From contig JAGVPB010000094.1 in the NCBI GenBank assembly GCA_020052415.1, positions 1-64,000 on the forward strand: a stretch of DNA of 64,000 bases, read 5' to 3'. A program made the position numbers and the translations under genes. Below are positions 1-64,000 of this stretch, piece by piece. The notes beneath the pieces are model-generated. The model was not told where the DNA came from and did not search any database. It saw nothing but the letters and a program-made list of their open reading frames with translations. Each line of letters opens with the position of its first letter. The first letter of the stretch is position 1. The stretch comes from Bacteroidales bacterium. GTDB taxonomy: Bacteria; Bacteroidota; Bacteroidia; Bacteroidales; JAADJA01.

Positions 1-99
1 AATACGTGTAATTCGTGGACTGAAATGGTTAAATCGGTTGAATCGGTTGAATTAGTGGAATAATCAGATTCGTGAAATACGTGTAATTCGTGGACTGAA
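1..99. repeat. 24-bp direct repeat in intergenic spacer
   Basis: The word AATACGTGTAATTCGTGGAC plus TGAA occurs identically at 1-24 and 76-99. Between the copies the sequence AATCGGTTG is doubled (from about 32) and shorter variants of the same word occur. No open frame of note covers it. It is a short repeat-filled spacer upstream of smpB of the kind seen elsewhere in this window; the gene to its left lies outside the window. Confidence 0.75.
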
Positions 100-163
100 T
101 TGTCGAAATACTGTATTATAAGGGATCCGGATAAATCGGAGTGGAATTATTTTTTTCTAAAGA

Positions 164-610
164 ATGAATGACAAGATTAAAATTAAAAACCGCAAGGCAT
201 ATTTCGAATATTTTATTCTTGAAAAATATGCGGCGGGTATTGTACTTACAGGAACCGAAATTAAATCATTACGTGAAGGGAAGGCAAGTCTTGATGAATC
301 ATATTGTACCTTCAATGACAATGAGTTGTTTGTGATCAACATGCACATCACCGAGTATAAATTCGGAACCTACAACAACCATGAGCCCAAGCGCGACCGG
401 AAACTACTATTGACACACAGAGAACTCAAAAAATTAGCTGTTAAGGTTAAAGAAAAGGGATTTACCATTATACCGTTATTGCTATTTATAAATGACGCAG
501 GACTTGCAAAACTAGAAATCGGAATAGCTAAGGGGAAAAAGCTTTATGACAAGAGGGAAACTCTAAAAACCAAGGATACGAAAAGAGAAATGGAAAGGAA
601 CAGATTTTAA
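164..610 (+). CDS. smpB: SsrA-binding protein SmpB
   Basis: The 148-residue product matches SmpB in length and layout. It binds tmRNA (SsrA) and delivers it to stalled ribosomes for trans-translation in the cytoplasm. Visible family features are the N-terminal NRKAYFEYFILEKYAAGIVLTG strand region with GTEIKSLREGKASL just after it, the central NNHEPKRDRKLLL segment, and the lysine-rich C-terminal tail KGKKLYDKRETLK ending in KREMERNRF, which lines the mRNA channel in known structures. The ATG at 164 gives the standard N-terminus. It stands alone: the gene to its left is not in the window, and the ABC cluster on the right starts 130 bp later after an AT-rich hairpin. Identification is firm. Confidence 0.97.
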   Translation: MNDKIKIKNRKAYFEYFILEKYAAGIVLTGTEIKSLREGKASLDESYCTFNDNELFVINMHITEYKFGTYNNHEPKRDRKLLLTHRELKKLAVKVKEKGFTIIPLLLFINDAGLAKLEIGIAKGKKLYDKRETLKTKDTKREMERNRF

Positions 611-636
611 ATGAAATATTTCTTCAGATTCTTTTT

Positions 637-659
637 AAATGCTTTATTATAAAGTATTT
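637..659. other. AT-rich hairpin after smpB
   Basis: AAATGCTTTA at 637-646 pairs with TAAAGTATTT at 650-659 around a 3-nt loop, with one G-U pair. There is no run of T directly after it, so calling it an intrinsic terminator of smpB would be inference. Confidence 0.35.
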
Positions 660-740
660 CAGGTGTTAAATTATGTTAAAACCGACGAACCGGTTTGTAT
701 AGTATTAGTATGATTCTTTCTTTTGCAAAAAAATAAAACT

Positions 741-1670
741 ATGGATATAGTTGTAGAAAATCTGACGAAGAAATACGGCGCACAAAGAGCCGTGGATAAC
801 ATTTCATTCAGGGTAAAAACAGGTGAAATTCTAGGATTTCTGGGGCCCAATGGTGCAGGCAAAACCACTACTATGAAAGCCATTGCCACGTACCTTACCC
901 CGAACGAAGGGGATATACATGTCGGTAATTTTTCCATTTATGAAAATCCGGATGAAATAAAAAAGAATATCGGATACCTGCCCGAAAACAACCCTCTTTA
1001 TAATGATATGCCAGTGATTGATTACCTGAAATTTGTTGCCGCTTTACAGGGAATAGAAAAAGGCAGGATCAGGGAAAAAATCCTTCACATGATAAATACC
1101 TGCGGGCTGGAAGGAGAAAAACATAAAAAAATCGGCGAACTCTCGAAGGGATACCGACAAAGGGTTGGACTTGCGCAAGCTCTCATCCACGATCCGCAGG
1201 TTCTAATCCTGGATGAACCTACATCGGGACTCGATCCTAACCAGATCGTTGAAATCCGGGAACTCATCAAAAAAATCGGACGGGAAAAAACAGTTATCCT
1301 GAGTTCGCACATCCTTGCTGAAGTGGAAGCCACCTGCGACCGGATATTGATCATCAACAAAGGGAAAATTGTTGCCGATGGTACTTCGAGAGATCTCAGG
1401 AAGCAATCGGAAGGCCATGAAATTTTAAGGGTCAAAATTGAAGAGGGTGACAAAAATGAAATCTTCAAAGCACTGCAGGGACTAAATACCATCGGGATGG
1501 TTGACTTCATGAAAAAAGACGAAACTGCATTTGAAATCCAAACAAAGCCCGGACTTTCATCACGCAGGGAAGTTTTTAACCTTTGTGTTGGTAAGGGTTG
1601 GATTTTGACCGAAATGACCCCAATCGAAACCAAACTCGAAGACATTTTCCGCGAGCTGACTATGAATTAA
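741..1670 (+). CDS. gldA: ABC transporter ATP-binding protein, GldA-like
   Basis: This 309-residue cytoplasmic ATPase powers the ABC-2 type exporter encoded by the next genes. Walker A is GPNGAGKT at residues 35-42, the ABC signature region is LSKGYRQ from residue 134, and Walker B is VLILDEP at 154-160, followed by the H-loop region SSHILAEVEA. The length and the C-terminal extension after the nucleotide-binding domain resemble GldA of the gliding-motility ABC system. A TTG at 723 would add six residues, but the ATG at 741 starts directly at the usual MDIVVENL strand and is preferred. It is followed 63 bp later by the permease. Gliding itself cannot be inferred, because this module occurs in many non-gliding bacteria. 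Confidence 0.85.
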   Translation: MDIVVENLTKKYGAQRAVDNISFRVKTGEILGFLGPNGAGKTTTMKAIATYLTPNEGDIHVGNFSIYENPDEIKKNIGYLPENNPLYNDMPVIDYLKFVAALQGIEKGRIREKILHMINTCGLEGEKHKKIGELSKGYRQRVGLAQALIHDPQVLILDEPTSGLDPNQIVEIRELIKKIGREKTVILSSHILAEVEATCDRILIINKGKIVADGTSRDLRKQSEGHEILRVKIEEGDKNEIFKALQGLNTIGMVDFMKKDETAFEIQTKPGLSSRREVFNLCVGKGWILTEMTPIETKLEDIFRELTMN

Positions 1671-1733
1671 TTTGGTATTTCCAATAATAATAAATGAAAG
1701 TATAACCCGAAAAATAAATCAAAATTTCAAAAT

Positions 1734-2453
1734 ATGAGAGCAATTTGGACGATTACAATGCGCGAATTACAGTCGTTTTTCGATTCGCTTATGGCTTATA
1801 TTATGCTCATAGCATTTTTAGGATTCAGCGGATTTTTTACATGGCTTTTCGGCGCTGATGTCTTTTTTGTAAAACAGGCAAGCCTGCAGTCATTCTTTAG
1901 CATCGCCTACTGGACACTCTTTTTTTTCATTCCCGCACTTACCATGCGTCAATTCGCCGAAGAGAACAGGTCGGGAACGCTCGAACTTTTACTCACCAAA
2001 CCTGTAAGCGACTGGCAGGTTGTACTCGGAAAGTTCCTGTCAACCCTGGTTCTGATACTGATCGCACTTGCATTAACATTGCCCTATTACATTACCGTAG
2101 CCAGTATCGGCCCTATTGATCATGGCGCTGTGTGGTCGGGTTACCTCGGATTGATATTGATGAGCGCCGCCTATATCAGCATTGGTATTTTCACAAGCAG
2201 CATTTCAAATAACCAAATCGTCAGCTATCTGCTCGCTTTATTTATTGGAATATTTTTCCAGATCATTTTTTCACTTCTTTCAAGCAATTTTGGTGGGTTC
2301 ATAGGTGAAGTACTAAGCTTCCTTAGTGTTTCCACACATTTTGATTCAATTTCAAGAGGCGTGGTTGATACGAAAGACCTGTTGTTCTTTTTATCCCTGA
2401 TATTTTTAGGGCTGATCCTGACAGAAGCAAATCTTGCGAAAAAAAGACTTTAA
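1734..2453 (+). CDS. gldF: ABC-2 type permease, GldF-like
   Basis: The 239-residue product is an integral inner-membrane protein with about six hydrophobic segments, beginning LMAYIMLIAFLGFSGFFTWLF. The motif MRQFAEENRSGTLELLLTKPVSDWQVVLGKF is the conserved cytoplasmic loop of ABC-2 permeases, around residues 80-110, that couples to the ATPase. It sits between the ATPase and GldG-like genes, as in the gldA-gldF-gldG module, and probably shares their transcript (30 bp to the next start). The exported substrate of these systems is unknown. Family assignment is firm; the gld name rests on context and length. Confidence 0.85.
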   Translation: MRAIWTITMRELQSFFDSLMAYIMLIAFLGFSGFFTWLFGADVFFVKQASLQSFFSIAYWTLFFFIPALTMRQFAEENRSGTLELLLTKPVSDWQVVLGKFLSTLVLILIALALTLPYYITVASIGPIDHGAVWSGYLGLILMSAAYISIGIFTSSISNNQIVSYLLALFIGIFFQIIFSLLSSNFGGFIGEVLSFLSVSTHFDSISRGVVDTKDLLFFLSLIFLGLILTEANLAKKRL

Positions 2454-2483
2454 TCGAATTAAAACTGAAAAGATAATTATTTC

Positions 2484-4004
2484 ATGATGAAAAAAAGAAA
2501 ATCAATAACCACCCAGATTTTGTTAATCCTGGCGGTACTTGCAGTGATAAACATCTTGTCCGGAAAATTTTTCTTCCGGCTCGATTTTACCGAAGATGAA
2601 AGATATACCTTGAGCAAAGCCTCTAAAGATATTTTAAGGCAGCTCGAAGAGCCCGTAACAGTTACCGCTTACTTTACAGAGGAATTGCCACCGGATCTCG
2701 CGGTAACAAGGTCGGATTTTAAAGACCTTTTGGTGGAATATGCAAATATCTCGAAAGGTAAAGTATTGTACGAATTTGTGGATCCGAATAAGGACCAGGA
2801 GTCGGAACAAAAGGCATTTCAGGCTGGGATTCAACCTGTACTTGTGAGTACAAGAGAAAAGGATGAATCAACCCAGAAAAAGGTGTTTATGGGAGCGCTG
2901 GTGCAATTAGGTGAAAAATCGGAAGCCATTCCATTCATGCAACCCGGTGCCGCGATGGAATATTCTCTTTCGACAAGCATAAAAAAATTATCTGTGGCCA
3001 ATAAGCCCGTGATTGGATTGCTTCAGGGGCACGGTGAACCATCTGCCGGAGCGATGAACCAGGTGATGCAATCGCTTGCCGTGCTTTACCAGGTAAACCC
3101 GGTAAATCTCAGTGATGCTTCGGCGGATTACAGCCAGTATAAGACGATTGCCATTGTTTCACCAAAAGATACCATACCAACATCTGATCTTAATCAGCTT
3201 GATAACTACCTTGCCAGGGGCGGGAATTTATTTATTGCAATAGACAGGGTTGAAGGTGATCTTTCAACAGCCCAGGGAAAACCACTTGAAACAGGTCTTG
3301 AAAGGTGGCTCGCTGATAAAGGCCTAAACGTTGAAAATAATTTCATAATTGATGCGAGTTGCGGAAGCGTCGGTGTTCAGCAAAAGCAGGGCATGTTCAA
3401 CTTTACTACCAACGTAAGGTTTCCTTACCTGCCAATCATTACCAACTTTGAAGATCATCCCATCACCAAAGGACTGGAACAGGTTTTACTGCCGTTTGTA
3501 AGTTCAATAACATATACCGGCGGCTCATCAAATGTATTCACACCTATTGCGAGAACATCGGACAAATCAGGAACATTATCAACTCCATTGTATTTTGATG
3601 TGAATAAACGATGGAACGATACCGATTTCCCGCTTTCGAAACTCGTGGTAGGGGCATTATTAAAAGGGAAACTCTCCGGCAGTGCCGAATCAAGCATAGT
3701 TCTCTTTTCCGACGGCCAATTCCCGGTAAACGGAGAAGGACAGCAGGCCCAGCAGTTATCGCCGGATAATGTGAGCCTTATGGTAAACAGTATTGACTTT
3801 TTAAGTGATGATACCGGATTAATTGACCTGAGAACAAAAGGTGTAACATCCCGGCCGCTTGATCAGGTGGAAGACGGCAAAAAGGCGTTTCTGAAATGGC
3901 TGAACTTCCTGCTTCCGATCATCCTTATCCTGATCTATGGAATCTTCAGGATGCAACAGAAAAGAAGCCTCAGGGTGAAAAGGATGGAACAGGGGTATGT
4001 ATGA
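2484..4004 (+). CDS. gldG: GldG-like ABC transporter auxiliary protein
   Basis: The 506-residue protein has an N-terminal membrane anchor (TTQILLILAVLAVINILSG, residues 8-27), a long extracytoplasmic domain, and a C-terminal membrane helix (LNFLLPIILILIYGIF) followed by a basic tail. This is the architecture of GldG/Mucin-like ABC-associated proteins. Conserved parts include YTLSKASKDILRQLEEPVTVTAYFTEELPP near the N-terminus and the GLLQGHGEPS segment in the middle. It lies directly behind the permease gene and before a DUF4340 gene, the usual order. ATG codons at 2484 and 2487 are both possible. The stop codon at 4002-4004 falls inside the first unit of a GTATGAT tandem repeat, which suggests that the repeat has grown out of, or replaced, the original gene end. 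Confidence 0.85.
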   Translation: MMKKRKSITTQILLILAVLAVINILSGKFFFRLDFTEDERYTLSKASKDILRQLEEPVTVTAYFTEELPPDLAVTRSDFKDLLVEYANISKGKVLYEFVDPNKDQESEQKAFQAGIQPVLVSTREKDESTQKKVFMGALVQLGEKSEAIPFMQPGAAMEYSLSTSIKKLSVANKPVIGLLQGHGEPSAGAMNQVMQSLAVLYQVNPVNLSDASADYSQYKTIAIVSPKDTIPTSDLNQLDNYLARGGNLFIAIDRVEGDLSTAQGKPLETGLERWLADKGLNVENNFIIDASCGSVGVQQKQGMFNFTTNVRFPYLPIITNFEDHPITKGLEQVLLPFVSSITYTGGSSNVFTPIARTSDKSGTLSTPLYFDVNKRWNDTDFPLSKLVVGALLKGKLSGSAESSIVLFSDGQFPVNGEGQQAQQLSPDNVSLMVNSIDFLSDDTGLIDLRTKGVTSRPLDQVEDGKKAFLKWLNFLLPIILILIYGIFRMQQKRSLRVKRMEQGYV

Positions 4005-4040
4005 TGTATGATGTATGATGTATGATGTATGATGTATGAT
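3999..4040. repeat. Six tandem copies of the 7-mer GTATGAT
   Basis: Exact units begin at 3999, 4006, 4013, 4020, 4027 and 4034. The array contains the gldG stop codon and ends just before a second, looser run (TTAGGATTTAAGATTTAAAG). Copy-number change here could alter the last codon and the spacing to the DUF4340 gene but would not shift the upstream frame before the stop. Confidence 0.9.
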
Positions 4041-4089
4041 TTAGGATTTAAGATTTAAAGAATTAGTTTTGAATTAAATAATTTATAAG

Positions 4090-5076
4090 ATGCTTTCGAA
4101 ATTTTTAAATACAAAGACACTGATCATTTTACTGGTCATTTTGGGATTGGTTTTCCTGATTACCAAGCTGACTGAAAAAGAAGACAGGACCTTTAAAAGT
4201 GAAATGGTTTCAATTGACAGTACAGTTGTGACCAAAATGATTATTACTCCCAAACCGGGTGAAAGTGCGAAAGAGGTAATCTTTACAAAGACAGGTTCCG
4301 AGTGGAAACTCGAATCAGATGGTAAATCATATATACCCGACCCGTCTTCAGTAAAAAACATCCTTTCAGAACTGATGAAAATGAAATCGGAACGGGTTGC
4401 TGCGGTTGATAAATCAAAGTGGCCGGAGTTTGAAGTTTCCGATTCTACTGCAACCCGGATAAAGGTGTTTGACGGGAAAAAACAAATTGCCGATTTGTAT
4501 GTTGGCAAGTTCAGCTATTCCCAACCCCAGGGACAGCAACAAAATCCTTATCAGCAAAATAAAGGCAAGATGTCAACTTACGTGAGGCCGGCCGGTGACA
4601 ATGAGGTTTATGTGGTGGATGGATTTATTAAAATGAGCATACAGGCCAACGTAAATGCTTACAGAAATAAAACTTTATTTGCTTCAAATAAAGATGACCT
4701 GAATAAAATTTCATTTTCCTATCCCAATAATGAGACTTTTGTATTGAGCAAAGTGGACAATAACTGGCAGTTGAACGGAGTAACTGTTGATTCCACATTA
4801 ACCCTTAGATATCTGAACAAACTGGCAAGGGTGACAAGTTCGAATTTTATTGATGATGTTTCACCTGTATCCAGCACGCCATCCCATACTGTCAGGATTG
4901 AAGGGAATAACTTTGCCCCTGTTGATATTAAAGCCTTTCCGGCCGATACGGTTAATAAATATGTGATTACAACATCACTTGTACCTGATGCAAAATACAG
5001 TGGAGCCAAAGCAGGCCTTTTCGAACGGGTATTTACTAATAAAAGCGATTTCTTCCCTGGTGAAGATAAAAAGTAA
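4090..5076 (+). CDS. DUF4340 domain protein, ABC-associated
   Basis: The 328-residue protein has one N-terminal membrane helix (TLIILLVILGLVFLITKL, about residues 10-28) and an extracytoplasmic remainder rich in short beta-strand-like segments. The pattern of strands with W-x-L (EWKLESDG, NNWQLNG) is that of DUF4340 proteins, which regularly follow GldG-like genes in ABC-2 clusters. It is the last gene of the 741-5076 module, 85 bp after gldG. Its biochemical role is unknown; association with the exporter is inferred from conserved gene order. After the stop there are 198 bp with no recognisable gene. Confidence 0.75.
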   Translation: MLSKFLNTKTLIILLVILGLVFLITKLTEKEDRTFKSEMVSIDSTVVTKMIITPKPGESAKEVIFTKTGSEWKLESDGKSYIPDPSSVKNILSELMKMKSERVAAVDKSKWPEFEVSDSTATRIKVFDGKKQIADLYVGKFSYSQPQGQQQNPYQQNKGKMSTYVRPAGDNEVYVVDGFIKMSIQANVNAYRNKTLFASNKDDLNKISFSYPNNETFVLSKVDNNWQLNGVTVDSTLTLRYLNKLARVTSSNFIDDVSPVSSTPSHTVRIEGNNFAPVDIKAFPADTVNKYVITTSLVPDAKYSGAKAGLFERVFTNKSDFFPGEDKK

Positions 5077-5274
5077 AGTTTACAAGGCCATAAAAAAATT
5101 GATTTTTAAAGCATCATTGCTCACAATCAGTTTTTCTTTTTAAGTATTCACAAACAATAGAATAACCTGTAAGCTGGCTGTTTTGACCTGAGAATCATGC
5201 ATTGTTAAAAAGTTTTTACAACAGATGGAATTGTCATATTCTGTTTTCATTATTTTTACCGGAAATTCAAGTCT

Positions 5275-5574
5275 ATGCCTGTCGGTAAACGTAAAAAGCG
5301 CAGAAAGAAAGTCAGGTATTCCAAACTGATCATTAAACTCAGCGCAAAGCAAAAAAAATCGTTACAGAATTATTGTAAAGCGAGAAAAACGACACCTTCC
5401 AAGTTGATCAAAAAATCAATAAAGAGGTTTATTAACGGTTTTGACAAGGAAGTTCCTGAAGCATATTATGTAACCGAAAATCAACTGGCGCTTTTCGATG
5501 AAATCGGCGAGGGTTATGATCTTAAGCTTACTAAATCTGTAAGTCCAAAACCAGTCAATCAACCTGAAATTTGA
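5275..5574 (+). CDS. Small basic protein of unknown function
   Basis: The frame encodes 99 residues. The first 20 are extremely basic (KRKKRRKKVRYSK), followed by a segment, LSAKQKKSLQNYCKARKTTPSKLIKKSIKRFI, that looks like two helices with a TTPSKLI turn. This resembles the DNA-binding part of ribbon-helix-helix proteins, but I cannot assign a family. The C-terminal 35 residues are acidic and mixed. It lies 69 bp before tpiA on the same strand. The composition looks like a real protein rather than chance. A nucleic-acid-binding role is inference from charge only. Confidence 0.6.
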   Translation: MPVGKRKKRRKKVRYSKLIIKLSAKQKKSLQNYCKARKTTPSKLIKKSIKRFINGFDKEVPEAYYVTENQLALFDEIGEGYDLKLTKSVSPKPVNQPEI

Positions 5575-5577
5575 AAC

Positions 5578-5643
5578 TTGAAATTTATCTCCCCGACGGC
5601 AATGGACTTTAAACCTCGAACTTTAAACTTTGAACTTAAGAAT
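5578..5643. repeat. Word-like spacer before tpiA
   Basis: The stretch contains near-repeats of the word GAACTTTAAACTT (GAACTTTAAACTTTGAACTT near 5619) and a related GAAACTTGAAATTT at 5574. It is open in the tpiA frame but does not look like protein-coding sequence. It is one of several spacers in the window made of a short repeated word. Confidence 0.5.
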
Positions 5644-6402
5644 ATGAGAACAAAAATTGTAGCCGGTAATTGGAAAATGAATAAGACCTTCGAAGAAGCC
5701 GATGACCTTATTAATAATATTATTGATTTGCTCAAAAGTGAAAACCTGTCGGATAAGGCCGTTATTATTTGCCCGCCGGCGGTATTTCTGGAACTTGCAA
5801 CCGACCAGTCCTTTGACAGCGAAATATATGTTGGTGCACAAAATGTCAGCCGATTCGAATCAGGCGCCTATACCGGCGAAATATCTGCATCCATGCTTAG
5901 TTCCATGGGAGTTGACTTTTGTATAATAGGCCATTCCGAAAGAAGAAAATATTTTCTCGAAACCCATGAAGAACTGGCAGGAAAAGTTGACCAGGTTCTG
6001 AAACAAAATATTTCTCCGGTCTTTTGCTGTGGGGAAACATTACCTGAAAGGGAAAGCGGAAAACATTTCGAAATCGTCAGGAAGCAAATAGAGGATTCTT
6101 TATTTCATCTGAAAGAAGGCGATTTTGAACATGTAATTATTGCTTACGAACCGGTTTGGGCAATCGGAACCGGAGTCAATGCTACATCACAACAGGCGCA
6201 GGAAATGCATCATTATATCAGAAGCCTGGTCAGGGAAAAATATGGCGATCAAATGGCAGAAAACATCAGCATTTTATATGGCGGGAGCTGCAATTCCAAA
6301 AACGCTCATGAATTGTTCGCTAATCCAGATGTTGACGGAGGCTTAATTGGTGGCGCATCTTTGGATGCTGAGGAATTTATCAGGATCGTACAATCATTTT
6401 AA
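5644..6402 (+). CDS. tpiA: Triose-phosphate isomerase
   Basis: The 252-residue enzyme interconverts dihydroxyacetone phosphate and glyceraldehyde 3-phosphate in glycolysis and gluconeogenesis. N9 and K11 lie in GNWKMNK, the electrophilic histidine is H97 in IGHSERR, and the catalytic glutamate is E169 in AYEPVWAIGTG; the phosphate-binding LYGGS and GGLIGGASL segments follow. The frame is open for 22 codons before ATG 5644, but that part is repeat-derived spacer; starting at MRTKIVAGNWKMN gives the family's normal N-terminus and length. prmA follows after 117 bp of another word-like spacer. Identification is certain. Confidence 0.98.
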   Translation: MRTKIVAGNWKMNKTFEEADDLINNIIDLLKSENLSDKAVIICPPAVFLELATDQSFDSEIYVGAQNVSRFESGAYTGEISASMLSSMGVDFCIIGHSERRKYFLETHEELAGKVDQVLKQNISPVFCCGETLPERESGKHFEIVRKQIEDSLFHLKEGDFEHVIIAYEPVWAIGTGVNATSQQAQEMHHYIRSLVREKYGDQMAENISILYGGSCNSKNAHELFANPDVDGGLIGGASLDAEEFIRIVQSF

Positions 6403-6440
6403 TCATGAATTGTTAAATGTCAACCCGCATTTCTTCTTTT

Positions 6441-6516
6441 GCAGTCAATTGTACATTTAATCCCTGTCAATCTTCAATTTTAGTCAATCCACATTTTAGT
6501 CATTTTAGTCAATAAT
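6441..6516. repeat. TTTTAGTCA-type repeat spacer
   Basis: Several copies of GTCAAT/TTTTAGTCA words follow each other between tpiA and prmA (GCAGTCAATT, CTGTCAATC, TTTTAGTCAATCC, TTTTAGTCA, TTTTAGTCAAT). Copies are imperfect and spaced 9-15 bp apart. The array ends four bases before the prmA start codon, so it forms the immediate leader of that gene. Confidence 0.55.
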
Positions 6517-6519
6517 TCC

Positions 6520-7353
6520 ATGGATTATGTTGAAGTAAATTTTGAGATAAGTCCGCAACCTACGGGAACGGAGATATTGATTGCACTTCTATCACAAATT
6601 GGATATGAAAGCTTCCTGGAAACCGAAAAAGGATTATCGGCCTATATCCCTTCGCAATTATTCGATCACAGCCGGATACACCAGCTGCCGGTCTTCCTGA
6701 CCGATGAATACAAAATAACTTTTAATTACAGGATTATTGAAAGCCATAATTGGAATGAAGTTTGGGAGAAGAATTATGAACCGGTTCTCATAAAAGATTT
6801 GGTCTTTATCCGGGCGCCCTTTCATAGCAAAAATAAAAATGTAAAGTATAATATTTTGATCGAACCTAAGATGTCATTCGGAACAGCGCACCACGAAACA
6901 ACTTCTATGATGATAGAATTGATGCTCGAAGAGAATATGACAGGTAAGTCGGTTCTCGATGCCGGTTGCGGAACAGGAATTCTTTCCATTTTATCAGAAA
7001 TGCTTGGTGCCAGGTTTATTGTTGCCTTCGATATTGATGAATGGGCTTATCAGAATGCTCTCGAAAACGTCAGAAAAAATAAATGCAGGAATATCATCGT
7101 TCAATTAAGTGATTCAGGATTGCTTAAAAATGAAAAATTCGACTTTGTGCTTGCCAATATCAACAGGAATGTACTGCTTGAGGAAATTAAAGTTTACTCC
7201 AAGCACCTTGCACAGGGCGGTATTTTGCTCACAAGCGGATTTTATCCTGACGATCTTGCAAAAATTGAATCAACTGCAAAAGCCTCAGAATTAGCAATGT
7301 ATCAAAACATCGGAAAAAACGACTGGGTTGCTGCCCGGTTTATTAAACGTTAG
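6520..7353 (+). CDS. prmA: Ribosomal protein L11 methyltransferase
   Basis: The 277-residue protein has an N-terminal substrate-recognition domain and a C-terminal class I SAM methyltransferase domain. Visible motifs are the pre-motif FGTAHHETTSMMIELM, motif I DAGCGTGILSI, acidic strand-2 end FDIDEWA, and FVLANINRNVL (the PrmA-type NIN in place of NPPY). It trimethylates ribosomal protein L11 in the cytoplasm. Its TAG stop overlaps by one base the GTG that may start the next gene, so the two are probably cotranscribed. Confidence 0.93.
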   Translation: MDYVEVNFEISPQPTGTEILIALLSQIGYESFLETEKGLSAYIPSQLFDHSRIHQLPVFLTDEYKITFNYRIIESHNWNEVWEKNYEPVLIKDLVFIRAPFHSKNKNVKYNILIEPKMSFGTAHHETTSMMIELMLEENMTGKSVLDAGCGTGILSILSEMLGARFIVAFDIDEWAYQNALENVRKNKCRNIIVQLSDSGLLKNEKFDFVLANINRNVLLEEIKVYSKHLAQGGILLTSGFYPDDLAKIESTAKASELAMYQNIGKNDWVAARFIKR

Positions 7354-10300
7354 TGAAGAACCGGTTCAAAATGCGAATACCTCTCGTTATCTGTTTGGGT
7401 TTGTTTATCATTTCGTGTGGTTCAGGCCTCTATTCCCAGAATATTAAAGAATTTTCAAATGAACAGGATCAGTTTTTCAGTGAACTGAATAACTTATTCG
7501 ACAAGGTCACTGTGAAGGAACAAAAAGATCAGTGCAGGGACATGATGAAAAAATTCACCGAATTCTGGAATACCGGTGTTTTTTCAAAAGAAATCAGGGA
7601 AAATATGAGGGAAACCTGCAACCTGCTTCTCACACGCAGGATGAGAGCCTATCCGGAATTTTACAATTATCTTTCAAGTGTAAATGGTTTAATGGAATTT
7701 GACCATTCCACCGAGAGCTATAATGCATGGCAAAGAAGTGTGGAAAAGGTAGTTTCTGACAAAAGAAGTACAAAGCCACTCACATCCTTTTTGCAAACAA
7801 GCAATGAGTTGATCAATGAAAACGTGTTGTACAGGTCAAATGCAACCGAGTGGAGAACGAGTTCCTATAAATTCGATTTTGTACTTGACTCAGTACCAAA
7901 GGTAATTTTTGAAGAGCTGGATTTGACCTGCTATGCCAATAAAGATAGCTCGGTGATATACAATACTCATGGTACATATTATCCTCTTGATTCAAAATGG
8001 GTGGGCAAAAAGGGAAAAGTAACCTGGGCAAGAGCCGGATTTTATGAAGACGAAGTTCATGCTTTCCTGGAGGATTATGAAATTTATCTTGGATTTTCAA
8101 AATATACTGCCGATTCGGTTAAATTTTTTCATAAAAAATATTGGAACAAAGCGTTATTAGGCAGCCTTGAAGAAAAGTTACTGGCCAATGTAACTTATGA
8201 AAATGCAACTTACCCTGTTTTCAAATCCTATCTTACTGAAATAGCAATTAAAAATGTATTTGAAAATATTGATTTTTCAGGCGGAATTGAAATGCACGGC
8301 AGGAAAATGTTTGGACTCGGAAACAAGGAAAATGATGCCTACCTTTCATTCAAAAAAGATAATAAAGAATTCATTAAAGTTCTTACCAGCAATGTGGTCA
8401 TTTATCCCGACCGAATGTCATCGGCTCTTGCTACCGCTACCATCTCCATTGACAACGATTCGATTTATCATCCCGGTTTGCAAATGAATTACATGGATGC
8501 AGGTAAAGAATTGTCACTGGTAAGGGTGGGTGAAGGAACTTCCAAAAGCCCCTATTACGACTCCTACCATAACATGGATATTTATTCCGAAGCCCTTTAC
8601 TGGAAAATGGATGAACCATTTATTAACTTCGAGTCGGTAAAAGGTACTTCAGCCGAGAGCAAAGCATCCTTCGAATCAAGCAATTACTACACTCTTTCAC
8701 GTTATCTGAAACTTCAGGGAATAGACGAAGTTAATCCACTACTTCTGGTTAAAAGGTACACTGAAAAATATAATGTCAGAGTTATTGGGGTGCAGGCTTT
8801 TGCTGAAGAAATCCTGTTGCCGGCAGAGCAGGTAATTGCAATGATGATCAACCTGGCCAACAAGGGTTTTGTTATCTACGACCGCGATGAAAAAACCGCA
8901 GTTGTTAAAGACAGGTTGTACGATTACATCAATGCAATGAATAAAAAGATTGACTATGATGTTTTGCAGTTTAACTCCGAAACAAGCCGTTTGCAAAATG
9001 CATCTCTTGAACTGGATAGTTTTGGACTGAAGTTAAATGGAGTACCCAAGGTATTTTTAAGCGATTCACAAAATGTTTTTATTTATCCTCAAAATGAGCA
9101 GATTGTTGTAAAAAAAGGAATGGATTTCAGCTTTTCGGGCAGGGTTCACGCAGGTTCGTTCGATTTTTATTCACGCCAGTGCGATTTTAATTATGACCAG
9201 TTCAAACTCGATATGCCGGTTATTGACTCTGTTAGCTTTATGGTTCCAAGCTTTGAACCAAATTCAAACGGTGAAAAATATCCGGTAAAGGTCAAAAGCG
9301 TGATTTCGGATCTTGGCGGAGGCCTTTATATTGATGATCCGAACAATAAATCCGGACTGAAACAATTCCCGCAATACCCGATTTTTAACAGCACTAAAGA
9401 TGCTTACGTGTATTATGATTATCCGTCAATTTTTAATGGTATATATAACCGGGAAAAATTCTTCTTTTATGTATATCCCTTTACGATTGACAGCCTCGAC
9501 AATTTTAAGACTGACCTTCTGGCATTCCCGGGATATCTGGCCTCAGGAGGAATATTTCCGGATATTGAAGACACCCTGAGGGTTCAGCGGGATTACTCTC
9601 TTGGCTTCCAGAAAACCACGCCAATTGATGGGTATCTTGCTTACGGAGGAAAAGGTATTTATTATTCTAATATTGATCTTAGCAATGAAGGATTGCATGG
9701 GAATGGTTCACTTGAATATCTTACCTCAACATCCTGGTCGGATGACTTTATATTTTTTCCCGATTCGTGCAATACAGTCGCAAAGAATTTTGTCATCAAT
9801 GAACAAATTAGTCCCATCGAATATCCGGCAGTAAAAGGAGCCGGTTCCAAACTTCACTGGGATCCTTATGAGAACCGGATGATATTCCAGCAGAAAGAAA
9901 TTCCTTTTGAAATGTTTGGACAACAGTCGAAATTACTGGGAACACTTGTGCTTACACCTCAAAAATTAAACGGAGCCGGTAATATGAGCTTTGAGGATGC
10001 TGAGATGCAATCTAAATTATTCACGTTTAAACAACATGAAATTTTTGCGGATTCGGCTGATTTCAATTTAAAATCCACAAAATATACCCAATCCGCATTC
10101 TCAACTAAGAATTATAATTCACACATTGATTTTAATGAACGTAAAGGTGAGTTTGTTTCGAACGGTGGAGCTTCTGTCGTTGAATTTCCGATCAACCAGT
10201 ACATCTGTTCGATTGATGAATTCGATTGGTTCATGGATTCCTTCGAAATTGCCATTGGCAGCCCTGAAAAAGAAGCTCAGATGGCGAGGTTCAACCATTT

Positions 10301-11858
10301 TCCAATACGAGAACTGGTAGATGTACCGCTGGAGGGTTCCGAGTTTATTTCTATTCACCCCGACCAGGATTCACTGCGGTTTATTTCAACGGTTGCAACC
10401 TATAACCTCAAAGAGTATGTTTTGAATGCCGATGATGTAAAGTACATACGCGTTGCTGATGCCGCAATTTTTCCGGCCGATCATAAAATTGTCATTAATC
10501 CGGGCGCAAAAATGAATACCATTGGCGATGCTCAGATACTCGCCAATACTGTAACCCGTTATCATGAAATTTATGACGCCGTAGTTGACATAAAAGGTAA
10601 AAACAAATATACGGGTATCGGTAATTATGATTATGTGGATGAAAAGGAAGTCAGACAAAAAATATTTCTTAAGGATATTGGCGTAGATCCATCCTTCCAG
10701 ACTGTCGGAAGCGGCTATGTTTCGGATACGACAGGATTTAAGATCAGCGGTGATTTTGATTTCGCGGGAAATATACTGTTATACGCCAACAGGGAATTTC
10801 TCAATTTCGATGGTGGATTCAGGATACAGCACACTTGCAGTGCAGGCCACAGAAGCTGGGTCAGGTTTAATTCGGATATAAATCCTCAGGATATCTATAT
10901 TACGATTACCGATAAACTAACCTCCCTTGAAAAAGACAGCCTTGTTTCAGGCCTGATGTTTTCAAATGAATCAAATCATTTTTATTGCGGATTTCTCACT
11001 CCTCCGGGATCGGCATCTGATCTGGCTGTATTAAGCGCGAATGGGTATATAAGGTATAATAAAGCGGCCGAAATGTATGAAATTGCAAGTCTCGACAGGC
11101 TAAAAGGCCTGACAATGGAAGGAAACCTGTTAACTCTCGCCAGAAAGAATTGTATCCTCTCAGCACAGGGCAAATTTAACCTGGGAGCCGAGTTAGGCCA
11201 GGTTTCCATGTCATCCTATGGAGGTGCAAAACACTATATCATTCCGGATTCCACTAACTTTGACCTTGTCATGACCATTGATTTTCCTTTCGATGATAAA
11301 GCTCTTGGATTAATGGCAGCCGAACTGGAAGAAAAAAACCTTGCAGGAGTTAACCTCGTTCGTCCAGAATTTATTAAAGCTCTTATAGATATGTTGGGTG
11401 AAAAAGAAGCAGACAAAATCATTTCTGACCTGCAGCTTTTTGGTAAATTCAGAAAATACCCTTCCGAGCTTGAGCATACTCTTACATTTTCAGATATAAA
11501 ATTCAAATGGAATTATGCTACCCGGTCTTATATCTCGTATGGACCGATAGGAATCGGTAGTATCGGCAAACAGCAGATCAATAAATATGTGGACGGTTAT
11601 GTAGAAATTGAGAGAAAGCGCACCGGAGACGTGGTAAGTATGTACCTCGAATTTGAAAAAGGGAAATACTGGTATTTCTTTAATTACAGGAATAACCTGA
11701 TGCAAACCATTTCAGCCAATACAGAATACAATACGGTTATTCAGGAACTTAAAGATGAAAAACGCACAAAGAAGGAAACAAAGGAAGGCGAGGAATATAC
11801 TTATATCATTTCTAATCTGCGTAAAAAGACCGATTTCCTGACAAAGATCAAACAATAA
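7353..11858 (+). CDS. Large secreted protein of unknown function (1501 aa)
   Basis: I do not recognise this family. The GTG at 7353 overlaps the prmA stop (TAGTG); an ATG at 7371 is an alternative and also leaves a complete signal sequence, RIPLVICLGLFIISCGSGLYSQ. That sequence could be cut either as a lipoprotein (IISC) or after SQ by signal peptidase I. The rest is a long series of short beta-strand-like segments, rich in aromatic residues and in the pattern D-F-x-x-x, with no membrane helix and no recognisable C-terminal sorting domain. Parts around residues 930-1160 read like the stacked strands of envelope-spanning beta-solenoid or OstA-like proteins, but this is only an impression. plsY begins 14 bp after the stop. 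Location outside the cytoplasm is well supported; function is not. Confidence 0.85.
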   Translation: MKNRFKMRIPLVICLGLFIISCGSGLYSQNIKEFSNEQDQFFSELNNLFDKVTVKEQKDQCRDMMKKFTEFWNTGVFSKEIRENMRETCNLLLTRRMRAYPEFYNYLSSVNGLMEFDHSTESYNAWQRSVEKVVSDKRSTKPLTSFLQTSNELINENVLYRSNATEWRTSSYKFDFVLDSVPKVIFEELDLTCYANKDSSVIYNTHGTYYPLDSKWVGKKGKVTWARAGFYEDEVHAFLEDYEIYLGFSKYTADSVKFFHKKYWNKALLGSLEEKLLANVTYENATYPVFKSYLTEIAIKNVFENIDFSGGIEMHGRKMFGLGNKENDAYLSFKKDNKEFIKVLTSNVVIYPDRMSSALATATISIDNDSIYHPGLQMNYMDAGKELSLVRVGEGTSKSPYYDSYHNMDIYSEALYWKMDEPFINFESVKGTSAESKASFESSNYYTLSRYLKLQGIDEVNPLLLVKRYTEKYNVRVIGVQAFAEEILLPAEQVIAMMINLANKGFVIYDRDEKTAVVKDRLYDYINAMNKKIDYDVLQFNSETSRLQNASLELDSFGLKLNGVPKVFLSDSQNVFIYPQNEQIVVKKGMDFSFSGRVHAGSFDFYSRQCDFNYDQFKLDMPVIDSVSFMVPSFEPNSNGEKYPVKVKSVISDLGGGLYIDDPNNKSGLKQFPQYPIFNSTKDAYVYYDYPSIFNGIYNREKFFFYVYPFTIDSLDNFKTDLLAFPGYLASGGIFPDIEDTLRVQRDYSLGFQKTTPIDGYLAYGGKGIYYSNIDLSNEGLHGNGSLEYLTSTSWSDDFIFFPDSCNTVAKNFVINEQISPIEYPAVKGAGSKLHWDPYENRMIFQQKEIPFEMFGQQSKLLGTLVLTPQKLNGAGNMSFEDAEMQSKLFTFKQHEIFADSADFNLKSTKYTQSAFSTKNYNSHIDFNERKGEFVSNGGASVVEFPINQYICSIDEFDWFMDSFEIAIGSPEKEAQMARFNHFPIRELVDVPLEGSEFISIHPDQDSLRFISTVATYNLKEYVLNADDVKYIRVADAAIFPADHKIVINPGAKMNTIGDAQILANTVTRYHEIYDAVVDIKGKNKYTGIGNYDYVDEKEVRQKIFLKDIGVDPSFQTVGSGYVSDTTGFKISGDFDFAGNILLYANREFLNFDGGFRIQHTCSAGHRSWVRFNSDINPQDIYITITDKLTSLEKDSLVSGLMFSNESNHFYCGFLTPPGSASDLAVLSANGYIRYNKAAEMYEIASLDRLKGLTMEGNLLTLARKNCILSAQGKFNLGAELGQVSMSSYGGAKHYIIPDSTNFDLVMTIDFPFDDKALGLMAAELEEKNLAGVNLVRPEFIKALIDMLGEKEADKIISDLQLFGKFRKYPSELEHTLTFSDIKFKWNYATRSYISYGPIGIGSIGKQQINKYVDGYVEIERKRTGDVVSMYLEFEKGKYWYFFNYRNNLMQTISANTEYNTVIQELKDEKRTKKETKEGEEYTYIISNLRKKTDFLTKIKQ

Positions 11859-11872
11859 ACGAAAATCAATTC

Positions 11873-12499
11873 ATGGCAATACAATTACCGGTTGCAATTA
11901 TTCTGGCTTATCTTATTGGATCCATTCCGACATCGGTTTGGATAGGCCGATGGTTTTATCATGTTGATGTCAGAACCCAGGGCAGTAAAAACGCCGGCGC
12001 TACCAACACGATAAGGGTTTTGGGACTGAAGGCAGGCCTCCCGGTACTTATTCTTGATGTTTTTAAAGGATGGTTTGCCGTATTTATTGCACACTTTTTC
12101 TGGATTGACACCGGCGCTTTTCCTGATCTTATAGATTTTAAAATAATGCTTGCCATTGCCGCCGTATTGGGGCACGTTTTTCCTGTATATGCCGGATTTA
12201 AAGGCGGAAAGGGAATTGCTACACTGCTTGGGATTGGTATTGCCCTGTATCCGATGGCCGCTCTGATCGCGATATTAATTTTTACCGTCACCCTTGTTAT
12301 TTCCGGCTATGTTTCTTTATCCTCCATGGTAGCTTCTGTTACTTTTCCTTTTGTTGAAATATTCATTCTTGGAAATAATGAATTCATTTCTCTGGTAATC
12401 CTGGCAATAGCCGTAGCAATATTTGTCCCTGTCACTCACCGGAAAAATATAAAGCGATTGCTCAATCATGAAGAAACACGGTTTACAATAAAAAAGTAA
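11873..12499 (+). CDS. plsY: Glycerol-3-phosphate acyltransferase PlsY
   Basis: The 208-residue membrane enzyme transfers the acyl group from acyl-phosphate to glycerol 3-phosphate, the first step of phospholipid synthesis. The three PlsY motifs are visible: GSIPTSVWIGR at the N-terminus, GSKNAGATNTIRVLG with the conserved SKNAGATN, and HVFPVYAGFKGGKGIAT with the KGGKG phosphate-binding loop. About five membrane helices are spread between them. It follows the 1501-residue protein by 14 bp and is probably on the same transcript as prmA. Confidence 0.96.
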   Translation: MAIQLPVAIILAYLIGSIPTSVWIGRWFYHVDVRTQGSKNAGATNTIRVLGLKAGLPVLILDVFKGWFAVFIAHFFWIDTGAFPDLIDFKIMLAIAAVLGHVFPVYAGFKGGKGIATLLGIGIALYPMAALIAILIFTVTLVISGYVSLSSMVASVTFPFVEIFILGNNEFISLVILAIAVAIFVPVTHRKNIKRLLNHEETRFTIKK

Positions 12500-12774
12500 T
12501 TTTTTTCTAAGTACTTTATTCATAATCATAGAGTTGATTCCGAAAACGGATAATCCGGATTTATCCCGAATAAATTTCATTTCATAATCTATCTTACTGA
12601 AAACGTATAAGATAGAAATAACCTATATATCCAAAGGATAATTTATAAATTCAAAGCGCCGGACTCAAAACTACATCTAAACTGCTGATTTTCTTTTTAT
12701 TACAGTAATTGGTATGAACATTGAAATATTATGTGCGCAGGATAATTATTATTTTGTACTAACTTGAACCCACT

Positions 12775-15700
12775 ATGATAACTCGTAGTACAACAGTTGG
12801 AATTAGAATCTTAAGGTTAGCAATAATCCTTTCAATACTTATTACTGCATCCTTTAACTCATTTAGTCAGCAACAAAATCTTACCGAAGACGATGTAATT
12901 ACAAAGGCCAAATCACTCTTTGAAAAAAAGGACTATCAGGCCGCTTTGCCTTTATATGCGCAACTTGTCAGCGTTCATCCGGAAAATGCGGATTACAATT
13001 TTTACCTGGGTGTGTGTACGCTTTTTGGAGACAGAAAAGACAAGAAAAAGCCAATACGATATCTCAACAATGCAGCTCCTTCAATGAAAGATAATTCAGA
13101 ACTGAATTATTATCTTGGGCTGGCCTATCATCAGAACCAGGAATTTGCCAATGCAATGAAATTCTATAACCAATATTTGTCAAAACTTTCTTCCGGTTCT
13201 TCAGAGCGCCCGCTGATCCTTGAAAAAATAAATGCCTGCCTTAATGGTCTGAATTTGATTGATAAGAATCTCATTTCTGAAATTGTTTCAAGCTCAAAAT
13301 TCCAGAAGGACAATTTTCACAGGGCATATATAGCAGACGATCTCCCCGGATCACTTGTTCTTAAACCCGAAATATTTCAAACAGATAAAGATAAAAAATC
13401 GGGCGAAAACAGTTACGTATTGCTTACACAATCAGCTTCAGTACTATATTATTCAGGATATTCCGGAAACGGCTCTAATGACAGAGAAATTTTTAAAGTG
13501 ACTAAAGATGAAACCGGGGAATATGGAATTCCGGAAAAACTTGACGAAACGATTAATACATCCTTTGATGAGAATTATCCGGTACTAACCGATAACGGAT
13601 CAACATTATATTTTTGTTCAAACGGGCATAATTCTCTAGGAGGCTACGACATTTATCGTTCAAAACTTGATCCAGTAACTAAAAAATTTGCACAGCCGGA
13701 AAATTTGGGCCCTGGTATAAATTCTCCGTTTGATGATATTTTATTTATCATCACAAAAGATAAAGAATATGCCTGGTTTGCTTCCGACAGAGATAATCTT
13801 AACGGCTCAATTACTGTATTTAAAGTAAAACTGATTGAAAATCCATTTAATGAAGGACTTTCAAATGGTTCAGATGCAGAAACCCTGGTTGCTGATTTAC
13901 AATCTGATATCACCGGAACCATCACTAATAACAATGGAAATAAACCAAATCAGAATGAAACGGCCATTAAGGGAACATCAGATAACCGTTCTGATCCTTC
14001 AAAAAAGGGAAGTAACCTGGTAAACGACCGTACAAAATCCGCAATATTGACTGATTCTGTTTTCACCATAATTGCAAACGCCAAAGATCTTATACGCGAA
14101 CTGACGAATAAGAGGGACCGTGCCAATTCTATTTCGCAAAGGAAAAGCAGTGAAGCTAAAGAACTCGAACTTCGTTTTGAAGCTGAAATTTCTGCTTTGG
14201 CCATGATAGAAAATAAGACTGAATTCGAGGTTGAACTCGAAAAAACCATCAAGCTAAAGGAAGAAATACTTCAGCTTCATCAACGCTCGGATCAGGCAAA
14301 TAAAATAGCGTGGATACTTGGTAACCAAATCAAATTCAAAAATGAAGAATTGATTGTACTCAAAAACTCTGCAGCAAAAATTCAGAGCATTTCACTTACG
14401 GGGAGCTTTGAGGAAACACTGGTTCTTTATACCGGGTTTATCAATCAAAAACAAACCAGCGACACACTTAAAGACTATTCAAGTCAACTTATTTCGATTA
14501 CCAACAATGAAGTTAATTTCGACCTGCCTGAAAGTGAGTTTGCATATGCAGAGAACTTAAAAAAGGCTTTTAACAACCACACATTGCTGGCGGAAGTAAA
14601 AAATCAAAAACCTGTTGTGAATGAAAACATCCCGATAGTTGTTGTAGATAAAAGAACCAATATAGAGGATAGTAATGCAATTCAAAAAACTCCAGTAAAT
14701 AACCTGTGCGTACCAATAGCGCTTGTTGAACCGGTTATTTATAAAATGCCGGATTTGCTGAGTAGTGTAATCTCCGGTGAACAACTTATGATCAGTTTCT
14801 ATCAGGACAATACAATGGACCCATTCGCTTTGGTGCAGCCTGTTCAATACCAAAATATGGAGTCATCAAATTATCAACCCATTGAAATCAATTTGGAAAT
14901 CCGGTTCACAGCAGATCAATTATCCCCGAAGGACCTAAAACCCGTTATCCATCCTGTTTATCTTAATGAATTGGCATATAATACCTTGCCTATTGAAACC
15001 GGATTAGACGTCAGCTTTATCGCGGATCAGGTCGTTCCTGAAAAGATTATACAGCCGGTTTTTGCGAACATAATGACCTACAGCAACCTCACAGAAACAG
15101 AAACTCTTGAAATTAGCTTTACGGTTGATAAGCCAGCAGGAATAGAAAGCCTTAAACTCGTTGAACCTGTCTATTCAAAGAGCTTTAACTATGCAGCTCT
15201 TGGGACGGATGAACCTATTGAAATAAATTTCAATGCAGATAAAGCTTTGGCAAAAGACATAAAAGCCTTAATTGATCCCGTTTTTCTGAATTCAATTGCA
15301 TTCAATACACTTCCGTCTGATCCTCTTTTGGAAATTAATTTCTTCGCTGATCAGGTCATTCCCGAAGGAGTTGTAAAGCCGGTTCTGATGAGCCTGTATT
15401 TAAAGGATCCGACTGAAAAGGAGGAACTGGAGATCAGTTTCAATATTGATAAACCTGAACAAATTGAAGCAATTAAAAATATTGAGCCTGTGTATTCAGT
15501 TGAATTTGCTGATAACAGACTCGTTTTAGAACAAGACCTTGAGATTGAGTTTAGCGTTGATAAGGTTCAGGATGATCAGGTACTTGCATTGATCGAGCCG
15601 GTTTATGTTACAAATTATACCGAGAATAACAAATTAGATGAATTGCAACTTGAATTAAATTTCTTTGCCGACCAGGTTAATCCGGTTAATATAATATATC

Positions 15701-16950
15701 CGATCGCGATGAATTACGACTCCAATTTTCATCTCCCTGATCCGGAAGACCTGGAAGTCAGTAATTCAAAAGACGATTTCATTGCAGTTAAAAGCATCAG
15801 AATAGTTGAACCGGTCATGACAAGTGAGTTGTCCAGTACCTATTTGATACCGGATGAAAATCTCGAAATCAATTTCAATGCAGATGGAACAGAAGCGATC
15901 AAATTGGTAAGTCCTGTGATTTACACAAATTATACTTCAATTAATAACCTCAATATAGATAGCTCACCGGAAATTCGTTTCACTGTTGACCAGCCTGCAA
16001 TAAATGAGTCTGTTGCTCAGAATAATGTTATTAGTAATGAACCGGTGTCCTTTTTGGAAACCTCAGCAAATGTCGTGGAAATAATTGTTCCGCAAATTGT
16101 AGAAGCCATTACTTATGCAAGCGGTAATGAATACTTTGACTCAATAGAGCCAACGATTGAAATCAGGCATGATATAGATCAGACAATAGAAATACTTCCT
16201 GTGATTGATGCAATCGCCTGGAAAGTTCCGTCCGGAATTAATTTCAGCGCTGATGAAGAAATTGAAATTACATTTTCAACTGATGTTATACCTCAAACAA
16301 AAGGGAAAGTAATCGTAAATCCCGACCTGGCCACAAATGACAATACACCTGAGTATCCGTCAAAGGAAGTAACAGATAAGTCATCACAAACGGGGGAACT
16401 AACAACGACTCAAGCCTTTTATCTCAGGGCATCCATACTACAATCGAAAACAATCGAAACAAGCAAATCAGACAATGAACTTCTTGAAAATGCGCTTAGC
16501 AATCCCGATGAACTGAGCTATGAAGAATTATTATATGCTGCAAGCCTCGCGACCAAACCATCAGATAAGCTGGCAATCTATAATGTTGCTTTTGTACATG
16601 TGGACAGGGACTGGCGCGCATTTAACAATGCATCTGTTTCTGCTATCCAATCAGAGAACCTGAATCAGGCTGACTGTTATTTATTCCAGGCCTCTCTTTT
16701 ATCCAGCGACAATCCTCAAATTAAAAATAATATGGGCATTCTGGCCTGTCATCAAAAGGACTATACACAGGCTGAGGAATATTTCATAGCAGCCAGTACT
16801 CTTGGATATGATGCCCGGTACAATTTACAGGTAGTCAATAGCCTTGAAAAACAAAACGATGGTAATAGTTCAGGTGGCGACATTATAGATATATCAAATT
16901 CAAATGATATCATTGTTGAAATAATTGACTATAGTCCAGTAATTAAATAG
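12775..16950 (+). CDS. Secreted TPR/PD40 protein with long 36-aa repeat array
   Basis: This 1391-residue protein has a signal peptide (ILRLAIILSILITASFNSFSQ, cut near residue 32), two or three TPR units (about 38-155), a PD40-like beta-propeller segment (about 223-352, with SLGGYDIYRSKL and WFASDRDN), a charged coiled coil (about 440-535), an unusual repeat array (649-1173), and a second TPR pair (about 1263-1370). The start of the protein resembles PorE/OmpA-type envelope proteins of Bacteroidota, but there is no OmpA domain. The array has about 14 units of 34-38 residues. Each has a PV(Y/F) element, about 20 variable residues and a LEI-x-F-x-x-D(K/Q) element, and units recur in blocks of three. 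Function is unknown; an envelope scaffold or ligand-binding role would be inference. A 275-bp gap without a gene precedes it. Confidence 0.85.
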   Translation: MITRSTTVGIRILRLAIILSILITASFNSFSQQQNLTEDDVITKAKSLFEKKDYQAALPLYAQLVSVHPENADYNFYLGVCTLFGDRKDKKKPIRYLNNAAPSMKDNSELNYYLGLAYHQNQEFANAMKFYNQYLSKLSSGSSERPLILEKINACLNGLNLIDKNLISEIVSSSKFQKDNFHRAYIADDLPGSLVLKPEIFQTDKDKKSGENSYVLLTQSASVLYYSGYSGNGSNDREIFKVTKDETGEYGIPEKLDETINTSFDENYPVLTDNGSTLYFCSNGHNSLGGYDIYRSKLDPVTKKFAQPENLGPGINSPFDDILFIITKDKEYAWFASDRDNLNGSITVFKVKLIENPFNEGLSNGSDAETLVADLQSDITGTITNNNGNKPNQNETAIKGTSDNRSDPSKKGSNLVNDRTKSAILTDSVFTIIANAKDLIRELTNKRDRANSISQRKSSEAKELELRFEAEISALAMIENKTEFEVELEKTIKLKEEILQLHQRSDQANKIAWILGNQIKFKNEELIVLKNSAAKIQSISLTGSFEETLVLYTGFINQKQTSDTLKDYSSQLISITNNEVNFDLPESEFAYAENLKKAFNNHTLLAEVKNQKPVVNENIPIVVVDKRTNIEDSNAIQKTPVNNLCVPIALVEPVIYKMPDLLSSVISGEQLMISFYQDNTMDPFALVQPVQYQNMESSNYQPIEINLEIRFTADQLSPKDLKPVIHPVYLNELAYNTLPIETGLDVSFIADQVVPEKIIQPVFANIMTYSNLTETETLEISFTVDKPAGIESLKLVEPVYSKSFNYAALGTDEPIEINFNADKALAKDIKALIDPVFLNSIAFNTLPSDPLLEINFFADQVIPEGVVKPVLMSLYLKDPTEKEELEISFNIDKPEQIEAIKNIEPVYSVEFADNRLVLEQDLEIEFSVDKVQDDQVLALIEPVYVTNYTENNKLDELQLELNFFADQVNPVNIIYPIAMNYDSNFHLPDPEDLEVSNSKDDFIAVKSIRIVEPVMTSELSSTYLIPDENLEINFNADGTEAIKLVSPVIYTNYTSINNLNIDSSPEIRFTVDQPAINESVAQNNVISNEPVSFLETSANVVEIIVPQIVEAITYASGNEYFDSIEPTIEIRHDIDQTIEILPVIDAIAWKVPSGINFSADEEIEITFSTDVIPQTKGKVIVNPDLATNDNTPEYPSKEVTDKSSQTGELTTTQAFYLRASILQSKTIETSKSDNELLENALSNPDELSYEELLYAASLATKPSDKLAIYNVAFVHVDRDWRAFNNASVSAIQSENLNQADCYLFQASLLSSDNPQIKNNMGILACHQKDYTQAEEYFIAASTLGYDARYNLQVVNSLEKQNDGNSSGGDIIDISNSNDIIVEIIDYSPVIK

Positions 16951-17018
16951 GTTGACTACAGAAAAAGGTCGTAAGAGACTTTTCGAAAGGTTAGATGAGG
17001 ATGATAAGGTTAAAGATT

Positions 17019-17045
17019 GCCCTTGCATTGTGCCGGGGCTTTTTT
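17019..17045 (+). terminator. Possible weak terminator
   Basis: GCCC at 17019-17022 can pair with GGGC at 17036-17039 and the right arm is followed by a run of six T. The stem is only 4-5 bp with a large loop, so this is a weak candidate for ending the 1391-residue gene. It lies between that gene and the convergent aminotransferase gene. Confidence 0.3.
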
Positions 17046-17098
17046 ATTGCGAGCCTGAAATTTTATAATTTCCGCAATCAGAAAATTAAGCTGATAAT

Positions 17099-18310
17099 TT
17101 ACCTTTTCACCTCCCCCACCGACCTTACAACAGCATCAATCACCTGGTTTAAATTATCGTCGGAAAGGTCATAATAAACAGGTAAACTGATTTCGTGGGA
17201 GTAATTATTATAGGTTTGAGGGAAATCTTCCATTTTGTATCCCAGTGATTTATAGTAAGTCATCATAGGAAGCGGGATAAAATGGACATTAACACTAACG
17301 CCCCTTTCATAAATTTTTTGAATGATGATATCGCGCTCCTCCTCAGAAACTGCTTTAATTCTCAGCAAGTAAGCATGAAAAGATGATTTTTTGAATTGAG
17401 TTTCATAAACAGGGATCTGAGCCCAATTATATCTTTCAAAGGCTTTGGAATAAATATCAAATATCTCCTTTCTTCTGACCAGCATATCCGAATCGTATCT
17501 CTCCAGTTCAACCAGGCCCATGGATGCCTGTATGTCGGTCATATTGAATTTATAACCGGGTTCTATAATATCATATCGCCAACCTCCGATCTGTGCTTTC
17601 GAAAAGGCATCCTTTGTCTGACCATGAAGGGATTTTACTTTTAGATACTGTTGAATTGTTGAATTGTTGAATTGCTCAGGAAGGTTTAAACAAACAGCAC
17701 CACCTTCGGCAGTGGTCAGGTTCTTTACAGCATGAAAAGAGTACACTGTGATATCGGTAAGACATCCTGTTTTTTTATTTTTATAAACCGCACCTATGCT
17801 ATGAGCAGCATCAGCAAGTATGAGAATCCGTCCAAGTTTTTTTTGTTCTTCAGAACCGGGATTAAATTTCTCAAGAATTTCCTTTCTGTTAACCAGATGA
17901 TTGATCTCATCATAATCGCATGGAAAACCGCCGAGGTCAACCGGCATGATCACTTTAGTCCTGTTTGTGATAGCCTTTTCAATTCCTTTTACCGAAATAT
18001 TAAAATCGTCTTCTATATCCGCAAAAACGGGTCTGGCGCCGCAGTGTACAACTACATTGGCTGTAGCTGTATATGTATATGCCGGCAGGATCACTTCATC
18101 GCCTTCCTTCACTCCGAACCACCGAAGCATCAGCTCAAGCCCTGCCGAACCGGAGCTCACACAAAGGGTATCCTTATGTCCTCCATAATTTGTTAATGCT
18201 GATTCAAATTTTTTAACTTTCGGGCCGGTTGTAATCCAGCCTGATTTCAAAGTGGCGATCACCTCATCAATGATCTTCTGGTCCATACGTGGTGGTGAAA
18301 AGGGAATCAT
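17099..18310 (-). CDS. DegT/DnrJ/EryC1-family PLP aminotransferase
   Basis: The 403-residue protein is a sugar-nucleotide aminotransferase of the DegT family (fold type I PLP enzymes). The PLP-binding lysine is K196 in YSFHAVKNLTTAEGG; other family landmarks are the start MIPFSPPRMDQKIIDEVIATLKSGWITTGPKV, the DAAHSIGA aspartate region, and the late HFIPL and LPVYYDLSDDN segments. Such enzymes aminate keto-sugars used in lipopolysaccharide O-units or capsules. No other sugar-nucleotide gene adjoins it, so the exact substrate cannot be read. It is transcribed alone, away from a 300-bp repeat region that forms its upstream spacer. Confidence 0.93.
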   Translation of the reverse strand: MIPFSPPRMDQKIIDEVIATLKSGWITTGPKVKKFESALTNYGGHKDTLCVSSGSAGLELMLRWFGVKEGDEVILPAYTYTATANVVVHCGARPVFADIEDDFNISVKGIEKAITNRTKVIMPVDLGGFPCDYDEINHLVNRKEILEKFNPGSEEQKKLGRILILADAAHSIGAVYKNKKTGCLTDITVYSFHAVKNLTTAEGGAVCLNLPEQFNNSTIQQYLKVKSLHGQTKDAFSKAQIGGWRYDIIEPGYKFNMTDIQASMGLVELERYDSDMLVRRKEIFDIYSKAFERYNWAQIPVYETQFKKSSFHAYLLRIKAVSEEERDIIIQKIYERGVSVNVHFIPLPMMTYYKSLGYKMEDFPQTYNNYSHEISLPVYYDLSDDNLNQVIDAVVRSVGEVKR

Positions 18311-18312
18311 AT

Positions 18313-18590
18313 CGTTAGTTCAAGGTTCAAGGTTTAAGGTTCGATTGTTCTGAGTTCTGAGTTCCGTGCTTTTGGCTTTTGGCTGTTGGCTGTTGGCTTT
18401 TGGCTATTGGCTGTTGGCTTTTGGCTGTTGGCTATTGGCTGTTGGCTCTTAGCTTTTGGCTGTTGGCTCTTAGCTTTTGGCTGTTGGCTCTTAGCTTTTA
18501 GCTGACTGCATACTGCCAACTGCCAACTGCTGCTGCTACTGCCGCTGCTACTGTCACTGCCACTGCCGCTGCTCCTGCCACTTGCATATT
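18313..18590. repeat. Long word-like tandem repeat spacer (TTGGCTGTTGGC type)
   Basis: The whole gap between the aminotransferase and purC is built of short words. They are CAAGGTT/TTAAGGTT (18319-18342), GTTCTGAG twice (18345-18362), then about 17 seven-base units of the type TTGGCTG/TTGGCTT/TTAGCTT/TTGGCTA (about 18368-18500), then ACTGCCA doubled (18512-18530) and CTGCTGCTACTGCCG-type triplets to about 18590. No promoter or hairpin with a T-run was seen in it. An open frame on the minus strand reads KAKSQQP repeats and is a by-product of the array. Confidence 0.85.
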
Positions 18591-18613
18591 ATATATCTCA
18601 TTTTTTCACTTAC

Positions 18614-19564
18614 TTAAAGTTTCGCATCGAGAAAAGCCATAACGTTGTTTTCGATACGATGGATTGCATCTGCTGAATCTGTCCTTATAAACTTTTCACC
18701 GGTGATGTTTTCATAAAGTTCAATATATCGTTCTGAAACGCTTCGTACATATTCGTCCGACATAAACGGTACCTTTTGACCCGCTTTCCCCTGGAAGCCA
18801 TTTTCCATCAGCCACTCACGTACAAATTCCTTCGACAACTGCTTCTGTGGTTCTCCTTTTGCCTGACGCTGTTCATACCCATCCTTATAAAAATATCTTG
18901 AGGAATCCGGAGTATGAATTTCATCAATCAGATAAATTTTTCCATTCTTTTTTCCGAACTCGTATTTTGTATCCACGAGGATCAGTCCTTTGCTTTCAGC
19001 CATTTCAGTCCCACGTTTGAACAATGCTTTTGTATATTTTTCCATTTGCCCATATTCTTCTGCTGAAACAATTCCCTGCCTGATGATCTCTTCTTTCGAA
19101 ATATCTTCGTCGTGTCCTTCGGATGCTTTGGTCGTTGGTGTTACGATGGGTTCGGCAAAGCGTTCATGCTCTTTCATCCCTTCCGGAATCTTTACGCCGC
19201 ATATTTCCCGTGCGCCATTCTTATAAGCCCGCCAGGAACTTCCCGTAAGGTATCCGCGTATGATCATCTCCAGCGGATAAGGCTTGCAAAAATGTCCGAT
19301 CGTAACCATAGGATCGGGAGAAACCATTTTCCAATTGGGGCAAATATCGGATGTGGCATCAAGAAATTTGGATGCTATTTGGTTTAATACCTGTCCTTTA
19401 AAGGGTATGCCTTTCGGCAAAACAACATCAAATGCAGAAATGCGGTCTGATGCGATCATCACCAGAAAACGGTCATCTATGTTATAAACATCCCTGACTT
19501 TTCCCTTATAAACACTCTTTTGTCTTGGAAAATGAAAGTCGGTTTTTATAATCGCGTTGCTCAT
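18614..19564 (-). CDS. purC: SAICAR synthase (purine biosynthesis)
   Basis: The 316-residue enzyme condenses CAIR with aspartate, using ATP, in de novo purine synthesis. Landmarks are [39 protein letters not shown] at the N-terminus, [22 protein letters not shown], the region [12 protein letters not shown], and [14 protein letters not shown] with the [11 protein letters not shown] motif. The length is that of the longer PurC type found in Bacteroidota and eukaryotes. It lies 126 bp behind phoH on the same strand, a gene pairing common in this phylum, so cotranscription is plausible. Confidence 0.97.
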
Positions 19565-19656
19565 TTTTATTCGTATTAATAAGAATCTTATTATCTCAGG
19601 TTTTTTTATGGTTGTTTACTAATACTCTTTATTACCGTTTGCCAACTGCTGACTGC

Positions 19657-19673
19657 TCTCGCCTTTGGCGAGA
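19657..19673. other. Perfect 7-bp hairpin between phoH and purC
   Basis: TCTCGCC at 19657-19663 and GGCGAGA at 19667-19673 form a perfect stem with a TTT loop. No T-run follows on either strand, so it is not a normal intrinsic terminator. It sits next to word-like sequence (GCCAACTGCTGACTGC) and may be part of that repeat material or an mRNA-processing site. Confidence 0.5.
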
Positions 19674-19690
19674 CCAACTTCCGGCTTATT

Positions 19691-20644
19691 TCAATTTGTT
19701 TTCTTTCCATTATAAGCTTTAATGATCTTTGTTACCAGGTTATGTCTCACCACATCCCGGTCATCGAGGTAAATAAAGTCAATACCTTCAATTTCCTTTA
19801 AAAGTTGTTCTGCCTGCTTTAATCCCGATGCCTGATTCCTTGGAAGGTCAATCTGAGTAATATCGCCTGTAACGATGAATTTGGCATTTTTACCCATACG
19901 GGTCACAAACATTTTCAGTTGCATCTCTGTCGCATTCTGAGCTTCGTCAAGGATTGCAAATGCATGGTCCAGTGTTCTTCCCCTCATAAATGCCAGGGGA
20001 GCAATTTCAACCGTACCGTCTTCAAGATACTTTAACAATTTCTGTGTAGGTACCATATCCCTCAATGCATCATAAAGCGGTTGAAGATAAGGATCCAGTT
20101 TGTCTTTCAGGTCGCCAGGCAAAAATCCAAGATTTTCACCGGCTTCCACTGCCGGACGTGTCAGGATGATCCTTTTTACCTCTTTTGCCCTTAATGCCTT
20201 AACTGCAAGAGCAACTGCAGTATAGGTCTTACCTGTTCCAGCCGGACCGATGGCAAAAATAAGATCGTTTTTTTCGGAACTTTCAACCATTCTTCTCTGG
20301 TTAGGAGTCATAGCCTTTACCTGGATTCCATGATTGCCATGGACAAGGATTCCATTCGAAAGGCCCGTTACCGGCTCAGCGACAGGATAATCATCTTCTC
20401 CCAGCATTTGCCGGATGTCGGATTCAGTAAGTTTGCCAAAGCGTTCAAAACCTGAAAGCAACAAATTGAATTTGTCTTCAAATTCATCCAGTTCATTATT
20501 GTTTCCAATGGCTTTCACCATATTGCCGCGCGCGATGATCTTTAGCTTAGGGAAAAAGGTTCTGATCAGATCAAGGTTTTTATCGTTTACACCATAAATA
20601 TCAAGGGGATTGTAGGAGGAAATGCTGATTATCCGTTCGTTCAT
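19691..20644 (-). CDS. phoH: PhoH-family P-loop ATPase
   Basis: The 317-residue cytoplasmic protein carries the PhoH ATPase domain: Walker A GPAGTGKT near residue 136, the segment LTRPAVEAGENLGFLPGDLKDKLDPYLQPLYDAL, and Walker B FAILDEAQNATEMQLKMFVTRMG with the following GDITQIDLP. The N-terminal third (residues 1-110) includes an RNA-binding KH-like part as in PhoL/YbeZ. Relatives act with the YbeY endonuclease in rRNA maturation and quality control; ybeY is not in this window. It precedes purC on the same strand. Confidence 0.95.
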   Translation of the reverse strand: MNERIISISSYNPLDIYGVNDKNLDLIRTFFPKLKIIARGNMVKAIGNNNELDEFEDKFNLLLSGFERFGKLTESDIRQMLGEDDYPVAEPVTGLSNGILVHGNHGIQVKAMTPNQRRMVESSEKNDLIFAIGPAGTGKTYTAVALAVKALRAKEVKRIILTRPAVEAGENLGFLPGDLKDKLDPYLQPLYDALRDMVPTQKLLKYLEDGTVEIAPLAFMRGRTLDHAFAILDEAQNATEMQLKMFVTRMGKNAKFIVTGDITQIDLPRNQASGLKQAEQLLKEIEGIDFIYLDDRDVVRHNLVTKIIKAYNGKKTN

Positions 20645-20716
20645 GTTAATATTTCTGAATTCTCTTATATAAGTTAATATAATTAAAAATAATCTAAAAA
20701 TTACTACCTGTTAAAG

Positions 20717-21019
20717 CTAAATAATTTCAATTCCATGTTTCCTTATTTCATCAATAAACCCACTTTTGTCATTATTTTTTTCAATTAATATCGGTTCAAT
20801 ACGGTGGTCAATTTGACGTCGTAATTTCCAGATTAGAGGTGTGGTTTTAAAATAATCATCGGATAAATATTTGACCACAATGGCAACATCAATATCACTA
20901 TCTGCTCTGCTGGCATCCCTCGCATACGAACCAAACAAAAAAACCTGGTCAAGATCGAAATGTTCCTGAAGAAGCAATTTATATTGACGAACTATATTTA
21001 TAACTTCACTTTTATCCAT
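20717..21019 (-). CDS. Minimal nucleotidyltransferase (MNT/MntA-like)
   Basis: The 100-residue protein is a minimal pol-beta-type nucleotidyltransferase. The active-site pattern is G30-S31 followed by D42-I-D44 (FLFGSYARDASRADSDIDVAIV), with a further acidic residue in HRIEPILIE. In studied HEPN-MNT modules the MNT partner adenylylates or otherwise neutralises the HEPN RNase, forming a toxin-antitoxin pair. Its start overlaps the end of the HEPN gene by 22 bp, so the two are translationally coupled. The pair sits alone between phoH and a divergent DUF62 gene. Module identity is firm; toxicity is not shown. Confidence 0.9.
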   Translation of the reverse strand: MDKSEVINIVRQYKLLLQEHFDLDQVFLFGSYARDASRADSDIDVAIVVKYLSDDYFKTTPLIWKLRRQIDHRIEPILIEKNNDKSGFIDEIRKHGIEII

Positions 21020-21384
21020 TTTTGTAATTTAGTAGTTTCATTCAATATTTCATCGCATTTATTTTTGGTCAGGCTTTTAAGTAGCTTATCCTTATGAGCC
21101 GGATACCTGGCTTCAATGTTTAACGGTTCAATTTGATCAATAAAACTTTTTTGATCTTCACTAAACTCGTGATAAAATCCACCCTTATTTGCCAGATGTG
21201 ATAGGCTATGAGAGAATGGAGGTGTTTCATTATTTAATTTTATGAAGTATGCTTTAAATATTTTTTCAATTGTTTGGTGACACATAAAGCCAACATATAA
21301 ATATCGTTTGCTCTTTTGCATAGCTATGGCTGTTTCTAAATCGTAATCCGATAAATCAAGCCAGTATTTTAATCTTTCATCCAT
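20998..21384 (-). CDS. HEPN domain protein, partner of MNT
   Basis: The 128-residue all-alpha protein has the HEPN start WLDLSDYDLETAIAMQKSKRYLYVGFMCHQTIEKIFKAYF and the later R93-Y-P-A-H97 segment typical of the family. The classical catalytic pattern of RNase HEPN toxins is R followed after 4-6 residues by H. Here R93 and H97 are separated by only three, and R27 and H36 by eight, so RNase activity is uncertain. It comes first in the two-gene operon and its last 22 bp overlap the nucleotidyltransferase gene. It could be a toxin, or a member of the non-toxic HEPN-MNT pairs. Confidence 0.88.
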   Translation of the reverse strand: MDERLKYWLDLSDYDLETAIAMQKSKRYLYVGFMCHQTIEKIFKAYFIKLNNETPPFSHSLSHLANKGGFYHEFSEDQKSFIDQIEPLNIEARYPAHKDKLLKSLTKNKCDEILNETTKLQKWIKVKL

Positions 21385-21490
21385 TCTGAAATTTTCTGAT
21401 TAATTCTAATTTACTATTGGCTTACCACCATTATAAATATTAAATTCAAGAATTAAATATTTGTTTCCACTATCAAATTTTTGTAAAAAC

Positions 21491-21520
21491 AACAACGGTT
21501 GTTATTAATTACTAACTTTG
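21491..21520 (+). promoter_or_regulatory. Candidate promoter with inverted repeat upstream of DUF62 gene
   Basis: TAACTTTG at 21513-21520 matches the Bacteroidota -7 element TAnnTTTG and lies 57 bp before the ATG at 21578. A well-spaced -33 TTG was not found. Just upstream AACAAC and GTTGTT form a perfect 6-bp inverted repeat (21491-21503) around one base, a possible operator. The region is shared with the divergent HEPN-MNT operon. Confidence 0.35.
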
Positions 21521-21577
21521 ATTCGTGCAAATTTAAGTGATTTTATGATCTTTAATTACCTGAGTTAAGATAAATTT

Positions 21578-22351
21578 ATGCCGATCATTACGTTAACCAG
21601 CGACTGGGGTTTAAAAGACCATTACCTGGGTGCTGTCAAAGGAGCTATACTCAGCCGTATGCCTGAAGCGACGATCGTTGACATCTCGCATGAAATTCCC
21701 TCCTTCGATTCGGAGCAGGCGGCTTTTGTAGTCAGGAATGCGTGGAGTAATTTCCCGTCAGGTACGGTTCATATCCTTGGAATTAATACTGAAGAATCCG
21801 TTAAGTTTCCACATACGGCTGTGGAGTACGAAGGCCATTTTTTTATCGGTACCGATAATGGCATTTTTTCTTTATTATTCGATAAACCCCCCTCTAAAAT
21901 TTTCGAGATCAATCTTCCCCAGGATTCCGACTATTTCACTTTTTCCACCCGCGACCGCTTTGTTAAGGTTGCTGTTCATCTTGCAAAGGGCGGAAAGATC
22001 GAAGAGCTTGGAAATCCAAGGAAAAAAGTTTTGGAAAAGATGCTCTTTCATCCCGTTATTGACAGCAATATGATCAAAGGGCACGTGATGTACATTGACT
22101 CTTATGAAAATGTGATTACCAACATCACAGAGCAGATGTTTAAAGAGACTGGAAAGGGACGGAAATTTGCCATTATTTTCAGGACTTACCAGATAAAGAA
22201 AATCAGCAAATCCTATTCGGATGTACCCCAGGCTGAGATACTCGCTTTATTCGATTCGAACCGCTACCTTGAGATCGCTATGAACCAGGGCAATGCCGCC
22301 GGGCTGCTTGGACTAAACTGCAAGGATATGGTGAGGGTTGAGTTTTATTGA
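21578..22351 (+). CDS. SAM hydroxide adenosyltransferase (DUF62 family)
   Basis: The 257-residue protein belongs to the family of chlorinase/fluorinase relatives that hydrolyse S-adenosylmethionine to adenosine and methionine using hydroxide. The signature N-terminus ITLTSDWGLKDHYLGAVKGAILSRMP with the D-x-G-x-x-D-x-Y arrangement is present, followed by IVDISHEIPSFD, the GTDNGIFSLL loop, and YIDSYENVITNI in the C-terminal domain. Halogenase members carry specific extra loops that are not evident here, so the hydroxide-dependent reaction is preferred. It converges with the SpmAB gene, leaving 9 bp between stops. Confidence 0.9.
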   Translation: MPIITLTSDWGLKDHYLGAVKGAILSRMPEATIVDISHEIPSFDSEQAAFVVRNAWSNFPSGTVHILGINTEESVKFPHTAVEYEGHFFIGTDNGIFSLLFDKPPSKIFEINLPQDSDYFTFSTRDRFVKVAVHLAKGGKIEELGNPRKKVLEKMLFHPVIDSNMIKGHVMYIDSYENVITNITEQMFKETGKGRKFAIIFRTYQIKKISKSYSDVPQAEILALFDSNRYLEIAMNQGNAAGLLGLNCKDMVRVEFY

Positions 22352-22360
22352 TAAATTACT

Positions 22361-23593
22361 TTACCCAAAAAACAAATACCCAATCACAATCGCTGCCACA
22401 ATCCCGGCAAAGTCTGCCAGCAACCCGCAACCGAGAGCATACCGGGTCTTCTTTATTCCAACAGAACCAAAATAAACGGCAAGTATGTAAAAGGTAGTAT
22501 CAGCCGAACCCTGAACAATACAGGCAACTCTTCCGGCAAAAGAATCGGCTCCAAACGTTTTCATCGCATCCACCATCATTCCTCTTGCACCACTTCCGCT
22601 TAAAGGTTTCATAAAAGCTGTCGGCAAGGCATCCACAAATCCTGTATCAATACCCAAAGCTGCAAAACCGGTTCTTATCCCATTAATCAACATATCCAAT
22701 GCTCCTGATGCCCTGAAAGCCCCTATCGCTACCAAAATGGCAATAAGAAAAGGAATGATCTTAATGGCCACACCGAATCCTTCTTTGGCGCCCTCGATAA
22801 ACGCCTCGTAAATGTTGATCTTTTTTCGAAGGCCAAGCAGGATAAAAAGAATAATGATCGAAAACAAAATAATGTTACTTGCTATAGAGGAAATCTGGTT
22901 GATCTGTTCTTTCGGAAGTCCGGAAAAATAAAATATGATCCCGGACACCAAAAGTGTCAGGCCCCCGATGTAAGCCAGTATCACTTTATCAAAAAGATTG
23001 ATCTTTTGGTATATGGCCACAGCAACCAGACCTGTGAGGGTTGAAAAGAAAGTAGCCAGTAAAATCGGTATGAAAATATCCGAAGGATTGGCGGCTCCAA
23101 GCTGAGCCCTGAAAACCATAATGCTGATCGGAAGAATGGTAAGCCCCGATGTATTTAATACAAGAAACATGATCATTGGATTGGAGGCGGTGTCCTTAAC
23201 CGGATTCGTCTCCTGCATTTCTTTCATTGCTTTAAGTCCGAGCGGGGTGGCTGCATTGTCAAGTCCCAGCATATTGGCTGCAAAATTCATCATAATGGAA
23301 CCTGTTGCGGGGTGGTTCCTGGAGAGGTCAGGGAAAAGCCTTGCAAAGAAAGGACCGACTAATTTTGAGAAAACTTTTACGATCCCTCCCATCTCGCCAA
23401 TTTTCATCAATCCCATCCACAGAGTCAGCACCCCTGTGAGGCCTAACGAAATCTCGAAACCGGTTTTGGCGCTGTCGAAAGTTCCGTTCACCATATTCGG
23501 GAACACCTCCATATCGCCGTAAACTATGAGCCTGATAAGTCCCACTACAAAGGCAATGATGAAAAATGCGATCCAGATATAATTAAGGGCCAT
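22361..23593 (-). CDS. Fused SpmA-SpmB nucleoside-recognition membrane protein
   Basis: The 410-residue protein has about ten membrane segments and consists of two nucleoside-recognition (Gate) domains in tandem. The first half carries GNFD-like MVNGTFDSAKTGFEISLGLTGVLTLWMGLMKIGEMGG and MMNFAANMLGLDNAATPLGLKAMKEMQ (SpmA-like). The second half carries FIEGAKEGFGVAIKIIPFLIAILVAIGAFRASG and KPLSGSGARGMMVDAMKTFGADSF (SpmB-like). The fusion is common in Bacteroidota, which do not sporulate, so the name reflects homology and not function; a transport-related role is assumed. Confidence 0.92.
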   Translation of the reverse strand: MALNYIWIAFFIIAFVVGLIRLIVYGDMEVFPNMVNGTFDSAKTGFEISLGLTGVLTLWMGLMKIGEMGGIVKVFSKLVGPFFARLFPDLSRNHPATGSIMMNFAANMLGLDNAATPLGLKAMKEMQETNPVKDTASNPMIMFLVLNTSGLTILPISIMVFRAQLGAANPSDIFIPILLATFFSTLTGLVAVAIYQKINLFDKVILAYIGGLTLLVSGIIFYFSGLPKEQINQISSIASNIILFSIIILFILLGLRKKINIYEAFIEGAKEGFGVAIKIIPFLIAILVAIGAFRASGALDMLINGIRTGFAALGIDTGFVDALPTAFMKPLSGSGARGMMVDAMKTFGADSFAGRVACIVQGSADTTFYILAVYFGSVGIKKTRYALGCGLLADFAGIVAAIVIGYLFFG

Positions 23594-23985
23594 ACAAATG
23601 TAAAATCAAAATCCGAAAGTAAATAAATTTCAATCCCTGCTGACGTCAGGGTATAATTGTTACTAAAAGAAGGATGTTAATAACGGTGGCGGATGGTGGG
23701 TTATTGGTCTTGAGCGTTGGAAGTGTGAGTATGATTTCCCGCAGATCACGCAGATTTTCGCAGAAACCATATTGTCAGGTCGCCGGAGCTGTCGGCGTGA
23801 ACTTTTTTGACTGTTTCCGGCATCACAAAACGCATGTTCCTATTCTCGGTGATCAGTTATTTATCCTCATCCAAACCGTTTAATAAATTGCTTAATTTTG
23901 TCACTCTTTAATATGAAGTTTTATAGATATTTAATCATTTAGTATCATCATTTTCAATCGGCATTGTCACAAACAAGTTCAGTAT
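23594..23985. other. 392-bp gap with degenerate CGCAGA repeat
   Basis: No convincing gene is seen; a 69-codon open frame at 23674-23883 has no protein-like character. Three CGCAGA words at 23740-23745, 23749-23754 and 23759-23764 form a short degenerate repeat. TAATTTTG at 23893-23900 fits the -7 consensus and could drive the carboxylase operon starting at 23986, but no matching -33 element was found. Confidence 0.5.
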
Positions 23986-25494
23986 ATGATTAAAAAAATA
24001 CTTGTTGCAAACCGCGGTGAAATAGCTGTAAGGATCATGCGAACCTGTCGTGAGATGGGAATTCACTCGGTTGCTGTTTTTTCAGAGGCTGACCGCCGTT
24101 CCATGCATGTACGCTATGCTGATGAGGCATATTTTATCGGACCTTCACCCTCCAATGAAAGTTACCTTGTTATTGAAAAGATCATTTCAGCAGCGAAAAA
24201 AGCCAAGGCTGACGCTATTCATCCCGGTTACGGATTTCTCTCTGAAAATGCCGAATTCTCAGACAGATGTAAAAAAGAAGGAATTATTTTCATCGGACCT
24301 TCGGCTGAATCAATAGCTTCAATGGGTGATAAAATCACAGCCCGACGTACTATAATAAAAGCAGGAGTTCCGGTCGTACCAGGTACTACCGATCCGATCA
24401 CGAACGACAAAGAAGCTGTCAAAATCATTAAATCCATTGGCCTTCCGGTAATGATCAAAGCTTCAGCAGGCGGAGGCGGCAAAGGAATGCGGCTGGTTAA
24501 GAACGAAACCGAGATTGTTCCTTCCATTCGGGCTGCCAAATCAGAAGCAATGGCCGCATTTGGCAATGATGCTGTTTACATTGAAAAGTATATAGAATCA
24601 CCACACCACATTGAATTTCAGATTTTAGCTGATAAACATGGTAATGTGATCCATTTGTTCGAAAGGGAGTGTTCGGTTCAGAGAAGGCACCAGAAAGTGA
24701 TTGAAGAAACTCCAAGCCCGCTTATGACACCTGAAATCAGGAAAGAAATGGGTGATCATGCAGTCGCAGTGGCCAGGGCAGCAAAATATGATGGTGCCGG
24801 AACCATAGAGTTTATTGTGGATGACAGGCTGAACTATTTCTTCCTTGAAATGAACACCCGCCTTCAGGTGGAACATCCGATCACAGAAAGGGTGGTTGGT
24901 ATTGACCTTGTAAGGGAGCAAATCAATATCGCCAACGGCCTCAAACTCACATATGAACAAGAAGGACTTTCACAAAACGGCCATGCAATTGAATGCCGGA
25001 TTTACGCAGAAGATCCCGACAATAATTTTATGCCCAGCCCTGGAAGGATTCAGCACATAACTGAACCGCTTGGTTTTGGTGTAAGGCATGATGGCTATGT
25101 ATATGAAGGGTTCGAAATTCCAATTTATTACGATCCGCTGATCTCCAAACTCATTGTCTGGGGGAAAACCCGGCCGGAGGCCATAGCCCGGATGAAACGA
25201 GCATTGCATTCATATAAGATCACCGGCGTGAAAACTTCAATTAAATTCCTGGAAAAAATTATGAATGCCCCTGATTTTGTTGAAGGAAACTATAATACGC
25301 ATTTCATCGAAAAGAATAAGAGCTTTCTGGAGGATAAGGAAACCTGCCAGGGCGATTGTAAGGCGATGGCCATTATTGCGGCCTTCATTGATTACCATAA
25401 CCGGATAGCACAAACTCAGCAAAAAGTAGCGCAGGTAAAATCGGGTAGTGAATGGAAATCCAAAAACCGGAAGAAAAATCTATTAAGAATGTAA
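23986..25494 (+). CDS. accC: Biotin carboxylase subunit of acyl-CoA carboxylase
   Basis: The 502-residue enzyme uses ATP and bicarbonate to carboxylate biotin on the carrier protein encoded next. It shows the N-terminal KKILVANRGEIAVRIMRTCREMGI, HPGYGFLSENAEF, the ATP-grasp glycine-rich loop KASAGGGGKGMR, ERECSVQRRHQKVIEE, the catalytic EMNTRLQVEHPITE, and FMPSPGRI. A tail of about 45 residues beyond the usual 450 is seen in Bacteroidota carboxylases of this type. The three-gene order BC-BCCP-CT with gaps of 13 and 23 bp points to a propionyl-CoA or acetyl-CoA carboxylase; context does not separate the two. Confidence 0.95.
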   Translation: MIKKILVANRGEIAVRIMRTCREMGIHSVAVFSEADRRSMHVRYADEAYFIGPSPSNESYLVIEKIISAAKKAKADAIHPGYGFLSENAEFSDRCKKEGIIFIGPSAESIASMGDKITARRTIIKAGVPVVPGTTDPITNDKEAVKIIKSIGLPVMIKASAGGGGKGMRLVKNETEIVPSIRAAKSEAMAAFGNDAVYIEKYIESPHHIEFQILADKHGNVIHLFERECSVQRRHQKVIEETPSPLMTPEIRKEMGDHAVAVARAAKYDGAGTIEFIVDDRLNYFFLEMNTRLQVEHPITERVVGIDLVREQINIANGLKLTYEQEGLSQNGHAIECRIYAEDPDNNFMPSPGRIQHITEPLGFGVRHDGYVYEGFEIPIYYDPLISKLIVWGKTRPEAIARMKRALHSYKITGVKTSIKFLEKIMNAPDFVEGNYNTHFIEKNKSFLEDKETCQGDCKAMAIIAAFIDYHNRIAQTQQKVAQVKSGSEWKSKNRKKNLLRM

Positions 25495-25507
25495 CACAAC
25501 TTTTTCT

Positions 25508-26014
25508 ATGGCTTTAGAAATTAATATTGACGGTCAGTCGGTGAGTGTGGAATTGTTAGGTAAAAATGGAGACAAACACCAGGTATCTATTGATGGTAAA
25601 GTTTATCTGGTAGATTTGGTAATGGTTGAGAAAGGCGTTTATTCCATGCTCTATAAAAATAAATCCTATAACGTAGAACTTGCCGTCGGCAAAACACCAA
25701 AATCTTATACCATCAGCACGCTTTACAATTCGTATGATGTGGATATTCTTGATGCTGAGGCAAAATATTTAAGGAACAGGAAACACGATCATCTCGGCGA
25801 CAATATGGCAATTTCATCGCCTATGCCTGGAAAAGTAGTCAAAATTTTAGTAAAGAAAGGCGATAAAGTCAAAGCAGGAGATACTGTGATCATCGTTTCG
25901 GCGATGAAAATGGAAAGCGAGTATAAAGTTAAAAGCGACAGGACTATAAAAAATGTCCTTGTAAAAGAAGGAGATACGATTGACGGAAACCAACCGCTTA
26001 TCATGATTGAATAA
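25508..26014 (+). CDS. Biotin carboxyl carrier protein
   Basis: The 168-residue protein ends in a biotinyl domain. The biotin-accepting lysine is K134 in [10 protein letters not shown], preceded by [25 protein letters not shown] and followed by the mirror half-domain [19 protein letters not shown]. The first 90 residues form a beta-rich region, like the one that in related acyl-CoA carboxylases contacts the carboxyltransferase. It shuttles carboxybiotin between the subunits encoded on either side of it. Confidence 0.95.
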
Positions 26015-26037
26015 CAAACCGGATTAAATCAAATTTT

Positions 26038-27573
26038 ATGCGATTAGAAGACAAATTCAAACAATTTGAAGAAAGGAATAAACTTGCCGAATATGGCGGA
26101 GGAAAAGAAAGAATTGAAAGGCAGCATAAAGCCGGCCGCAAAACATCACGTGAGCGGATAAAAGATTTGCTGGATCCTGAAACTTTTGTTGAGGTTGATA
26201 AATTTGTCACCCACCGGGCAACTGATTTCGGGATGGAAAAGAATAAAATCCTTGGTGACGGAGTGGTAGCCGGTTATGGAAAAATTGACGGCAGGCTGGT
26301 TTATGTATTTGCTCAGGATTTTACTGTTTTTGGCGGTACATTGAGCCGGGCAAACGCCGATAAGATCATCAAGATTATGGATCTGGCGCTGAAGATGGGC
26401 GCCCCGGTGATCGGACTGAACGATTCCGGAGGTGCAAGAATACAGGAAGGTGTTGAGAGCCTTGCCGGCTATGCCGATATTTTTTACCGGAATACAATTG
26501 TATCAGGAGTAATACCGCAAATTTCAGCAGTTTTGGGTCCTTGTGCCGGAGGAGCCGTCTATTCACCGGCAATAACTGATTTTATCCTCATGGTAAAAAA
26601 TACCAGCTATATGTTTGTGACCGGGCCTGAAGTCATTAAAACGGTTACACACGAGGAAGTGACAATGGAAGATCTTGGTGGTGCTATGACTCACAATTCA
26701 AAAAGCGGGGTAGCCCATTTTATTGCCGAGGATGATGAAATAGCGATGATGATGATCAGGGAACTATTGAGTTTTATTCCTTCCAATAATATGGAGGATC
26801 CGCCAATAAAACCCTGCACCGATGATATAAACCGCGAGGATGAATCACTTCAAACCGTCGTCCCGGATGATCCTAACAAGCCTTATGATATGAAAGAAAT
26901 CATTACCACTGTTGTGGATGAAAACAACTTTTTTGAAGTAATGCCCTATTTTGCTCAGAATATCATTATTGGCTTTGCACGTATGGGTGGCAGGCCGGTA
27001 GGAATTGTTGCAAACCAACCTGCTATTCTTGCAGGAGTCCTCGACATCAATTCAGCAATAAAGGGAGCGCGGTTTGTAAGGTTTTGCGATGCTTTCAATA
27101 TTCCATTGGTTACTTTTGTTGATGTGCCTGGATTCCTTCCTGGAACAGCCCAGGAATTCGGAGGAATAATTAAACATGGAGCTAAACTCCTTTATGCTTT
27201 TGCAGAGGCAACAGTTCCCAAAATCACTATAATTACCCGCAAAGCCTATGGCGGCGCGTATGATGTTATGTCGAGCAAGCACATTGGGGCCGATGTCAAC
27301 TTTGCTTATCCGACTGCCGAAATAGCTGTTATGGGACCGGAAGGAGCCGTAAATATTATATTCAGGGACAAATTAAATGAAAAGGATAAGAAGCAGGCTG
27401 TTGAAGAGTATAAGAGGACATTTGCAAGTCCCTATAAAGCTGCTGCATTAGGTTATATTGATGAAATTATTTATCCAAAGCAAACCAGGTATAAAATCAT
27501 TCAGGCACTGGATATGACTCAGAATAAGGCGCAATCACTCCCGCCTAAAAAACATGGAAATATTCCTTTATGA
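26038..27573 (+). CDS. Acyl-CoA carboxylase carboxyltransferase subunit
   Basis: The 511-residue protein matches propionyl-CoA carboxylase beta/methylmalonyl-CoA decarboxylase alpha chains. The two crotonase-fold halves show [24 protein letters not shown] and [19 protein letters not shown] in the first half, and [54 protein letters not shown] with [13 protein letters not shown] in the second. With the preceding biotin carboxylase and carrier it forms a soluble carboxylase. In anaerobic Bacteroidota such sets usually work on propionyl-/methylmalonyl-CoA, but acetyl-CoA cannot be excluded. Its stop directly abuts that of the convergent Hpt gene. Confidence 0.94.
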
Positions 27574-27966
27574 TCAGGATTTTGTGGCGTTCTCGTTTTC
27601 GAAAAGCTGTTTGTAAAGAATTTCTCTTTCTTCCTTTACCTGTTCTATTGCAAGATTAAGTATGGAATTGATTTTTTCAACCAGATCAGGGACTTCATCC
27701 TTGTTGATGTTATCTCTGGTATTGTTTTCCAAACGCCTGATATCTTGCTTAATATCATTTATACAAAAAATATCAACGGATGATTTTAATTTATGAGCCA
27801 ACTTACTAACACCATCAGTATCATCCTTTTGATAGCATTTATTTAACTCATTCAGGCTTTCCGGAGTTGCCTGAAGAAATATCTTAATCATCTGAAAAAT
27901 GGCTTTTTGGTCCCCTCCAAGCATCTCATTTAAGTTGGTCAAATCAAACAGTTTTTTCGAATCCAT
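27574..27966 (-). CDS. Hpt-domain phosphotransfer protein
   Basis: The 130-residue helical protein is a stand-alone histidine phosphotransfer protein. The phospho-accepting residue is H58 in SKLAHKLKSSVDIF, and the surrounding helices fit the four-helix Hpt bundle. The C-terminal 30 residues are a charged helix. Such proteins pass phosphate between a hybrid kinase and a response regulator; no kinase lies in this window, but an NtrC-type regulator is the next gene upstream. A full-consensus sigma-54 promoter and a copy of an 11-bp motif precede it (28041-28119), suggesting that its expression is controlled by that regulator. Confidence 0.88.
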   Translation of the reverse strand: MDSKKLFDLTNLNEMLGGDQKAIFQMIKIFLQATPESLNELNKCYQKDDTDGVSKLAHKLKSSVDIFCINDIKQDIRRLENNTRDNINKDEVPDLVEKINSILNLAIEQVKEEREILYKQLFENENATKS

Positions 27967-28040
27967 TGATAAATATTTTATAAATTTTAAAATGCGGTCA
28001 AACTTGTAATTTCATGCATTATTTTAAACGCATTGGAATT

Positions 28041-28056
28041 AGCAACTATTATACCA
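28041..28056 (-). promoter_or_regulatory. Sigma-54 promoter (-24/-12) for the Hpt gene
   Basis: Read on the minus strand the sequence is TGGTATAATAGTTGCT, which fits every position of the general consensus TGGYRYRNNNNTTGCW, with exactly ten bases between GG and GC. It would start transcription near 28030, about 65 bp before the Hpt ATG at 27966. The upstream gene encodes a sigma-54 activator, and a candidate activator site lies about 60 bp further upstream at 28109-28119. Confidence 0.7.
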
Positions 28057-28108
28057 CATGTCCAATCAATTGTATATAAACGATTTAATTTAGAAAGATT
28101 TAGTATTC

Positions 28109-28119
28109 ATTCTCTATTT
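28109..28119 (-). promoter_or_regulatory. Candidate activator site, copy A (AAATAGAGAAT)
   Basis: On the minus strand the 11-mer AAATAGAGAAT lies about 55-65 bp upstream of the -24 element of the sigma-54 promoter, where enhancer-binding activators usually bind. The same 11-mer recurs at 29604-29614 and 52108-52118, each time in a gap between genes. Confidence 0.45.
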
Positions 28120-28210
28120 GAAAAAATACAAATTAAAAAATGGAAATTGCACTTTATGGAATAAAAAATACAATTCGATTAAGAAATATTTCGACACAGG
28201 ATTGTCTATA

Positions 28211-29554
28211 TTATATTTCATTATTTTTAAGCATCCGATAAATGGTTGACTTTCCAATATCAAGTTTTTTGGCAACGACCATTACGTTGTTGTTATACTT
28301 CTGAAGGTAAAACTTTACAATCTTTTTTACATAACCCTCAAGCGTATCTTCTTCGAGCAGGAAATCACTCTTTGCATTTGTCGAATTGAAAGTGACATGC
28401 TCTTCATCTATATTTTGCGAATTGGTTAATACACAGGCTAGTTCCATCACAGCTTTCAATTCACGAACATTGCCGGGAAATGGATATTTTAATAATTTTT
28501 CCTGAGCTCTGGAGGATATTTCCATCCTGTTCATTTTATTCTCCTTGCAAAATTCATCAACAAAGTGTTTTGCAAGAATAAGAATATCATTACCGCGGAA
28601 TCTTAACGGTGGAATTTCTATTGGTAATCCCAATAACCGGTAATATAAGTCTTCCCTGAAATTCCCTTTCTGCACCTCTTTCGCAAGATTCCTGTTGGTA
28701 GCAACGATGACACGCGCATCGAATTTAATTGCTTTATTTCCCCCCACGCGGGTCAGTTCCTTTTCCTGAATAACCCGTAGCAGTTTGGCCTGCATATTCA
28801 GATCCATCTCACCGATTTCATCTAAAAAAATCGTTCCTCTGTTTGCAAGTTCAAATTTTCCTAATTTTCTGGAATTAGCCCCGGTAAATGATCCTTTCTC
28901 ATGTCCAAAAAATTCGCTTTCAATAAGATCATGAGGAATTGCGGTAACATTAATTGGCACAAAAGAATATTTTGACCTTGTAGAATTATAGTGGATGGCT
29001 TTTGCAACAAGTTCTTTTCCTGTACCGGTTTCGCCGTATAGAGAAACTGTAATATTGGTAAATGTGGCTTTTTCAATTAGCTGAAATATCTGTTTTATAG
29101 CAAGGCTGTTACCTTTAATTATCTTTTTGAATTCATACTTCTTACCTATTTCTTCTTTTAATGAATTAATTTCTTCTTTTAACTCCAGCCGCTCTTTGAT
29201 GTTTTTTAACGTATTCCATAGTCGTGCTTTGGTATCTTCATCCTTAACAAAATAATCATAAGCTCCGTCCTTTAACAATCTGACTGCGGTTGCAACATCT
29301 TCCTGTCCTGACACTATAACAATCGGAATGTCCTGGTTGAACTCTTTTACTTTCTTGATAACATCAAATCCCGACATGTCGGGTAGCGAATAATCGAGCG
29401 AAATCAATGAAGGTCCCTGATATAGATTTCTTAAACATTCGGCACCTGTTTCAAATTTAAAAACTTCATTATCAGGATTAAGGGATAGATGATATTTTAA
29501 CATTTCGCCATACAGAGGATCATCCTCAACGATAAATATTTTGAATGAATTCAT
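28211..29554 (-). CDS. NtrC-family sigma-54 response regulator
   Basis: The 447-residue protein has three domains. They are a receiver (residues 1-120) with acidic pair D11-D12, phospho-acceptor D54 in LISLDYSLPD and K107-like VKDEDT end; a sigma-54 AAA+ domain (about 140-375) with Walker A LYGETGTGKE, the sigma-54 contact loop GSFTGA and Walker B GTIFLDEIGEMDLN; and a Fis-type helix-turn-helix at the C-terminus (YNNNVMVVAKKLDIGKSTIYRML). It should activate sigma-54 promoters by DNA binding at a distance. The Hpt gene downstream, with a consensus sigma-54 promoter, is a probable target and partner. No sensor kinase adjoins it. Confidence 0.95.
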   Translation of the reverse strand: MNSFKIFIVEDDPLYGEMLKYHLSLNPDNEVFKFETGAECLRNLYQGPSLISLDYSLPDMSGFDVIKKVKEFNQDIPIVIVSGQEDVATAVRLLKDGAYDYFVKDEDTKARLWNTLKNIKERLELKEEINSLKEEIGKKYEFKKIIKGNSLAIKQIFQLIEKATFTNITVSLYGETGTGKELVAKAIHYNSTRSKYSFVPINVTAIPHDLIESEFFGHEKGSFTGANSRKLGKFELANRGTIFLDEIGEMDLNMQAKLLRVIQEKELTRVGGNKAIKFDARVIVATNRNLAKEVQKGNFREDLYYRLLGLPIEIPPLRFRGNDILILAKHFVDEFCKENKMNRMEISSRAQEKLLKYPFPGNVRELKAVMELACVLTNSQNIDEEHVTFNSTNAKSDFLLEEDTLEGYVKKIVKFYLQKYNNNVMVVAKKLDIGKSTIYRMLKNNEI

Positions 29555-29928
29555 ATCATCAATAAATTTTTTTCGAATGTACTACTTTTTTGATTTCGTT
29601 CCCAAATAGAGAATATTTTGTCAAAAATAAGTTGAATTTTAATAACCATAACTCAATATGCAACAATTACTTTATTTTGCGTATGGGTTAAGTTCTTAAT
29701 ATCAGGAATTTATAGAATATTTCTTCCGATGCTCAGGAGAAATTAAAAGTAGTACGAGTATTCAGCTTTATTTGTTTCAGGATGCAAATTTGCTTTGGAT
29801 GAATTGAAGGATTTTGGGAAGAAACTAAATAATTCTGAAATTCCAATTTATCCGAGTGATTTTTTGACCGGAAGTTTTGCTTTTTATTATGATTAATTTT
29901 GCCCGCACAATTATTTTAAAATTTTGAA
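29555..29928. other. 374-bp gap with activator-motif copy and a possible gene remnant
   Basis: The gap separates the divergent regulator and PHP genes. It holds a second copy of AAATAGAGAAT at 29604-29614. A loose GG-N10-GC match, AGGATGCAAATTTGCT, occurs at 29779-29794 (plus strand) but lacks the CAC part of the -24 element. A 47-codon open segment at 29753-29893, ending in TAA, has protein-like composition (FALDELKDFGKKLNN) but no usable start. No RNA gene was recognised. Confidence 0.4.
29604..29614 (+). promoter_or_regulatory. Candidate activator site, copy B (AAATAGAGAAT)
   Basis: This exact copy of the 11-mer lies 50 bp upstream of the start of the sigma-54 regulator gene and 315 bp before the divergent PHP gene. 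The position suits autoregulation of the regulator, but no consensus sigma-54 promoter was found on either side. Confidence 0.35.
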
Positions 29929-31140
29929 ATGATTATCAAAATATCTGTTATTCTTGGAAAATCAATTCTCTTATTTATCACGGCTATTATGATAATTATC
30001 ACAATCGAATATATCACATGTCCTGTCTATAAGTTTAAGGCATCAGTTCCTTTTTCAGGAAAGAACTATTATAATCCATATAAACAAATTGATCCGGGAT
30101 TATGGAGAAAAGCCAATTTTCAGGTTCAATCTTACGCCTGGCTTGGGTTGACTTCGGGCAGGTTGAATTCGAATGAAGCTATTTACAATACATACAGACG
30201 TCTTGGGTACGATATCATTGCCACTTCCGATTACCAAAAGATAAACCGGTTTCGGTCTGCTGAAACAGACTATATTCCGGTGTATGAACATGGCTATGGA
30301 ATCAAAAAAAATCATCAGGTTTTAATTGGAGCCGGAAAAGTCCTTTGGACTGACTATCCAATATTTCAAACCATCCATAACAAACAACATATTCTGAACC
30401 TGCTCCGTAAGGGCAATGAGCTCATTTTTATTGCTCATCCCAAATTGCGCGAAGGTTACAAACCTGAAGATATGAGGTACCTTGGGAATTATGATGGGAT
30501 TGAGGTTCTGAACAATTATCGTACATCACTTGCACACTGGGATTCTGCACTTTCAACGGGTAAGTATCTGACCATAATTGGGGATGACGATGCACATGAT
30601 ATATCAAATCCGGATGAAATAGGGCATCATTGTACGTTCATCAATTCACCTTCCGTCACCCAAAATGATATCATAAGTTCATTAAAATCCGGTCGTGCTT
30701 TTGGTGCAAAAATTAACAGGCCCGAAGGCGAAACCTTTGAAGCGAAAATAAAACGCACCAAAGTGTTGCCGGTCGTACTACAGGTTAATATGAAGAAGGA
30801 TACCCTCATTGTGAGCACAGATTCTATTGCCGGAGAAATCCGGTTCATCGGACAGAGGGGCCGTTTATTGAAAACATGCTTTAACAGCAGTACTGCTTTG
30901 TGTTTGTTTGAAAAAACAGATCCCTATATTCGAATTGAGATTGAATTTAAAAGCAGGACAATTTATTATCTGAACCCTGTATGCAGAATTGAAGATGCTT
31001 TTCCACCTGAAATTATAAGCCCCGAAATTGATATTTATCGAACCTATCTTTTAAGAATTATTGGATTTTCGTCACTGCTTTTTATTATTTTTAATTATTT
31101 CATGTTAAGTAGGATTTTCCGAAAAAGGTCAAATTGCTAA
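29929..31140 (+). CDS. Membrane-anchored PHP-like protein with altered metal motif
   Basis: The 403-residue protein has an N-terminal membrane helix (SILLFITAIMIIITIEYI, about 12-30), a PHP (polymerase and histidinol phosphatase) type domain, and a C-terminal membrane helix (YLLRIIGFSSLLFIIFNYFML) with a basic tail. The segment after the first helix, WLGLTSGRLNSNEAIYNTYRRLGYDIIATSDYQ, is the normal PHP layout, and H170-P and G218-D-D-D-A-H223 carry the later metal-ligand histidines. However, the first HxH motif is Q65-V-Q67, so a normal trinuclear metal centre is doubtful. It is followed after 3 bp by a GT39-type glycosyltransferase, so both probably act at the membrane in surface-polymer or lipid modification (inference). 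Confidence 0.75.
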   Translation: MIIKISVILGKSILLFITAIMIIITIEYITCPVYKFKASVPFSGKNYYNPYKQIDPGLWRKANFQVQSYAWLGLTSGRLNSNEAIYNTYRRLGYDIIATSDYQKINRFRSAETDYIPVYEHGYGIKKNHQVLIGAGKVLWTDYPIFQTIHNKQHILNLLRKGNELIFIAHPKLREGYKPEDMRYLGNYDGIEVLNNYRTSLAHWDSALSTGKYLTIIGDDDAHDISNPDEIGHHCTFINSPSVTQNDIISSLKSGRAFGAKINRPEGETFEAKIKRTKVLPVVLQVNMKKDTLIVSTDSIAGEIRFIGQRGRLLKTCFNSSTALCLFEKTDPYIRIEIEFKSRTIYYLNPVCRIEDAFPPEIISPEIDIYRTYLLRIIGFSSLLFIIFNYFMLSRIFRKRSNC

Positions 31141-31143
31141 AAG

Positions 31144-32706
31144 ATGACAGAAGAAAAAATCAAAAAAGCTTTGGCCTGGTTGATCTTTATTTCAATATTG
31201 ATCAGGATATTTCTTTCATGGACACTGGAATTGGGTAACGATGAGGTTTATTATTGGACTTACGCCATGTATCCCGATTTAAGCCATTTTGATCACCCAC
31301 CAATGGTAGGATGGATAATTCAGCTTTTCTCATTTAATTTGTTTTTTGAAAGTGAACTTTTTCTCAGGCTTGGATCATTAATCTTCGGTTCGCTTAATTG
31401 CCTGCTGATGTTTTATATCGGTAAAGAAATAAAAGATTCTCTTACCGGATTATATGCAGCATTACTCTACACTACCTCTGTTTATGGTTTTATAATCACC
31501 GGGATATTTATTTTGCCTGATACTCCTCAAATGTTTTTCTGGCTATTAGCCGTTTTTTTTGCGATCAAATCATCCTCTGTCACGCAGATTGACAGAATAT
31601 CAAAAAGGAATATGATTCTAACCGGCCTTTTTACCGGCTTTGGTATGTTGTCAAAATATACCAGCATTTTTATCTGGACCGGAGTTATATCATATATTTG
31701 CCTTTTTAACCGAAAGTGGCTGAAAAGTAAATGGTTATACCTTTCATTTTTCATTACCCTGCTGATTTTTTCGCCGGTTATTTATTGGAATATAAAAAAT
31801 AATTTCATAAGCTTCTCTTTTCAAAGCGAGCGGGTAAATCTGTTTACATCCTCACTAAGAGTTGATTACTTTATTATGGAGATTCTTGGTGAGTTTCTTT
31901 ACAATAATCCGGTAAATTTCATTCTTATAATCATCTCTCTGATCGCTATCTTTAAGAAGAGAGTCGAATTATCGTTGAATCACGCCAGATTGATCCTTCT
32001 TATCAGTCTGCCGATGATCATCATTTTTATCATTTTCTCTCTGTTCAGGCGAACGCTGCCACACTGGACGGCGCCTGGTTACACAACATTGCTTATTATT
32101 GCTGCGGTCTTTTTAAGAAATAAAAATATTGGAGAAAAATTTATTCCAGCCCCAATTAAAGCTGCCGGGTTGTTGCTCGTTATTGTTGTACTCATCGGAT
32201 TTCTTCAGGTTAATTACGGATTGGTTCGCTTTTCAAATCCTGTAAAGACTGATCCAATTGAACTCGGCAAATATGATCTTTCACTTGAAGTTTTTGGCTG
32301 GAAACAGATTGGCAAAGGATTTACAAAAGTTCTGAACAGAGATAAAGAAAAGAAAAAATTAAACGATGATGCAGTTATAATTACTTATCGCTGGTTTCCG
32401 GCGGCAAACCTTGATTATTATGCAGGCAGGCCTAATCAGATCAAAACGCTGGCAATCGGATCAATAAATGATATTCATAAATATTACTGGATCAATCAAT
32501 ACCGGGGAGGATTTTTTTATGGCATGGATGCTTATTTTATAACTACAAGCTATGATTATGCCGACCCGTGCTATATTTTTTCAGATTTTTTCGAAATTAT
32601 TGAAGTGACTGACACAATAAGAATCAACAGAGCTGGCAGTCATGTCATGAATGCATTTATTTACAGAATGGAAAATATGAAAAAACTTCCGGTAATAAAA
32701 AGGTAA
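31144..32706 (+). CDS. GT39/ArnT-like membrane glycosyltransferase
   Basis: The 520-residue protein has about 10-11 membrane helices in its first 370 residues and a soluble C-terminal part. The first loop ELGNDEVYYWTYAMYPDLSHFDHPPMVGWIIQLF holds the acidic residue and DHPPM motif of the PMT/ArnT superfamily, which use polyprenyl-phosphate-linked sugars on the outer face of the inner membrane. It starts 3 bp after the PHP-like gene and is probably cotranscribed with it. Acceptor and sugar cannot be read from sequence. It converges with infB. Confidence 0.9.
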   Translation: MTEEKIKKALAWLIFISILIRIFLSWTLELGNDEVYYWTYAMYPDLSHFDHPPMVGWIIQLFSFNLFFESELFLRLGSLIFGSLNCLLMFYIGKEIKDSLTGLYAALLYTTSVYGFIITGIFILPDTPQMFFWLLAVFFAIKSSSVTQIDRISKRNMILTGLFTGFGMLSKYTSIFIWTGVISYICLFNRKWLKSKWLYLSFFITLLIFSPVIYWNIKNNFISFSFQSERVNLFTSSLRVDYFIMEILGEFLYNNPVNFILIIISLIAIFKKRVELSLNHARLILLISLPMIIIFIIFSLFRRTLPHWTAPGYTTLLIIAAVFLRNKNIGEKFIPAPIKAAGLLLVIVVLIGFLQVNYGLVRFSNPVKTDPIELGKYDLSLEVFGWKQIGKGFTKVLNRDKEKKKLNDDAVIITYRWFPAANLDYYAGRPNQIKTLAIGSINDIHKYYWINQYRGGFFYGMDAYFITTSYDYADPCYIFSDFFEIIEVTDTIRINRAGSHVMNAFIYRMENMKKLPVIKR

Positions 32707-32738
32707 AAGGCATCAATCAGGCAAATCAAAATATACTT

Positions 32739-35700
32739 TTAAAGTTTCTTTTTTACTTCTACTTCTTCATACCCTTCAATGATGTCGCCTATTTTTATAT
32801 CATTATAGTTTTCTATATTCAATCCGCATTCATAACCTGTTTTAACATCTTTCACATCATCTTTGAATCGTTTAAGAGAACCAAGCATTCCGGTATAAAT
32901 TACAATTCCGTCGCGGATAATTCTAACTCTGGTATTGCGTGTAATAACACCATCGAGAACCATGCATCCCGCCACTGTACCGACTTTTGTAATCTTAAAT
33001 ACCTCGCGGACTTCTACATTACAAACAATTTTTTCTTCAATTTCAGGCGACAGCATGCCTTCCATAGCAGCCTTGATTTCTTCAATAGCCTGGTAAATAA
33101 TTGAATAAAGCCGGATATCTATTTGCTCCTGTTCCGCAAGTTTTCGTGCACTAACTGAAGGACGAACCTGGAATGCAACGATAACTGCATCGGATGCCGA
33201 AGCAAGCATAACATCTGTTTCTGTCACTGCTCCAACGGATTTATGAATAATGTTGACCTGTATCTGTTCATTGGATAGTTTGAGCAATGAATCTGAAAGA
33301 GCTTCAACTGAACCATCTACATCACCTTTTACGATTATATTGAGTTCCTTAAAGTCACCAATGGCGATACGCCTGCCGATTTCATCAAGGGTGATATGTT
33401 TTTGTGTCCTGATACCCTGTTCCCTCTGCAATTGCTGACGTTTACTTGCAATTGATTTGGCTTCCTTTTCATCCTTTAAAACTTTAAAAACGTCCCCTGC
33501 CTGGGGGGCGCCGTTAAGGCCTAATAACAGTAACGGTGTTGAAGGACCTGCAACTGTAATTCTCTGGTTACGCTCATTATACATAGCTTTTACCCTTCCA
33601 AAGGTCGAACCGGCCAAAACCACATCTCCTGTACTGAGCGATCCGTCCTGAACCAATAACTTCGCAACATAGCCTCTTCCTTTATCCAAAGAGCTTTCTA
33701 TTACAGTGCCGTGTGCCGGTTTATCAGGATTTGCTTTTAAATCCAGCAATTCGGCTTCCAATAATACTTTTTCGAGTAAAACATCAATATTGACGCCCTG
33801 CTTGGCTGAAATATCCTGACTTTGATATTTACCTCCCCATTCCTCAACCAGAATATTCATTTTCGATAATTCATCCTTAATTTTATCAGGATTTGCAGTC
33901 GGTTTGTCAATTTTATTGATGGCAAAAACAATTGGAACTCCTGCCGCCTGGGCATGATTGATTGCTTCAACGGTTTGAGGCATAACATTATCATCGGCGG
34001 CAACTACAATGATCGCTACGTCTGTTACTTTAGCGCCTCTTGCCCGCATTGCAGTAAAAGCTTCATGACCCGGAGTATCAAGGAAGGTGATTTTTTTACC
34101 TCCATCCAAAATAAATTCGTAAGCTCCGATATGTTGTGTAATACCACCGGCTTCACCTTCCACCACATTGGCTTTCCTTATAAAGTCGAGCAACTTGGTC
34201 TTACCATGATCCACATGACCCATTACCGTAACTATCGGAGCACGGGGAACCAGGTCTTCATCGTCGTCCTCATCAATGACTTCTGTGATGGCTTCCTGAA
34301 AATCAGCACTTACAAATTCAAGCTTATAGCCAAATTCTTCGGCAACCAGGGCAAGTGTTTCGGCATCAAGCCTTTGATTAATTGATACAAACAATCCCAG
34401 CGACATGCAGGTTGAAATAATTTCGTTAACCTGCACATTCATCATCGTAGCTAACTCATTTGCTGTAACAAACTCAGTAACTTTAATGACATTTTTTTCT
34501 TCTTCAATCTTTTCTAATTCCTTTTGTTTCTGCGCGCTCACCGTCTGCCGTTTCTCCCTTCGATATTTGGAAGCTTTAGATTTACCGACACCGGTTAACT
34601 TAGCGAGAGTCTCTTTGATCTGCTGCTGAATATCACCCTCTGAAATTTCAGGTCTTTCCCGGTCTTTCCTTCCGCGCTTATCCTTAAACCTTTGATGGTC
34701 CTGTCTGGGTTTATTATCTTGTGGTTTTTTGTCTTTATCCTGTGAAACATGTTCTTCAGGTTTCTTTCTAATCCTTTTTCTCTTTTTCCTTCTTCCCCCG
34801 AGATCAGTATCTTTTGATGTAGCAACAGGCCGTTTATCCGATTTTTTCTTGTCTGCCGGAAGTTCAATTTTATCAAGGACTTTCGGGCCTTCAAGTTTTT
34901 CAATTTTCGCTTTGATAAAATTCGGGTCTTCAGGTTGAGTTAACTGCATTTCTTTAGGATGCCTCTTTTCTTCAGCTTTCTCTTTTGCTAAAGGTGCTTT
35001 ATTTTTATTCTTTTCAGAAGCAGATTCTTCACGTCTTTTTTCAAATTCCCTCTTAACCGGTTTTTTCCCTTTATATTTTTCTTCTCTTTCTTTTTTCTTT
35101 TCTGCTGCAGATTTTCTCGGAGGCTTTGTTCGAAAATTCATGCTGTCCAGATCAATCTTGCCAACTATTTTGGGTTGATTTTCATTCCTCTCATTTTTAT
35201 GTTTTTCTGGTTCAGCTTCCGCTTCAACAGTTTCTTCCTTTTCTTTTACGCCTTTCGCCTGCCCGTCAACTTTAACGGTTTCATCATCTTTCCCGGGAAT
35301 TTCCTGATCAGTGACATCTGCAACAGGCTCGGCAACAAGTTTTTCTTCAGTCCTGGATTTTGATTTTTTAACTTCAGTTACTTCCTCTTTTTGAGATTTT
35401 TCAGTTGCCGGTTTTTCTTCCTGAACAACAGTTTCTAAAACTCCTTTTTCTTTTTCTTTCTCTTTTTTCGATAATGATAATTGTTTAATAAAAACTTCAT
35501 CTACATCATCATCTGATTCGATAAATTTTTCTTTGACTTTTTTATCTTCAATTGATATGGTTTGATGGCTGGTATAATCCAATCCAATTTTCTTAGCTTC
35601 TTCCAATACTGATTTCTGCGACTGGAATTCCCTGTCCAGTAAATCGTAAAGGTCAGAACTGATCTTTGAATTGGGATTACTTTCAACATGATGTCCTTTC

Positions 35701-35792
35701 TTAGAAAGGAATTCAACGATTGTTGAAAGCCCTACATTAAACTCTTTCGCAGCTTTGCTAAGCCGGATTGAAGGTTTTTCAGATTCTGCCAT
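32739..35792 (-). CDS. infB: Translation initiation factor IF-2
   Basis: The 1017-residue GTPase places initiator tRNA on the 30S ribosome and promotes subunit joining. The G domain begins near residue 525 with [12 protein letters not shown], then [16 protein letters not shown] and the NKID motif. Domains II-IV follow, ending in the EEVEVKKKL tail. The first ~420 residues hold an N-terminal IF2-N helix bundle ([24 protein letters not shown]) and a long lysine/glutamate-rich linker. The linker is very long, as usual in Bacteroidota. It is the third gene of rimP-nusA-infB. Confidence 0.98.
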
Positions 35793-35858
35793 AAAACCAA
35801 TTAAAGTTACCTATGATTTATTAATTTATTATTTAATATTTACTTTAATCCAAAACTA

Positions 35859-37094
35859 TTATTCGAACTCTTCCTTTAAAATTTTAATCACTTCTTTTAC
35901 CGTTTCCTCTTCAAGATCAGTTCGTTGTACCAAATCCTCAATTGTTAAGTTCAAAACACTTTTTGCAGTATCACAACCAATTGCTTTGAATTCGTCAATG
36001 ATCCAATCTTCAATTTCATCAACAAATTCGTTCAGGTCAACATCCTCAGAATCAACATCAGCTTCACGATAAACATCAATTTCATAGCCTGTAAGTTTTC
36101 CTGCCAGCTTTATATTGAAACCGCCTTTACCAATTGCAAGTGAAACCTGGTCGGGCCTGAGATAGACTTCGGCTTTTTTCTCCGCTTCAACAATATTGAT
36201 AGATGATATTTTTGCCGGACTCAATGCCCTTGAAATATACAGACTTGAATTTGCGGTGAAGTTGATCACATCAATGTTTTCATTTTTCAATTCCCTAACT
36301 ATTCCGTGTATCCGGGAGCCTTTCATACCCACACATGCGCCAACCGGATCTATCCTGTCGTCGTAAGATTCAACAGCAATTTTTGCCCGTTCGCCCGGCA
36401 CTCTGACAATATTTTTTATGGTAATCAGTCCATCGAAAACTTCAGGAACTTCAGCCTCAAACAAACGCTCTAAGAATGCTGATGAAGTCCGTGAAAGAAT
36501 AATAGCGGGAGTATTATTTCTCATTTCGACTTTCGAAACAACCGCCCTGATGGTATCGCCTTTGCGGTAAAAATCCGTCGGAATTTGTTCTGATTTCGGC
36601 AATATCAGTTCGATACCTTCATCATCAAGTACAAGAATCTCTTTCTTCCAAACCTGGTAAACTTCGCCAGTAATTATTTCGCCAATGCGCTCTTTGTATT
36701 TTCGATAAACATTGTCTTTTTCGTATTCCTGAATCTTAGAAACAAGGTTTTGCCTGATGGATAAAATTTCCCTTCGCCCAAAATCGAGCATTTTTATTTC
36801 CTCGGAAACATCTTCTCCAATTTCAAAATCAGGTTCGATTTTCACCGCTTCAGAATATGCAATCTGCAAATTACCATCTTCAACGGCGCCATCCTCCACG
36901 ATTACCCTGTTGCGCCAAATTTCCAGGTCGCCCTTATCAATATTGACAATGATATCAAAATTGTCGGCTGATCCGTACTTCTTTGTCAGCATGTGGCGAA
37001 AAATATCCTCAAGGATACGCATCATCGTTTCCCGGTCTATATTCTTGAATTCCTTAAATTCTGAAAAAGTCTCAACTAAATTGATATGTTCCAT
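35859..37094 (-). CDS. nusA: Transcription termination/antitermination factor NusA
   Basis: The 411-residue protein binds RNA polymerase and nascent RNA. Domains in order are the N-terminal polymerase-binding domain (1-125), S1 domain (about 130-200, GEIITGEVYQVWKKEILVLDDEGIELILP), and two KH domains (IDPVGACVGMKGSRIHGIVREL and VSLAIGKGGFNIKLAGKLTGYEIDVY). A short acidic C-terminus of about 60 residues (DVDLNEFVDEIEDWIIDEF) is related to one acidic repeat. It is 8 bp behind rimP and 66 bp ahead of infB, the standard operon. Confidence 0.97.
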   Translation of the reverse strand: MEHINLVETFSEFKEFKNIDRETMMRILEDIFRHMLTKKYGSADNFDIIVNIDKGDLEIWRNRVIVEDGAVEDGNLQIAYSEAVKIEPDFEIGEDVSEEIKMLDFGRREILSIRQNLVSKIQEYEKDNVYRKYKERIGEIITGEVYQVWKKEILVLDDEGIELILPKSEQIPTDFYRKGDTIRAVVSKVEMRNNTPAIILSRTSSAFLERLFEAEVPEVFDGLITIKNIVRVPGERAKIAVESYDDRIDPVGACVGMKGSRIHGIVRELKNENIDVINFTANSSLYISRALSPAKISSINIVEAEKKAEVYLRPDQVSLAIGKGGFNIKLAGKLTGYEIDVYREADVDSEDVDLNEFVDEIEDWIIDEFKAIGCDTAKSVLNLTIEDLVQRTDLEEETVKEVIKILKEEFE

Positions 37095-37102
37095 TTCTAT
37101 TA

Positions 37103-37570
37103 TTAATTCTTGTTATTATCCAATTTCGATTTAAAACTTATTAGTGGCATCGCCTCCTTAATATCACTGAATAAAAGTTTTTCGGTTTTTAGGTCCGAAC
37201 CCTTCTTTCCGGCTTTTATCAGTATTTCGATGCCACTTTCCGATAAGGTTTTTAATTCTCCTTCCATTTTCCGGTTATCGTTTGCCAGTATTTTTATTTC
37301 ACGACCGACATATTTATTATACTGCCTCAGCAATTTAAACGGCCGCTCAAGTCCCGGAGATGAAACCCGTAATTCATAATCTTCTTTATCCCTGTCGAAT
37401 TTCGATTCGATCAGCCTGGTGATCTCCACACATTCAGAGATATCAACTCCCTTATCAGAATCTAAATAAACATCTATCACATTACCTTTCCGAACCTCCA
37501 CTTCCACAAGGAAGGTTAATTTACCTTCAAGGTAACTGCTCACTACAAATTCAATATCATTTTTATTCAT
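37103..37570 (-). CDS. rimP: Ribosome maturation factor RimP
   Basis: The 155-residue protein assists maturation of the 30S subunit. Its two domains are visible: the N-terminal alpha/beta part with DVYLDSDKGVDISECVEITRLIESKFDRDKEDYELRVSSPGLERPF, including the conserved V-S-S-P-G-L-x-R-P motif, and the C-terminal SH3-like part (VGREIKILANDNRKMEGELKTL). The position as first gene before nusA and infB supports the call. A GC-rich hairpin lies in its leader. Confidence 0.96.
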   Translation of the reverse strand: MNKNDIEFVVSSYLEGKLTFLVEVEVRKGNVIDVYLDSDKGVDISECVEITRLIESKFDRDKEDYELRVSSPGLERPFKLLRQYNKYVGREIKILANDNRKMEGELKTLSESGIEILIKAGKKGSDLKTEKLLFSDIKEAMPLISFKSKLDNNKN

Positions 37571-37587
37571 AATTGTAATTAATGAAA

Positions 37588-37607
37588 GAGGGGACTGAAG
37601 CCCCCTC
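37588..37607 (-). promoter_or_regulatory. GC-rich hairpin in the rimP-nusA-infB leader
   Basis: On the minus strand GAGGGG and CCCCTC form a 6-bp stem with an 8-nt loop, ending about 18 bp before the rimP start codon and followed by TTTCATT. It is the only GC-rich hairpin in an AT-rich spacer of 287 bp. It could end readthrough from transketolase or act as an attenuator for the operon; neither is shown. Confidence 0.45.
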
Positions 37608-37857
37608 GAATCATAATTTCCTCTGTTAACCCAATGCGGTATAACATTTTCCGCTCCAAAAAGCGCGGCAAAGATAATTAAATATTTTAATTGCAGAATA
37701 TTTTATTTTCAGTGCCCGTAACTTATCCTGTTTAATTCACAACTATATAATTCTGGACTAAAATCCTTTATTTTCAGTCTATTGCATAATCCCAGACTTA
37801 AATCTGGAGTCAGGAAAAGCCCAATGACAATAGGTTTTAGCCTGATTTATGAATTAC

Positions 37858-39891
37858 TCAGGATAGATATTCAATTACCTTTTCAAATATATTCTGGGCA
37901 GTAAATCCAAATTTCCCATCCAATACCTTTGCCGGAGCAGAATAGCCGAAATGATCCAACCCAACAACTTTTCCTTTCGAACCAACCAATCCTGCCATTG
38001 TAACCGGCAACCCTGCCGTTAAAGCCAAAACCGGGATGTCGTCGGGAATAACTGTTTTCTGATATGAAGTATCCTGCAACCTGAACAGTCCTTCAGAAAT
38101 AGCAGAAACGATCTGCAACTTGAGCCCTTTTTCCTTCCGAAGAATATCGGCAGCTTCAACTAACGTCGAGACTTCAGATCCTGAAGCCACCAAAACGAGG
38201 TCAATCTTACCTTCATCCTTATGAACAATATAGGCTCCTTTATGCGCCTCTTGTGCTGCCCTGTATCTGCTGCTCTCAATTTCAAAAGGAATATCTTTGA
38301 TATTCTGTCGTGACAAAAGTAAGGCCGTTGGGGTCTCTGTGTTTTCAAGTGCCATTTGCCAGGCAACAACCGTCTCGGCTCCATCTGCAGGCCTGAGCAC
38401 AAGCATGCTGTTTTTACCGTCGTGATTTTTGAGTTTCTCCATCAACCTGATTTGTGCTTCGTGTTCAACAGGCTGGTGTGTCGGCCCGTCCTCCCCTACT
38501 CTGAATGAATCGTGGGTCCAAACATATTTAACGGGTAACTTCATAATTGCAGCTAATCGTACCGCCGGTTTCATAAAATCGGAAAACGCAAAGAATGTCC
38601 CGCAAACCGGAATGATATAATGTAAAGCTAAGCCATTCGCAATGCCTGCCATTGTAAGTTCAGATACACCTGCATGTAAAAAGGCACCACTAAAATCTCC
38701 CTTTTTAAGAGGTTTCGAATTTTTCAAAAATCCATCCGTTTTGTCGCTGTTCGAAAGATCTGCTGAAATCACGATCATGTTTTCAACCTGGTGCGCAAAC
38801 TCACCAAGTATCGAACCTGAAATAGCCCTGGTTGCGTTGTTTGGCTTTATTGCCATCTTTTGATAATCCACCTTAGGTACTTCCCAGGTTAAAATTTTAT
38901 CAAGGCGTTTGGCAAGTTCCGGATTTTCTTTTTTCCAGGATTCATAATACTCCCTTTTTTTCTGAGCTGATTTTCGCTTTTCGTCCAGAATATTTTGATA
39001 ATGCTGTTTGACCTCAGGAAAAATGACAAATGGATCTTCCGGATTGCCTCCAAGGCTGGCAATAGTTTTTGCATAAGAACCTCCTGCTGCGCTGAGGGGC
39101 TGTCCATGAGTTGAAACCATACCTTCAAAGCTTTCTCCCAATTCAGTAAGGCTTCCTTTACCCATGATTGTTTTTCCAATGATAAGGAAGGGTTTTTCCT
39201 TTTCTTCATTCGCTTTAATAAGCGCTCCCCCGATCTCATCAATATCATTACCATCAATAGTAACTACTCTCCAACCCCAGGCTTCATATTTTTTCGCTGT
39301 ATCCTCCTTCGTAACTTCTGCTACTTTTGTTGAAAGCTGAACCTTATTAGAGTCATAAAACATAATGAGATTGTTCAAACCGAGATAACCCGCTATTCTG
39401 CCGGCCCCCTGTGAAATTTCCTCCTGGACTCCTCCATCCGAGATAAATGTATAAATTTTATGCGACATCCACTCGCCGAATCGTGCAACCAGAAAGCGTT
39501 CGGCAATGGCCGCACCCACAGCCATTGTGTGTCCCTGACCCAAAGGTCCGGAAGTGTTTTCGATTCCCCTTTTCACATCCAGTTCCGGATGTCCGGGAGT
39601 CGGGCTATGCCATTGCCTGAAGTTCTTCATGTCATCGGTTGAATAAGATCCAACCAAACCCAGTACCGAATACATCATTGCCGACATGTGGCCGGGATCG
39701 AGGAAAAAGCGGTCACGGAAAGGCCATTCCATATTATCCGGATCAAAATTCAAAAACTCCGAGTACAGGACATGGATAAAATCGGCTGCACCCATGGCTC
39801 CGCCGGGATGGCCCGAGCCGGCTTTTTCGACCATGGCTAGTGACAATATGCGGATGTTATCTGCTGATCTGTTGATGATGGTTTTGTTCAT
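37858..39891 (-). CDS. tkt: Transketolase
   Basis: The 677-residue thiamine-diphosphate enzyme transfers two-carbon units in the pentose-phosphate pathway. Landmarks are KAGSGHPGGAMGAADF, LDPGHMSAMMYSVLG, GPLGQGHTMAVGAA, the ThDP/Mg segment FISDGGVQEEISQGA, the DLSNSDKT pyrimidine-domain region, and WTHDSFRVGEDGPTHQPVEH. It is a single full-length chain, not the split form found in some anaerobes. It follows pdxB by 18 bp on the minus strand. The 287 bp after its stop, up to rimP, hold a small CCAGA/TCTGG hairpin near 37790 and no gene. Confidence 0.97.
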   Translation of the reverse strand: MNKTIINRSADNIRILSLAMVEKAGSGHPGGAMGAADFIHVLYSEFLNFDPDNMEWPFRDRFFLDPGHMSAMMYSVLGLVGSYSTDDMKNFRQWHSPTPGHPELDVKRGIENTSGPLGQGHTMAVGAAIAERFLVARFGEWMSHKIYTFISDGGVQEEISQGAGRIAGYLGLNNLIMFYDSNKVQLSTKVAEVTKEDTAKKYEAWGWRVVTIDGNDIDEIGGALIKANEEKEKPFLIIGKTIMGKGSLTELGESFEGMVSTHGQPLSAAGGSYAKTIASLGGNPEDPFVIFPEVKQHYQNILDEKRKSAQKKREYYESWKKENPELAKRLDKILTWEVPKVDYQKMAIKPNNATRAISGSILGEFAHQVENMIVISADLSNSDKTDGFLKNSKPLKKGDFSGAFLHAGVSELTMAGIANGLALHYIIPVCGTFFAFSDFMKPAVRLAAIMKLPVKYVWTHDSFRVGEDGPTHQPVEHEAQIRLMEKLKNHDGKNSMLVLRPADGAETVVAWQMALENTETPTALLLSRQNIKDIPFEIESSRYRAAQEAHKGAYIVHKDEGKIDLVLVASGSEVSTLVEAADILRKEKGLKLQIVSAISEGLFRLQDTSYQKTVIPDDIPVLALTAGLPVTMAGLVGSKGKVVGLDHFGYSAPAKVLDGKFGFTAQNIFEKVIEYLS

Positions 39892-39909
39892 AGAAAAATT
39901 TATTTGTAA

Positions 39910-41031
39910 TTATTTTAAAAATTTAAATCCCATTTCTCTTAAAATTCGAATGGTATTCTTATCCGGTGTCTTCATATCCAAACTATATCCGGAATTTTCT
40001 CTTCTGAATTTATAATTGCCCCTGATCTTTTCAAATTCCGATGGATTATTTCTTAGAAGTTTATCGTCATCGAGAATATTATAAGCAGCAAGTATTGCTT
40101 TTATAATGCATTGTTGCTCATTCAGATCCTTACAGTCAAGTTTAATAATCCGGGATTTTGTATCCAAAACAGGCATCTGTTTTTCCAAAGGTAAATTAAA
40201 AAAGTCACTAACAGATTTTACAATCATTTCGGTGGCTTTGGCTTTACCTTCAACTGAATAGCCTGCGATATGCGGAGTTCCGATGCTTGCAATTCTCAGT
40301 AATTCATGGTCAATATCCGGTTCATTTTGCCAAACATCCAATACACAATGTTTGACTTTACCATTATTTATAGCATCCTTCAAAGCTTTTGAATCAATAA
40401 CCTGTCCTCTTGAAGTATTAATTAAAATAACCGGACGTTCCAGTTTTTCAAAAAACAGGCGATCAATAAGATTAAAGGTTTTATCCTCTCCTGATAACAA
40501 AAGCGGAACGTGTAATGTAATGATATCTGCCTCTTTTTGAATCTGATTCAGGTTAACGAAACCAGTCATACCTTCATTCCTGGCTCTTGGCGGATCGTTT
40601 AATAATACCTTCATGCCAATTGCCCGAACAACTTTTTCTATGAGTGACCCGATGGTTCCTACTCCCACAATACCGATCGTCATCCTGAATAATTCAAGTC
40701 CGGACTTTTCACTTAAAGCAAAAAGGGCACTGTAAACATATTGTTCTACCGCTTTTGCATTGCAACCTTTGGCAGTAGTCCACCGGATGTTGTTCAGCCT
40801 GCAAAATTCTTTGTCAATATGATCGTCGCCTATGGTGGCGGAAGCGATCAGTTTGACTGATGTCCCGCCAAGCAATTCCGCGTTGCATTGCGTAATTGAC
40901 CTTGTGAGCAAAGCATCTGCATCTAATAGTGTCGCGTTACTGATCTCATTTCCGGGAATATATTGTACCTCGCAATAAGGTTCAAACACCCCTTGAAGAA
41001 ATGGAATTTTATGATCGGCGACTATCTTCAT
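39910..41031 (-). CDS. pdxB: Erythronate-4-phosphate dehydrogenase
   Basis: The 373-residue enzyme oxidises 4-phosphoerythronate in the DXP-dependent pyridoxal-phosphate pathway. It has the 2-hydroxyacid dehydrogenase fold: start MKIVADHKIPFLQGVFEPYCEVQYIPG as in PdxB, TRSITQCNAELL, the NAD-binding GIVGVGTIGSLIEKVVRAIGMKVLLNDPPR, NTSRGQVIDSKAL, and HIAGYSVEGKAKATEMI with the catalytic histidine. The C-terminal dimerisation part specific to PdxB (residues 285-373) is present. It lies 8 bp after the LPP20 gene and 18 bp before tkt. Confidence 0.95.
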   Translation of the reverse strand: MKIVADHKIPFLQGVFEPYCEVQYIPGNEISNATLLDADALLTRSITQCNAELLGGTSVKLIASATIGDDHIDKEFCRLNNIRWTTAKGCNAKAVEQYVYSALFALSEKSGLELFRMTIGIVGVGTIGSLIEKVVRAIGMKVLLNDPPRARNEGMTGFVNLNQIQKEADIITLHVPLLLSGEDKTFNLIDRLFFEKLERPVILINTSRGQVIDSKALKDAINNGKVKHCVLDVWQNEPDIDHELLRIASIGTPHIAGYSVEGKAKATEMIVKSVSDFFNLPLEKQMPVLDTKSRIIKLDCKDLNEQQCIIKAILAAYNILDDDKLLRNNPSEFEKIRGNYKFRRENSGYSLDMKTPDKNTIRILREMGFKFLK

Positions 41032-41039
41032 TCTTCGGC

Positions 41040-42386
41040 TTATTTAATTTCGTCAATCCCCTGTTGCAGATATTTCCGACCAAGTGATAATATAAATTCA
41101 TCGAAGGCTTTGTTTTTTGCACTGCTTAAATCGGTACTCACTCCTTTTATTTCTTCAGTTTTTTTGGCCCAGATTAGTTTGGAATTTTTATCATAAATAT
41201 TCATTTCACCATCAAGATAAACCGATGTCAGACCACCTGAACTTTGACCGTTTCTGAAACTATATTTGATCCCAAAAATAAAATCAGCGGAACTTTCAGG
41301 CTGGATCAGGTATCCTGACGCAAGAACTACCTCGCTGAACAGATTGATAATCTTTTCGTCGTCAAACAACGTACCGGACTGCTTGTCTATTTTAAGCGCC
41401 AATGCCGGTTGAATAATCTTCACAATAGTTATTGCCGGGTCAATGTATTTTTTGTTAACTAATCCCCGAATAAATAAATCGTCCACGGCTTTCATTGCAA
41501 TATCTTTAAGATTTATTGTGGCATGAATTTGTTCGGCGCAGTTCAGTGAATATATCGGATCGGAATAAAGGTTTATAAATCCATACTGATCGGAAATCTC
41601 ACGGTCTTTCTTCAGATAACCACCTGAAAAGCCTAATTCAACAGGTATCCCTTGTACAGGGAGCGCATTGAACAGCGTTTTAAACCGTAACGGGGGATTG
41701 ACGGATTCTCCTCTTTTTACAGTAATTGTTGGAGTTTCCGGCTGAATAGATAATGCAGAAATAATCTCATTGATTGACGAATAAAGTTCATTGCCAATAT
41801 CAATTTTATTGCCTTTAAAATCAGCCGGTGTCTCTTCGTCAAGATAAGAAACCAATGCCTGTAGTCCCTGTAAATAGAAGCTTAAAGCTTCTACCGGATG
41901 ATTTTGCTCCTGATCATTTTTGCCGGAAATATATTTGGCCAATGCAGTTTCAGTAGCTTCCTTTTTCTTCTTTTCCTTCATTTCATGATAGATTTCCCTG
42001 GAAATATGGAAATAAACCCAGTAAGAGTCAGGAGTTTCATAAGCTTCTGCGGGTTCAAAACCTTCGAGGTAATCATCGGTAGTAGTTTCAATCTTCTGGT
42101 CGAAAGTTTCTGAGTGGCCGTATTCGGTTTCAATGGTATGCAGTACCGAAGTTGAGCTGATGGTCGCAGAAACCTCGCCCGCAAGGTCGGCAAGTGCATC
42201 CTGACGGGCTTTTGCAATATATTCGGCAGATGTTCCAACCTTTTTAGCAGAACCGATTCCGACATAATAGCCATGAATGATGGGTTTCTGTTTCATCCAC
42301 TCCGGTTGTAACTTAAATTCGGCAGCCTCTTTTTTGGCTGCACACGAAGCCATCAAAATTAAAATGAATATCATCGGGTATTTCAT
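41040..42386 (-). CDS. LPP20-family lipoprotein
   Basis: The 448-residue protein has a lipoprotein signal peptide (IFILILMASCAAKKE, lipobox cysteine at residue 15). An LPP20-type domain follows (YYVGIGSAKKVGTSAEYIAKARQDALADLAGEVSATI), the alternate helix-strand unit found in several envelope lipoproteins. The remaining 300 residues contain beta-sandwich-like stretches and a late segment (LIQPESSADFIFGIKYSFRNGQ) that resembles the periplasmic parts of secretion-associated lipoproteins. Its ATG overlaps the stop of the preceding lipoprotein gene by 4 bp, so the two probably work together. Function is unknown. Confidence 0.8.
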   Translation of the reverse strand: MKYPMIFILILMASCAAKKEAAEFKLQPEWMKQKPIIHGYYVGIGSAKKVGTSAEYIAKARQDALADLAGEVSATISSTSVLHTIETEYGHSETFDQKIETTTDDYLEGFEPAEAYETPDSYWVYFHISREIYHEMKEKKKKEATETALAKYISGKNDQEQNHPVEALSFYLQGLQALVSYLDEETPADFKGNKIDIGNELYSSINEIISALSIQPETPTITVKRGESVNPPLRFKTLFNALPVQGIPVELGFSGGYLKKDREISDQYGFINLYSDPIYSLNCAEQIHATINLKDIAMKAVDDLFIRGLVNKKYIDPAITIVKIIQPALALKIDKQSGTLFDDEKIINLFSEVVLASGYLIQPESSADFIFGIKYSFRNGQSSGGLTSVYLDGEMNIYDKNSKLIWAKKTEEIKGVSTDLSSAKNKAFDEFILSLGRKYLQQGIDEIK

Positions 42387-43747
42387 TTCTTCTCAGGATT
42401 GAAGTTATTTATTTTACCGGCTATCCGGCTTGCCGACTGATCAACAAGTTCACCGGTCAGGTTCGGAACAGGCTTAATTTGTTGTTTGGCATTCAGGAGA
42501 TTTTTCAGGTTATTTACTTCATTCCAGTTATCTTTAACAATGTCTTCCGGCGACCTGGAATTTTTATTTTTCCAGTAACCCGGAACAAGCTTCTTTTTAT
42601 CTCCTGTAAACGTTGCATAATGAATTTTATCCGTGTTGCTGAGCGTAAACATATCACTCACCTGGACTTCGCCATTCTCAGTGCCGGTAAGTTTGAAATT
42701 AAGTCCGAACCTGGCCTGGTTCTGCATTTCAAATTCAAAATATTCGATTTTATGATAGTTTACTTTTTCTATTTCTTCTCCCGCTGCATTTTTTTCTTTG
42801 ATCACCTCTTTGAGATAACCCCTTTTGGTGGTTTTATTCAGCTTCCCTTCGGTTCCGGAAACTTCAGCGATATTACCAGTCAATACTGCCTTTATTCCGG
42901 CGAGGTTGGCAGTTTGCAAATTAATCTTGCCATTTTCATATAGATTGATACTGACCGAGGAAGGATCAATTAATCTTATAAAAGGATTATTTGAATTCAG
43001 AAGTTCATCCCTGAGTTTAATTGTAAGAGCTGAGGCTGCAGATTTTTGAGTGCCCTGTGAGTATGTAAAATCGGTTGCCAGTATTGTGATTGTACCCTTT
43101 TCACGGGCTTCGTCTTTTAGGGTTGCAGATTGTTTATATTCTTTAGCGCCATTAATAATTTCGTTGAGTTTATAGTAAGCCTGACGGTAAAGCTTGTTAT
43201 CGAGCAAATGGTTGGCTTCGCGGTACATGGGTTCGTACTTTGCAGTGATGTACTTTTCTTTGACATCTTTATAGTTTTCGTCAATTTTTTTGATCTCCTC
43301 AAAAACCGCCTTAGCATCAGTGAATTCTTCACGATTTAGCTTATCAATTCCTTCAACGTATTTTTTATTCAGAAAATCACCTTTGGCCTCTTCATAATAG
43401 GATTTATAACTTTCAGGATAATTAAGTTCGACCCCTGCTGCTTTTACCTTTTTATAGTAATCATCAGCAATGATATATTTATAAACTGACTGTTGGTAAT
43501 CCGCCTGTTTGTACAACTGCATAAAATCAGCAAGCTTTTTATCAAGCGAAAGCTGGCTGGTTTTTCTCAACCCCAGTTTGGCATCCACATTGGCCGGATT
43601 TTTTTGAACAGCGAGCAAATAGTAAGAAGCTGCGTCCTCATAAAGGCCGGCCTGTTCAAATTTTAAAGCTTTTTTTGTGAACCGTTTTGATGCACAGGCT
43701 GAAAACAAAATGATAAAGCTGATAAACAGGCAAATTTTTTTAATCAT
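42383..43747 (-). CDS. TPR lipoprotein with CsgG-like domain
   Basis: The start at ATG 43747 gives a lipoprotein signal MIKKICLFISFIILFSACASKRF with the lipobox cysteine at 18; 15 further codons upstream are open but would bury it. Residues 25-215 hold TPR-like helices (AGLYEDAASYYLLAVQKNPANVDAKLG and others). Residues 235-400 (TILATDFTYSQGTQKSAASALTIKLRDELLNS, GIKAVLTGNIAEVSG) look like the CsgG/FlgO-type fold of outer-membrane secretion lipoproteins. It is the first gene of a run with LPP20, pdxB and tkt. A curli-like or other export function is inference from the fold resemblance. Confidence 0.75.
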   Translation of the reverse strand: MIKKICLFISFIILFSACASKRFTKKALKFEQAGLYEDAASYYLLAVQKNPANVDAKLGLRKTSQLSLDKKLADFMQLYKQADYQQSVYKYIIADDYYKKVKAAGVELNYPESYKSYYEEAKGDFLNKKYVEGIDKLNREEFTDAKAVFEEIKKIDENYKDVKEKYITAKYEPMYREANHLLDNKLYRQAYYKLNEIINGAKEYKQSATLKDEAREKGTITILATDFTYSQGTQKSAASALTIKLRDELLNSNNPFIRLIDPSSVSINLYENGKINLQTANLAGIKAVLTGNIAEVSGTEGKLNKTTKRGYLKEVIKEKNAAGEEIEKVNYHKIEYFEFEMQNQARFGLNFKLTGTENGEVQVSDMFTLSNTDKIHYATFTGDKKKLVPGYWKNKNSRSPEDIVKDNWNEVNNLKNLLNAKQQIKPVPNLTGELVDQSASRIAGKINNFNPEKK

Positions 43748-43879
43748 ATCGCTGAATATTCCGAATGCAAAGAAAGAGTATAAAAAAATCAAAGCGATAA
43801 AATTAGAAAATTTTGTTTCAATAAGTTAGACTTGAATCATCAACCCTTAGTATTGAGTATTCAGTCTTTAGTCTTACCC

Positions 43880-43924
43880 TTATTTCCCTTATTTCCCTTA
43901 TTTCCCTTATTCCCCTTATTCCCC
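43880..43924. repeat. Five tandem 9-bp units TTATTTCCC/TTATTCCCC
   Basis: Three exact TTATTTCCC units begin at 43880, 43889 and 43898, followed by two TTATTCCCC units at 43907 and 43916, then a pyrimidine run. All cytosines lie on the plus strand. It is an unstable-looking array in the spacer upstream of the symporter gene. Confidence 0.9.
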
Positions 43925-44011
43925 CTTTTTCCAATATATCCTTCTTTTTGGTAATTTATCCCTATCAAAATACAAATTAAACCTGACTTCCGGTGGAATA
44001 AACTGTTTTCC

Positions 44012-44019
44012 TACTTTTG
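44012..44019 (+). promoter_or_regulatory. Candidate -7 element for the symporter gene
   Basis: TACTTTTG fits the Bacteroidota -7 consensus TAnnTTTG and lies 33 bp before the ATG at 44053. The -33 position does not carry a clear TTTG, so support is limited to one element and its distance. Confidence 0.3.
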
Positions 44020-44052
44020 TTTGGTAATAATCCTTAAAGTATAAGTGGAAAT

Positions 44053-45447
44053 ATGTTGAAACCAAAAACGATTCTGTGGATATTGTTAGCAGTCATCACT
44101 CTTACAGCAATAACGCATGCGTTGAAGATTTACCAGTTAACGGATATTCCGGTTACTGTTAACCTTATATTGCGCTGGCTTGTTGTGGCTACCCTGATCA
44201 TTCATGCGATCCAAAAAAAGAACCTGACAACCTGGATTTTGATCAGTATGGTGGCCGGAGCTGAATTTGGATACGACCTTCCCGGGTTTTCGCTGAACCT
44301 TCAATTGTTCAGTAAAATATTCCTTAACCTCATCAAAACCATCATTGCTCCCTTGCTCTTTGCCACCCTTGTAGTTGGAATTGCCGGCCATTCCAATCTT
44401 AAGCAGGTGGGAAGAATGGGATGGAAATCCATATTATATTTTGAAATCGTTTCGACCGTCGCTCTGTTTATCGGACTTGCTGCCATTAACCTGAGCGGTG
44501 CAGGCGAAGGGGTAATCCTGCCCGAAGGATCGGATCACTCGGCCATTCCGGAAATAAAAAAACAAACGACCCAGGAAATCATTTTACACGTATTTCCTGA
44601 AAATATTGCAAAAGCGGTTTATGAAGGGCAGGTTTTACAAATCGTAATCTTCTCCATCATTTTCGGGATCGCAGTCGCATTGCTCAAAGAGAAACATAAA
44701 TCCGTCATGCTCCGGTTCTCGGAAAGCCTTGCTGAAACCATGTTCCGGTTTACCAACCTGATCATGTATTTTGCACCGTTAGCCGTATTTGCTGCTATTG
44801 CCTATTCTGTGGGACATATGGGTCTCGATATACTGTTTAATTTATTCAAGTTACTTATTACACTTTATGTTGCACTTGTTTGTTTTCTATTACTCGTTCT
44901 CTTTCCTATTGCCCTTACTCTTAAAATACCTATCAAAAACTTTATCAGGGCCGTTTCAGAACCTGCATCCATTGCCTTTGCAACTACAAGCAGCGAATCG
45001 GCGCTGCCGATTGCTATGGAAGTCATGGAAAAGTTCGGGGTTCCCAGGAAAATTGTGGCTTTTGTTATGCCGACCGGTTATAGCTTTAACCTTGACGGAA
45101 CGACACTTTACCTTTCGCTGGCAACGATTTTTATCGCACAGGTAACCGGCATCCATCTTTCATTCGAAAAGCAATTAATTATCGTTTTTACCCTGATGCT
45201 GACGAGTAAGGGAGTTGCAGGGGTGCCGAGGGCTTCCCTTGTAATTCTACTGGCGACTGCCACCAATTTCGGCTTGCCGGTTTGGCCGATCTTTATTATT
45301 CTTGGGATTGACGAATTAATGGATATGGCAAGGACTTCTGTGAATGTGATTGGTAATTGCCTTGCAACGGTTGTTATTGCAAGGTGGGAAAATGAATTTG
45401 ACCGGGAGGCAGCACTAAAATTTAATCCTGATGCAGTAGCTAAGTGA
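44053..45447 (+). CDS. Dicarboxylate/amino acid:cation symporter (DAACS)
   Basis: The 464-residue inner-membrane protein belongs to the GltP/GltT/DctA family that imports glutamate, aspartate or C4-dicarboxylates with protons or sodium. Family marks are the re-entrant loop ATTSSESALPIAMEVME (serine-rich motif), MPTGYSFNLDGTTLYLSLATIFIAQ with the NLDGT core, the second hairpin SKGVAGVPRASLVILLATATNFGLP, and the substrate-binding helix DELMDMARTSVNVIGNCLATVVIARWE. An N-terminal extension with two extra hydrophobic segments is seen. The substrate is not fixed by sequence alone. It converges with the small YciI-like gene. Confidence 0.94.
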   Translation: MLKPKTILWILLAVITLTAITHALKIYQLTDIPVTVNLILRWLVVATLIIHAIQKKNLTTWILISMVAGAEFGYDLPGFSLNLQLFSKIFLNLIKTIIAPLLFATLVVGIAGHSNLKQVGRMGWKSILYFEIVSTVALFIGLAAINLSGAGEGVILPEGSDHSAIPEIKKQTTQEIILHVFPENIAKAVYEGQVLQIVIFSIIFGIAVALLKEKHKSVMLRFSESLAETMFRFTNLIMYFAPLAVFAAIAYSVGHMGLDILFNLFKLLITLYVALVCFLLLVLFPIALTLKIPIKNFIRAVSEPASIAFATTSSESALPIAMEVMEKFGVPRKIVAFVMPTGYSFNLDGTTLYLSLATIFIAQVTGIHLSFEKQLIIVFTLMLTSKGVAGVPRASLVILLATATNFGLPVWPIFIILGIDELMDMARTSVNVIGNCLATVVIARWENEFDREAALKFNPDAVAK

Positions 45448-45476
45448 TCGGATTTGTATTTTGGAATTACCTTGCT

Positions 45477-45755
45477 TTATAATGGATGTACTTTCAGGTA
45501 ATCGTCAATCTCCTCCAGTCTGAATTTTTCAAGCTGTAAAATCTTCGCCCTGTCCCTGTAAGCCGGAGGAACTATTGTACGTGCTTCTTCCTTAGTATCG
45601 GCGTCCATAATGAACAAAGCCTTATGCTCGCCGTCGTGGCAACCCCATTCGGCATTGGTGAGAAAATGCGAGCCTGATTGCAGAAATATGGCAATGGATC
45701 GCATACATTCGTTTTTTTCGGGAGGATGAGGGACTTCAATGAGATATCTGTTCAT
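45477..45755 (-). CDS. YciI-like dimeric alpha-beta barrel protein
   Basis: The start at ATG 45755 gives 92 residues and is chosen because a clear ribosome-binding site (AAAGGAGA) lies 8 bp upstream; six more codons upstream are open but would include that site. The protein begins MNRYLIEVPHPPEKNECMRSIAIFL and contains HFLTNAEWGCHDGEHKALFIMDADTKEEARTIVPPAYR, a pattern of small ferredoxin-like proteins related to YciI/DUF3303. The precise family and substrate are unknown. It stands alone between the symporter and an OmpA-family gene. Confidence 0.7.
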   Translation of the reverse strand: MNRYLIEVPHPPEKNECMRSIAIFLQSGSHFLTNAEWGCHDGEHKALFIMDADTKEEARTIVPPAYRDRAKILQLEKFRLEEIDDYLKVHPL

Positions 45756-45762
45756 TATTAAA

Positions 45763-45770
45763 TCTCCTTT
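45763..45770 (-). promoter_or_regulatory. Ribosome-binding site of the YciI-like gene
   Basis: On the minus strand AAAGGAGA stands 7-8 bp before ATG 45755. Clear Shine-Dalgarno sequences are rare in this window, as expected for Bacteroidota, so this one stands out and decides the start codon. Confidence 0.7.
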
Positions 45771-45894
45771 CAAAAATCCTGACGGAATTACCCATCGGGA
45801 AAATTATCTTATGGTTTAAATTGCACCTTTAAATGACAATATTATTAACTTTCTAATCACAACAATAACTGAAATGTATTGTTCAAGAAGGACA

Positions 45895-47835
45895 TCATTC
45901 GATCACTTTAAACTCCGTCCTCCGGTTAATCGCCCTGCCTTCTTCTGTATCGTTCGAATCAACAGGTTGTGTTTCACCATAACCTTTATAAGATATTCTG
46001 GAAGGTTCGATTTTATTTTCGACGAGATAGTCTTTTACCGATTTGGCGCGGTTTTGCGAAAGCATAATATTGTATTCATGAGTACCGACATTATCGGTGT
46101 GACCCCCGATCTCTATCTTAAGCAAGGGATTTTTCTGAAGCAGGATAATAAGTTTGTTGAGTTCTATCCTTGAAGTTTCGATAAGTTCATATTGGTTGGT
46201 TTCGAAAAAAATGTTTTTCATTACCACTTTTGCTCCTGTTTTCAACGGTTCCATCGGGACATCCTTAAGCACAGGATCAGTGGATGAATTTTCGTTGGTG
46301 AGGCTGAAATTTTCTGAAAAAAACAAATAACCATCCCGGGAAACAGTGAGTGCGTAGTCGTTGTTGGCCGGAAGGCAAACCAGGAATTCGCCGGAAGATT
46401 TATTTGAAAAAGATTCAATGGCAACGATTCCTGTTTTGAGGTTGGTGAGTTCAAACCTTGCTTCAAGGTTTTCACCGCTTTCCCTGTCAAAAACGCGCCC
46501 CTTCATATAACTCACTACCTGTGGCCGGACTTCTTCGTAGAGGTCAAAGGCATACAAGTCGAGTCCTCCAAACCCATCCTTACGGTCGGAGGCAAACATG
46601 GCAAGTTCACCGTTTGCACTGATCATAATACTATTATCATCCTTATAGGAATTGATAGGATAACCAAGATTTTGCGGCTGTCCCCAGTTTCCTGTACTAT
46701 CTCTTCTGGAAATAAAAATATCCAGACTGCCCATACCGGTATGACCGTTTGAAGAAAAATAAAGGGTTTGATTATCGGGATGGATGAAAACGGAACCTTC
46801 ATAACCTTCTGTATTGATATTGATACCAAGTTTTATGGGTTCGCACCAGATACCCGAATCATTGACTGCCGAATACCAGATGTCATAATTATTGTCGCGG
46901 TTGCTCACAAAATAGAGGGTTCTGCCATCGGAGGAGAAGGACGGTTGCGACTCCCAAAGCTTTGAGTTGACCGGCACACCAAGATTGTAGGGTACCTGCC
47001 AGTCATTACCCGATCTCTTCGAAACGAAAAGGTCGCACCTGCCGAAGCCTTCCCTGTCGTTTCCATACCCATCCAGGCTTTCACATGCGGTAAATATCAG
47101 AGTATTGCCGTCGGCTGAAAGTGTAGGAGCGCCTTCATTATAGGTGGTGTTTATAGGAAGGCCAAGCCCTGTGGCAGGGTTCCATACCGAGTCGTACCGG
47201 CTGACAAAGAAATCTTCCTGTCTGCCGCTGGGTGAACGTGGATCCTTTAAAAGTCTTGTGAATAAAAGTGTCTGATTATCGGCTGTAATACATGGAAAAT
47301 ATTCATTCAGGCTGGTGTTAATGTTCGCACCAAGGTTTACCGGATTGAATGGAACCGGATTTTTTATTGCTTCAATGGCAAATTCACAATCAGGAAGGTT
47401 TTTTTCAGCCCTGACTCTTGCAGCGCCATGAGCACCTTCGGAACCAAGGTACTGTTTATAATGTTCACGGGCTCCTTCGTACCATCCATTTCTGAATTCA
47501 ATATCGGCCATAAACGAGAAAGCAGCCGGAAACCTGTTGGGATCAATGGTAACAGCCTTTTTATAGATTGATACTGCAGCAGAGTCATTTCTTTCCTGTT
47601 CGAGGATTTCACCAAGTAACATATATGCCTCAAAGAAGGAAGGATCAGCATCAATAGCAGACTCAAAATTCGATTTTGCACCTGTCAGGTTTTCCTGTTT
47701 ATATAGAAGTTCGCCGGTTTCGTAATATTTACGAGCCTTTTTTGATTGGGTAGATAGCTCCTCACCCTGGGAAATTACTAACGTCGGAACCAATAAAAAC
47801 AAAATAAAAAGACTACAAAAATTTTTAGTATGCAT
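45895..47835 (-). CDS. OmpA-family protein with TPR, PD40 propeller and carboxypeptidase-D-like domains
   Basis: The 646-residue protein has a signal peptide (FCSLFILFLLVPTLVISQ), TPR units (about 30-130), and a PD40 beta-propeller (about 170-435, with repeated TLYFSSNGHTGMGSLDIF and MFASDRKDGFGGLDLYAF). It continues with a carboxypeptidase-regulatory-like domain (about 440-520) and a C-terminal OmpA domain (about 535-646: IEIGGHTDNVGTHEYNIMLSQNRAKSVKDYL), which binds peptidoglycan. This is the domain order of PorE-type proteins that anchor type IX secretion complexes, although OmpA-PD40 paralogs with other roles are common. It follows queE by 35 bp. Confidence 0.92.
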   Translation of the reverse strand: MHTKNFCSLFILFLLVPTLVISQGEELSTQSKKARKYYETGELLYKQENLTGAKSNFESAIDADPSFFEAYMLLGEILEQERNDSAAVSIYKKAVTIDPNRFPAAFSFMADIEFRNGWYEGAREHYKQYLGSEGAHGAARVRAEKNLPDCEFAIEAIKNPVPFNPVNLGANINTSLNEYFPCITADNQTLLFTRLLKDPRSPSGRQEDFFVSRYDSVWNPATGLGLPINTTYNEGAPTLSADGNTLIFTACESLDGYGNDREGFGRCDLFVSKRSGNDWQVPYNLGVPVNSKLWESQPSFSSDGRTLYFVSNRDNNYDIWYSAVNDSGIWCEPIKLGININTEGYEGSVFIHPDNQTLYFSSNGHTGMGSLDIFISRRDSTGNWGQPQNLGYPINSYKDDNSIMISANGELAMFASDRKDGFGGLDLYAFDLYEEVRPQVVSYMKGRVFDRESGENLEARFELTNLKTGIVAIESFSNKSSGEFLVCLPANNDYALTVSRDGYLFFSENFSLTNENSSTDPVLKDVPMEPLKTGAKVVMKNIFFETNQYELIETSRIELNKLIILLQKNPLLKIEIGGHTDNVGTHEYNIMLSQNRAKSVKDYLVENKIEPSRISYKGYGETQPVDSNDTEEGRAINRRTEFKVIE

Positions 47836-47870
47836 GATGCCAGGTTTTAATTGATTACTTTATTCATTTT

Positions 47871-48497
47871 TCATGGTATTCGCATATACTTATGACTTTG
47901 AAGCGAAATCCTCCACTTGGGATTTTTCATCACATAATTTACAATTTCCTGCATGATGATGTCACTTTTGCTCCATTCGGGCTGAAGAAATAATTTACAA
48001 TCATTTCTGAGCAATTCCAGGTTTTTTTCTGCCCAGTCAAAATCACCAATGGATTGAACAATAACCTTGTATTCATCAGCTCTTTGAAAAATTTCGGGAA
48101 GCGGCGGGCTGTATTTTTTGGGCGACAGGCAAATCCAATCCCAATCTCCAGTCAATGGATGAGATCCTGAGGTTTCCAGATAAGTTAGAAATCCAATCCT
48201 TTTCAATTCTGAGGAAAGATAACCGAGATTATAAATAAGAGGCTCACCCCCGGTAACGACCACTGTTTTAGAATGGCAGGATTTAATCCTTGAAATAATT
48301 TCATCGGTTCGCGTTAATGGCCAGATTTGGGCATTCCACGATTCCTTTACATCGCACCAGCTGCATCCGACATCACAACCACCAATCCGCACAAAATAGG
48401 CAGGCTTGCCGGTATGAAAACCTTCGCCCTGTATGGTATAGAAATCCTCCATAAGAGGAAGCGCCAGGCCTTTAATTAAATCATCATCACCCGCCAT
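47871..48497 (-). CDS. queE: 7-carboxy-7-deazaguanine synthase QueE
   Basis: The 208-residue radical-SAM enzyme rearranges 6-carboxytetrahydropterin to 7-carboxy-7-deazaguanine in the queuosine pathway. The start region LMEDFYTIQGEGFHTGKPAYFVRIGGCDVGCSWCDVKESW contains the cluster-binding pattern C-x3-C-x2-C, followed by VVTGGEPLIYNLG and ETSGSHPLTGDWDWICLSPKK. Other queuosine genes are not in the window. It may be cotranscribed with the OmpA-family gene behind it. Confidence 0.95.
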   Translation of the reverse strand: MAGDDDLIKGLALPLMEDFYTIQGEGFHTGKPAYFVRIGGCDVGCSWCDVKESWNAQIWPLTRTDEIISRIKSCHSKTVVVTGGEPLIYNLGYLSSELKRIGFLTYLETSGSHPLTGDWDWICLSPKKYSPPLPEIFQRADEYKVIVQSIGDFDWAEKNLELLRNDCKLFLQPEWSKSDIIMQEIVNYVMKNPKWRISLQSHKYMRIP

Positions 48498-48622
48498 CAG
48501 AAACCAAATCTATTTATGAAGTTAAAACCGACCAGTAATAAATTATTTCCTCTGTTGCTAAATCAACATTTAAAATTTCAAATACAAATGTCGTAATTTT
48601 CCTGAAATGTGAAGAGGTTGTT

Positions 48623-49549
48623 TTACTCCTCGTTTATCAATTGAAGCACCTTATGAAGGTCAAGTTCAAAAGCCTGTTGCCTGAAATGTTTGGTTTCCTC
48701 AGTCGAAAAAACAACGGTGTCCTTATTTAGCCACGCAATGCCTTCAGCCTGGGAGCCCTTGAGCCGGACAAAATTAAAGCGGTAAACCTTGCCTTTGCCA
48801 AAAGAATTGCCATCAAAGCCCCTGAAATAAAACATAAAGGGAATATGATCCTTATATCCAATCAGAATTAAGGAATTAGCTTCTTCAAAATAATCAGCAC
48901 CGGTGATCAGTCCATCGGTTTCAAAAGTATCCAGGGGTTTCAGGCTGTATTGGCCGGGATTTTTTGGCAGTTTATACATTTTTGTTTTTCCGTTTACCCA
49001 GTCTTTAGAAAAGATAATGAGCGAATCATCATGACTTATCACTGCTTCACAGTCATAATCATGATCCCTGGAATTTATACTCAACGATTGCTGGTCGCTG
49101 TAAGAAAAAGCAATGACCTCTCCCTTAACTGTAATTTTCTTTTTTTCCGAAATGTCTTTTTTAGCAATTTTATAAATCTTCAGATCTGTCCGGTTTCCAT
49201 CGTTGTTGCCGAAATCACCTGTGTAAATGAAGTTCTCATCCTGTGTTATATCTTCCCAGTCGTTATTCATACCGTTTTCAAGGATTACAGTTTGATTAAC
49301 CTTACCGGATTCTTTTTCAATGCGGTAAATTTCGGGCAAACCACCACTGTCGTTGATTGTCCAAACAGCATTTTTATAATAAATCAAACCTGAAGTTTCA
49401 CTCATTTCTTCGCTGAGGTCACAATATTTTTCAGGGACGACAGGGTATTCGATAATGGTATAAAGCTCACTTGTCTGTTGAGTAAAACCTGTTGTTACGA
49501 ATAACTGAAGAATTAAAAGGACGAATAAGTTTCTTAAAATTGATTTCAT
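48623..49549 (-). CDS. Secreted propeller-like protein of unknown function
   Basis: The 308-residue protein has a signal peptide (RNLFVLLILQLFVTTGFTQQ, cut near residue 24) and then a series of beta-strand motifs such as GLIYYKNAVWTINDSGGLPEIYRIEKESGKV, NDWEDITQDENFIYTGDFGNNDGNRTDLKIYKI and AEGIAWLNKDTVVFSTEE. The pattern resembles the beta-propeller of SdiA-regulated or esterase-like phytase proteins. No lipobox, no sorting domain and no membrane helix are seen. I cannot assign a substrate. It is flanked by folD and queE on the same strand with gaps of 48 and 125 bp. Confidence 0.75.
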   Translation of the reverse strand: MKSILRNLFVLLILQLFVTTGFTQQTSELYTIIEYPVVPEKYCDLSEEMSETSGLIYYKNAVWTINDSGGLPEIYRIEKESGKVNQTVILENGMNNDWEDITQDENFIYTGDFGNNDGNRTDLKIYKIAKKDISEKKKITVKGEVIAFSYSDQQSLSINSRDHDYDCEAVISHDDSLIIFSKDWVNGKTKMYKLPKNPGQYSLKPLDTFETDGLITGADYFEEANSLILIGYKDHIPFMFYFRGFDGNSFGKGKVYRFNFVRLKGSQAEGIAWLNKDTVVFSTEETKHFRQQAFELDLHKVLQLINEE

Positions 49550-49597
49550 AGGATGAAGTGTTTCAAATGATTAATTTAGAAAGAGGAAATAACCGGA

Positions 49598-50479
49598 TCA
49601 CTTATAAATTTCCTTTTTATATGCTTTAAGGGTATTCAGTAAAAGCGAGACGATCGTCATTGGACCAACTCCACCGGGAACAGGAGTAATAAAGGAGGCT
49701 TTTTTTGAAACCTCATCGAATTTCACATCACCGACGAGTTCAAAGCCGGATTTGGTTTTTTCAGAAGGCACCCTGTGGATACCCACATCAATAACTACAG
49801 CATCCTTTTTAACCATATCACCGGTCACAAATTCTTTCTGACCCATAGCCACGATCAGGATATCGGCTTGTTTGGCTTTTTCCTTCAAATCCTTTGTACT
49901 GCTATGACACACAGTGACCGTCGCATTTCCGGGGTAAGCTTTGCGCGAAAGCAGAATGCTAACCGGTGAGCCGACGATGTGGCTTCTTCCAAGCACTACA
50001 CAATTCTTACCGGAAGTTTCGATCTTATATCTTTCGATCAATTGCAAAATTCCATACGGTGTTGCAGGAATATAGGCCGGAAGATTCAATGCCATCCGAC
50101 CATAATTCTGAGGGTGAAACCCATCAACATCCTTTGCAGGATGAATGCGCTGAAGAATTTTTTTTTCATCAATCTGTCCGGGAAGAGGCAATTGAACAAT
50201 AAAACCATCAACCTGATCATCATTATTCAGGTAATCTATCACATCTGTCAATTCCTTTTCACTCACATTTTCCGGAAGTTTATACAGTGAGGAGATCATA
50301 CCTACATCACGGCAGGCTTTTTCTTTACCACCAACGTATGTCTGGCTCGCAGGATCATCACCCACCAGAACAGCTGCAAGGTGCGGACCTGTCTCGCCAT
50401 TGTCAATCATTTCAGCTATTTCAGCAGCTATTTCCGATTTTATTTGCCTTGCTATTTCCTTTCCGTCTATGAGTATCAT
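49598..50479 (-). CDS. folD: Methylene-tetrahydrofolate dehydrogenase/cyclohydrolase FolD
   Basis: The start at ATG 50479 (MILIDGKEIARQIKSEI) gives 293 residues, the usual length; nine open codons upstream are spacer. The bifunctional enzyme oxidises 5,10-methylene-THF and hydrolyses methenyl-THF. Catalytic Y-x-x-x-K appears as SQTYVGGKEKACRDVGM, with VDGFIVQLPLPGQIDEKKI, DVDGFHPQNYGRMAL, the NADP loop VVLGRSHIVGSPVSILL and the end FITPVPGGVGPMTIVSLLLNTL. ffh lies upstream across a word-like spacer. Confidence 0.97.
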   Translation of the reverse strand: MILIDGKEIARQIKSEIAAEIAEMIDNGETGPHLAAVLVGDDPASQTYVGGKEKACRDVGMISSLYKLPENVSEKELTDVIDYLNNDDQVDGFIVQLPLPGQIDEKKILQRIHPAKDVDGFHPQNYGRMALNLPAYIPATPYGILQLIERYKIETSGKNCVVLGRSHIVGSPVSILLSRKAYPGNATVTVCHSSTKDLKEKAKQADILIVAMGQKEFVTGDMVKKDAVVIDVGIHRVPSEKTKSGFELVGDVKFDEVSKKASFITPVPGGVGPMTIVSLLLNTLKAYKKEIYK

Positions 50480-50504
50480 AAAGATTAAAGTATTTGTTCT
50501 GTTC

Positions 50505-50588
50505 AATGTTCGGGGTTTGAAGTTCGAAGTTTCCTTCTTCTATCATTCCATCATTCCAATTTTCCATCATTCCAATCTTCCACCCTTC
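50505..50588. repeat. Word-like spacer between folD and ffh
   Basis: GTTCGGGGTTTGAAGTTCGAAGTT is followed by two copies of CCATCATTCCAA(T/TC)TT (near 50548 and 50564) and a CTTCCACCCTTCC end. No hairpin with a T-run was seen. The words differ from those in the other spacers of the window. Confidence 0.6.
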
Positions 50589-50592
50589 CCTG

Positions 50593-51936
50593 TTATCGTC
50601 CAGGCGCTTTATTCATATTTGCCATTGCCCGCATCAGGTTTTTCCCTTTTCCTCCTGTCATCATTTTCATCATTTTCTGAGTCTCACCGAATTGCTTTAT
50701 CAATTGATTTACTTCCTGAATATCACTACCACTTCCAATTGCTATTCTTTTCCGGCGGCTCCCGTTCAGGATTTTCGGATCTCCCCTTTCTTCGGGAGTC
50801 ATTGAATATATAATGGCTTCAATCCCTTTGAAAGCATCATCGTCAATATCCATGTTTTTTATTGCTTTACCAACACCCGGTATCATTCCCATCAAATCCT
50901 TGACATTTCCCATTTTCTTTATCTGCTTGATCTGGTTAAGGAAATCATCAAAATTAAACTGATTCTTTGCGATTTTCTTTTGAAGTTTTCTGGCTGATTC
51001 AACATCAAATTGTTCCTGGGCTTTCTCAACCAGTGAAACGATGTCTCCCATCCCCAGGATACGGTCTGCCATACGGGCCGGATAAAATACGTCAATGGCG
51101 TCCATTTTTTCACCTATACCCACAAATTTTATGGGTTTGTCAACAACAGCTTTGATGGTTAAAGCTGCTCCACCCCGAGTATCGCCATCGAGTTTTGTAA
51201 GAACAACTCCATCATAATTCAGGCGGTCGTTGAAAGCCTTGGCAGTATTTACTGCATCCTGGCCGGTCATTGAATCAACAACAAATAAAGTTTCCTGCGG
51301 ATTGACTGATTGTTTAATCGCCGTGATCTCGTTCATCATTTCCTCATCCACCGCCAAACGGCCTGCGGTGTCAATAATGATTACATTGTAACCGAACTCT
51401 CTTCCGTGTGAGATCGCATTTTTAGCAATCTTTACCGGATTTTTATTTTCATCTTCAGCGTAAACTTTTACGTCAATTTGTTCGCCCAGTACTTTTAACT
51501 GGTTGATAGCAGCAGGCCTGTAAACGTCGCCTGCAACCAACAAGGGATTCCTGCCTTTTTTACTCTTAAGATAATTGGCAAGCTTGGCAGCAAAAGTTGT
51601 TTTTCCGGATCCCTGAAGTCCTGCTATCAGGATAATAACCGGCTGGCCTTTGACCGACAGTTCTGCTGAGCTTGAACCCATAAGCTCAGTGAGTTCATCA
51701 TGTACGATCTTTACCATTAACTGACCCGGTGACACCGAAGTCAGAATTTTTTGTCCCAGGGCCTTTTCCTTAACAGTATCTGTAAATTGCTTGGCAATTT
51801 TAAAACTCACATCCGCATCAAGGAGGGCTTTCCGAACCTCTTTCAATGTCTCTGCCACATTTATTTCAGTGATGTGTCCGTGCCCCTTCAATATCCTGAA
51901 CGATCGTTCAAGCTTATCCGATAGTCCTTCAAACAT
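50593..51936 (-). CDS. ffh: Signal recognition particle protein Ffh
   Basis: The 447-residue GTPase binds 4.5S RNA and signal sequences of nascent membrane proteins. The N domain covers residues 1-85; the G domain has LQGSGKTTFAAKLANYL, GDVYRPAAINQL, DTAGRLAVDEEMM and TKLDGDTRGGAAL; the methionine-rich M domain covers about 325-447 and ends GGKGKNLMRAMANMNKAPGR, with the RNA-binding RRKRIAIGSGSDIQEVN. folD follows on the same strand. Confidence 0.98.
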   Translation of the reverse strand: MFEGLSDKLERSFRILKGHGHITEINVAETLKEVRKALLDADVSFKIAKQFTDTVKEKALGQKILTSVSPGQLMVKIVHDELTELMGSSSAELSVKGQPVIILIAGLQGSGKTTFAAKLANYLKSKKGRNPLLVAGDVYRPAAINQLKVLGEQIDVKVYAEDENKNPVKIAKNAISHGREFGYNVIIIDTAGRLAVDEEMMNEITAIKQSVNPQETLFVVDSMTGQDAVNTAKAFNDRLNYDGVVLTKLDGDTRGGAALTIKAVVDKPIKFVGIGEKMDAIDVFYPARMADRILGMGDIVSLVEKAQEQFDVESARKLQKKIAKNQFNFDDFLNQIKQIKKMGNVKDLMGMIPGVGKAIKNMDIDDDAFKGIEAIIYSMTPEERGDPKILNGSRRKRIAIGSGSDIQEVNQLIKQFGETQKMMKMMTGGKGKNLMRAMANMNKAPGR

Positions 51937-52107
51937 ATTTTGATTTTTTTGAAGTGCAAAAGTAAATAAAATATGAGTCGGCGGAAGTAGTTACAAGGTA
52001 TGAATTAACCTGGATTTTAATAAAACGCCCCGGCTGCCGATTGGTTTTGCAAGAAATAATCAATACACTAATTTCCAGAAACTAATCTTTAACCCGCTTT
52101 CTTTCCA

Positions 52108-52118
52108 AAATAGAGAAT
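52108..52118 (+). promoter_or_regulatory. Candidate activator site, copy C (AAATAGAGAAT)
   Basis: This third exact copy of the 11-mer lies 89 bp before the start of the 77-residue gene, on the same strand. A consensus sigma-54 promoter was not found between them: the best candidate near 52173 has 12 instead of 10 bases between GG and GC. Confidence 0.35.
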
Positions 52119-52206
52119 TAGGTAATATTTTATTTATTTGATTTAGTGCTATTTACGAATTTGTATAATTATTGGAATACTATAATCGCAACGAAATCTG
52201 CAGAAA

Positions 52207-52440
52207 ATGAAAACAAATAAAAAAATAGATCAGGTCCAGGACATCAGGGAGAATGATGAAAATACAAATATTAAGAATGTATACTGCATCATTAAGAATA
52301 AAGAAGATGGTTTTTACTGGGTTTTAAATCTTGAAAATCACCCGAATTCATTTTTACTCGATAAAACATACCAGCATTTTCTTCCACCTTCATTTAAAAA
52401 AGATCAGGAATCTATGGTTGTTTTTCAACCGACACAATAA
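52207..52440 (+). CDS. Small hypothetical protein (77 aa)
   Basis: The 77-residue product is not recognised. It begins MKTNKKIDQVQDIRENDENTN, a charged and probably disordered head, followed by KNVYCIIKNKEDGFYWVLNLENHPNSFLLDKTYQHFLPPSFKKDQESMVVFQPTQ, which looks like a small beta-rich domain. It is a real transcription unit by context: 270 bp of upstream spacer, a motif shared with the sigma-54 regulator region, and a strong terminator directly after the stop. Cytoplasmic; no signal peptide or membrane helix. Function unknown. Confidence 0.65.
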   Translation: MKTNKKIDQVQDIRENDENTNIKNVYCIIKNKEDGFYWVLNLENHPNSFLLDKTYQHFLPPSFKKDQESMVVFQPTQ

Positions 52441-52465
52441 TTTTAGAATTTTAAATATATAAAGA

Positions 52466-52491
52466 AGCTCTGGTTTTCGGAGCTTTTTTTT
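52466..52491 (+). terminator. Intrinsic terminator after the 77-residue gene
   Basis: AGCTCTG at 52466-52472 pairs with CGGAGCT at 52478-52484 (one G-U pair) around a GTTTT loop, followed by seven T. It is the clearest intrinsic terminator in the window. Its T-run ends at the stop codon of the convergent prmC, so it separates the two transcripts. Confidence 0.8.
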
Positions 52492-53362
52492 ATTTCTGTA
52501 ATCGTGCAATGATAAATCGTTTGTTTCCATTTAAATCAATACGTTGTTCTGCAAATTCAAATCCATACCTCCTGAACAGGCTTAAAGTTTCATTGCTCAG
52601 ATACTGATTAATCTCACAATAAACCTTTCCCTGTTTATTCAGGTTCTGAATAGAGAAATCAGCAATTGCCCTGTAAAAAATCAGAGGATCAATATCGTCA
52701 ACAAAAAGTGCTGAAGCAGGTTCATAATTAAGGACATTCTTCTTCATCATGTTTTTTTCCGACATCCTGACATAGGGCGGATTACTTACAATAATATCAA
52801 AATTACCATGGCGATGCTGATTATACTGCTTGAGGAAATCCTGAAGAATAAATCGAATTTCCACGTGATTCAGACCGGCATTTCGTTTTGCTGTATGCAA
52901 AGCGGCCGGAGAAATATCAATCGCAAAAACCTCGGCATCGGGTAAGTTTTTTTTTACTGCGATAGCAATACAGCCAGAGCCGGTTCCAATATCAAGTACT
53001 CTGACTTTTTTTGTAGAATTGTTTTCTTTAATAACCATCTCTGCAAGCTCTTCTGTTTCCGGCCTGGGAATCAGCACATCACTGTTTACAATTATGGGCA
53101 ACCCATAAAATTCCGTCTTACCAAGAATATATTGAACGGGTTTATAATTCATCAGATCTTTAACCGCAAAATGAATTTTCAGCAACTCCGATTCATTTAT
53201 CGTCTTTAAGTATTCAGTGAGAACCAGTGCTTTTGAAAGATGACAGTATTCTTCAATAATCATAAATAATAAATTATCAGCTTCCCTTTCATCATAGTAA
53301 TCAAGCAGTTTTAACTGGTAATGGCTTCGTATGTCCCCAATTCTGTTTGATTTCACTTCCAT
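52490..53362 (-). CDS. prmC: Release factor glutamine methyltransferase PrmC
   Basis: The 290-residue enzyme methylates the glutamine of the GGQ motif in release factors RF1 and RF2. It has the N-terminal helical domain, YILGKTEFYGLPIIVNSDVLIPRPETEELAEMVI before the methyltransferase fold, motif I VLDIGTGSGCIAIAV, and the diagnostic NPPYV in FDIIVSNPPYVRMSEKNMM. prfA is often adjacent in other bacteria but not here. The gene is divergent from the P-loop kinase gene, with 46 bp between first codons. Confidence 0.95.
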   Translation of the reverse strand: MEVKSNRIGDIRSHYQLKLLDYYDEREADNLLFMIIEEYCHLSKALVLTEYLKTINESELLKIHFAVKDLMNYKPVQYILGKTEFYGLPIIVNSDVLIPRPETEELAEMVIKENNSTKKVRVLDIGTGSGCIAIAVKKNLPDAEVFAIDISPAALHTAKRNAGLNHVEIRFILQDFLKQYNQHRHGNFDIIVSNPPYVRMSEKNMMKKNVLNYEPASALFVDDIDPLIFYRAIADFSIQNLNKQGKVYCEINQYLSNETLSLFRRYGFEFAEQRIDLNGNKRFIIARLQK

Positions 53363-53386
53363 TGCCCGAAAGTAGGTAAAAAATTG

Positions 53387-53394
53387 TATTTTTG
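53387..53394 (+). promoter_or_regulatory. Candidate promoter for the kinase-xdh run
   Basis: TATTTTTG matches the -7 consensus TAnnTTTG. A TTG at 53362-53364 lies 22 bp upstream, slightly more than the usual 19-21. The predicted transcription start near 53400 leaves about 20 bp to the ATG at 53421, supporting that start over the one at 53409. The -33 element would overlap the prmC start codon. Confidence 0.4.
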
Positions 53395-53420
53395 AACATC
53401 AAATTTTTATGCGGATTTTT

Positions 53421-54080
53421 ATGAAGGGAGACATTTTAATTATTAATGAAAATCACCGGAAAGCGGCAAAACTAATTGTTGATTTAATTCTTAGGGATGT
53501 CAGGAATTCCGCCAAAAAATATGTAATTTCAATTGGGGGCGAATCGGGTGCGGGAAAATCGGAAATTGCTGCCTCACTCGCTGAAGTATTGACCGACAAT
53601 GGATTTCATTGTTATATATTTGGTCAGGATGATTATTTCAAACTGCCACCTTTAACCAATGCCAGACAAAGGGAAAAAGACATAACCAGGGTCGGAATGC
53701 AGGAAGTGAATCTGGATTTACTTGATCAAAATATCGGGGATATTATTAACGGTAAAACTATCATTTCAAAACCACTGGTTGATTTTAATCAGGATACAAT
53801 TGGAACAGAGACGACAGACTTCAGTAAGTTCGATGTTTTGTTGGTGGAAGGAACCTACACTACAACCTTGCAAAATGTGGATTGCAGAATTTTTATTGAC
53901 CGGAATAAACTGGACACACTTGAATCGAGGCGGTTGAGAGGGAGAGAGAAGCAGGATGAATTTCTGGAGCAAATATTATCAATTGAGCATAGCATAATTT
54001 CACTGCATAAAAATCTTGCGAATATTATTGTAACGAAAAATTTTAATGCAATAAAAAAACCGGATGATTCAGGCCGGTAA
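53421..54080 (+). CDS. P-loop kinase of the uridine kinase family
   Basis: The product has 219 residues from ATG 53421; an in-frame ATG at 53409 would add four. It contains the Walker A motif GGESGAGKSE (from about residue 40), FGQDDYFKLPP, which parallels the DDFY substrate segment of uridine and phosphoribulokinase-like enzymes, and FDVLLVEGTYTT, the typical Walker B/VEG motif. The later RRLRGREKQDEFLEQIL corresponds to the lid arginines. The substrate is unclear: it may be a nucleoside or a sugar. It lies 51 bp upstream of a sucrose-phosphate-synthase-like glycosyltransferase, so a role in making or using a sugar phosphate is possible (inference). Confidence 0.82.
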   Translation: MKGDILIINENHRKAAKLIVDLILRDVRNSAKKYVISIGGESGAGKSEIAASLAEVLTDNGFHCYIFGQDDYFKLPPLTNARQREKDITRVGMQEVNLDLLDQNIGDIINGKTIISKPLVDFNQDTIGTETTDFSKFDVLLVEGTYTTTLQNVDCRIFIDRNKLDTLESRRLRGREKQDEFLEQILSIEHSIISLHKNLANIIVTKNFNAIKKPDDSGR

Positions 54081-54131
54081 AAAGGGTTTATGATTTTTGT
54101 ACAGGATTGAACCAATAATTATTGACAGAAG

Positions 54132-55397
54132 ATGAACGAACCGATTTTCAAACATATAGCAATGTTGAGTACTCATGGTTATTTTGATCCGGTACCTACA
54201 TTGGGGATTACCGATACCGGTGGACAGGTTGTTTATGTGCTGGAACTATCCAAAGCCCTCGCCCGTATAGGCATCAGGGTTGACATTTACACCCGGTGGT
54301 TTGATAAATCGAAACCGCAGGTTGATCCAGTTCCCGGATTTCCGCAGGTGAGAGTGATCCGAATACCCTGCGGTAACTGGGAGTTTGTACCAAAAGAATT
54401 CATTTATGATTTACTTCCTGAGTTATCTTCCAATATGATCAGGTACATCAGCATGAACAACCTGAATTATGATCTTTTCCACGGACATTATGTGGATGCT
54501 GGAATTGTTATGCTCGATGTAGCCAAATATTTTGAGAAGCCATCTTATTTTACTGCCCATTCGCTGGGTGCCTGGAAACGGGACCAAATGGGCGGCGATG
54601 AAAATGAAATGGAACTGAAATTCAATTTTAAACATCGAATCTCGGAAGAATTACGGATTTTTAAAGCCGTAAAGGGCCAGACGATGACTTCATCAGTACA
54701 ACTCGAAAAACTCAACAGCCTTTATAATTTTACTTCGGATAATATCGAAATCATTCCACCTGGAGTTGATATTTACAGATTCCGGATGCTGAGAGCGTCT
54801 GAACAAATCACAAAAACAAACCTCCCTGAAAAGTATATTTTAAATCTTAGCCGTATTGATTCAAATAAGGGTCACGATTTACTCCTGAAAGCCTATGCCA
54901 GGATAGCTGAAAAAACAGATGATGTCCATCTCGTGATTGGTGGCGGCTCACCTAATCCAAAATCCTGTGAAACAGAGATTTTCGGAATGATGAAAAAAAT
55001 CATCAGGGAAAATAACATAGAAAATAAAGTTCATCTGGTCGGATATATTTCTGATGAAATGATGCTGCCATATTATCAAAATGCATTGCTGTTTGTGCTG
55101 CCCTCTATATTTGAGCCTTTTGGTATGACCACCCAGGAAGCTATGGCATGCGGATGCCCGGTTATAGCATCAAAATTTGGAGGAATTAAGAATGTAATCA
55201 CACATGGTAAAAACGGTTTGCTTATTGATCCCGGAGACGAAAAGGAATTTGCTGAGGCTATGAGAATACTTGTAAATGATGAAGTGATGAGAAAAAGAAT
55301 CGGTAAATCCGGGAGTGTTCTGATAAGGAATGAATATAGCTGGGAAGCCATAGCGGATCGGTTTCTCGATTTTTATCTTAAATACATTAAACCGTGA
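54132..55397 (+). CDS. GT4 glycosyltransferase, sucrose-phosphate-synthase-like
   Basis: The 421-residue protein is a retaining GT-B glycosyltransferase of family GT4. The N-terminal segment FDPVPTLGITDTGGQVVYVLELSKALARIGIRVDIYTR, DLFHGHYVDAG and FTAHSLGAWKRDQMGG are typical of the sucrose-phosphate/mannosylfructose-phosphate synthase branch. The C-terminal half has ILNLSRIDSNKGHDLLLKAYA, VIGGGSP and the E-x7-E region EPFGMTTQEAMACGCPVIASKFGG. No phosphatase gene adjoins it. Its TGA stop overlaps by 4 bp the GTG of the ORF6N gene. Confidence 0.9.
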   Translation: MNEPIFKHIAMLSTHGYFDPVPTLGITDTGGQVVYVLELSKALARIGIRVDIYTRWFDKSKPQVDPVPGFPQVRVIRIPCGNWEFVPKEFIYDLLPELSSNMIRYISMNNLNYDLFHGHYVDAGIVMLDVAKYFEKPSYFTAHSLGAWKRDQMGGDENEMELKFNFKHRISEELRIFKAVKGQTMTSSVQLEKLNSLYNFTSDNIEIIPPGVDIYRFRMLRASEQITKTNLPEKYILNLSRIDSNKGHDLLLKAYARIAEKTDDVHLVIGGGSPNPKSCETEIFGMMKKIIRENNIENKVHLVGYISDEMMLPYYQNALLFVLPSIFEPFGMTTQEAMACGCPVIASKFGGIKNVITHGKNGLLIDPGDEKEFAEAMRILVNDEVMRKRIGKSGSVLIRNEYSWEAIADRFLDFYLKYIKP

Positions 55398-55942
55398 ATG
55401 AACTCAGACCTAAAGATGAATTTATTGCCGGGAAAATATTTGTAATCCGGAACCAGAAAGTCATGCTCGATGCTGATCTGGCAGAACTATATGGCGTGGA
55501 AACTAAGGCATTAAAGCAAAATGTAAAAAGGAATACTGAGAGGTTTCCTGGAGATTTTATGTTCGTGTTAAACAAAATTGAATTCGAAAACTTGAGGTCA
55601 CAATTTGTGACCTCAAGTTGGGGAGGAAGCCGGCATTTGCCTATGGCCTTTACGGAACAGGGAGTTGCCATGTTATCAGGAATTATTCGCAGCCCCATTG
55701 CAATAAATGTCAATATTCAAATTATGCGGGTATTTGTCAAAATGCGAAAATTAATTTCAAGTTATAGCGAATTAATTGAAAAGGTTGAAGTTATTGAAGC
55801 CAATGCCGCAGAACAAAACCAGCACATTATCAGAATCTATGAGATCATTAAGGAATTGATAGAACCATCATATAAAAACAGAAATCCATTAGGTTACAGA
55901 TTAAAAGAAGAACGTGGAAAATATATTATCAGAAATAACTGA
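55394..55942 (+). CDS. ORF6N-domain DNA-binding protein
   Basis: The 182-residue protein begins with an ORF6N domain (FVIRNQKVMLDADLAELYGVETKALKQNVKRNTERFPGDFMF), continues with the conserved LRSQFVTSSWGGSRHLPMAFTEQGVAMLSGII, and ends in a coiled-coil region (about 125-165). ORF6N domains are found in phage and plasmid regulators and in many Bacteroidota accessory genes. The GTG at 55394 is chosen because it gives the usual N-terminus; it overlaps the upstream stop by 4 bp, and the last 29 bp overlap xdhC. The coding sequence contains a 13-bp-arm palindrome at 55591-55617. Its presence within a metabolic run is unusual; it may have entered by transfer or may regulate the locus. Confidence 0.85.
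   Translation: MNELRPKDEFIAGKIFVIRNQKVMLDADLAELYGVETKALKQNVKRNTERFPGDFMFVLNKIEFENLRSQFVTSSWGGSRHLPMAFTEQGVAMLSGIIRSPIAINVNIQIMRVFVKMRKLISSYSELIEKVEVIEANAAEQNQHIIRIYEIIKELIEPSYKNRNPLGYRLKEERGKYIIRNN
55591..55617. repeat. Intragenic palindrome, 13-bp arms
   Basis: CTTGAGGTCACAA and its exact reverse complement TTGTGACCTCAAG surround a single central T. It lies within the ORF6N gene, where it encodes the LRSQFVTSS region conserved in that family. It could be an operator for self-regulation, a stable mRNA hairpin, or the product of protein conservation on both halves. Confidence 0.9.
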
Positions 55943-56678
55943 AATTAAAAAGTCAGGAAAAAAGGCTGCATTGTGCATTATTGTTGACACTAAAGGCAGC
56001 TCTCCCCGCAAAGCAGGGTCAAAAATGATAGTTTTGGAAGACGGTTCCGGAATTGGGACAATAGGTGGGGGAAGTCTTGAACTGAAAGTCATAGAGGACG
56101 CCCGGAAAGTCATTATACAAAACCAGCCTCAGAAATTCAATTATGATCTTGAGGACGATTTGTCAATGCATTGTGGAGGCACTGCCGAAGTTTATATTGA
56201 ACCAATCGTACCACAGTTGAAACTTTTTATTTTCGGAGCGGGACATATTGGAAAAGCACTTATTAAATATACCTCCGATTTTGGATTCCGCGTCACCCTG
56301 ATAGATCACAGGGAAGAGCTGATGGAAAAGTTTAAACCATCGGGAATCGAATTGATCTGTGAAGATTATTTAAGCGCAATACAAAAGTTGAATTTTGATA
56401 AAGATACTTATATAGTCATTGTTACACCAAAACATGCGTTCGATGAAGAAGTTCTTGCTGCCTGTGCTAAGCTTCCATTTGCATACCTCGGAATGATAGG
56501 AAGCAAAACGAAAGTTATACTCGCACGTAAAAGACTGCTTGAAGAAAAAAATCTTACGCAACAGGAACTGGACAACGTTGATATGCCAATTGGGATTAAA
56601 TTTAATGCACAAACACCTGAAGAAATCGCTATTAGTATTGTGGCAAAACTGATTGATGTGAAAAATACAGGAAAATGA
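55914..56678 (+). CDS. xdhC: XdhC-family molybdenum cofactor insertion/sulfuration protein
   Basis: The 254-residue protein has the two parts of XdhC: an N-terminal domain with AALCIIVDTKGSSPRKAGSKMIVLEDGSGIGTIGGGSLE and MHCGGTAEVYIEPI, and a Rossmann domain with LFIFGAGHIGKALIKYTSDFGFRVTLIDHRE and PKHAFDEEVLAACAKLPFAYLGMIGSKTKV. XdhC binds molybdenum cofactor and promotes its sulfuration and insertion into xanthine dehydrogenase. The GTG at 55914 overlaps ORF6N by 29 bp; the ATG of xdhA overlaps its stop by 4 bp, so translation is coupled. Confidence 0.94.
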   Translation: MENILSEITEIKKSGKKAALCIIVDTKGSSPRKAGSKMIVLEDGSGIGTIGGGSLELKVIEDARKVIIQNQPQKFNYDLEDDLSMHCGGTAEVYIEPIVPQLKLFIFGAGHIGKALIKYTSDFGFRVTLIDHREELMEKFKPSGIELICEDYLSAIQKLNFDKDTYIVIVTPKHAFDEEVLAACAKLPFAYLGMIGSKTKVILARKRLLEEKNLTQQELDNVDMPIGIKFNAQTPEEIAISIVAKLIDVKNTGK

Positions 56679-58129
56679 CTATGAACAGCGGCCAGCATAC
56701 AATCAGTTTCATTCTGGATGACGAAATTGTAACCATTGACTTCAAACAGGAGAAACTTAGTCCAACGCTTACAATTTTAAATTATTTACGGTCCTTGCCC
56801 AACCATAAAGGTGCAAAGGAAGGGTGCGCTGAAGGTGATTGCGGCGCCTGCACTGTTGTTGTTGCTGATTTGGATGAAGAAAACAAGCTTGTTTATAGAG
56901 CTATAAATTCTTGCCTTGTATTTCTTCCGATACTACATGGCAAGCAATTAATTACCGTTGAAAACCTCGCTAAAAAAAACGGTCGTGATATTGATCTTCA
57001 CCCGGTTCAGCAGGCACTTGTTGATATGAATGGTAGCCAGTGCGGGTACTGTACGCCGGGAATCGTAATGTCAATGTTTGCTTTGTATAAGAGTTCTATG
57101 AACCCATCCAGTGAAGTGATCAAAGATGCAATGACGGGGAATCTATGCCGTTGTACTGGTTACCAGCCCATTCTCAATGCTACCGAATTAGCCTGCTCAA
57201 AAAATGAACCGGACCAGTTTTCAAAGAACCAGAACGATATTATTTCCAAATTAAAAGAAATCAAATCCCAAAAATTAACCGTCCAAATTATAACAAAAAC
57301 TCAGAAGTACTTTTTACCTCAGACATTAGCAGATGCTTTGGCTTTAAGGAAGAAATTTCCAAAGACAATAATGGTTAATGGTTCGACAGATATTGCACTT
57401 AAGCAAACCAAAAAATTTGAAAGATTAAAGGAAATCATTGATCTGTCGGTCATCAGGGAGCTAAAATGTTTTTCTGAAAACAAAAAAGAAATTATACTTG
57501 GTTCGGGACTTTCCCTGGAGGCCATAAAAACCAAAGTCTCGGAAAAGCTGCCGGCCTTAGGTAATATGCTTTCGGTTTTTGCCTCCAAACAAATCAGGAA
57601 TGTTGCAACTCTCGGCGGAAACCTTGGAACGGCCTCACCTATCGGGGATACCATTCCTCTATTGATAGCTTATGACTCAAAAATCCGGCTGGTAAAAGAG
57701 ACATCATTTAGAGAAATTCCAATAGAGGAATTTATCAAAGGTCACAGAGAAACAGACCTTAGGAATAATGAGCTGATTCATTCAGTAATAATCCCATTGC
57801 ATCAGGAGCATGTTGTCAGGTTTTATAAAGTATCGAAACGCAGAGATCTGGATATTTCAACGGTAAGTGCTGGATTCCGTTTAGAAATAATAAACGGAAC
57901 CGTCAGTGATATTTGCCTGGCATTTGGTGGAATGGCCGACAGGCCAAAGAGGGCTGTATTGACTGAAGCCTCTTTGTTTCAAAAGGTATGGAATGCAGAA
58001 AATATTGAAATGGCTGCGAATATTTTGGAGAATGAATTTTCGCCAATTTCCGATGCAAGGTCAGGTTCAGGTTTTCGAAAAATGGCCGCAAAAAATTTGT
58101 TATTGAAATTTTACCATGAGACATTATAA
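56675..58129 (+). CDS. xdhA: Xanthine dehydrogenase FeS/FAD subunit
   Basis: The 484-residue protein combines the [2Fe-2S] and FAD modules of molybdenum hydroxylases. The plant-type cluster uses C51, C56, C59 and C80; the second cluster uses C123, C126, C158 and C160 (SQCGYCTPG and NLCRCTGYQ). The FAD domain (about 210-370) has TIMVNGSTDIAL and QIRNVATLGGNLGTASPIGDTIPLL, followed by the CO dehydrogenase flavoprotein C-terminal domain. It passes electrons from the molybdenum subunit to an acceptor. XdhB begins 3 bp after its stop. Confidence 0.95.
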   Translation: MTMNSGQHTISFILDDEIVTIDFKQEKLSPTLTILNYLRSLPNHKGAKEGCAEGDCGACTVVVADLDEENKLVYRAINSCLVFLPILHGKQLITVENLAKKNGRDIDLHPVQQALVDMNGSQCGYCTPGIVMSMFALYKSSMNPSSEVIKDAMTGNLCRCTGYQPILNATELACSKNEPDQFSKNQNDIISKLKEIKSQKLTVQIITKTQKYFLPQTLADALALRKKFPKTIMVNGSTDIALKQTKKFERLKEIIDLSVIRELKCFSENKKEIILGSGLSLEAIKTKVSEKLPALGNMLSVFASKQIRNVATLGGNLGTASPIGDTIPLLIAYDSKIRLVKETSFREIPIEEFIKGHRETDLRNNELIHSVIIPLHQEHVVRFYKVSKRRDLDISTVSAGFRLEIINGTVSDICLAFGGMADRPKRAVLTEASLFQKVWNAENIEMAANILENEFSPISDARSGSGFRKMAAKNLLLKFYHETL

Positions 58130-58132
58130 TTT

Positions 58133-60460
58133 ATGATCTCACACGAAAGCATAATAAAACATGTTACCGGCGAATCGGTTTATATAAACGATCTTAATTT
58201 CGGAGAATCACTTCTTCATGGCTATGTGGTTTATAGTAAAATAGCTCATGGTCTGATCCGATCAATAAAACTGGAAAAAGCAAAATCCATGACCGGTGTC
58301 AAAGCGATATTAAGCTATCGTGAAATTCCGGGAGTTAATCAGATGGGGCCGGTGGTTCACGATGAACCTTGCCTCGCAGAAAAGGAGGTTCATTTCATCG
58401 GTCAGGCCATTCTGCTTATTGCCGCTGAAAGTCTTGATATTGCACATGAAGCAGCTAAGTCCGTACAAATTGAATACGAGCCTTTGGAAGTCATCAACAA
58501 TCTTGAAGATGCTATTAAAAAAAATAACCGCTTACATCCTCCAAGGAAGATTGAGTGTGGAAATATTTCCTCTGCATTTGAAGCAGCACGGAATATCCTT
58601 GAAGGGACATTATTCACAGGAAGCCAGGAGCATTGGTATCTCGAAACACAAACCAGTCTTGCAGTACCCGGAGAAGGCAACGAAATTATTTTATATAGCT
58701 CAACACAACATCCGTCGGAAACCCAGGCCATTGTAGCTGAGGTTCTTGGAATTCCGCGTAAGGATGTGGAAGTCGAAGTGAGAAGGATGGGTGGCGCTTT
58801 TGGCGGAAAAGAAACTCAGGCTAATCACTATGCGGCCTGGTCTGCATTACTTGCAAAGGCAACAGGCCGCCCGGTAAAAATTCATTTAAACCGGGATGAT
58901 GATCAGATTTGTACCGGCAAAAGGCATCCTTTTCATTCCAACTACAAAGCAGGGTTTGATAAGGCCGGCAAGATCACCGCTCTTGACATTGAGCTTAATT
59001 CCGATGCCGGTTCATCAACGGATCTTACAATGGCAATCCTGGAAAGGGCTATGTTCCATGTGGACAATGCCTATTTCATTCCCAATCTCAGAGTGATTGG
59101 AAATACCTGGAAAACGAACCATCCTTCCAATACTGCTTTCCGGGGTTTCGGCGGACCCCAGGGTATGGCGGTAATTGAAAATATTATAGACAGAATTGGA
59201 AGATTCCTGAAAAAGGATGCACTCGAAATCCGTAAACTGAATTTCTATAAATCAGAATCCGAAAACACCACTCATTTTGGTCAGAAAGTCGAAAATAACA
59301 GGCTGGATTTATTATTTGAACAATTGGTAAAGTCTTCGGATTATCATAAGCGGAGAGAACAAATTAACCGGTTCAACCAGTTCAATCCTTTCGTCAAAAA
59401 GGGATTGGCCATGACTCCTGTAAAATTCGGAATTTCTTTTACTACCTCTTTTTTGAACCAGGCAGGTGCGCTCGTCAACATTTACCAGGATGGAACCGTG
59501 CAGGTCAACCATGGCGGAACTGAGATGGGACAGGGCCTTCATACAAAAATCCTAAGCATAGCAGCTTCTGAACTAGGAATAGATCCTGAATATATAAAGG
59601 TCAATGCTACCAGCACTTCGAAAGTTCCCAATACCTCTGCCACTGCAGCTTCCTCAGGTAGCGATTTGAATGGCATGGCAGTGAAATATGCTATTGAAAA
59701 ACTCAAATCAAGGCTGATCCCAATAGCGGTTAAACTTTTAGATGAAGAAAATCCAAATACCAAATTGGTATTTATAAACAATCAGGTTTATAACCCAATA
59801 CAATCCGATACGAAAATCAAATTTATCGAGTTAGTTCAAAAAGCCTATTTGAGCCAGATAAGTCTTAGCGCTACAGGTTTCTATAAAACTCCCGATATTT
59901 TTTACGACAAAGCAGCCGCTAAAGGCAGGCCATTTCATTATTTTGCGTTCGGAATGGCAGTTTCGGAGGTCCTTGTTGATTCATTAACAGGATATGTGAA
60001 GGTTTTGCGTTCGGATATTCTGCATGATGTAGGAAATTCATTGAATGAAAAAATAGACCGGGGACAAATCGAAGGCGGATTTATCCAGGGTTTGGGATGG
60101 ATGACAACTGAAGATTTGAAATATGATGATAAAGGAAACCTTTTGAACCATTCACCGGATACTTATAAAATCCCTACCATACAAGATATTCCTGATGATT
60201 TCAGAGTCGAAATTTTGAAAAATGCGCCAAACAGCAATACGATAATGCAAAGTAAAGCCGTTGGAGAACCACCTTTTATGCTGGCGCTTTCAGTTTGGCT
60301 GGCGATCAAGGATGCCATTTCCGCTGTCGGGGATCATAAATTTGAGCCTGCATTTTCACTCCCCGCGACCAACGAAGTAATCATTTCTTCAATTGAGAAA
60401 ATCAATGAACTTAATAAGAAATCGTTTCATGGTTTACACCAATCCGAAGATCATTATTAA
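58133..60460 (+). CDS. xdhB: Xanthine dehydrogenase molybdenum-binding subunit
   Basis: The 775-residue catalytic subunit binds the molybdopterin cofactor. Motifs are RRMGGAFGGKETQ with E227, NTAFRGFGGPQG with R337, GGTEMGQGLHTK, and KAVGEPPFMLALS with E712. These three residues line up with the two substrate-orienting residues (Glu802, Arg880) and the base (Glu1261) of bovine xanthine oxidoreductase, so purine hydroxylation (hypoxanthine/xanthine) is more likely than aldehyde oxidation. It is the last gene of the run starting at 53421 and converges with mocA, 23 bp away. Confidence 0.95.
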   Translation: MISHESIIKHVTGESVYINDLNFGESLLHGYVVYSKIAHGLIRSIKLEKAKSMTGVKAILSYREIPGVNQMGPVVHDEPCLAEKEVHFIGQAILLIAAESLDIAHEAAKSVQIEYEPLEVINNLEDAIKKNNRLHPPRKIECGNISSAFEAARNILEGTLFTGSQEHWYLETQTSLAVPGEGNEIILYSSTQHPSETQAIVAEVLGIPRKDVEVEVRRMGGAFGGKETQANHYAAWSALLAKATGRPVKIHLNRDDDQICTGKRHPFHSNYKAGFDKAGKITALDIELNSDAGSSTDLTMAILERAMFHVDNAYFIPNLRVIGNTWKTNHPSNTAFRGFGGPQGMAVIENIIDRIGRFLKKDALEIRKLNFYKSESENTTHFGQKVENNRLDLLFEQLVKSSDYHKRREQINRFNQFNPFVKKGLAMTPVKFGISFTTSFLNQAGALVNIYQDGTVQVNHGGTEMGQGLHTKILSIAASELGIDPEYIKVNATSTSKVPNTSATAASSGSDLNGMAVKYAIEKLKSRLIPIAVKLLDEENPNTKLVFINNQVYNPIQSDTKIKFIELVQKAYLSQISLSATGFYKTPDIFYDKAAAKGRPFHYFAFGMAVSEVLVDSLTGYVKVLRSDILHDVGNSLNEKIDRGQIEGGFIQGLGWMTTEDLKYDDKGNLLNHSPDTYKIPTIQDIPDDFRVEILKNAPNSNTIMQSKAVGEPPFMLALSVWLAIKDAISAVGDHKFEPAFSLPATNEVIISSIEKINELNKKSFHGLHQSEDHY

Positions 60461-60483
60461 CTTCATTTTCATTCGGTGCATGA

Positions 60484-61092
60484 TTAATCAGGAATTCCGG
60501 ATTGATATTTGGGGAAATATTTCGAATAATCTTCCGGGGTATTTATATTAACCAAAATTCCCGGATCGTTTACTTCAATCTGAATATGACTAAATGAATT
60601 TATCAATTCCCGGAATTGAATATCGAGATTTGAATTTCTTATTATTGCGTTTATAACAGTCTTATTCAATAAAACCGGATGGCCATTTCTTCCCTGAAAT
60701 GTTGGGATTGCCACGTCAGCATTCAATATTCCGTTCATTAAGGAATTCAGTACCTCAGGATTTACAAATGGATTATCCACATTCTGAATAAAAACAAATG
60801 GGTCATCATTTAATTTCTTCAAACCAAGCTTTATTGAAAAGATTCTGCCGTATTCCGGGTGTTTATTCAAGATCAGAGTGCAATCTTTTAAGCGAGAATT
60901 TTTCAAGTGTTTGTCCTCGTCAATAAATGGTTGATTAACGACTATTATCAGGTTTTTAACGCCAGCTAATCTGTAGCCGGAGATGATATTTTCCAAAAAA
61001 TTAAATTCATCACTGAATTTCAGGAAAGGCTTCAAAACACCCATTCTGGATGAATAGCCGGCAGCGAGAATGATACATGAAGGCTTAATCAC
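60484..61092 (-). CDS. mocA: MocA-like molybdenum cofactor cytidylyltransferase
   Basis: The 202-residue protein has the nucleotidyltransferase start CIILAAGYSSRMGVLKPFLKF, the VNQPF and QNVDNPFVNPEVLNSL acidic motif, and RNGHPVLLN followed by NINTPEDYSKYF. This pattern (NPxxR-like GHP and INTPEDY) is that of MocA and MobA relatives, which add CMP or GMP to molybdopterin. Hydroxylases such as XDH usually use the cytosine form. The C-terminus agrees with MocA length. It is on the strand opposite to xdhABC but inside the same locus. Confidence 0.88.
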   Translation of the reverse strand: MIKPSCIILAAGYSSRMGVLKPFLKFSDEFNFLENIISGYRLAGVKNLIIVVNQPFIDEDKHLKNSRLKDCTLILNKHPEYGRIFSIKLGLKKLNDDPFVFIQNVDNPFVNPEVLNSLMNGILNADVAIPTFQGRNGHPVLLNKTVINAIIRNSNLDIQFRELINSFSHIQIEVNDPGILVNINTPEDYSKYFPKYQSGIPD

Positions 61093-61186
61093 ATCTTCAA
61101 GAATTGAAACAAAGCTATAAAATCTTTTATACTATTTTTGTTTGCTAAGGATTTTAATGAATTAAAATCTGTAAAAATTAATGTGA

Positions 61187-62119
61187 ATGCACGAGAGGTC
61201 GGCTGAATTAAGAAGAGCTTCCTGGATCGGAATCGTTGGTAATGTTGTTCTTGCAACGCTAAAAGTCACCATCGGTTTTATCGCCGGGAGCTTCGCAGTT
61301 ATTGGTGACGGCATAGATACTTTATCCGACGTGCTCACGTATTTCATTACTCTTTTCACCGCACGTATCATTTCCAAACCGCCGGATTGCAAGTATCCCT
61401 ATGGTTATAAAAGAGCCGAAACAATCGCGACAAAGATCCTTGCATTCATCATTTTTTTTGCAGGAGCACAACTTCTGATCTCAACGATATCAAGGCTCAT
61501 TGAGGGTGAAGCCCGTGAAATGCCATCAGTCATTGCTATTTACGTTACCATATTCAGTATTGCCGGAAAATTCATCCTCTTTTTCTGGCAATCGAGGATC
61601 GGGAAGAAAACGGACAGTGCAATGATTCTTGCAAATGCCAGGAATATGCTGAATGATGTGATTATATCATCCTCTGTTTTGATAGGTCTTATCTTCGCTT
61701 TTATTTTAAAAATGCCTATATTGGACACTATAACGGCAATGGGAGTAAGTTTCTGGATCATCTGGGTTGCCTTTGGTATCTACCGGGAATCCAGTCTTGA
61801 ATTGATGGACGGAGTAAAGGACATTTCCATTTATAATAAGATTTTCAAATCTGTGGACCAGGTGGAAGGCGCTCTGAATCCGCACAGGATAAGGGTCAGG
61901 AAAATAGCCAACATGTTTCTTATCGCTCTTGATATAGAGGTGGACCAGGATATCAGGGTCATTTCCGCTCATGAAATAGCCAAACAGGTTGAAAATAGCC
62001 TGAAGAAAAATATTGAAAACATCTACGATGTGTTGATTCATATCGAACCGCTTGGTAATGTAGAAAAAGATGAATTATACGGAATATCGAAGGAAAATTT
62101 GCAGGTAAAACAAAGTTAA
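61187..62119 (+). CDS. Cation diffusion facilitator (CDF) metal transporter
   Basis: The 310-residue inner-membrane protein has six predicted helices and a cytoplasmic C-terminal ferredoxin-like domain. The metal site residues are D44-x3-D48 in helix 2 (GDGIDTLSDVL) and N153-x3-D157 in helix 5 (ANARNMLNDVI); classical zinc exporters have H-x3-D in helix 5, so manganese, iron or another ion is possible. It lies between mocA and ygfK, 12 bp ahead of ygfK on the same strand, which suggests a joint role with the flavoprotein or in metal balance for the hydroxylase (inference). Confidence 0.9.
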   Translation: MHERSAELRRASWIGIVGNVVLATLKVTIGFIAGSFAVIGDGIDTLSDVLTYFITLFTARIISKPPDCKYPYGYKRAETIATKILAFIIFFAGAQLLISTISRLIEGEAREMPSVIAIYVTIFSIAGKFILFFWQSRIGKKTDSAMILANARNMLNDVIISSSVLIGLIFAFILKMPILDTITAMGVSFWIIWVAFGIYRESSLELMDGVKDISIYNKIFKSVDQVEGALNPHRIRVRKIANMFLIALDIEVDQDIRVISAHEIAKQVENSLKKNIENIYDVLIHIEPLGNVEKDELYGISKENLQVKQS

Positions 62120-62131
62120 GGCAGGATAAGA

Positions 62132-64000
62132 ATGAGCGATAAATTTTCAATTATTCCTTTTAGGGAGCTATTCAAACTAATCATAAACCAGCTTGACACC
62201 AGGAGATTTTATTTTGGGATTCCGGAAGAAATGTTTTTTAAACCGGATGATGATCCGTTTCGTATTAACCGTTTCGGGACTACTTTGGAATCACCACTTG
62301 GAGTCGCCGCCGGGCCTCATACACAGATGGCTCAGAACATTATCGCCGCCTGGCTTTGCGGAGCAAGATATATCGAACTAAAAACCATCCAAACTTTAAA
62401 TGAGATTAAGGTTTCAAAACCCTGTATTGACATGCAGGACGAAGGCTATAACTGTGAATGGTCGCAGGAATTAAAAATACAAGAGTCGTTCGATCAGTAT
62501 CTCAATGCCTGGATATTGCTCCATATTCTTAAAGATAAGTTTGGATATAGTGCAGTGGATGGTCCCGGAACCATATTTAATATGAGCGTCGGATACGACC
62601 TGAAAGGAATCAAGCAGGAAAATGTACAATGGTTCTTTAGCAGGATGACAGACTGCAGCATAGAAAAAACCATAAAGATTAAAGAAATAGAAGATATTTA
62701 TCCCCGAATCAATGAAATCTCTATCCCGGACCAAATATCACACAATGTTACCCTCTCGACCATGCATGGTTGCCCGCCGGATGAAATAGAGAAAATCGGT
62801 CTTTATTTGCTTGAAGAAAAAAAACTGCACACCATCATAAAATTGAATCCTACCCTTTTGGGCAAGCAGAAACTTAATGAAATTATTCTGAACAGTGGGT
62901 TTAATACAACGGTCCCGGATATAGCTTTTGAACATGATTTGAAGTACCCCGATGCAATTAAAATTATTAATTCCCTCCAAAATTCGGCAGCAAGAGCAGG
63001 ACTTCATTTTGGATTAAAACTGTCCAATACTCTTGAAAGCTTAAACAATAAAAAAATCTTTTCTGCAGAAGAAAAAACCATGTATATGAGTGGCAGGGCA
63101 CTTCATCCGGTGGCCATCAACCTCGCAGCGAGGCTGCAAAGTGATTTTGATGGCGCACTTAATATTTCTTTTTCGGCAGGAGTTAATGCCTTTAATTTCA
63201 GTAAGGTAATTCAATGCGGATTGTCACCTGTAACGGTCTGTTCAGATATTCTGAAACCAGGAGGGTATGGCCTACTGAAACAATACCTGCAAAATCTGAA
63301 AATGGAGATTGAAGCTGCAGGATCAAATTCTATTTCAGGATTTATCGGGAAAACCGGATCAGAAGGGTCTGAAAAAATAATGGCACTGGCAAATCTTAAG
63401 GTTTATGCCGAAGATGTCCTATATGATAAGGATTATAAAATGCTGGAATTGCACCAGCCGGATATTAAAACAGAAAGGAAGCTGGGCATTTTCGATTGTA
63501 TCAAAGCTCCCTGTACCGAAACCTGCCCGACCAACCAGGACATACCGGATTATCTTTATTATACCGCAAAGGGTGATTTTTCAAATGCTTTTAAAGTGAT
63601 TATGCGGACGAATCCTTTCCCGAATACGACCGGAATGATCTGTGATCACCTTTGTCAATCCAAATGCACACGCATCAACTATGACAGTTCCTTATTGATC
63701 AGGGAGATTAAAAGGTTTGTTTCTGAGAACCATGAAGACAATCATGAAAATAATGAACCTGTCCGGAATAACCTCAGGGTTGCTATTATCGGCGGTGGGC
63801 CGTCAGGACTTTCCTGTGCTTACTTTCTTGCCCGGGCCGGATTTTTAGTCGAGGTATTCGAAATGAAAAACCAACCGGGAGGAATGGTTTCAGGAGCTAT
63901 CCCTTCATTCAGAATAACCAGCAAAGCGTTTAGAAAGGATGTGGCAAGAATTGAAAGCCTGGGAGTTAAAATCCATTACGAGGATAGGATCGACCGGGAG
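62132..64000 (+). CDS. ygfK: YgfK-type putative selenate reductase (partial)
   Basis: The window holds the first 623 codons; the frame is still open at its right edge, and family members are around 1000 residues. Start ATG 62132 gives MSDKFSIIPFRELFKLIINQ. Residues 1-440 are a dihydroorotate-dehydrogenase-like barrel (TTLESPLGVAAGPHTQMAQNIIAAWLCGARYIELKTIQ). Residues about 450-530 are a GltD/DPD-type helical domain binding two [4Fe-4S] clusters (C456-x4-C-x3-C-P and C504-x3-C-x3-C). From 550 a flavin-binding part begins (IIGGGPSGLSCAYFLARAG, G554). In E. coli ygfK lies beside xdhD and mocA. The family name selenate reductase is tentative; a link to molybdenum or selenium hydroxylases is supported by the neighbours here. 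Confidence 0.9.
   Translation, partial: MSDKFSIIPFRELFKLIINQLDTRRFYFGIPEEMFFKPDDDPFRINRFGTTLESPLGVAAGPHTQMAQNIIAAWLCGARYIELKTIQTLNEIKVSKPCIDMQDEGYNCEWSQELKIQESFDQYLNAWILLHILKDKFGYSAVDGPGTIFNMSVGYDLKGIKQENVQWFFSRMTDCSIEKTIKIKEIEDIYPRINEISIPDQISHNVTLSTMHGCPPDEIEKIGLYLLEEKKLHTIIKLNPTLLGKQKLNEIILNSGFNTTVPDIAFEHDLKYPDAIKIINSLQNSAARAGLHFGLKLSNTLESLNNKKIFSAEEKTMYMSGRALHPVAINLAARLQSDFDGALNISFSAGVNAFNFSKVIQCGLSPVTVCSDILKPGGYGLLKQYLQNLKMEIEAAGSNSISGFIGKTGSEGSEKIMALANLKVYAEDVLYDKDYKMLELHQPDIKTERKLGIFDCIKAPCTETCPTNQDIPDYLYYTAKGDFSNAFKVIMRTNPFPNTTGMICDHLCQSKCTRINYDSSLLIREIKRFVSENHEDNHENNEPVRNNLRVAIIGGGPSGLSCAYFLARAGFLVEVFEMKNQPGGMVSGAIPSFRITSKAFRKDVARIESLGVKIHYEDRIDRE

Follow-up and report, generated by a model that had tools for sequence, protein, structure and literature searches.

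A length-variable repeat array joins a TPR–PD40 head to a TPR end in a secreted protein of one Bacteroidales genus

The window analyzed here, a stretch of 64,000 nucleotides from a Bacteroidales genome (4.67 Mb in 94 contigs), encodes a repeat protein whose middle is occupied by a tandem array of diverged units. As far as sequence searches of Pfam, NCBIfam and PDB show, the repeat is undescribed and the protein that carries it is of a known kind; the array adds a repeat family absent from the libraries searched. On our best reading, it would serve as a genus-specific spacer or docking array that leads from a scaffold head to a TPR end, a function that we infer. Our tentatively favored account, to which we give not quite an even chance, is that the protein is a secreted, probably periplasmic envelope scaffold with a length-variable, beta-prone spacer as its middle.

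The gene (12775..16950, + strand, as are all the features of this paragraph) is an ORF of 1391 aa with orthologues in 16/16 same-genus relatives. It opens with a probable N-terminal signal peptide, residues 1 to ~32 (12775..12870), in which a reading of the sequence finds no lipobox cysteine. The N-terminal TPRs at residues 43–135 (12901..13179; Pfam TPR_16 and TPR_2, over cut-off) are followed by a PD40 beta-propeller repeat at residues 260–295 (13552..13659; Pfam PD40, 9.2e-8). An AlphaFold2 model of residues 200–1391 (1192 residues, 23 rows) places propeller-like strands at ~215–354 around this repeat (pLDDT of the block 44–80). The same model gives the helices (model positions 209–276 and 282–343; block pLDDT mostly 75–93) of a conserved long helical pair at residues 408–542 (13996..14400), which is also marked by the conserved columns of alignment A2. 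The array then begins with a degenerate leading copy, LMISFYQD at residue 671 (14785..14892), found by motif scan and coinciding with a low-confidence strand at 671–676. The core array, ten units of 34–37 residues with a three-unit super-period (residues 707–1065; 14893..15969), was delimited by profile matches and permutation tests. Degenerate trailing copies with motifs at 1065, 1128 and 1163 (15970..16293) come from the motif scan and two weak profile matches. The C-terminal TPR domain, residues 1214–1360 (16414..16854; Pfam TPR, AlphaFold2 pLDDT mostly 87–94), precedes a tail of low AlphaFold2 confidence that ends in EIIDYSPVIK (16855..16947); GDIIDY recurs in the tails of 7 of the 16 C-termini compared. 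The best Pfam stretches of the protein are the N-terminal TPRs, the one PD40 and the C-terminal TPR, with nothing between residues 296 and 1316.

A preliminary description had counted about 14 units in residues 649–1173, and a loose LEI-x-F-x-x-D motif is indeed found 14 times between residues 671 and 1163; a 15th match, at residue 1371, lies outside the array. Weaker copies flank the ten clear units on both sides, those past residue ~1065 being much weaker than the core. A unit profile trained on 82 anchor-to-anchor units, taken from the window protein as well as from its orthologues (consensus LEINFTIDQIEPIKLVEPVNYNELAFNTIIPEEE), returned ten strong units (residues 707–1057) and two weak ones (domain E < 0.5). 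Because the window units sat in this training set, a leave-out profile was built from 73 units of other genomes only. It recovered nine window units at domain E < 0.003 and the tenth at 0.1, and its full score for the window protein, 110.4 bits, compares with a maximum of 8.6 in 200 shuffles of residues 641–1180. The units are thus homologous beyond composition, as had been supposed. Conservation is highest at the D, E and I of LEI-x-F-x-x-D and at the V/I of the PV position (99 unit rows from the genus), while the P of the PV motif is found in 39 of 97 unit rows.

No named domain had been recognized for the unit, and none emerged from the Pfam, NCBIfam and PDB sequence searches at a credible level. 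NCBIfam gave nothing for residues 649–1173 up to E 0.1, and Pfam nothing for the window array stretch. Applied to the 31 members of alignment A3, Pfam returned 34 families at E up to 1, and each of the 25 listed occurred in at most three members (best E 0.0011). The best hit in a PDB profile search of the units was an acyl carrier protein, at E 0.032. Keyword searches of the open-licence literature brought up nothing that we recognized as describing the array. Carriage by phage was unsupported, the array having no match in phage records. Tandem Repeats Finder reported nothing inside the window array, since the units are too diverged.

The proposed second period of three units stood up to permutation. 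With unit borders set by hand, the excess similarity at lags 3, 6 and 9 was reached by 7 of 20,000 permutations of unit order; with borders set by the profile, by 5 of 4,000. The mean pairwise score among the ten units was 68 at lag 3 and 53 at lag 6, compared to 37–43 at lags 1, 2, 4 and 5. At the DNA level, self-comparison up to E = 1 yielded eight non-trivial pairs, five of them offset by 321–336 or 645 bases (3 or 6 units) and mostly short and weak; two of the remaining pairs are 432 bases apart (4 units) and one 903. Permutation tests and DNA offsets together support the suggested history, in which a single unit multiplied and a three-unit block was duplicated later. None of the nine other array rows reaches 5% for a period of three, and the three-unit block is best read as a duplication in the window lineage. 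Two of these rows, G005 (332/4,000) and G002 (265/4,000), lean toward a period of two, both short of 5%. A structural cause, with three units per turn, was judged unlikely, as none of the nine rows reaches 5%. The restriction of the period to the window lineage among the ten array rows tested, together with the strong divergence of the units, would also fit a nearly neutral filler, a repeat expansion tolerated in a linker without a selected role. The motif positions that are conserved over the 99 genus unit rows speak against such a filler, and we consider it improbable.

The distribution of the array is narrow. All 60 genomes searched (the window's own and 59 relatives) match the repeat protein somewhere, and among the matches listed from outside the genus none falls within residues 660–1180; an initial whole-protein scan of genome contigs had found no relative. 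Among 295 genomes of the order, a four-unit profile detects the array in 4, which all belong to the same genus and include two with short arrays; among 395 genomes of the phylum it detects it in 1, the window's own (the two samples may overlap). At a loose cut-off (domain E < 0.5), unit matches occur in 17/17 genomes of the genus, from 1–3 per genome in short-array species up to 16 in G002, some counts being reduced by contig ends. Homologous arrays of varying unit number in other Bacteroidota had been named as support for a new repeat family; related arrays of different length do occur in other genomes, in the samples searched only within one genus.

The middle segment, measured with the linker residues on either side of the array, spans 206–716 residues between species (9 rows, CV 0.49), whereas the N-terminal part spans 509–531 residues (14 rows, CV 0.014) and the C-terminal part 129–148 (15 rows, CV 0.038). 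The nine-row set leaves out the G012 paralogue; no length could be taken from proteins truncated at a contig end or lacking an anchor, among them that of G010, which is complete and missed the C-terminal anchor. In a tree of the N-terminal part, the short-array species group together (90/85), as do the long-array species (88/97); these supports are moderate, G001 and G005 entered as untrimmed rows, and a program warning flagged long branches that meet. With the short-array species forming one group, the large difference in length may reflect one or two events, a point against the spacer reading. In the array of G001 single units have been duplicated, giving a 105-bp tandem of 2.5 copies with 89% matches; Tandem Repeats Finder reported no array tandem in G003. 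The array of G002 (L047:1876–5208, − strand) holds a stretch of ~20 residues, near protein residue 665, that is not unit-like. Short contigs often break at the repeat-protein gene, which serves as a warning: the N-terminal contig stops in the array or at its start in 7 of 16 relatives. Where the two contig pieces were compared, in six genomes, the ends were identical in G001 (127 bases) and G003 (64 bases), matched at 87.5% over 104 bases in G005, and shared nothing in G007, G013 and G009.

An adjustable envelope spacer is suggested because the array varies more than threefold in length while both ends stay nearly constant. On this account the array would set the distance from the scaffold head to the C-terminal TPR, and extension would count for more than one fixed task per unit. 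If the tether reading is true, unit number would be a natural handle on the reach of an envelope scaffold. The pattern recalls the Periscope proteins (SasG, Rib, Sgo_0707), for which PMC8201768 describes a variable-number tandem array between fixed ends. Those are proteins of the cell surface, and their repeats are folded and highly identical. In the same way, a middle of 206–716 residues lies here between near-constant ends, with the variation found between species. A Periscope-type surface stalk, projecting a head from the cell, might accordingly be entertained by analogy, since its arrangement in that source is the same. It is a very improbable reading: the family matches include no surface-sorting domain, the head modules look like those of envelope scaffolds, and units as diverged as those of the window would not recombine easily. 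Unlike Periscope repeats, the window units are diverged enough to draw no report from Tandem Repeats Finder, and G001 shows the 89% tandem; AlphaFold2 gives the units no confident fold.

Structure prediction was less decisive for the array than for its flanks. AlphaFold2 on four units (31 rows) gave a pLDDT of 45 and zero strands; alignment A1, whose overlapping stretches shifted the register, was excluded from folding. In the 1192-residue model the array has pLDDT values of 25–43, compared to those of the flanking domains given above. A strand at the LEI motif appears there in eight of the ten core units (all but units 9 and 10), and four of the ten have a further strand past the PV motif, so that strands recur every ~36 residues at pLDDT < 50, with none in the four-unit model. 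The uniform beta-solenoid or bead-like fold that had been envisaged is not supported by these models. Since they contradict each other and both are of low confidence, a folded rod is possible rather than demonstrated, and the lack of a confident array structure counts against the spacer reading. In the proposed mechanism, the core of each unit would be a two-strand element, PV-x-(Y/F)...LEI-x-F-x-x-D. The top 50 Foldseek matches of the model were TPR domains or TPR-containing chains, many of them CHIP/STUB1 or designed TPRs. They were assigned to the C-terminal TPR because the N-terminal TPR lies outside that model. This domain may dock a peptide, as the TPRs of CHIP/STUB1 do; the matches reflect the general TPR fold and do not prove peptide binding here.

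The low confidence of the models bears on a further alternative. The array might be a multivalent docking array, in which the units are short linear motifs, largely disordered alone, that each supply a partner envelope protein with an extra beta strand, their number setting avidity. The very low AlphaFold2 confidence over the array is as this alternative predicts, as are a short conserved motif amid variable surroundings, an excess of acidic (17%) over basic (5%) residues, and a paralogue (L051, below) that retains two cores in long linkers. Yet the array, which is acidic, hydrophobic and poor in glycine, differs from a typical disordered linker and falls on the ordered side of the charge-hydropathy line together with 17 of 22 other array rows; the five on the disordered side are short or partial. 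No partner protein is known either. We regard the docking array as possible, with considerable doubt, and the spacer as the preferred reading.

The N-terminal modules had been described as those of PorE-type envelope anchors. The description is a loose one. The order of TPR and PD40 agrees with it: in PorE of Porphyromonas gingivalis, a protein of type IX secretion, and in CHU_0125, a TPR is likewise followed by a PD40/WD40 propeller in an exported protein. The family profiles do not extend the likeness further. NCBIfam PorE (NF052230) scored 67.7 bits vs a cut-off of 600 and CHU_0125 84 bits vs 620, each over part of the N-terminal half only, and membership in PorE was rejected on the former score. 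The PorE domain set, as given in PMC7192894, comprises the TPR, the PD40/WD40 propeller, a CRD, an OmpA_C-like C-terminus and an acylated N-terminal cysteine. Unlike PorE, the repeat protein has no CRD or OmpA_C-like match in Pfam or NCBIfam and ends in a TPR, and, unlike the PorE lipoprotein, it has no cysteine near the end of the signal peptide on reading the sequence. A SPOR or OmpA end was likewise rejected, with no such Pfam or NCBIfam match. The window also encodes, at 45895–47835 (− strand), a full-length TPR-PD40-OmpA protein, whose best NCBIfam scores, CHU_0125 at 311 bits and PorE at 278, lie below 620 and 600. The host genome has five over-cut-off matches to the PorP/SprF family of type IX secretion.

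Relatives of the protein help to define the unit and its surroundings. The G012 paralogue (L051:4531–6891, − strand) has the same TPR-PD40 head, long linkers and a short TPR end. It carries two isolated unit cores 55 residues apart, with domain E of 0.0013 and 0.036 (best of 100 shuffles, 0.83), a spacing which suggests that the unit core spans PV to LEI-x-F-x-x-D rather than LEI to LEI. Two proteins of the window's own genome, L052 and L053, have a C-terminal TPR module homologous to that of the repeat protein (40% identity to part of L052, 36% for L053). They have no array and no match to its N-terminal half; an OmpA-like part was recognized in them by eye, with a weak NCBIfam match in L052 only, and L053 has a Pfam beta-barrel match.

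In other families of the order, eight TPR-PD40-helical-repeat proteins have a homologous N-terminal half (28–39% identity) and, as in the repeat protein, a repetitive middle of very variable length. Unlike the array, these middles were judged by eye to be helical and coiled-coil-like, and none of the eight contains a unit match. Pfam SPOR was over cut-off in two of them (L061 and L064) and just below it in L049, SPOR-like ends were seen by eye only in L048, L060 and L062, and Pfam OmpA was found in none of the eight. The same place appears, from sequence comparison, to be filled by helical repeats in the sister families. The sister proteins are put at that place as best hits, and synteny backs this for G028 alone, whose version of the protein is cut by a contig end. 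A bolder proposal is that a new two-strand repeat family of one genus replaced the helical spacer of an envelope TPR-propeller protein, giving a length-adjustable tether with a peptide-docking TPR end; taken as a whole we think this rather unlikely. If it is true, sister lineages would have met one mechanical task with different types of repeat. The repeat protein is a possible case of an envelope protein in whose spacer beta-prone repeats took over from helical ones, with lengths then diverging among species.

The neighborhood of the gene is partly conserved. Upstream, at 7353–11858 (+ strand), lies a secreted protein of 1501 aa, for which Pfam gives nothing over cut-off and NCBIfam nothing at all. 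Of the 60 genomes searched, counting its own, 47 have it, spread over many families of the order; it is a widely conserved family with function unassigned. Of 16 same-genus loci, 14 have its counterpart of about 1500 residues directly before the repeat-protein gene or separated from it by PlsY, the latter in 10. Coordinates put it ahead of the repeat-protein gene in G002 as well, and ~6 kb upstream in G014. Downstream of the 1500-residue gene in other families, 11 stretches, some short at contig ends, gave no repeat-protein match, which speaks against wider synteny. G028, which belongs to another family, keeps the order of this gene and a repeat-protein homologue, with no unit match in the 1014 residues before the contig end. 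Elsewhere in the window, an overlapping pair of small ORFs at 20717–21384 (− strand) resembles a nucleotidyltransferase/HEPN (MNT-HEPN) pair.
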